A stretch of 22,489 bases of DNA. Origin: a virus. This document shows, in pieces, positions 1 through 22,489 of this stretch. Both the position numbers and the translations under genes were made by a program. Below the pieces are notes generated by a model. That model ran no database searches. It was given only the letters and a program-made list of their open reading frames with translations, and had not been told where the DNA came from. Where the stretch lies: IMG/VR virus record IMGVR_UViG_3300030104_001871, positions 1 to 22,489 of that record; one strand, 5' to 3'. The number at the start of each line of letters is the position of its first letter. Positions within the stretch are counted from its first letter, which is position 1.

Positions 1-20
1 TATTATACAAGAACTTCAAT

Positions 21-341
21 TTAGATTTTACCCCCCCCTTCCCTAGATTCTTTTCCTGATTTAGAGTTATGATGGTAATGGCAAAGAGATTGTAAATTAT
101 TTATATCTAATCCCAACTCATTATTATCCCTGTATCTAACTATATGATCAACTACTTCTGCCTCTGTTATCTTATCATCCTTCAAACATTCAACGCAAAA
201 AGGATTGTTCCTGATGTAATACTTTCTAAGATTCCTCCATGCAGTACTATGATAAAACTTCTGTGTACTCTCATCAGTTCTACCTCTGAATGGAACTCTC
301 TTTCCCATCCACCATCTTCTTCTTTTGTTAGGCTTTTTCAT
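21..341 (-). CDS. HNH endonuclease
   Basis: A 106-residue HNH homing/packaging-type nuclease. A basic N-terminus (residues 1-20) is followed by a zinc-binding pair C49/C52, the catalytic D65-H66 in a VVDHI context, the Asn pair N81/N82, and the second metal ligands C87/H90 with H91-N92. This is the typical short HNH layout. In HK97-like phages such genes stand directly before the small terminase and their products assist cos cleavage. Here the gene ends near the left edge while terS lies at the right edge, which fits if the molecule is circular. It overlaps the upstream DnaA-like gene by 14 bp. The last codons cross a run of eight G on the coding strand, so the exact C-terminus depends on that homopolymer being read correctly. 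Confidence 0.9.
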   Translation of the reverse strand: MKKPNKRRRWWMGKRVPFRGRTDESTQKFYHSTAWRNLRKYYIRNNPFCVECLKDDKITEAEVVDHIVRYRDNNELGLDINNLQSLCHYHHNSKSGKESREGGGKI

Positions 342-744
342 GCTGTCTAAATACTTCTAGAATAGCTTCTGTCTTACTGTTAGGAGTAGTGTACATCTTT
401 AGGCATTGCTTTATCTGTTCTCTCATTGTAAAATGTTCAGGATAAACTCCTCTATCTACTGAATGTTTTAAGGTATTAATATACTTATCAAATGGAGCTG
501 ATTCTTTTATAAACTTAACTGAATGAATAATAGTAGCATGATTAGATCCTGTTAATCTACCTATCTCTGTCCATGATAATAGCTCCTTCTCATGTAAATA
601 GTATCTTAATAGATGCCTAGCTACAGCTATATTCTTCTCCCTACTTAATCCTAATATATCTGCTGGACATACATTCATTAGCTTAGATGTAAAATCTAAT
701 GCTTCTGTTAGTTTCTCTGTTCGTAATGTTTTAATCTTTCTCAT
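328..744 (-). CDS. DnaA domain IV-like replication initiator or regulator
   Basis: This 138-residue protein resembles the C-terminal DNA-binding domain of DnaA without the AAA+ ATPase. Residues about 14-95 follow the domain IV pattern: a helix, a loop with basic residues (R35, K37), a helix around ARHLLRYYL, then the helix-turn-helix SWTEIGRLTG with the signature NHATIIHSVKFI (68-79). In bacterial DnaA that signature begins D-H-T-T, so His and the second Thr are kept while Asp becomes Asn and the first Thr becomes Ala. About 43 extra C-terminal residues have no recognised domain. The start codon abuts an array of 10-bp repeats resembling DnaA boxes. I infer that it binds them to start replication, control its own gene, or recruit host factors. 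It could also be only a transcriptional regulator. Confidence 0.78.
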   Translation of the reverse strand: MRKIKTLRTEKLTEALDFTSKLMNVCPADILGLSREKNIAVARHLLRYYLHEKELLSWTEIGRLTGSNHATIIHSVKFIKESAPFDKYINTLKHSVDRGVYPEHFTMREQIKQCLKMYTTPNSKTEAILEVFRQHEKA

Positions 745-783
745 TGTGTCTAATTGTCTAGTCTTGTCTAGTCTTGTGTCTAA
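744..783. repeat. Iteron-like array of four 10-bp units
   Basis: Four contiguous 10-bp units in A-B-B-A order, read on the plus strand: TTGTGTCTAA (744-753), TTGTCTAGTC (754-763), TTGTCTAGTC (764-773), TTGTGTCTAA (774-783). On the minus strand the A unit contains TTAGACACA, which differs from the DnaA-box consensus TTATNCACA at one specified base. The last base of unit 1 overlaps the first base of the DnaA-like gene's start codon, so binding would also affect that gene's expression. The 10-bp period would place every unit on one face of the helix. Confidence 0.8.
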
Positions 784-835
784 TTTTAATCCCTTTGTTT
801 ATAAAGGCTGTAGTACTATTTAGCCATATCTTTAT

Positions 836-853
836 AATATTATTAATAATATT
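836..853. repeat. 18-bp perfect AT palindrome
   Basis: AATATTATTAATAATATT reads the same on both strands and lies in the middle of the AT-rich region between the two repeat clusters. It could aid strand opening or bind a dimeric protein. It has no GC pairs and no T-tract context, so it is not a terminator. Confidence 0.6.
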
Positions 854-900
854 TAGTATATATATATAATATATAAAGAAAAATAAACTCTTTTTATTCT

Positions 901-1038
901 CTATTTCTTGTGTCTTGTGTCTAATTCACCTGTATCATCCTCATCTTCAGCATCTTCCTCATAGACATAATCATCATCTTCTGTCTGATTTGCTGGATGA
1001 TATGGCAAATAATCCCACCAATCCTCCCAATTACTCAT
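901..1038 (-). CDS. Small highly acidic protein
   Basis: A 45-residue ORF beginning MSNWEDWWDY. Its second half is dominated by Asp and Glu (residues 20-40) and it ends in a short basic tail, RHKK. The start overlaps the last codons of the upstream 95-residue gene, as is usual for translationally coupled genes in this operon, which supports it being real. No family is recognised. Strong acidity in a replication operon could mean a DNA mimic or a charged partner protein, but nothing in the sequence proves this. Its 3' end contains the distal iteron. Confidence 0.6.
   Translation of the reverse strand: MSNWEDWWDYLPYHPANQTEDDDYVYEEDAEDEDDTGELDTRHKK
908..924. repeat. Distal iteron copy with partial tandem unit
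   Basis: TTGTGTC is repeated at 908-914 and 915-921, and the second copy continues to the complete unit TTGTGTCTAA (915-924), identical to the units at 744 and 774. These bases also encode the last residues of the small acidic protein at 901-1038, so the repeat is embedded in coding sequence. Confidence 0.65.
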
Positions 1039-1318
1039 CTATTTTTGTTTTAGTTTGTTCTTTAATCATATATATAAGGTCTGTTATAGAATCATATACT
1101 ACCTCTAATCTTTCCTCATCTATATCAAAGTTCTTATTAATCTGTTTCTCATAGTTATTAGCTGTACTAATAAGCCTATTAAACCATTGTTTTACTATTC
1201 CTGAATGTTTACCCTTTAGATTATATAATTGCTCATTAAAGCTCTTATATGTAGCTAACATTAATATTAAATCTATCTGTTCTTCTTTTGTCATCTTAGA
1301 AAGGTGTTTCCCATTCAT
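1031..1318 (-). CDS. Hypothetical helical protein
   Basis: A 95-residue protein, rich in Lys, Glu and Asn, predicted by eye to be almost entirely alpha-helical. It has no signal peptide, membrane segment or known motif. It overlaps the 3' end of the primase/helicase gene by 23 bp and the start of the acidic ORF by 8 bp, so it is part of the replication operon. I do not recognise the family. An accessory role in replication is suggested only by position. Confidence 0.7.
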   Translation of the reverse strand: MNGKHLSKMTKEEQIDLILMLATYKSFNEQLYNLKGKHSGIVKQWFNRLISTANNYEKQINKNFDIDEERLEVVYDSITDLIYMIKEQTKTKIDE

Positions 1319-3494
1319 CCTCAGTTAATTTCTCCATTTGCGATACTCTACCCACATAATAGCCTCTTAACTGTTTACCATCTACTGATTTTCTTCCTGC
1401 TGCATATCCTAGCTGTTTCATAGCTCTAGATACATTATATGTAGTTAATCGTATTTTGCTCTCAGAAATAGCTACTAAATCCTGTAATATCTCTGTATTA
1501 GATAAGAACTGCCCTGAGTTTTCAGGAACTATTCTAAAGTTCTTAATAATCAGCTCTCTCTCAGAAGTTACAACCTCAAAATCTTTGTTAATAGATTCTC
1601 TCTTATTAGCCTCTTCATTAGTTAGCTGGTAATTAAAGCCATCTCTATATAACTGCCAAGCCTGTCGCCATACATTACTAATATTAATAGATGTATAAGA
1701 AAAGTTAATATCTAATACTGCAAAACATAGCCATCTAGTATTCTCTATATCAGCTAGAAAATCAGTTCTATTTGTTGATCCAAAGAAATTACATCTTCTA
1801 GGCTGTTCTACTTCATTGACAGCATATGCTTTCCTCTCCTTAACTACAGATTTAGATATAATAGCTTTTAGCTTATTTATCTCTACATATGAGAGAGATG
1901 ATAGCTCCTCTAAGTTATATATAAAGTTCTCTGAGAATCTAAACTCTGTATCTTTATTATCAGCCAATGGAGATTCTGTATAGTACTTATTACCGAATGG
2001 ATTCAAGTACCTTAGAAATGTACTCTTTCCTGTTCCCTGTTTCTCTCCTACCAATACAAAAACTATTCTATTCTCTTTATTATATAAGCTACAGGCAATA
2101 CATCTCACTAATGCCTTTCTAAACATCTCTACAAAATATTCAGTATCATCTGTAGATATATGCTCTGCTAATTGTCTAATATAATCAGGCTCATCTTTTT
2201 TATAATCTTCTAGATTAATAAAGTATTCAATAAATGGATTATAGCTAGGGACAAAATCAGAGTTTAGTAATGATTTAATTCTATCTAATCCAAACTTAAA
2301 TCCTGAATGCTGGAGATCTCTATAGACATCATTAATATTAAGTAATTTAAAATCTTTTTCTTCTTTCTTTTTAAAATCTGTAGTTTGTGTTATTTCATTA
2401 GATAAGAACTCATATTTGCTATTCAGATAATGCTCCACCTTTACTATCATAGGCTTATTATCTAAATTAAATTCATCTCTATATTTAGAAAATACATTAT
2501 TAAATATAACTCTAATATCTGAGCCATCTAACTCAAACATTTCACCACATTTTATTACATCTGAGTTAGTCCAATTATTACCAGCTCTATTCAATGCTCT
2601 AGCATAATCTTCTACAGATTGAGATTTCGCTAGTTTTTTAAAATCTTTTTTTGTATCTTCAATATAAAGAGGACGAAGTTTACCATTATTAATACCATCT
2701 ATAATAGTACGAATAGCTCCATCTAAATCTCTAGGATTCCTCTGTGAAATAGCATCTACTAAAGCTCCTTCACATTCAATTTCATCAAGTACTCCACCTG
2801 CGACATACCCCCCCATGAGGTTAGCAGCAGATAGGAGTACTTTATGCTTATCACCATCAGGAGCAGAAAGTACCATCTCTACAGCATTCTTTATTATATG
2901 AGAGTACCCTAAAACTCTCTTAGCTGGAGATAATACTTTCTTTGGTTTTACCTCCTGAATTTTTATCTGTTTACTTTCTTCTACATCTGTATATTCTTTA
3001 GCAGTAGGATTAAAAAATAAATGAGGATCATATGAAATATATCTAGGCCTAGATAAATCTTTACAAGCCTTATCTACCTCTATCCCATATGTTTCCATAT
3101 AATACCTCTGCAATGATAAAAATGTTTCTTTATGCTTATCACCTTTAATCTTTACTATTACAGCCAATCCATTCCCTGAACATGATATAAATAGATATTC
3201 TGTATAAGGATCTAAAGATAACAGCCCTCTAATATCTTCTAGATTAGGTATATTATCTATGTCTATAATAATCCTATCATTATGCTCTTTCAGTCCCTTG
3301 TCATTTCTTTTGGAAAATGTACCTGAACCTGTAAAATAAGGTAATGATGTTTTTATACTCTTATCTCCTGATTCTCTCAGCTTCTCTATAGGAGCTTTCC
3401 ATCTTCCTCTTTTAATACCATCCATTACTTTAGATATAGGTACATCTATGCCTCCTGTAGTTTGTTTTATGTTTGGGAATATTGTTGTATTCAT
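1296..3494 (-). CDS. Primase/helicase with BT4734-VirE N-terminal domain and VapE-like ATPase
   Basis: A 732-residue two-part replication protein. Residues about 1-170 match the BT4734/VirE-type N-terminal domain common in Bacteroidetes mobile elements. They include an IIIDIDN acidic pair (D78, D80), SGNGLAVIV (106-114) and SRPRYISYDPHLFFNP (148-163), a layout reminiscent of archaeo-eukaryotic primase folds. A middle segment (about 195-300) resembles a PriCT-like linker. The C-terminal half is a VapE/SF3-like ATPase with Walker A GEKQGTGKS (483-491), an acidic NLEELSS Walker B region (527-533) and the sensor-like FFGSTNR (570-576). The likely role is priming and unwinding at the phage origin. 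With no phage DNA polymerase present, it would work with the host polymerase. Primase activity is inferred; the ATPase assignment is firmer. Confidence 0.85.
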   Translation of the reverse strand: MNTTIFPNIKQTTGGIDVPISKVMDGIKRGRWKAPIEKLRESGDKSIKTSLPYFTGSGTFSKRNDKGLKEHNDRIIIDIDNIPNLEDIRGLLSLDPYTEYLFISCSGNGLAVIVKIKGDKHKETFLSLQRYYMETYGIEVDKACKDLSRPRYISYDPHLFFNPTAKEYTDVEESKQIKIQEVKPKKVLSPAKRVLGYSHIIKNAVEMVLSAPDGDKHKVLLSAANLMGGYVAGGVLDEIECEGALVDAISQRNPRDLDGAIRTIIDGINNGKLRPLYIEDTKKDFKKLAKSQSVEDYARALNRAGNNWTNSDVIKCGEMFELDGSDIRVIFNNVFSKYRDEFNLDNKPMIVKVEHYLNSKYEFLSNEITQTTDFKKKEEKDFKLLNINDVYRDLQHSGFKFGLDRIKSLLNSDFVPSYNPFIEYFINLEDYKKDEPDYIRQLAEHISTDDTEYFVEMFRKALVRCIACSLYNKENRIVFVLVGEKQGTGKSTFLRYLNPFGNKYYTESPLADNKDTEFRFSENFIYNLEELSSLSYVEINKLKAIISKSVVKERKAYAVNEVEQPRRCNFFGSTNRTDFLADIENTRWLCFAVLDINFSYTSINISNVWRQAWQLYRDGFNYQLTNEEANKRESINKDFEVVTSERELIIKNFRIVPENSGQFLSNTEILQDLVAISESKIRLTTYNVSRAMKQLGYAAGRKSVDGKQLRGYYVGRVSQMEKLTEDEWETPF

Positions 3495-3497
3495 ATC

Positions 3498-3926
3498 TTA
3501 TATATACATACTATTCATAAATTCAGCATAATCATTATAGTTCCTAGCTATATAATATATACCTCCAGCATCATTAATCTCTACCTCTATCACTCTCTGA
3601 TCAGCAGATTGCTTATCCTTTCCAATCTTAACCTCTACACCGAAGAATTGACCATTTATAATACCTATTATATCAGGTATTCCCTTTCTCATTCCTCCCT
3701 TTCTCCATTGCCCTCTTTTACCATCATAAACTCCCATAGTATTAATTCTGTAAGCTATACCTCCTCTAATTTTAAAATCTACTACTATAGCCTTAGTAAG
3801 TTCATTAGATGTTTTATCTTTATAGTTTGTTCTAGGAACAGCAAAATCAGGAACAGAGGAATATTTTCCACAATTCAATTCAAATGCAAATGCATTCAGC
3901 TCTTTTAAATCTTTAGGTAAGTTCAT
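3498..3926 (-). CDS. VRR-NUC family nuclease
   Basis: A 142-residue PD-(D/E)XK nuclease of VRR-NUC type. The core is GIPDIIGIINGQFFGVEVKIGKD with active-site D85, E98 and K100, followed by the helix containing Q110 and ending in AGGIYYIARN, a classic VRR-NUC sequence of events. Such stand-alone phage proteins are thought to cleave branched DNA or act as Holliday-junction-resolvase-like enzymes. It overlaps the methyltransferase gene upstream by 14 bp and lies 3 bp before the primase/helicase gene, so all three are probably made from one message. Confidence 0.83.
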   Translation of the reverse strand: MNLPKDLKELNAFAFELNCGKYSSVPDFAVPRTNYKDKTSNELTKAIVVDFKIRGGIAYRINTMGVYDGKRGQWRKGGMRKGIPDIIGIINGQFFGVEVKIGKDKQSADQRVIEVEINDAGGIYYIARNYNDYAEFMNSMYI

Positions 3927-4578
3927 TGATATATATTTTTTTTTCTGTTGATTTTATAATCTCTATACATAATTCTGATGGAATTTTAGATCTTTCATAA
4001 TTTCCTTTTTTTCCCTGTGTACCTGTTCTATTACCTCTAGGAGCAGGCTCATGATGACAATTAATATTACCATTATGACATTCATCTCTAGGAATCCATC
4101 CATTTGGATTAAATATAGAGTATAAATTATTAGTAAATATATCTGTAGGTTTTGCTGCAATATCTCCATATTTACAATACCAAACTGTAGTTCTAGGTAT
4201 GCCTTTTATAAATGATTGCTTTCTAAATAATCCTCTTGGATTTTCTATGTAATAAATACAGTTAAAATGTTTTATTATTTTTAGTGTATTTTTAACAAGC
4301 CTATCAGATTTATATGCAAAATCACTCCATGTTCTCTGAGGATGTTTTTTGTTAGGTCTATGAAACCTAATCCCAGCTATAGAATAAGTAGTACATGGAG
4401 GAGATGCCCATATCATATCAGGATTAAAAGGAATCATATCAGGAGTTAAATCTTCTATATCTATAGATAAATCTATTCCCTCAAAATCTTTTACATCAAC
4501 ACTAAAAACTTTATGACCTCTAGCTTCTGCTATTTTACCTATACTTCTAGATCCTGCAAATAATTCTAATATCTTCAT
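3913..4578 (-). CDS. DNA (cytosine-5) methyltransferase
   Basis: A 221-residue compact C5 methyltransferase. Motif I is LELFAGSRSIG (4-14), which binds S-adenosylmethionine. Motif IV is ASPPCTTYS (58-66) with catalytic C62. Motif VI is IENPRG (111-116). A KPTDIFTN stretch (143-150) stands where motif VIII is expected. It is much shorter than bacterial Dcm enzymes (about 400 residues) and has little room for a target-recognition domain, as often seen in phage orphan methyltransferases. The probable role is protection of phage DNA from host restriction. No cognate restriction enzyme is evident nearby. It meets the upstream exonuclease gene with a 4-bp overlap. Confidence 0.9.
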   Translation of the reverse strand: MKILELFAGSRSIGKIAEARGHKVFSVDVKDFEGIDLSIDIEDLTPDMIPFNPDMIWASPPCTTYSIAGIRFHRPNKKHPQRTWSDFAYKSDRLVKNTLKIIKHFNCIYYIENPRGLFRKQSFIKGIPRTTVWYCKYGDIAAKPTDIFTNNLYSIFNPNGWIPRDECHNGNINCHHEPAPRGNRTGTQGKKGNYERSKIPSELCIEIIKSTEKKIYINELT

Positions 4579-5309
4579 CTTAAATATTCAGGTAATTGTA
4601 AATGAAAATAATTTAAAGCAATTCTATGGTCATAAGCATTATTCTCTCCCTTCCATTCTTTAAACTGCTGTATTAGTTTTTCTAACTCTGAGTTTGCATA
4701 TTCTAGTAGCTTTGTATCAAGTTTAAATACAGATACTGCATAAGGAGGATTCTTCTCTACTGCTATTATATAATAATCATATATATCCATCAATCTGCAA
4801 TAGATAGCAGCTTGTAGATGATATTTCATATTCCAAGAATCTCTCTGAAATTTGTGAGGCTCAGATGATACAGTAGTTTTTAAATCTAAAATATAATCAT
4901 TAGCCAAACCATCAATAAATCCATGAAATTCTACTCCTTCTATAGTTCCTTTAAAATATTTTTCTGTGGCTTTTATTCCTGACAATAATTCAGATGCTTT
5001 ACTATGAGAGAATACACTATTTTTTACATTAATAGCATCATTCAATTCACTTTGTTTTATTATCTGTTTATCAAGATTAGCCTCCTTAAAATGATTCCAT
5101 ACTTTTCCTGCCCTTCTTCCATCCCATACAGAATAATCATCTAGAAATAAATCTTCCTCTAATACCAACTTATGTATTAGCCTTCCTTGAGCCATAGCAG
5201 GAGTATCTTTTCTCTCTCTATTCTTATAAGATAAGAAATGAGCTGGAGATACAGAGAAACTCTTTAAACTGCTATAACTTAATGGAGTATATTTAGAATG
5301 GAAGGTCAT
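4575..5309 (-). CDS. PD-(D/E)XK exonuclease (RecE/RecB-like)
   Basis: A 244-residue exonuclease of the RecE C-terminal/DUF3799-like group. Key features are SYSSLKSF near the N-terminus, GRLIHKLVLE with H46, FHGFIDG with D133, LDLKTT with D142 and K144, and the YHLQAAIYCRL helix with Q166, giving the standard H...D...DxK...Q set. It would resect double-stranded ends during recombination-dependent replication. It overlaps the upstream single-strand-binding gene by 17 bp, matching the common exonuclease plus ssDNA-binding/annealing pair. No RecT or Erf annealing protein is seen, so the neighbouring SSB may fill that place. Confidence 0.87.
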   Translation of the reverse strand: MTFHSKYTPLSYSSLKSFSVSPAHFLSYKNRERKDTPAMAQGRLIHKLVLEEDLFLDDYSVWDGRRAGKVWNHFKEANLDKQIIKQSELNDAINVKNSVFSHSKASELLSGIKATEKYFKGTIEGVEFHGFIDGLANDYILDLKTTVSSEPHKFQRDSWNMKYHLQAAIYCRLMDIYDYYIIAVEKNPPYAVSVFKLDTKLLEYANSELEKLIQQFKEWKGENNAYDHRIALNYFHLQLPEYLR

Positions 5310-5814
5310 CCTCTACTAATTCTTTAGTTACAAATGGATTATCACCTGTGAACAATGCAGTTAAATCTACAGGAGTATTCTTGTAAGCATCTTTAACATC
5401 TTTAGATAATGCTTTGTGAGGCTTGGGCGATACAGTATATTCTGTAGATAAGCCTTCTCCTGTTCTAGTAACTTTAATATCATATTTCATAGGATCTCCC
5501 CAATCTTCATCCTTAGATAAAGCAGATATTTCATTCTGAATAGATGACTGTGTTAATTGTAATATATTAACAGATTTATCTCTGTAGTTATATACTACCA
5601 ATCCCCAAAAATGTTTGTGTTTATCATTGTCAAAATCAGATGCAGGAGGAAGGTTATCAGTCATTCTAAATCTAATAGGCTTCCCATTAGACCAATTTTC
5701 ATATCCTACTACTGCTTTAGATAATATTCTAAAGGTATTATCACCTTTTAAGAATTTAAAATATCCACCTTTTGAAGTTTTAGGCACTTCATAGCCTTTA
5801 GGTAAAAAATTCAT
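5293..5814 (-). CDS. Single-stranded DNA-binding protein (probable)
   Basis: A 173-residue protein that I assign as a phage SSB. It begins with a Lys/Gly/aromatic-rich segment (KGGYFKFLKGDNTFRIL), has aromatic beta-type stretches such as HFWGLVVYNY (68-77), and ends in the acidic tip VEDDLPF (167-173). That tip closely resembles the DDDIPF tail through which bacterial SSBs recruit partner enzymes. The conserved fold cannot be confirmed by eye, and T7 gp2.5 or T4 gp32-type binders are equally possible models. The next gene downstream is the exonuclease (17-bp overlap), which supports a role in recombination and replication. Confidence 0.7.
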   Translation of the reverse strand: MNFLPKGYEVPKTSKGGYFKFLKGDNTFRILSKAVVGYENWSNGKPIRFRMTDNLPPASDFDNDKHKHFWGLVVYNYRDKSVNILQLTQSSIQNEISALSKDEDWGDPMKYDIKVTRTGEGLSTEYTVSPKPHKALSKDVKDAYKNTPVDLTALFTGDNPFVTKELVEDDLPF

Positions 5815-5815
5815 G

Positions 5816-6100
5816 TTATATAAATTTAGTTAAAAAATCAGTTACTTTTCCAAGACCTGCAGCCCATTCTAATATATTAGATTCTTTGTATGATAATGCT
5901 GTTATTACATTAGTAGATGCTATCTCATAAGAATAAAAATCATCTATCTGTATAATCTTTATACGAGTACAGCTAACATCATTATTAGATTCATGTATCT
6001 TATATAAATACAATGCATCTTCAACAGTATCATCTTTAAAATAAGCTGGGCAAATAATATCCTTTTCTCCTTCAGGAGTTAATAATTTTACTTTTTTCAT
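5816..6100 (-). CDS. Hypothetical protein, first gene of the early operon
   Basis: A 94-residue protein with no recognised family. The N-terminal half is beta-like with two cysteines (IICPAYF and VSCTRIKII) and the C-terminus is a probable helix (ILEWAAGLGKVTDFLTKFI). It has no membrane segment. It is the first gene after the best promoter of the window, whose -7 element ends only 4 bp before the start codon, so the message is probably leaderless or nearly so. Being promoter-proximal, it may be an early host-takeover or regulatory protein, but this is a guess from position. Confidence 0.7.
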   Translation of the reverse strand: MKKVKLLTPEGEKDIICPAYFKDDTVEDALYLYKIHESNNDVSCTRIKIIQIDDFYSYEIASTNVITALSYKESNILEWAAGLGKVTDFLTKFI

Positions 6101-6104
6101 ATTG

Positions 6105-6133
6105 CAAATATATTATTAAATGCGAATAATCAA
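6105..6133 (-). promoter_or_regulatory. Bacteroidetes-type promoter
   Basis: On the minus strand TTG (6133-6131) is followed after 18 bp by TATATTTG (6112-6105), an exact match to the Bacteroidetes primary-sigma consensus TTG-N(about 19)-TAnnTTTG. It lies in the only gap between the metallophosphoesterase and the 94-residue gene and points toward the replication genes. The G of the -7 element is 4 bp from the ATG at 6100, so transcription should begin at or very near the start codon. Confidence 0.8.
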
Positions 6134-6141
6134 AAGTTTTT

Positions 6142-6789
6142 TCAACAAAATGGAATGAGAATAGGAATTTTATCTTTTGTAATAACTCCACATGAGAGTT
6201 TATATGTCTTAGAAAAATGTTTAGAATATGCCATTGCATAAGATTTACGATCTACTCCACAACCTGTCTGCATGGAAAAATAATTACCTGAATATATTAT
6301 AGATGCTTCTGTATGAATATGCCCTTGCACTACATTTGATGAAAATTGTAAACATCTATTAGCTGCTCCATTTCTTCCTGATGAGCCTGTACCATGAACA
6401 AAGAGAATATCTTCTATCTTATGATGTTCTTTAAAATCCCATCCTTCTACTCCCAATACCTCATCATAATCCCTAATCCATCTAGCTGATAACCCTGAAT
6501 CAAATGCTTTTCTCCTTACTATAGCATCATGATTCCCTATGCAAACTTTAGCTTTAGGGAAGGCTTTATACCATTTCTGAATCTTTGCTATAGCTCTATC
6601 TAACTCTTCTCCTGCTCCATAACCATCAGGATCAGAATTGTGGAAGCTGGAGTAATGCATATCTATTACATCTCCTATAAATATAACTTCTCTGCATTTA
6701 TATTTCTTCTGTACAGATATACAATGCTCTAAATATCCATCTATACAGAAAGGCTCATGAATATCCCCTATTATTAAAATGTTTTTCAT
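6142..6789 (-). CDS. Calcineurin-like metallophosphoesterase
   Basis: A 215-residue phosphoesterase with the full metal-binding series: GDIHEPF (D9, H11), GDVID (D40), GNHD (85-88), VHG (H132) and GHIHTE (H157, H159). The length and layout match lambda phosphatase-like phage enzymes that hydrolyse phosphoesters in proteins, nucleotides or RNA ends. Its substrate cannot be read from the sequence. The start overlaps the DUF5675-like gene by 4 bp, so it is co-translated with the lysis-like block. It ends just before the early promoter and is thus the last gene of the rightward transcription unit. Confidence 0.9.
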   Translation of the reverse strand: MKNILIIGDIHEPFCIDGYLEHCISVQKKYKCREVIFIGDVIDMHYSSFHNSDPDGYGAGEELDRAIAKIQKWYKAFPKAKVCIGNHDAIVRRKAFDSGLSARWIRDYDEVLGVEGWDFKEHHKIEDILFVHGTGSSGRNGAANRCLQFSSNVVQGHIHTEASIIYSGNYFSMQTGCGVDRKSYAMAYSKHFSKTYKLSCGVITKDKIPILIPFC

Positions 6790-7199
6790 ATTATTTCTAA
6801 TATAAATCCATCAGGAGCTTTAGATAATAATTTAGTCATTGTAGCCTTAGAATGTGTTATATCAAAATAATCATCATCATTAATATATGCATAGTTTTTT
6901 CCTACTAAAATACATCCCTCTGTTTGATGATTAAAGTTTCCGACATGAATTAATATAAAATCTCTATCAGGAACTCCTATTATATGATAATGATTTTTAT
7001 ACTTTAGAGAGTTTCTTGGAATAACTTCATAAATACCTTTAGGAATACAACTTATAAAAGGAGCATTCATTACAAAAGGAAGCTCTAGAGTTTTACAACT
7101 AAAAACCCTTTCTATACCATCATATAAAATAAACTCTCCTAGAGTTTGCTTGTTATCTTCTGCAAGACGAATTATTACAGCTCTCATTTTTAAATACAC
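6786..7199 (-). CDS. DUF5675-type protein, candidate cell-wall enzyme
   Basis: A 137-residue protein of the DUF5675 type found in many phages and prophages near lysis genes. Characteristic parts are the N-terminal beta strands (TLGEFILYDGIERVFSCKTLELP), CIPKGIYEVIPR, FILIHVGNF (about 83-91) and TEGCILVGKNY (about 95-105). The spaced His and Gly-Cys recall the H...GC arrangement of L,D-transpeptidase-like enzymes, but catalysis has not been shown by anything visible here. It follows several small membrane-like proteins, so it may be the lysis enzyme of this phage. A second Met four codons in (7187) is an equally possible start and shortens the overlap with the upstream gene. Confidence 0.72.
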   Translation of the reverse strand: MYLKMRAVIIRLAEDNKQTLGEFILYDGIERVFSCKTLELPFVMNAPFISCIPKGIYEVIPRNSLKYKNHYHIIGVPDRDFILIHVGNFNHQTEGCILVGKNYAYINDDDYFDITHSKATMTKLLSKAPDGFILEII

Positions 7200-7398
7200 T
7201 AAAACATAAAGGAAGTACTGAAATAAATGCTAATAATACATTCTCCCAGCTAATCCCATTAATACTAATATCTGATATAACAGCAGCACATAATACACCA
7301 CTAATTGACCTCTTAGCACTCCATTTCTTCTGCTTCTGCCCTTCTTTGAATACATCTGCTATAGATGATAATAAATTAATCTTCGTTAGTTTCTTCAT
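7153..7398 (-). CDS. Small membrane protein, holin candidate
   Basis: An 81-residue protein with a basic N-terminal segment (QKQKKWSAKRS) followed by two hydrophobic stretches, about residues 32-46 (SGVLCAAVISDISIN) and 52-69 (ENVLLAFISVLPLCFSVF). This suggests a two-pass membrane protein of holin size. The tail is short, polar and contains two Cys. It overlaps the preceding 30-codon ORF by 23 bp and the following DUF5675 gene by 47 bp (35 bp if that gene starts at 7187). Assignment as holin rests on size, membrane segments and position. Confidence 0.65.
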   Translation of the reverse strand: MKKLTKINLLSSIADVFKEGQKQKKWSAKRSISGVLCAAVISDISINGISWENVLLAFISVLPLCFSVFKNESCNNSSCRR

Positions 7399-7468
7399 CT
7401 GTCAAATCTTTTATCCAACTTCCAAATATTTCTTCAGCTAATTCTTCAGCAGTTTTATTCTTGTCCAT
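7376..7468 (-). CDS. 30-residue ORF in the lysis block
   Basis: A very short ORF beginning MDKNKTAEELAEEIFGSW and ending in an acidic stretch (DLTDEETNED). It starts 14 bp inside the end of the preceding small gene and overlaps the following one, keeping the tight spacing seen throughout the operon. The Lys/Glu amphipathic composition looks protein-like rather than random. No function is recognised. It could be a regulator of the neighbouring membrane proteins. Confidence 0.5.
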   Translation of the reverse strand: MDKNKTAEELAEEIFGSWIKDLTDEETNED

Positions 7469-7625
7469 TTTCAGATATTTTATCTTTAACAATAATATTA
7501 ACTAAATCATCTAAATATCCGAAGATCTTATTATCTTTTTCTGTAGGAGTTACATTAACTAATACTTTAACAAAAGCCATTAATCCTATTAATATTTCTC
7601 CCCAATTACTTAGTAGAATTTCCAT
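7455..7625 (-). CDS. Small membrane-associated protein, holin-like
   Basis: A 56-residue protein beginning MEILLSNWGEILIGLMAFVKVLVNVTPTEKDNK. One hydrophobic segment (about 3-25) is followed by a PTEKDNKIFGYLDDLVNIIV helix. This pattern, a short membrane segment then TPTEKD and an amphipathic helix, is common in small proteins of Bacteroidetes phages next to lysis genes. It overlaps the preceding gene by 20 bp. Holin or antiholin is the likeliest role. Confidence 0.65.
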   Translation of the reverse strand: MEILLSNWGEILIGLMAFVKVLVNVTPTEKDNKIFGYLDDLVNIIVKDKISENGQE

Positions 7626-7770
7626 TTCTTACTTCTTTTATAAATTTATATACTGTGAATGTTAATGCTGCTAATAGAGATAATATCTGTAATGCTTCAT
7701 GTATATCTGTAAAGCTAATAGATAATGCTCCTGTATTAGCTAATAATATTTCTGTTGTATCTCTATCCAT
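7606..7770 (-). CDS. Small single-pass membrane protein
   Basis: A 54-residue ORF. A polar N-terminus (MDRDTTEILLANTGA) is followed by a hydrophobic segment at about residues 27-44 (ALQILSLLAALTFTVYKF) and a basic C-terminus (KFIKEVRNGNSTK). Topology would be N-out/C-in by the positive-inside rule. It begins 1 bp after the end of the preceding tail gene and overlaps the next small gene. Its size and place, just after the tail genes, fit a holin, antiholin or spanin-like role. Confidence 0.62.
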   Translation of the reverse strand: MDRDTTEILLANTGALSISFTDIHEALQILSLLAALTFTVYKFIKEVRNGNSTK

Positions 7771-7771
7771 G

Positions 7772-8062
7772 TTATGATACTTTTATTGTTCCTCTGTCAT
7801 TATATAATAACCCTCTTGTTCTAGGTTTTGATGTTGGGAGATTACTAGCATCTATCTCTTTAGCTATTTCATTGCTTTTAATATATCTTCTCAGCTCATC
7901 AATATCATTCTGCATTAATTGTAGCTGATGTAGTAAAGCTGCTTCAGGCTCAAAGCTAGTTAAATCTATATGCTTATCATTAGTATAGCTATCCCTCATC
8001 TTAGTTAAATCTCTACCTGATTTATTATGTATTCTTCCTGATTCTTTATTTCCTAATGCCAT
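7772..8062 (-). CDS. Tail-associated hypothetical protein
   Basis: A 96-residue polar protein. A basic, Ser/Asn-rich N-terminus is followed by a probable coiled coil (EAALLHQLQLMQNDIDELRRYIKSNEIA, about 40-68) and a C-terminal GLLYNDRGTIKVS. The last piece looks like the short beta elements found in phage tail-tip and fibre proteins. It begins 2 bp after the giant tail protein ends and was probably acquired with it, perhaps as a trimeric connector or fibre chaperone. No family is recognised. Confidence 0.65.
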   Translation of the reverse strand: MALGNKESGRIHNKSGRDLTKMRDSYTNDKHIDLTSFEPEAALLHQLQLMQNDIDELRRYIKSNEIAKEIDASNLPTSKPRTRGLLYNDRGTIKVS

Positions 8063-8064
8063 AT

Positions 8065-11000
8065 TTATAATTTTGCTATAGTTACTTTACCACCATATAC
8101 TTTCTCTGTAGATGTTTGGGCTAATTCTATTAATAAATAATTAGTAGCATCAGTAGTTACATCTGTTGAGTTTAAAGGAGTTCCTATATTACCTGTCCCT
8201 TTACTTGTTACTGTATCACTATTTATATCAGCCTCATAAACTGTAAAAGAAGATGTACCACTTCCATATATTTCAACTGCTGTAGCTTTAAAGCCTATAG
8301 GTATTTCTATAGATGCGTACATTTTTGCTGTGCTATTAGATTTTAGCCATCTATCACTTCCTGTATCATCTATCATTAAAGGTCTACCAACATCATCAGC
8401 TATAAAATCTCTAGGTAGTATTTTAATATATGTTAAGTCTGGTATAATATTACCTGTTAAAGATAAATTACCACTACTATCTAAATCTAAAGCTGTCACA
8501 CCATTTTCTTGAGTTTTAACTTTAAATCCTCCATCATCTGAACGAATAATAAAATCATCCCCATCAGCTCCTGCTAAAATAACATCATTTGTCCCATTAT
8601 CTTCAAATCTAATAGATGCTACATTATCAGTACTAATAACATAAATTCCAACATTTCCATCATCACAATTAACAGTTAAAGCATTAGCTGATCCTGTAAC
8701 ATCTAAATCTGCTGCTATTAAGTTAGTAGTAGTTAATGTGTCAGTAGTTTTATTATAAGTTAATCCACTATCACCACCAAAAGCACCACCATCATTAAAT
8801 TGTACTTGAGTATTTGATCCTGCTGGAGTACCTCCACCTCCTCCTGTAATTACATTAGTTAAATCATAAGGAAGTAAAGATAATATACTTCCCTTTGGAT
8901 ATTCTACAGAAGGAGTAAATGAATCAACATTTATATCTGTAGCTGATGTAGTAGATGCTCCATCTTTAGTTAATACTATAGGGAAACTTAAATCAGGTCT
9001 GCATAATACTAATTTTTGATTATCATATAATGCAGATCTAGATGCATTTATTAATTGTACTTTAGAAGCAGCAGAATTTAATACTCCATTAGATAAACCT
9101 ATAGAATTATATTTTACAAAATCTATTAAATTATCCTGAAGTAATAATTTTCCTCCTGTATCTAAATTTCTTTTTATTGTAGGATCTATTATTAAATGAT
9201 GTACTTCATTAAAAATACTATTAATAATTACTCCTGTAGTATCATGAGGATTAGGAGGAGGAGGCGAAGGAACAGGAGGATTTATAGTAGTAGTTTCAAC
9301 ATTTGTTATTGTAGAACTAGCTGCTGACATTTTATACCAGCTTCCTGATACTGTATCTGTTTCAGCAATATAATTTCCTTGTATAAAAACATATTTTTCA
9401 GAATCTAATACTATAGTTTTAAATGCAGAAAAATCATTAACATAATACTCCCCTTCTATAATTTTTAATGGTTGAGTTTGTGGAGCTAAATACTCTTCAA
9501 GTAATAAACTACTCATATTATAAGTAGTACCTGCTCCCTCTATTTGAATACTGTCAGGAACAGAAATAGAAGTACCTGATGAATCTAATACTCTAATAGC
9601 ATTTAAATATGAATCTTCTGCTCCTGTAGTACCTAATTTTAAAGTTCCAAAATCTTCATTTTGAAAATTATCTAATCCTGTAGATGCTGAAAATTGTATT
9701 CCATTGCTTCCTTGTTCTCCTTCAAAATTTAATAAGAAATTTCTTACATCTCCATATCCTGCAAAATTAGATCCTGTAAGCCATAAAGAAGATAGATTAT
9801 TTTTTGTAGGAGTTAATGGAGTAGGAGCAGTATTAGGATTAGATGTATCAGGATTAATATAATAATTTACAGTAGCTGAAACAAATTGTAAATCCACACT
9901 ACCACCAACAGATAAATTAGGTAAATCAATCTGTTGATTTATACCTATAGCTCCTATAGATCCTGTTCCTGAAAAGAATATAGGTAATGTAGAGTTTGCT
10001 TTAAAATAATTACAATATGCATTCATTGCTGTTTGTACAGTAAACTCTGACTGAAAATTATTTTCTATTAATGCAATAGGTACATTAACTGTAAAAGAAC
10101 TATCTGAAGATTCCCATGTTAAATCACCTCCTACTGTGCCTGATAAATATAAACTTCCTAACTTTAACTTTAGTGTTAATGTCCCTCCTATATGAGTAAA
10201 ATTATCTGCTGCTGATAGATAATCAAATTTTTCTGCATAAAATACATTAATCTGCATCTGTATATTATCAGCTTGGGCAGTAGAAAAAGCTCCTATATTA
10301 GTTAATGCAGTAGAATATATAGATGTAGTAACAGATGTATCAGTAGAAGCTGGAAAGTTACTATTAGCAACTGCTGATGATTGTCCATGATTAAAAGTTC
10401 CTGTAACAGATGATATTGGTCTTAAATACCTCCATCTCTGCCCTGTTAAAAATCTTCTATGTTCAAAATTACCCTTTTGTAAACCTATAAACTCTACAGT
10501 TTTAGTTCCTGTAGTAGTAGCCATTATTTTTAATCTTCCTCCACTAGCACCTATACTAAAATTAGCTTCTCCTGATCTAGTTAATAATTCATTGTCTGCT
10601 GATGATGTATTACCATAAACTATTTTTGTTGTAACATCATTTTGTGAAAAAGAAACTCTATAATCTCCTTCTGTTAAATCTACATACATATATGTAGTAT
10701 TAAGAGCTATATTAAATGAAGTAGCAGTAATAGAAGTAACAGATCCTGATGAACTCCATGTAGTAAAATCTGCTGGATTTTGTAGCCATGAAGTACCTGT
10801 AAATCCTGAATCTACTGTAGGAGATACTGATGAATCATTAGATGCATTCTGTCTATTATCTACATCTATAGTAGTATTTATAATTAAATCACCTGATCCA
10901 TCATGAGGAAGTCTTTGAATTTTTGTTGTATTATCTATATATCCTGCTGGTTGAATAACCATTACCCTACCATCTGCGATAAACATCTTCATCCCCCAAC

Positions 11001-11691
11001 ATTTCAAAACTTCTTGAAATGCATCTGATTTATAATATTTCCCTACTTCATTAGATCCTGCTTCAAATAATCTAGAATCTACATAATTCATAAAGAATCT
11101 ATTATATGTATCAGCATTAGAAAAAACATTATCTCCTGTCCATCTATTATTAGTAAAAAATATTAATTCATTGTTACCTCTAGGAAATACATCAGATAAA
11201 AAATTAGCATAAATTTGTGTTCTAGAAATATAATACCCTAACAATGCTTCGCCTATTTTTAAAAGAGGAGTATCACTTATATCAAAATAAGTTTTATCAT
11301 TCATTAATTCCCCTAAGAAATCATTAGCTTTTAATGTTATTTCATAAGGAAAAACATCATTTTCTATAGAATCATAACCTGAATTAAGATTTCCAAACCA
11401 TATAATAACAAAATTTCTTCGAGCTACTAAAAAATACTCACCATCATCTGCTGCTAATAAAGTAGTTAGGAATGTCTGTTGTGTAGCATTTTGAACTATA
11501 AATTGAAAAGTAAGTTCTGAAGGCATAACTGTATCTCTTCTGTTATCACTTCCTTTATATGATAACCTAAAACCTCCTTTTCCTGTATCAAATGTATTGC
11601 CTGTAGAAGAATCAGATTTACTCCATAATTCTAAATCAAATCTATTATTCCTTTCAGAATAAAATGTAGCAGTATAATTTTTATAAGCCAT
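8065..11691 (-). CDS. Tail-tip / receptor-binding protein
   Basis: A 1208-residue structural protein, the largest in the window. The N-terminal third begins AYKNYTATFYSERNNRFDLELW and looks like a tail-tip hub or distal tail domain. The middle is rich in Ser, Thr and Asn with many beta strands. A proline hinge (PPVPSPPPPNPHD, about 803-815) separates this from a distal part. There, a glycine run (about 944-948) precedes AGSNTQVQFNDGGAFGGDSG and TYNKTTDTLTT, a motif set repeatedly seen in marine phage tail fibres. The last 120 residues form a separate beta-rich module. I infer one polypeptide that combines the tail tip with the host-recognition adhesin. It directly follows the tape measure gene, the normal position for tail-tip genes. 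Confidence 0.8.
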   Translation of the reverse strand: MAYKNYTATFYSERNNRFDLELWSKSDSSTGNTFDTGKGGFRLSYKGSDNRRDTVMPSELTFQFIVQNATQQTFLTTLLAADDGEYFLVARRNFVIIWFGNLNSGYDSIENDVFPYEITLKANDFLGELMNDKTYFDISDTPLLKIGEALLGYYISRTQIYANFLSDVFPRGNNELIFFTNNRWTGDNVFSNADTYNRFFMNYVDSRLFEAGSNEVGKYYKSDAFQEVLKCWGMKMFIADGRVMVIQPAGYIDNTTKIQRLPHDGSGDLIINTTIDVDNRQNASNDSSVSPTVDSGFTGTSWLQNPADFTTWSSSGSVTSITATSFNIALNTTYMYVDLTEGDYRVSFSQNDVTTKIVYGNTSSADNELLTRSGEANFSIGASGGRLKIMATTTGTKTVEFIGLQKGNFEHRRFLTGQRWRYLRPISSVTGTFNHGQSSAVANSNFPASTDTSVTTSIYSTALTNIGAFSTAQADNIQMQINVFYAEKFDYLSAADNFTHIGGTLTLKLKLGSLYLSGTVGGDLTWESSDSSFTVNVPIALIENNFQSEFTVQTAMNAYCNYFKANSTLPIFFSGTGSIGAIGINQQIDLPNLSVGGSVDLQFVSATVNYYINPDTSNPNTAPTPLTPTKNNLSSLWLTGSNFAGYGDVRNFLLNFEGEQGSNGIQFSASTGLDNFQNEDFGTLKLGTTGAEDSYLNAIRVLDSSGTSISVPDSIQIEGAGTTYNMSSLLLEEYLAPQTQPLKIIEGEYYVNDFSAFKTIVLDSEKYVFIQGNYIAETDTVSGSWYKMSAASSTITNVETTTINPPVPSPPPPNPHDTTGVIINSIFNEVHHLIIDPTIKRNLDTGGKLLLQDNLIDFVKYNSIGLSNGVLNSAASKVQLINASRSALYDNQKLVLCRPDLSFPIVLTKDGASTTSATDINVDSFTPSVEYPKGSILSLLPYDLTNVITGGGGGTPAGSNTQVQFNDGGAFGGDSGLTYNKTTDTLTTTNLIAADLDVTGSANALTVNCDDGNVGIYVISTDNVASIRFEDNGTNDVILAGADGDDFIIRSDDGGFKVKTQENGVTALDLDSSGNLSLTGNIIPDLTYIKILPRDFIADDVGRPLMIDDTGSDRWLKSNSTAKMYASIEIPIGFKATAVEIYGSGTSSFTVYEADINSDTVTSKGTGNIGTPLNSTDVTTDATNYLLIELAQTSTEKVYGGKVTIAKL

Positions 11692-11692
11692 A

Positions 11693-13384
11693 TTAACCTA
11701 ATGAATTTCTGTGCTTGTTAGCTCTATCAAAAACTATTAATAAATCTTCTCCTGATATTCTTACATCAGGGATATTCATCATATTAGCAGTTTGTGAAGC
11801 TGAACTAATATGCCCTCCTGATGATCCTGAAGGAGTAAATAATTCAGGCCCATGTTCCCCTACAAGATAAGGAGTACCAGCACTAGCAAATCCTCCAACT
11901 GCTTTACCTTCAAACATACCGCCTCCTTTCATTAAATTTCCGAAGTTTTTCATAAAACTAGCTCCACCTGATGCAGATTTAGGAAATATAACAGATAACA
12001 ATGCTGCCAATATTGCTGCTTTAGCTATCATTCTAACCATTTGTTGTATTACTTGCCCTGCAAATACTTTAAATGAATCTTTTGTTGTCATAGCAGCATC
12101 TACAATCCCATCTAACTGCTCAAACATTACCTGTCCCATAGTACGAGTACTCTCTGTAATTTTACTAATACCTTTATTTATAGGATTAAAAGTTAATCCC
12201 CATTGTTCTGCAATAGAAGGAAGCAAGACAGCATAATCTGATGAAGCAGTAGTTAATTCTTTAGTTTTAGTAGTAGTAGTTTGTAATTCTGTCTGAGTAT
12301 CTTCTAATGATGAATTATAATCATCAGCTCTTTTCTTAGCTTCTTCTAATATTCTATTTAGTTCTTTCTGTTCATCTGATAATTCTTCTGTAGTATCTGC
12401 AGCTTCTTCTTCACTTGTAATCATTGCAACTAATCCAATCCCTAACAAAGCTATACCTGCTGCTATTCTATATAATGGATTGGCTTGTAATAATGCAAAT
12501 AATGAAGTAAATGCAGTTATAGCTGCAGGAAGTACTGTAGCAGATAAGAACATAAAAGCAGTTGATATTCCACTAATACCTGTAATGAGTTTAGATATTA
12601 TAATTAATGCAGGGCCAATAGCAGCAATAAATAATCCAAATTGTATTCCATTTTCAATCTGTTCTTTAGTTAAGGAGCTTAAAAATGTAGTTAATGATTC
12701 TAACTTTTCTCTTAATGGCTCCATTAATGGAAGTAATGCCTCTCCTACTTGTTCAGTAAAATCTCCTATAGCCATTCCTAACTGTTGGTAAGCACCTGCT
12801 CCTGATTTAGCTGCTGCTATACCTCTCCCTTCAAATTGCTCTGCAATAACACCAACTGCTTCACCAGCCTTTAACTGCTCAGTAGTTAATTCTTTTAATG
12901 CAGGTATTGATTCACCTAATTCACCTGTTAATCCTGCAAAAGTTTTTGCTAAGTTTTTTACACCGAATTCTAAAGTTTGACCTGTACCAGCAGCCAAATC
13001 AATAGATGCAGATATAACTTTATTAATCTGTTCTTCAGTCATTCCTAAAGAAGCTAGATATGACTGTTGTTGTATTATCTCTTCATCACTAAATAAAGAT
13101 ACTTTTTGAAATTCTTGGGCTTGTTTAGTTAATCTTTGAAATGCTTGTTCATTACCTTTTAAAGCAGTAAATAATCCTGCTTCTGCTTTAGCTTGAACAT
13201 CAAATGCTTTTAAAGATGCAGCTCCGAATGCTGCCATTGGAAGAGTAAGAGAAGTAGAAAGAGATTTACCCATTCTCTCAGTACTTCTACTCCATTTCCT
13301 CATAGATCTTTGAGCCTTCTTTAGTCCCTTAGTTAGACCTTCAATCTTAGCTCCTACAAGTACATTTAATCTAGATTCTGCCAT
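11693..13384 (-). CDS. Tail tape measure protein
   Basis: A 563-residue tape measure protein. The N-terminus is helical and basic (LKKAQRSMRKWSRSTERMGKS), followed by the TP901/PhiMTP26-like helical region and hydrophobic stretches at about 248-298 and 306-322. A coiled-coil segment lies near 335-380 and another hydrophobic piece at 453-467. Near the C-terminus stands GGFASAGTPYLVGEHGPELF, a signature of many tape measure proteins. By the usual 1.5 Angstrom per residue, the tail would be near 85 nm. The start codon overlaps the stop of the frameshifted chaperone ORF (TAATG), so the two are coupled. Confidence 0.92.
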   Translation of the reverse strand: MAESRLNVLVGAKIEGLTKGLKKAQRSMRKWSRSTERMGKSLSTSLTLPMAAFGAASLKAFDVQAKAEAGLFTALKGNEQAFQRLTKQAQEFQKVSLFSDEEIIQQQSYLASLGMTEEQINKVISASIDLAAGTGQTLEFGVKNLAKTFAGLTGELGESIPALKELTTEQLKAGEAVGVIAEQFEGRGIAAAKSGAGAYQQLGMAIGDFTEQVGEALLPLMEPLREKLESLTTFLSSLTKEQIENGIQFGLFIAAIGPALIIISKLITGISGISTAFMFLSATVLPAAITAFTSLFALLQANPLYRIAAGIALLGIGLVAMITSEEEAADTTEELSDEQKELNRILEEAKKRADDYNSSLEDTQTELQTTTTKTKELTTASSDYAVLLPSIAEQWGLTFNPINKGISKITESTRTMGQVMFEQLDGIVDAAMTTKDSFKVFAGQVIQQMVRMIAKAAILAALLSVIFPKSASGGASFMKNFGNLMKGGGMFEGKAVGGFASAGTPYLVGEHGPELFTPSGSSGGHISSASQTANMMNIPDVRISGEDLLIVFDRANKHRNSLG

Positions 13385-13731
13385 TAGAAATCTTTTAATC
13401 TATTACCTAAAGCCTTAATATCTTCAGATGTCATTTTTTTATGTTTACTTTCCCAATCAAATTTGATTAAATCTGTTTGTTTTACTTTGTGCTTTTTTTC
13501 TAAATGTACATTTAATAGCAATGTAGTTTGCCATCTACATCTAATCCATTCAGCCCTCTCTCTATGTTCTTCTGCTTGATAATACCCTTTTAAAGCATTA
13601 TCAAATTGTCTGAATGTTAAATCATCTAAAACATTAGGAGAATATCTTAAAACTCCTAATCCCTGTTTGTCTATATAATCAAAAGTAATAGGCTCAGAAG
13701 AGGAATTATCCCCTCCTGAAGCCTCTTCTAC
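13384..13731 (-). CDS. Tail assembly chaperone frameshift extension (gpGT-like)
   Basis: A 115-codon reading frame entered by -1 slippage from the 102-residue chaperone, giving a 217-residue fusion. In this frame a TGA (13740-13738) lies directly before the slippery heptamer and the first ATG is 100 codons in, so it cannot be expressed efficiently alone. The sequence looks genuine: an acidic linker (VEEASGGDNSSSE), then LTFRQFDNALKGYYQAEEHRERAEWIRCRWQ in pieces typical of T domains, and a Lys-rich end. As in lambda gpG/gpGT, the short form and the fusion would coat and deliver the tape measure protein. The stop overlaps the tape measure start as TAATG. Confidence 0.88.
   Translation of the reverse strand, partial: VEEASGGDNSSSEPITFDYIDKQGLGVLRYSPNVLDDLTFRQFDNALKGYYQAEEHRERAEWIRCRWQTTLLLNVHLEKKHKVKQTDLIKFDWESKHKKMTSEDIKALGNRLKDF
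13696..13729 (-). promoter_or_regulatory. Stimulatory stem-loop downstream of the slippery site
   Basis: In the transcript AGAAGAGG (13729-13722) pairs perfectly with CCTCTTCT (13703-13696) around an 18-nt loop that begins and ends in complementary-looking bases. It begins 1 nt after the heptamer, so the lowest pairs would be melted by the ribosome, leaving a shorter stem at a suitable distance. An alternative inner stem, AGGAGG with CCTCTT, starts 13 nt after the heptamer. Which one forms cannot be decided by eye. Confidence 0.55.
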
Positions 13732-14036
13732 TTTCCCTCAGAGAATGGCATTGATTTTCCGAAAACATCCATAATACCATTTAAAGCTCCCTGATTATCA
13801 TCTATTAAATCACTTAACCCATCAACATCTAAAGAAAATTTCTTTTTTGCTTTTCTATGTCCTTCTTGAAAACCTATATATATTAAATTTATAAGATCAT
13901 CAAAAGTTATTTTATCCATCAAATCTCCTCCACTAAATACTGATAAAGGAATATTATATTTAGATGTAAACTTTCTCAAAGCTCCTATCCCAAAGTGAAC
14001 AGGATATTCTTTTTCATTTAATGTAACTGTTTGCAT
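13728..14036 (-). CDS. Tail assembly chaperone, short form (gpG-like)
   Basis: A 102-residue protein with a beta-strand start (MQTVTLNEKEYPVHFGIGALRKF), a helical middle (FDDLINLIYIGFQEGHRKAKK) and an end at ...MPFSEGK followed by TAG. The position between tail tube and tape measure genes and the size both match the gpG class of chaperones. The last two sense codons and the preceding base form the slippery G GGA AAG, so a fraction of ribosomes would continue into the -1 frame. Excess short form over the fusion is expected, as in lambda. Confidence 0.85.
   Translation of the reverse strand: MQTVTLNEKEYPVHFGIGALRKFTSKYNIPLSVFSGGDLMDKITFDDLINLIYIGFQEGHRKAKKKFSLDVDGLSDLIDDNQGALNGIMDVFGKSMPFSEGK
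13731..13737 (-). promoter_or_regulatory. Programmed -1 frameshift site G GGA AAG
   Basis: The coding-strand heptamer GGGAAAG, in the frame G-GGA-AAG, is the same slippery sequence used by the lambda G/T genes. A TAG stop (13730-13728) follows immediately, which tends to stall ribosomes there. The -1 frame opens exactly here, since TGA precedes GGG, and then stays open for 115 codons to the tape measure start. Confidence 0.9.
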
Positions 14037-14055
14037 GATTTATATTTAGTTAATA

Positions 14056-14496
14056 TTAATTTGTTCCTTCAGTAATAGCACCTGTTAATTCTATAGTTAA
14101 GGAGCAAGTAGCGTTATCTTCTACAGGAGCTGATACTTCTAGAGCAGTCATATATCCTGCTGCTGTATAGTATTTATCTCCTGTTTCTGCTGTAGCTATC
14201 TTAACATATATTTTAGTTCTGCCATTAAAATATCCAAACAAATCATCAAAACCATAAACTGCTGCTGCTGAAGAATCTTTTTCTGCATAAAAGAAATTCC
14301 CTGATACAGATCCTGAACGAGTAGATTCTAGCAACTCTCTATAACCTGATGATGCTTTGTTAGTTATTTCTCTTGTATCCATTGCTAGAGAAAGAGATGC
14401 ATCTTGAGAGAAAGCTATTGCTGTATAAGTTCCTCCTGATGATGTCGATATATATAACCCTATATCTGTTCCATTTAAAATATTACTTGTTGCCAT
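14056..14496 (-). CDS. Major tail (tube) protein
   Basis: A 146-residue tail tube protein of the TP901-1-like major tail family. The N-terminus NGTDIGLYIS is followed by TYTAIAFSQDASLSLAMDTREITNKASSGYRELLES, a near-canonical block in which the protein is compared with an added peptide loop. It ends in the beta-rich EVSAPVEDNATCSLTIELTGAI. It should polymerise into stacked hexamers around the tape measure. It lies just before the chaperone gene and just after a 54-codon gene, the usual order. Confidence 0.9.
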   Translation of the reverse strand: MATSNILNGTDIGLYISTSSGGTYTAIAFSQDASLSLAMDTREITNKASSGYRELLESTRSGSVSGNFFYAEKDSSAAAVYGFDDLFGYFNGRTKIYVKIATAETGDKYYTAAGYMTALEVSAPVEDNATCSLTIELTGAITEGTN

Positions 14497-14499
14497 TTT

Positions 14500-14664
14500 T
14501 TACTTTTTTTCTTTTTTTGTTTTTAAATACTTGTTATCCCATTCTAATACTGCAAACCCTTCATCAATTAATTTTTCTGCCGACTGATTACAAACATCAG
14601 CAGAATCTCCCACATTCATAGGTTTAAACATCTTAGAATATTTTTTTATGAAATATATCTTCAT
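14500..14664 (-). CDS. Small protein between tail terminator and tail tube genes
   Basis: A 54-residue ORF beginning MKIYFIKKYSKMFKPMNVGDSADVCNQSAEKLIDEGFAVL, shown here in part by motif: a beta strand, a KPMNVGD turn, then the helix AEKLIDEGFA. This resembles the small domain that appears in many phage head-tail regions, with the pattern G-D-x-A-D/E-V-x-x-x-x-A-x-x-L-I-x-x-G. It ends in a basic Lys-rich tail and stops 3 bp before the tail tube start. No function is known for the family. Confidence 0.65.
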   Translation of the reverse strand: MKIYFIKKYSKMFKPMNVGDSADVCNQSAEKLIDEGFAVLEWDNKYLKTKKEKK

Positions 14665-14668
14665 TGTT

Positions 14669-15091
14669 TTATCTTTTTACTCTCACTCTGTACAATTGCT
14701 CTATTACAAATATAGCAGATTGTCCTTGATGAGTTTTTTGAATTATGTTATCGTCTGAATCTATAAAAAAGATACTATCTACTTTTATAGTGTTATATGT
14801 CCCTGATACATGATCTAATGCTGTTCTTACAAATTCTGCTAAAGATGTAGCTGAAGAATAATCATCATGCAAAATAGTTACTAATACTTGATATACATCT
14901 ACAGGAGATACTTGTCCTTTTACATCTGTAGTATCAGTATTAGTTACTTCATATACTATAGAAGGAGTTACCACTTCAGAATCTTGAGCCTTGTTTGGAT
15001 CAGGGAAGAATACAGGCTTTATATTAGTAGTTACACCACTAACATTACCATTATTAGATAATATATTATATATAACTTTACCTACTAGCAT
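14669..15091 (-). CDS. Tail terminator / completion protein (DUF3168-like)
   Basis: A 140-residue protein of the DUF3168/tail-completion type. The helix MLVGKVIYNILSNN is followed by a strand with TTNIKPVFFPDPNKAQDSEVVTPSIVYEV, then the variable middle and SLAEFVRTALDHVSGTYNTIKV. Proteins of this kind close the tail tube on the head side. It overlaps the gp10-like gene by 14 bp and lies 4 bp before the small gene preceding the tail tube. Confidence 0.8.
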   Translation of the reverse strand: MLVGKVIYNILSNNGNVSGVTTNIKPVFFPDPNKAQDSEVVTPSIVYEVTNTDTTDVKGQVSPVDVYQVLVTILHDDYSSATSLAEFVRTALDHVSGTYNTIKVDSIFFIDSDDNIIQKTHQGQSAIFVIEQLYRVRVKR

Positions 15092-15656
15092 AAGTACTCT
15101 GAACAGTATTAAATTTATCTTTTAACATTTTCTCCATTGTACTCAATGCAGTTCTCCCTCCTGAAGCTACAGCTCTTCTTATTGGCTGTCCTCCTAATTG
15201 CCATGATTGATTTAGCTTAGTTCCTTGTTCTAAGAATCTAACATACCATCCATCAAATTTAGGATTTTTATTATTCCTCTTAGTTAGAGGTCCTACAGTA
15301 ACATCATTATATCTCCTGTTTAATCTAGATTGAAAAACTTTAACCGATTTCTTAGCAGTTCCTACAGGCTGATAAGTACTTAATACTCCATATCCTTTAG
15401 GAGCTTTATACTTACCTGATACTTTAGGAGTACTATATCTCCCTGTTACTCCTAATGGAGATTTTCTTTTAGGTATTCTCTTCTTAATCTCCTTCTGTAT
15501 AATCTTACCTCCAGCTTTAGCTAAATTAGTTCTAAACCTCTTATATTTAGGTTTTTCCATTACTGCTGAAATCTCTCTAAGCATCTTATCAATGTTTAAT
15601 ACTTGATTTTTATCTACTTTAAGAGTAAACTGATCTTTACCAAAGTTAGCACTCAT
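15078..15656 (-). CDS. HK97 gp10-like head-tail joining protein
   Basis: A 192-residue, very basic protein of the HK97 gp10 family. An N-terminal helix (VLNIDKMLREISAVMEKPKYKRFRTNLAKAGGKIIQKEIKKRIP) is followed by VTVGP, then KFDGWYVRFLEQGTK, the family's conserved WYxxFxExGT signature, and a final helix. It works with the head-closure and tail terminator proteins at the neck. It overlaps the next gene by 14 bp and its start shares one base with the stop of the preceding gene. Confidence 0.88.
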   Translation of the reverse strand: MSANFGKDQFTLKVDKNQVLNIDKMLREISAVMEKPKYKRFRTNLAKAGGKIIQKEIKKRIPKRKSPLGVTGRYSTPKVSGKYKAPKGYGVLSTYQPVGTAKKSVKVFQSRLNRRYNDVTVGPLTKRNNKNPKFDGWYVRFLEQGTKLNQSWQLGGQPIRRAVASGGRTALSTMEKMLKDKFNTVQSTYASR

Positions 15657-16024
15657 TATACTCTACCTTTTGAATATATCTCTATAAATTCTCTATTTCT
15701 AAATCCTACAGGCTTTACTTCAGTAATAAAAAAATAAAAGAAAGTAGTATCCGTAGGATCTTTAATTTTTAATCTATATAGATAAGGATTAGCTAATAAA
15801 TCTTTATAATCAATATAATTACCTGTTACTTTTATCTTAGTTATATTTTGTTCAACTTGATTTCCTATATCAGAAGATCCTGATAGATATTCTATCTTGC
15901 TCCATAATGTACTATGAGCAGTCCATGAATTAGTAGATTCTCCATAATCATTAGCATTACTCTTAGCTGCAAACTCTAAGTAAACTAAATCAGAAAAATC
16001 ACCTATATTAATTTCATTAGACAT
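15656..16024 (-). CDS. Head-closure / head-tail adaptor protein
   Basis: A 122-residue protein of the SPP1 gp16/HK97 head-tail joining type: a beta-rich core with LVYLEFAAKSNANDYGESTNSWTAHSTLWSKIEYLSG, then ITKIKVTGNY and a strand-turn-strand end (FYFFITEVKPVGFRNREFIEIYSKGRV). The W-ckI and RNREfIEI elements are usual for the family. It sits between the connector gene (shared base at the stop/start) and gp10-like gene, the standard neck order. Confidence 0.82.
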   Translation of the reverse strand: MSNEINIGDFSDLVYLEFAAKSNANDYGESTNSWTAHSTLWSKIEYLSGSSDIGNQVEQNITKIKVTGNYIDYKDLLANPYLYRLKIKDPTDTTFFYFFITEVKPVGFRNREFIEIYSKGRV

Positions 16025-16668
16025 TATATAGTAGCTAATTTATATGGATTTAATAAATACTCTGCTAGAGTAGGCATAGTGTGAACTCTGTTTACTCTGT
16101 TAGTGTAAAGCTCTCCAATAATTAAAAACATTGCTTGTTTTATTGCATATGGAATACTAGCATCCCATCCTGCATTAAATGTAATTTTAACTGCATCCAT
16201 TCTAGGATAAGTATCAGGATAATTATAATTATCTGCTGGTAATATATAAGCAGGAAAAATAGATTGTTCTAACATATCATCATCATTATCAGATACAAGA
16301 TAATTAGATGAGTTTAATGTTTGTAAATTATTAGAACTATCATGATATTTTATATCAATAACATTATTAACCATACCTCTATTAATATCTATTCTATTTA
16401 GAAAATATGGAAGCTGCAATACAAATTGAGTTTTTATTAAAATAATCCCTGTATAATTCTGCACCATTTCAGTAGCTACATTTATTAAATTTGTTAAATA
16501 AGTAGTTTCTCCTGAATCTACAACAGTAATTCTAAGATGCTCTCTTACCTCTGCTACTGTTAAAGCAACAGCATCAGCATTTCCATCTTGAAAATATCTC
16601 CCTAATTGATATGGAGTACCTGCATTATATGGCACTCCTAAAGCATATGATACATAATTATATCCCAT
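16024..16668 (-). CDS. Head-tail connector protein (gp6-like)
   Basis: A 214-residue adaptor. Its core is the helical segment LTVAEVREHLRITVVDSGETTYLTNLINVATEMVQNYTG, shown as the well-known gp6-like pattern (LxxxKxHLRI-D---D-xL), followed by a beta-rich middle and a C-terminal PYAIKQAMFLIIGELYTNR helix that also fits the family. About 30 extra residues precede the core. It would form a ring under the portal. A strong hairpin lies only 14 bp upstream of its start, so its expression may be lower than that of the capsid gene. Confidence 0.88.
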   Translation of the reverse strand: MGYNYVSYALGVPYNAGTPYQLGRYFQDGNADAVALTVAEVREHLRITVVDSGETTYLTNLINVATEMVQNYTGIILIKTQFVLQLPYFLNRIDINRGMVNNVIDIKYHDSSNNLQTLNSSNYLVSDNDDDMLEQSIFPAYILPADNYNYPDTYPRMDAVKITFNAGWDASIPYAIKQAMFLIIGELYTNRVNRVHTMPTLAEYLLNPYKLATI

Positions 16669-16681
16669 TGAACAAAATATA

Positions 16682-16709
16682 AAAGAGAAGGAGTTTCCTC
16701 CCCCTCTTT
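16682..16709 (-). terminator. Strong hairpin between capsid and connector genes
   Basis: The transcript can form a 12-bp stem, 10 Watson-Crick and 2 G-U pairs, closed by a GAAA tetraloop: AAAGAGGGGGAG with CTCCTTCTCTTT. A U-rich stretch UAUAUUUUG follows. It is 15 bp after the capsid stop and 14 bp before the connector start. It could act as a partial terminator or as a 3' stabiliser, giving more capsid message than downstream message. Confidence 0.75.
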
Positions 16710-16724
16710 ATTAATAATCAGTTA

Positions 16725-17948
16725 TTATGATGTAACTTTGTTAGCTATAGAAGCTGGAGTAGTAGCAACTCCATCAAACATAGAGTTAGCAACAATTCTT
16801 CCAAGCCCTGCACCAGCTAAACTGTATGGATCGAATAACAAATCTAAAGATCCAAATACTCCCACATGGAATCGGCTGAAATCTGCGAACAAAATTTGAT
16901 CTGCTGCAGATCCACCATTACCAACATTAGAAGATACATAGTAGTTATATCCATTACAAGTTTTAGCAATAGGATCAACTAAAGGAGATACTGAAGATAC
17001 AGCAGCTAGTCCTTTAGCAGTAGCTAATGCATCAGCATTAAATAAAAATCCTAATCTAGCAATAGCTGGATTAACTCCTGCACCAATTAAATTACCTTCC
17101 ATAGTGTAAGCAATAGCAGCAGTTAATGCATCACCTGTAATATCAGTAGCATCTGCAAAAATAGATTCAGGAGCGCCTGAACCTTGATCAGATGCAGCTA
17201 ACAATGCTGATTCTAAAGATGCTATTTGAGATGCTGCCATGTTTCGTCTAAATGCTGCTTCAGCTCCTGTATTCTGAGTAAGTAACTCAGATGTCATATT
17301 TACAACAGAAATTAATTTCTTAGGATCTAAAGTAACTGAAGTTAAATCACCTTTAGCTTCTACCTCTGTAACATCAGATGTAGATTCTGCTTTCCATACA
17401 GAACGCACATTCTGTACTATTGGCATCTTTCTATCAGCAGTCAATCCTGTATAAATATTTGCGCCTGCCTCACGAAGCACAGAATTTGCAAATAACTGAT
17501 CTGTATAAGATCCAATTTCTACAGGAGGAACTGCTACTGCATTAGCATCAGCTCTCTGCTGTAATACTCCCATAGGAATACCAACTCCACGAATTAAACG
17601 ATTTGGCTCATTTAAACGAGCTTCAGCATCCATTTCCTTAACTAACCCTTCCATACGACCTGTATAAGCAGCTTTAACTGCATCAGTAAATCGATACTGA
17701 GTTTGTTCTTTTGGAGCTTTAGGAGTTAAATCTACTCCTGATGTAGCTGCCAAAGATGATTGAATGCTTTCTAGCTTTTCAGCTCTTTCAATGTTTTTAT
17801 TTAACTCATCAACTTTCTCAGTCATTGAATCAAAATCTACATTTTCATCAGCAGATAATTCACGATTTTCTGTTTCTGCTAATTTTACTAGAGTATCTAG
17901 TTTTTCCATTACTGAAGATCTCTCTTCTTTTAGTTTTAAACTGTTCAT
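16725..17948 (-). CDS. Major capsid protein, HK97 fold
   Basis: A 407-residue HK97-type capsid protein. Residues 1-70 are a charged coiled coil (MNSLKLKEERSSVMEKLDTL onward), the scaffold-like delta domain expected to be removed by the prohead protease. The shell domain starts at about 110, with GAPES-like, MEGNLIGAGVNPAIARLGFLFNADALATAKG and a C-terminal FADFSRFHVGVFGSLDLLFDPYS segment, all familiar from the Phage_capsid family. Its start overlaps the protease gene end by 4 bp and a strong hairpin follows its stop, which suits a highly expressed gene. Confidence 0.95.
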   Translation of the reverse strand: MNSLKLKEERSSVMEKLDTLVKLAETENRELSADENVDFDSMTEKVDELNKNIERAEKLESIQSSLAATSGVDLTPKAPKEQTQYRFTDAVKAAYTGRMEGLVKEMDAEARLNEPNRLIRGVGIPMGVLQQRADANAVAVPPVEIGSYTDQLFANSVLREAGANIYTGLTADRKMPIVQNVRSVWKAESTSDVTEVEAKGDLTSVTLDPKKLISVVNMTSELLTQNTGAEAAFRRNMAASQIASLESALLAASDQGSGAPESIFADATDITGDALTAAIAYTMEGNLIGAGVNPAIARLGFLFNADALATAKGLAAVSSVSPLVDPIAKTCNGYNYYVSSNVGNGGSAADQILFADFSRFHVGVFGSLDLLFDPYSLAGAGLGRIVANSMFDGVATTPASIANKVTS

Positions 17949-18556
17949 TTGTTTTTCTTTTTTAATAATCTAAGTTTCAACTTTTGATAATAACTCTTAG
18001 GAGTTACCTCTTTTACTTCCTCTTTTTTATCTGTTAAGGATTCAGCTTGTTCTAGGGATCTAGCACTAACTGATGCTGATGCATATGCTGGAGTAGTTAC
18101 AGGAGAAACATCATAAAGAGTATCAATAGAACTAATAGTTCTAATAACCTCCCCATCTCTTTTCTCCCACGTATCTCCTCCTTTAGCAATTGTAAAAGCA
18201 AATGAAGAAGAGTTAATATCTCCTCTCTGAATGCTTTCATATAAATCCCTTGCATATGACTGATTCCCTAATTGCAATCTATATTTAAGACCTCTCTCAT
18301 CTACTTCTAATTGTAGAGTTTGAGGAGATCGTCCTAATACATAATCATTACTATGATTAATCAATGCAACTGTATTAGACATATCTGTATTCTCAAAAGC
18401 ACTCCTATCTATATATTCATAGAAGCCTCCAAGATTTTTAGATTTGCTATCAAATACTGATGCATAGCCTTCAATGAACATATCACCATTATCATCCTGA
18501 CGAACTTCAAATGATGATATATCTATGTTTCTTGTTTCTAAATTATTATTCTTCAT
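17945..18556 (-). CDS. Prohead protease (HK97 family)
   Basis: A 203-residue prohead serine protease. IEGYASVFD (28-36) is the family's opening signature. The catalytic residues are likely H68 in ALINHS and S118 in INSSSFAF, with SARDL-like helix and an SSIDTLYDVSPVTTPAYASASVSAR segment (residues 141-165) before a Lys-rich tail. It should cleave the capsid delta domain and itself during head maturation. The overlap with portal is 11 bp and with capsid 4 bp, the classic portal-protease-capsid cluster. Confidence 0.93.
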   Translation of the reverse strand: MKNNNLETRNIDISSFEVRQDDNGDMFIEGYASVFDSKSKNLGGFYEYIDRSAFENTDMSNTVALINHSNDYVLGRSPQTLQLEVDERGLKYRLQLGNQSYARDLYESIQRGDINSSSFAFTIAKGGDTWEKRDGEVIRTISSIDTLYDVSPVTTPAYASASVSARSLEQAESLTDKKEEVKEVTPKSYYQKLKLRLLKKKNK

Positions 18557-19739
18557 CTATATCTTCTTTAGTAGCATCAGACATATTTAGAGGAGTAAGA
18601 AACTCATCCAAGCCTTCAACTTTATTCATGTTCTCTAATGTTCTTATCTCATTAGCAGATAGCCAACCCCATTGCCTTGCTATACTGTAAGCATTATATC
18701 TACTCTCTATATCTCCTCTGAGTATACCTGAAGCATTAAACTCAAAGAATAGATTCTCCTTCTCATCATCTCTAAGTAGTTTTTTGTTTAGCTCCTGTTC
18801 TATGTTTACTAAATAAGGAAGTAAACAATTTCTATAGAACATAATGCTCTGCTCTTCAACATTAGCTCTACTAGATGAATCTTTCATAATACCAATTTGA
18901 GAAGGAGGAACTGCAAATATAGATGCTATCTCTTCTCTAGTAAACTCCATTTGTCTAATTAAATCAGAATCAGCAGGAGTAAGATTCATTCTGTGGTATT
19001 CTATTCCATTAGGAAGTACTGCTGTGGTGTGAGCATTCCCTATTCCTGAATACTTTTGATTCCAGCTATATCTTAACTGCTCAATAGTTTCAGGCTTTAA
19101 TGGAGAAGGAGATTTTAAATATCCTGATATATTACCTCCATTAGAGAAATAGTTAGAAGCATATTCTCTAGATTTTACTCCTAGCCCTAAAGTAGATGCA
19201 TACATCTGCAAAGGAGAATAACCATAACATCCATCGAATGATAAGCCTGATATATGTAGGACATCAAAACTATTTAATGGCTGATCTACTCCCTGAACTT
19301 CATAGAAGATACTCTCTTCATATTTAATAACTCTAACATTAGAAGATTCTAATGGCATCAGTTCAACAGGAATACCTTGATTATTTCTAATTATAACAGA
19401 ATAAGCATTACCCTCTAGCAACAAATTAATCATCTGTTGTACTCTCCAAGTATAAGATGTATTAATAGAGTTAGGAGTACTATGAAGTAATTTATATAAT
19501 ATATGAGATCTCTCTAATGTTTTATCTCCATCTTCTTCTCTTCTGTATAATGATAATGGAAGAGATGCTACTGCTGTAGAGATAGCTCTAACGCATCCTG
19601 TTACAGCAGCAATGCTCATAGCTTGTTCCTTAGAAGAAACTACTTCTGAATTATTATTAGAGAAAAAGGTAGTATTATTCCATAATCTTTCTTCTTTTTT
19701 AGGAGAGAATACTCCTTTGATTCTATCTAGTAATCCCAC
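18546..19739 (-). CDS. Portal protein (HK97-like)
   Basis: A 397-residue portal protein. Key segments are AAVTGCVRAISTAVASLPLSLYRR (45-68), a TPNSINTSYTWRVQQM region, FDVLHISGLSFDGCYGYSPL (159-178), and IFAVPPSQIGIMKDSS (275-290), which are all typical of the family. Translation must start with GTG at 19739: an in-frame TAG stands three codons upstream and the next ATG is 41 codons in, inside the conserved region. The C-terminus is acidic. It forms the dodecameric ring through which DNA is packaged. It is the first gene after the plus-strand island. Confidence 0.94.
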   Translation of the reverse strand: MGLLDRIKGVFSPKKEERLWNNTTFFSNNNSEVVSSKEQAMSIAAVTGCVRAISTAVASLPLSLYRREEDGDKTLERSHILYKLLHSTPNSINTSYTWRVQQMINLLLEGNAYSVIIRNNQGIPVELMPLESSNVRVIKYEESIFYEVQGVDQPLNSFDVLHISGLSFDGCYGYSPLQMYASTLGLGVKSREYASNYFSNGGNISGYLKSPSPLKPETIEQLRYSWNQKYSGIGNAHTTAVLPNGIEYHRMNLTPADSDLIRQMEFTREEIASIFAVPPSQIGIMKDSSSRANVEEQSIMFYRNCLLPYLVNIEQELNKKLLRDDEKENLFFEFNASGILRGDIESRYNAYSIARQWGWLSANEIRTLENMNKVEGLDEFLTPLNMSDATKEDIDEE

Positions 19740-19749
19740 ACTTAACTAG

Positions 19750-19761
19750 GTATAATTATAC
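19750..19761. repeat. 12-bp palindrome upstream of the portal gene
   Basis: GTATAATTATAC is a perfect 12-bp inverted repeat 10 bp upstream of the portal start codon, inside a 130-bp gene-free spacer between divergently oriented genes. It may bind a regulator or be a chance feature of AT-rich DNA. No Bacteroidetes promoter consensus with a correctly spaced TTG was found on either strand of this spacer. Confidence 0.35.
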
Positions 19762-19868
19762 AATTATGCAATATATGTATATATTTTAAAAAAAGATTGA
19801 AATAATTTTGGTAGTTATCAAAGAATGTTTATCTTAGCACTATAATTAAAAAAAAAACCCTAGAAATT

Positions 19869-20081
19869 ATGACTGCAACAAAATTATTAACCGATTTAAA
19901 AAAGAAATTATTAATTATTATTGAAGATGATAAATTAAATAATAGAAAAAGACAATGTCAATTTTTACTTGATGTTTTTTGTATTCAACCAATACCATCA
20001 CAAGAATTTATTACTAATACAAAAGAATTAGTAGATAGTATTATTAAAAAAGATAATATTGATATTTCTTCTTTAAAATAA
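19869..20081 (+). CDS. Plus-strand small protein 1 (moron-like)
   Basis: A 70-residue protein, rich in Lys, Leu, Ile and Asp and mostly helical (TKLLTDLKKKLLIIIEDDKL), then QCQFLLDVFCIQPIPSQEF and a C-terminal helix. No family is recognised. It is the first of two genes that run against all others in the window, between large terminase and portal. The leader includes a long A-run and AACCCTA 6 bp before the ATG, a motif that is repeated before the second gene. A hairpin follows the stop. Its composition is even more A-rich in codons than neighbouring genes, which supports separate acquisition. Confidence 0.65.
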   Translation: MTATKLLTDLKKKLLIIIEDDKLNNRKRQCQFLLDVFCIQPIPSQEFITNTKELVDSIIKKDNIDISSLK

Positions 20082-20086
20082 TTAAT

Positions 20087-20103
20087 GGGAGCTTAATGCT
20101 CCC
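20087..20103 (+). terminator. Hairpin between the two plus-strand genes
   Basis: GGGAGC and GCTCCC pair across a 5-nt loop (TTAAT), starting 5 bp after the stop of the first small gene. It is followed by TTAACCC, not by a T-run, so it is a weak intrinsic terminator at best. A processing or stability element between the two genes is an alternative. Confidence 0.5.
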
Positions 20104-20123
20104 TTAACCCTAAATAAATTATT

Positions 20124-20300
20124 ATGAACGCAGATGAAAAACTAAAAGCAATGATTATTCTTTACAAAGGATTAAGTAAAGATAATCAAGATTTACTGAG
20201 AAGCTTTGTTAGTACATATCAAAAGCAATTAGATAAGTTAGAAGAAGAGAAGAATGTTCTCAAAGATCAACTTATTAAACTAAGAAACTCCTCATATTAG
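20124..20300 (+). CDS. Plus-strand small protein 2, coiled-coil (moron-like)
   Basis: A 58-residue protein beginning MNADEKLKAMIILYKGLSKD. Its second half is a clear heptad-type helix (STYQKQLDKLEEEKNVLKDQLIKLRN), so it is probably a dimeric coiled coil. It starts 42 bp after the first plus-strand gene, with a similar leader (AACCCTAAATAAATTATT before ATG). The stop codon lies within the loop and stem of the following terminator. No family is recognised. Coiled-coil proteins of this size are often regulators or partners of larger proteins, but no role can be stated. Confidence 0.7.
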   Translation: MNADEKLKAMIILYKGLSKDNQDLLRSFVSTYQKQLDKLEEEKNVLKDQLIKLRNSSY

Positions 20301-20314
20301 AGGAGTTTTTTTTT
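20285..20314 (+). terminator. Intrinsic terminator of the plus-strand island
   Basis: AAACTCCTC (20285-20293) and GAGGAGTTT (20300-20308) form a perfect 9-bp stem with a 6-nt loop, followed by further T residues to give nine T in a row (20306-20314). This is a strong Rho-independent terminator. The end of the second small gene overlaps the stem. On the opposite strand the same stem is followed by CTTAGTTT, so it might also slow transcription coming from the terminase gene. Confidence 0.9.
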
Positions 20315-20423
20315 ACTCAAATATTAAACCTATATATAAGATTCCTAGAAAGAATCTAACTTCATTGTCATCCATTGTTATACCAAAGCATAACCCTTTA
20401 ATCATTGCGAACTCTACTGTCAT
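20313..20423 (-). CDS. 36-residue hydrophobic ORF coupled to large terminase
   Basis: A short ORF (MTVEFAMIKGLCFGITMDDNEVRFFLGILYIGLIFE) whose parts are a hydrophobic N-terminal piece, a short acidic turn and a second hydrophobic helix that could span or lie on the membrane. Its ATG overlaps the terminase TGA as TGATG, a common coupling arrangement, and it fills the space to the terminator exactly. No family is recognised, and a chance ORF is possible. Confidence 0.4.
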   Translation of the reverse strand: MTVEFAMIKGLCFGITMDDNEVRFFLGILYIGLIFE

Positions 20424-21955
20424 CATATAAATACTATTTCTGTTTCTAAATCATCTGATTTTCTGTCATCAAGATATTCCACCATTGCATTACACAAAGC
20501 TACTATCCCATCTATTTTCTCTGATGATTTCCTTCTGCTCCATCTCTTATTATCATTCTCATCAAACAATATTACTGCATTATCTACATTCCATGTTAAA
20601 ATAGGATTACCTCCATGCTGTAAAGTTTTTGCCTTAATCTGATTCTCCATCTCTACAATAGCTGGTGTCCATGTATAACTTCCTTGAGCTACTTCTGAAC
20701 AATCTATTCCATGTTCATTAAACAAAGATAAGATTAATTCTGTAGCATACTTTCTATCATACCCTATTCTAATAATATTATACATATCATTAATCTCTAG
20801 GATTCTTTTCTTTATTAATCCATAATCTATAACATTCCCTTCTGTAGCTTCTATAAATTTATTTCTTTCCCAAACATCATAATTAACTCCCTTCTTCATG
20901 GATCTACCCTTAATACTTTCTTCAGGAATCCAAAAGAATGGAATGATATAATTTTTCCCATCTACATCAGGGAAGTATAAAACTAATGAAGATAAATCAT
21001 GAGATTTAGATAAATCTAATCCAGCATAACAATCAGCTCCCAATAACATATCCTTATCAAATGTATCTCCACACATAGCCCATTCTCCTGCTTTAAGCCA
21101 TCTCTCAGATGATGATACCCATATATTCAAATGATATTTTAAAAATGAATTTAATGTAGATCCTATGTTCTTAGCTTTTCTAGATTGCTCCTCTAGATAT
21201 GTTTCCTGTACTGATATTCCATAATTAGGATTAGCCTTCTTCCAAGTATCAGAATCAAATGGATCATCATCTTTAGATGCAGAGTATATCTTTCCATAGA
21301 ATGATACATCTTGAATTACTCCATTGTTTACTTTATTAGTATAATCATGAACTTCATAACAGATAGATGTTGTATCATATCCAGCAGTAGAGATACTAAA
21401 GAATATCGGATTCTTATGAGTACCTTGTGAAGTTCTTAGAACATCATATAATTCTCTGTTAGGTTGAGCTAGTAATTCATCCATAAATACAGCAGTACAT
21501 GATAACCCTAAACTTCTAGGAGCATCAGCAGAAACTACCTGATAGTTAGTATTAGTTTTTAAATTTATAATAGAGTTTCGCATTACCTTTGTCTGCTGCA
21601 TAAGAACAGAAGAGTTTAGGCATATCTGTTTAGCTGCATTAAATATAATAGATGCCTGAGATCTATCTGCTGCTGCCGATATAACTTGTCCTCCAATTGT
21701 ATCAGGATCGAAAAGATGCCATAATGCTAAACATGACATTAAAGCTGATTTTCCATTCTTTCTAGGAATCTCTAGATATATCTCTTTCTTTATTCTGTTT
21801 CCTTCATCATCTACATTAGAATAGATAGGATGTATAATATCTTCCTTCTGCCATTGTTCTAGAATAAATGGATCTCCAGCTTTAGGTCCTGCAACATGAG
21901 TACAAATTCTCTCTATAAAATTTATTACTCTATTTCCTTTCTTCTTATCAATCAT
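20423..21955 (-). CDS. terL: Terminase large subunit
   Basis: A 510-residue packaging motor of the Terminase_1 (HK97/P27-associated) family. The ATPase has a Walker A-like PRKNGKSA (64-71), a Walker B with TAVFMDELL (D159, E160) and an SIST-AGYD coupling motif (188-194). The C-terminal RNase H-like nuclease has D314 in YAGLDLSKSHDLSS and D482 in KIDGIVALCNAM, as expected for metal binding. It cuts and pumps concatemeric DNA into the prohead through the portal. Its start overlaps the end of the small subunit gene by 8 bp. The length is usual for the family. Confidence 0.95.
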   Translation of the reverse strand: MIDKKKGNRVINFIERICTHVAGPKAGDPFILEQWQKEDIIHPIYSNVDDEGNRIKKEIYLEIPRKNGKSALMSCLALWHLFDPDTIGGQVISAAADRSQASIIFNAAKQICLNSSVLMQQTKVMRNSIINLKTNTNYQVVSADAPRSLGLSCTAVFMDELLAQPNRELYDVLRTSQGTHKNPIFFSISTAGYDTTSICYEVHDYTNKVNNGVIQDVSFYGKIYSASKDDDPFDSDTWKKANPNYGISVQETYLEEQSRKAKNIGSTLNSFLKYHLNIWVSSSERWLKAGEWAMCGDTFDKDMLLGADCYAGLDLSKSHDLSSLVLYFPDVDGKNYIIPFFWIPEESIKGRSMKKGVNYDVWERNKFIEATEGNVIDYGLIKKRILEINDMYNIIRIGYDRKYATELILSLFNEHGIDCSEVAQGSYTWTPAIVEMENQIKAKTLQHGGNPILTWNVDNAVILFDENDNKRWSRRKSSEKIDGIVALCNAMVEYLDDRKSDDLETEIVFI

Positions 21956-22406
21956 TTAATAATTCATCTAATGTAATTACTTTATCTTCTACTGCATTTA
22001 ATTTAGCTCTAGCTGAAGGAGTTAATCCAAATTCAGATAACATCTTTTTTACCCTTAACCATGATTCACTCATTATCCTAGCTTTAGGATGCATCTTCCA
22101 CAAAATCTCTCCAGCTTGATTAGTTACTGAATATACATCTCCATGTTTATCTATGTAATCTTTAGCCTTCCTGTAATCATCATATGCTTCTGCCAAAAGA
22201 ACTAAAGCTGTATCATCTACATCATTAATTAGATTCATCTTATGCAATTTTGATGCAGTAGCTAGATAGTAACTTTTAGCTTGATCACTTATATAATCAG
22301 GTAGTACAGGCATAGATGAAGGAAGCTCTAACTTATTCCCATCCCTATCAAATCTAAATGTTCCTTCCTGTTTTTTTAATGCTGTTGGTTTTTTTAATCT
22401 TCCCAT
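21948..22406 (-). CDS. terS: Terminase small subunit (P27 family)
   Basis: A 152-residue protein of the P27 small terminase family. It begins GRLKKPTALKKQEGTFRFDRDG, followed by PSSMPVLPDYISDQAKSYY, the helical LINDVDDTALVLLAEAYDDYRKAKDYI and a SESWLRVKKMLSEFGLTPSARAKL ending, which is the diagnostic C-terminal motif. It recognises the packaging site and regulates the large subunit. Its ATG comes 2 bp after the stop of a mini-ORF. With the HNH gene at the other end of the window this makes the usual HNH-terS-terL cluster if the ends are joined. Confidence 0.93.
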   Translation of the reverse strand: MGRLKKPTALKKQEGTFRFDRDGNKLELPSSMPVLPDYISDQAKSYYLATASKLHKMNLINDVDDTALVLLAEAYDDYRKAKDYIDKHGDVYSVTNQAGEILWKMHPKARIMSESWLRVKKMLSEFGLTPSARAKLNAVEDKVITLDELLND

Positions 22407-22407
22407 A

Positions 22408-22461
22408 TTATTTTAATAATTGCTCAGAGAATTTCCTGAATGCCTCTTCCCAAAAAAACAT
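22408..22461 (-). CDS. 17-codon mini-ORF before terS
   Basis: MFFWEEAFRKFSEQLLK ends one base before the terS start codon. It is amphipathic and looks like a helix. It may serve as a leader for translational coupling of terS, be an independent micro-protein, or be a chance ORF. The run of seven T after its ATG makes its start frame sensitive to sequencing error. The rest of 22462-22489 shows nothing else. Confidence 0.3.
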   Translation of the reverse strand: MFFWEEAFRKFSEQLLK

Positions 22462-22489
22462 ATTAATATTGACATAATATTAACATGTG

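Follow-up and report, generated by a model that had tools for sequence, protein, structure and literature searches.

The virus record IMGVR_UViG_3300030104_001871 (22,489 bases; this whole stretch of DNA is referred to below as the window) encodes phage structural and packaging proteins on the minus strand and probably represents a small tailed phage infecting Bacteroidota. Near one end of the window, the minus-strand genes follow each other in the order VRR-NUC nuclease, primase-helicase, a 95-aa ORF, a 45-aa ORF, an A/T-rich gap, a gene for a DnaA-like protein and an HNH endonuclease (Table 1). All genes surrounding the gap and its repeats are on the same strand. The primase-helicase combines, in one protein, matches to PF08800 (E 1e-21) and PF05272 (E 2e-32), and its family profile matches the vapE-like structure 7pds (E 1e-7). 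The DnaA-like protein matches PF08299 (E 3e-12; 46.7 bits against a cut-off of 31.5), and its predicted fold matches the DnaA DNA-binding domains 3pvp and 1j1v.

Table 1. Features of the repeat site and its genomic surroundings (window coordinates)
Feature	Position	Strand	Remarks
Early region	21-7199		Repeat site at its downstream end
HNH endonuclease	21-341	-	
DnaA domain IV-like protein, 138 aa	328-744	-	Lacks the ATPase domain
Repeat site, likely origin	~744-967		
Proximal array	744-783		Plus strand: 744-753 TTGTGTCTAA (A); 754-763 and 764-773 TTGTCTAGTC (B, B); 774-783 TTGTGTCTAA (A). Read on the minus strand: TTAGACACAA GACTAGACAA GACTAGACAA TTAGACACAA
TAGACA words of the proximal array	747-752, 755-760, 765-770, 777-782	-	Spacing 8/10/12
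A/T-rich core, putative unwinding element	809-886		Includes the palindrome (836-853) and the conserved string TTAATAATATTATAAAGATATGGCTAAA (minus strand)
45-aa acidic ORF	901-1038	-	Distal iterons in its 3' end; not conserved in L001
Distal partial copy, GACACAA	908-914	-	Directly after the 915-924 copy, likewise in the 3' part of the 45-aa ORF
Distal iteron, exact A copy	915-924		Plus strand TTGTGTCTAA, minus strand TTAGACACAA
Inverted TAGACA, distal side	962-967	+	Overlooked in the first-pass annotation
95-aa small ORF	1031-1318	-	In the helicase-to-origin interval; 87-aa counterpart in L001/L005 (L005 980-1243)
VapE-type primase-helicase, 732 aa	1296-3494	-	BT4734-like N-terminal domain, VapE-like helicase core, C-terminal winged helix
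Probable iteron-reading domain, predicted as a winged helix	1299-1595	-	Helicase residues 634-732; predicted recognition helix ~685-695
VRR-NUC nuclease	3498-3926	-	
Terminase subunits	20423-22406	-	

A first-pass annotation of this DNA had described an A-B-B-A array of 10-bp units, a third A unit, an A/T-rich stretch and a palindrome, and all four lie where it had put them. The exact match between the A copies extends over 12 bp (TTGTGTCTAATT) in all three of them, and TTAGACACA occurs 3 times in the window against 0.28 expected. When the window was shuffled 30 times with dinucleotides preserved, no A-B-B-A array of 10-mers arose. The minus-strand unit TTAGACACAA ends on the first base of the DnaA-like gene's ATG, the A at 744. 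The third A copy is exact, as stated, but is located within the 3'-terminal part of the 45-aa ORF and not in intergenic space; this ORF is possibly not a real gene. Together, the iterons form two sets around a 93% A/T core, with four on one side and, on the other, a weak set of one full, one partial and one inverted copy. The 60 bp starting at 831 are the A/T maximum of the window (93%), and the core string TTAATAATATTATAAAGATATGGCTAAA was matched in only one other viral contig. The 18-bp palindrome is perfect, but it is weak evidence because a palindrome of this kind appeared in 53 of 5000 shuffles of the core; L001, a locus of the close relative described below, retains only its inner part. 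GC skew, which had been proposed as a check, was computed over the whole window and gave no origin signal at the repeat site; the skew is negative nearly everywhere, approaching zero most closely at approximately 9-10 kb and 19-20 kb, and is therefore uninformative for an origin at this position. Searches for promoters, terminators, Rfam families and tRNAs yielded none beyond chance.

In the collections searched, we identified a single close relative, the contig IMGVR 3300038825_000309 (loci L001 and L005), with 71% identity in the DnaA-like protein and 81% in the helicase. Alignment of the window to L001 showed 86% identity over the noncoding core (809-879) and 80% over the proximal repeats, compared with 73-76% for the coding DNA of the DnaA-like and HNH genes and 25-54% for the spacers. 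The proximal array of L001 contains four TAGACA words with the spacings 12, 10 and 8, as in the window, whereas the 10-bp units are lost; on the distal side, L001 has two CTAGACACA copies in opposite orientation and another TAGACA. Thus, the phasing of the repeats at 10 bp, on which the first-pass annotation had relied, is not the conserved feature, and the conserved word, judged from this alignment, is TAGACA. A cis-acting role of the segment is well supported by the same comparison, because the core and the TAGACA spacings are kept in L001 while the spacers diverge. For the same reason, with the core at 86% exceeding the coding sequence, the repeats beside the DnaA-like gene are likely to be the phage replication origin. 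Chance repeats in an A/T-rich intergenic stretch, which the low complexity of the region and a palindrome that is weak alone might suggest, are very improbable in view of the result of the 30 shuffles and of the spacing and core kept in L001. At L005 1349-2218, between the helicase and the origin, the relative carries an extra gene for a 289-aa protein with a PAPS-reductase-like start (SGGKTSA) and no Pfam match.

Helicase relatives were gathered from viral contigs, prokaryote genomes and phage records, giving 66 loci, and each locus was scanned in full for its strongest short-repeat (6-mer) cluster. For 50 of the 66 loci, the distance from the helicase stop to this cluster on the 3' side is 0-900 bp; the set contains near-duplicates (for example, L009/L051, L034/L035, L039/L040 and L010/L063), so that the number of independent cases is somewhat smaller. 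In L005, the cluster, again of the word TAGACA, is 1.2 kb past the helicase stop because of the gene inserted after the helicase. The layout persists while the word changes: iterons commonly flank an A/T core, with lineage-specific words including GGTTACA, TGGAACA, TGTGAAC, TGACCA, AGACCA and TAGACA (GGTTACATTA in L013 and L047; TGGAACAT in L009, L046 and L050; TGTGAACGTT in L042 and L059; TGACCACT in phi12:1; AGACCA in L057), and iteron similarity drops as helicase distance grows (r = -0.53). In several lineages, as in the window, the next gene is directly preceded by an array of three or four iterons at a spacing of 8-13 bp. The window contains six TAGACA words, whereas most relatives have more iterons, often 7-13, and its inner iterons share one orientation across the core, whereas the inner pairs of the relatives are usually opposed. 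Two small ORFs (95 and 45 aa) occupy the helicase-to-origin interval of the window, whereas in most relatives the iterons follow the helicase directly. The origin interpretation of the first-pass annotation is supported, given that iterons flanking the A/T-richest stretch recur 3' of the helicase in most relatives and that the core is more conserved than the neighboring genes. In the open-access literature, we found no report of this layout in these phages.

The array might instead be an operator or promoter element controlling the DnaA-like gene, whose start codon the last unit overlaps, and there are promoter-like matches in the region. However, these matches number 8 compared with 6.7 in shuffles, which is no excess, the repeats resume beyond the core, inside another ORF, and the relatives have the same layout ahead of unrelated genes, which makes regulation of the DnaA-like gene an improbable explanation of the array.

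Most helicase relatives have no DnaA-like gene nearby, and the layout occurs in relatives of this kind as well. The DnaA-like gene lies outside the shared layout because other genes stand at this place in relatives, for example, the VRR-NUC nuclease, which follows the iterons in lotta8-1, FPSV-S1 and L036. The gene was present on 6 of the 24 helicase contigs examined. In L036, it follows the nuclease at a distance of 0.75 kb from the iterons, which lie upstream of it and adjoin the helicase; in L058, it is found on the upstream side of the helicase, approximately 4.3 kb from the iterons, which remain downstream of the helicase. The first-pass annotation had paired the repeats with the DnaA-domain protein encoded next to them. 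This assignment is not supported, given the recurrence of the layout without the gene and the position of the repeats behind the helicase in both L036 and L058. It is also at odds with nine further DnaA-domain genes from phages not belonging to the close clade, including Pelagibacter phages, none of which has an outstanding adjacent repeat cluster or DnaA boxes close by. Nor was a repeat cluster detected beside the DnaA-like gene in L067 and L007, and no DnaA boxes were found near most other DnaA-like genes. Retention of the DnaA-like gene in relatives without the repeats had been named as evidence against the origin; such cases occur in the distant L007, L067 and Pelagibacter phages, but not in the close L001. 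We additionally observed that the contigs L053, L062 and L067 carry a DnaA-like gene and have no iterons 3' of the helicase, and that a direct repeat (GATTATTAAGAAAACTTAACTTA) is located upstream of the DnaA-like gene in L067 (~5930-6010).

The possibility that the 138-aa DnaA domain IV-like protein treats the TTAGACACA units as modified DnaA boxes and either unwinds the A/T core or brings in the helicase draws on several observations. The gene is adjacent to the repeats, TTAGACACA differs at one position from the DnaA box TTATNCACA, the domain IV fold is retained together with the invariant Arg35, Arg43 and His69, the four proximal units run in one direction beside the A/T core as in a bacterial oriC, and L001 keeps both the gene and the repeats. 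The identity of the DnaA residues that contact the DnaA box counts for little in this analysis. However, the 22.5 kb window contains no exact copy of the DnaA box, and L001 retains TAGACA only, with the first T of the box gone and the final CACA gone in the proximal array. Furthermore, the protein has no ATPase domain and therefore cannot form a DnaA filament, DnaA-like genes of other phages have no adjoining repeats, and helicase relatives devoid of the gene share the layout. We accordingly consider the adjacent DnaA-like protein an unlikely partner of the repeats. The gene is probably a passenger or neighbor of the repeats, or encodes an accessory factor or regulator, because relatives place other genes, often the VRR-NUC nuclease, at this position. 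A literature search on DnaA-like phage proteins retrieved nothing relevant.

The partner of the repeats is, in our assessment, probably the phage's own VapE-type helicase. SaPI Rep helicases recognize, through their C-terminal domain, iterons that directly follow the rep gene, and Cch2, a related protein, likewise uses its C-terminal domain to bind direct repeats downstream of its gene (PMC7581432); in this rep-ori layout, the A/T core melts. In phage-inducible chromosomal islands (PICIs), the origin directly follows rep on its 3' side, and an A/T-rich region is invariably flanked by two sets of iterons, a layout that, according to the authors, is common to no other known bacterial replicon (PMC6092414). 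The window shares with the PICI rep-ori units (SaPIs, EcCI) a VapE/D5-type primase-helicase initiator, an origin 3' of its gene, and short iterons with lineage-specific words flanking an A/T-rich region; many of the helicase relatives are built in this way too. Unlike these satellites, the window belongs to a phage with terminase, capsid and tail genes, and it differs also by fewer iterons, unidirectional inner iterons, and the presence of two small ORFs and the DnaA-like gene at the site.

The winged-helix model of helicase residues 634-732 has a mean pLDDT of 82, and the fold matches of the helicase C-terminus are weak; among them is the origin-binding domain of phage P4 (1ka8, E 0.17). The P4 alpha protein, too, is a primase-helicase with a C-terminal winged-helix origin-binding domain, a domain that is predicted in the window, and the likeness is limited to this weak structural match. 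Among the relatives, the predicted recognition helix varies alongside the iteron word, and a tyrosine opening this helix is common to the window, L005 and L057, all with AGAC in their iterons; as these represent two lineages only, the correspondence between the tyrosine and AGAC is suggestive. In a partial Mantel test of the C-terminus against the iteron word beyond helicase distance, the partial r was -0.09, with 101 of 2000 permutations as low; as a predictor of the iteron word, the helicase core was only marginally poorer than the C-terminal domain. The apparent tracking of the iteron word by the recognition helix is only suggestive, given that this formal test gives little signal beyond overall helicase relatedness.

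We propose that the segment at ~744-967 is probably a rep-ori unit of the PICI build residing in a tailed, Bacteroidota-type phage. The C-terminal winged helix of the helicase would bind the TAGACA iterons that flank the core downstream of the helicase gene; the helicase would then assemble at the iterons, the A/T core would melt, and synthesis would be started by the primase portion of this protein. The small number of iterons in the window, their one-way inner orientation and the two intervening ORFs count against this proposal, as do the marginal result of the partial Mantel test, the scarcer iterons on helicase contigs with a DnaA-like gene and the availability of a single close relative. 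The proposal provides a concrete, testable origin and a named likely initiator for a small uncultivated phage, and would extend a known type of replicon to Bacteroidota phages in a form open to testing. It also implies that the gene adjoining a set of repeats need not be their reader.

A hybrid arrangement can be envisaged as well, in which the ATPase-less DnaA domain IV protein took over iteron recognition from the helicase in this clade, or shares it, such that a PICI-type helicase would be loaded by a DnaA-box-like array. This scenario is kept in play by the single mismatch between TTAGACACA and the DnaA box and by the somewhat lower frequency of iterons on helicase contigs that carry a DnaA-like gene: iterons were found on 3 of the 6 contigs with the gene vs 16 of the 18 without it (p = 0.08), a difference that could hint at substitution but on which we base no claim of an association. 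We regard both the takeover or sharing and the loading by such an array as rather unlikely. With bacterial oriC and DnaA, the window has in common the domain IV fold in the adjacent gene, a unit one mismatch off the DnaA box and an A/T-rich neighbor; it differs in having neither an exact DnaA box nor the ATPase domain, and most of its relatives lack a DnaA-type protein.

Among the phages used for comparison, the Flavobacterium and Cellulophaga phages lotta8-1, FPSV-S1 and phi12:1 have helicase cores 35-50% identical to that of the window and iterons 3' of the helicase. They differ in their words (TGGAACA, GGTTACA and TGACCA) and in encoding the primase and the helicase as separate genes, and, in lotta8-1 and FPSV-S1, in having the VRR-NUC nuclease as the next gene.

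Outside the repeat site, the ends of the window (1-20 and 22407-22489) nearly match those of the independent L001 contig (L001 4724-4743; L085 2598-2660). Both contigs stop approximately 20 bases past the HNH gene, after a run of G, and at the other end 60-90 bases before the gene for the terminase small subunit. The near coincidence of the contig ends on both sides suggests fixed physical ends of the cos type and, thus, near-complete genomes of 22.5-23.7 kb. An A/T-rich stretch at 19750-20420, between a portal-side gene and the large terminase gene, contains two small plus-strand ORFs (19869-20081 and 20124-20300), whereas the rest of the genome is coded on the minus strand; this stretch is possibly a regulatory region.
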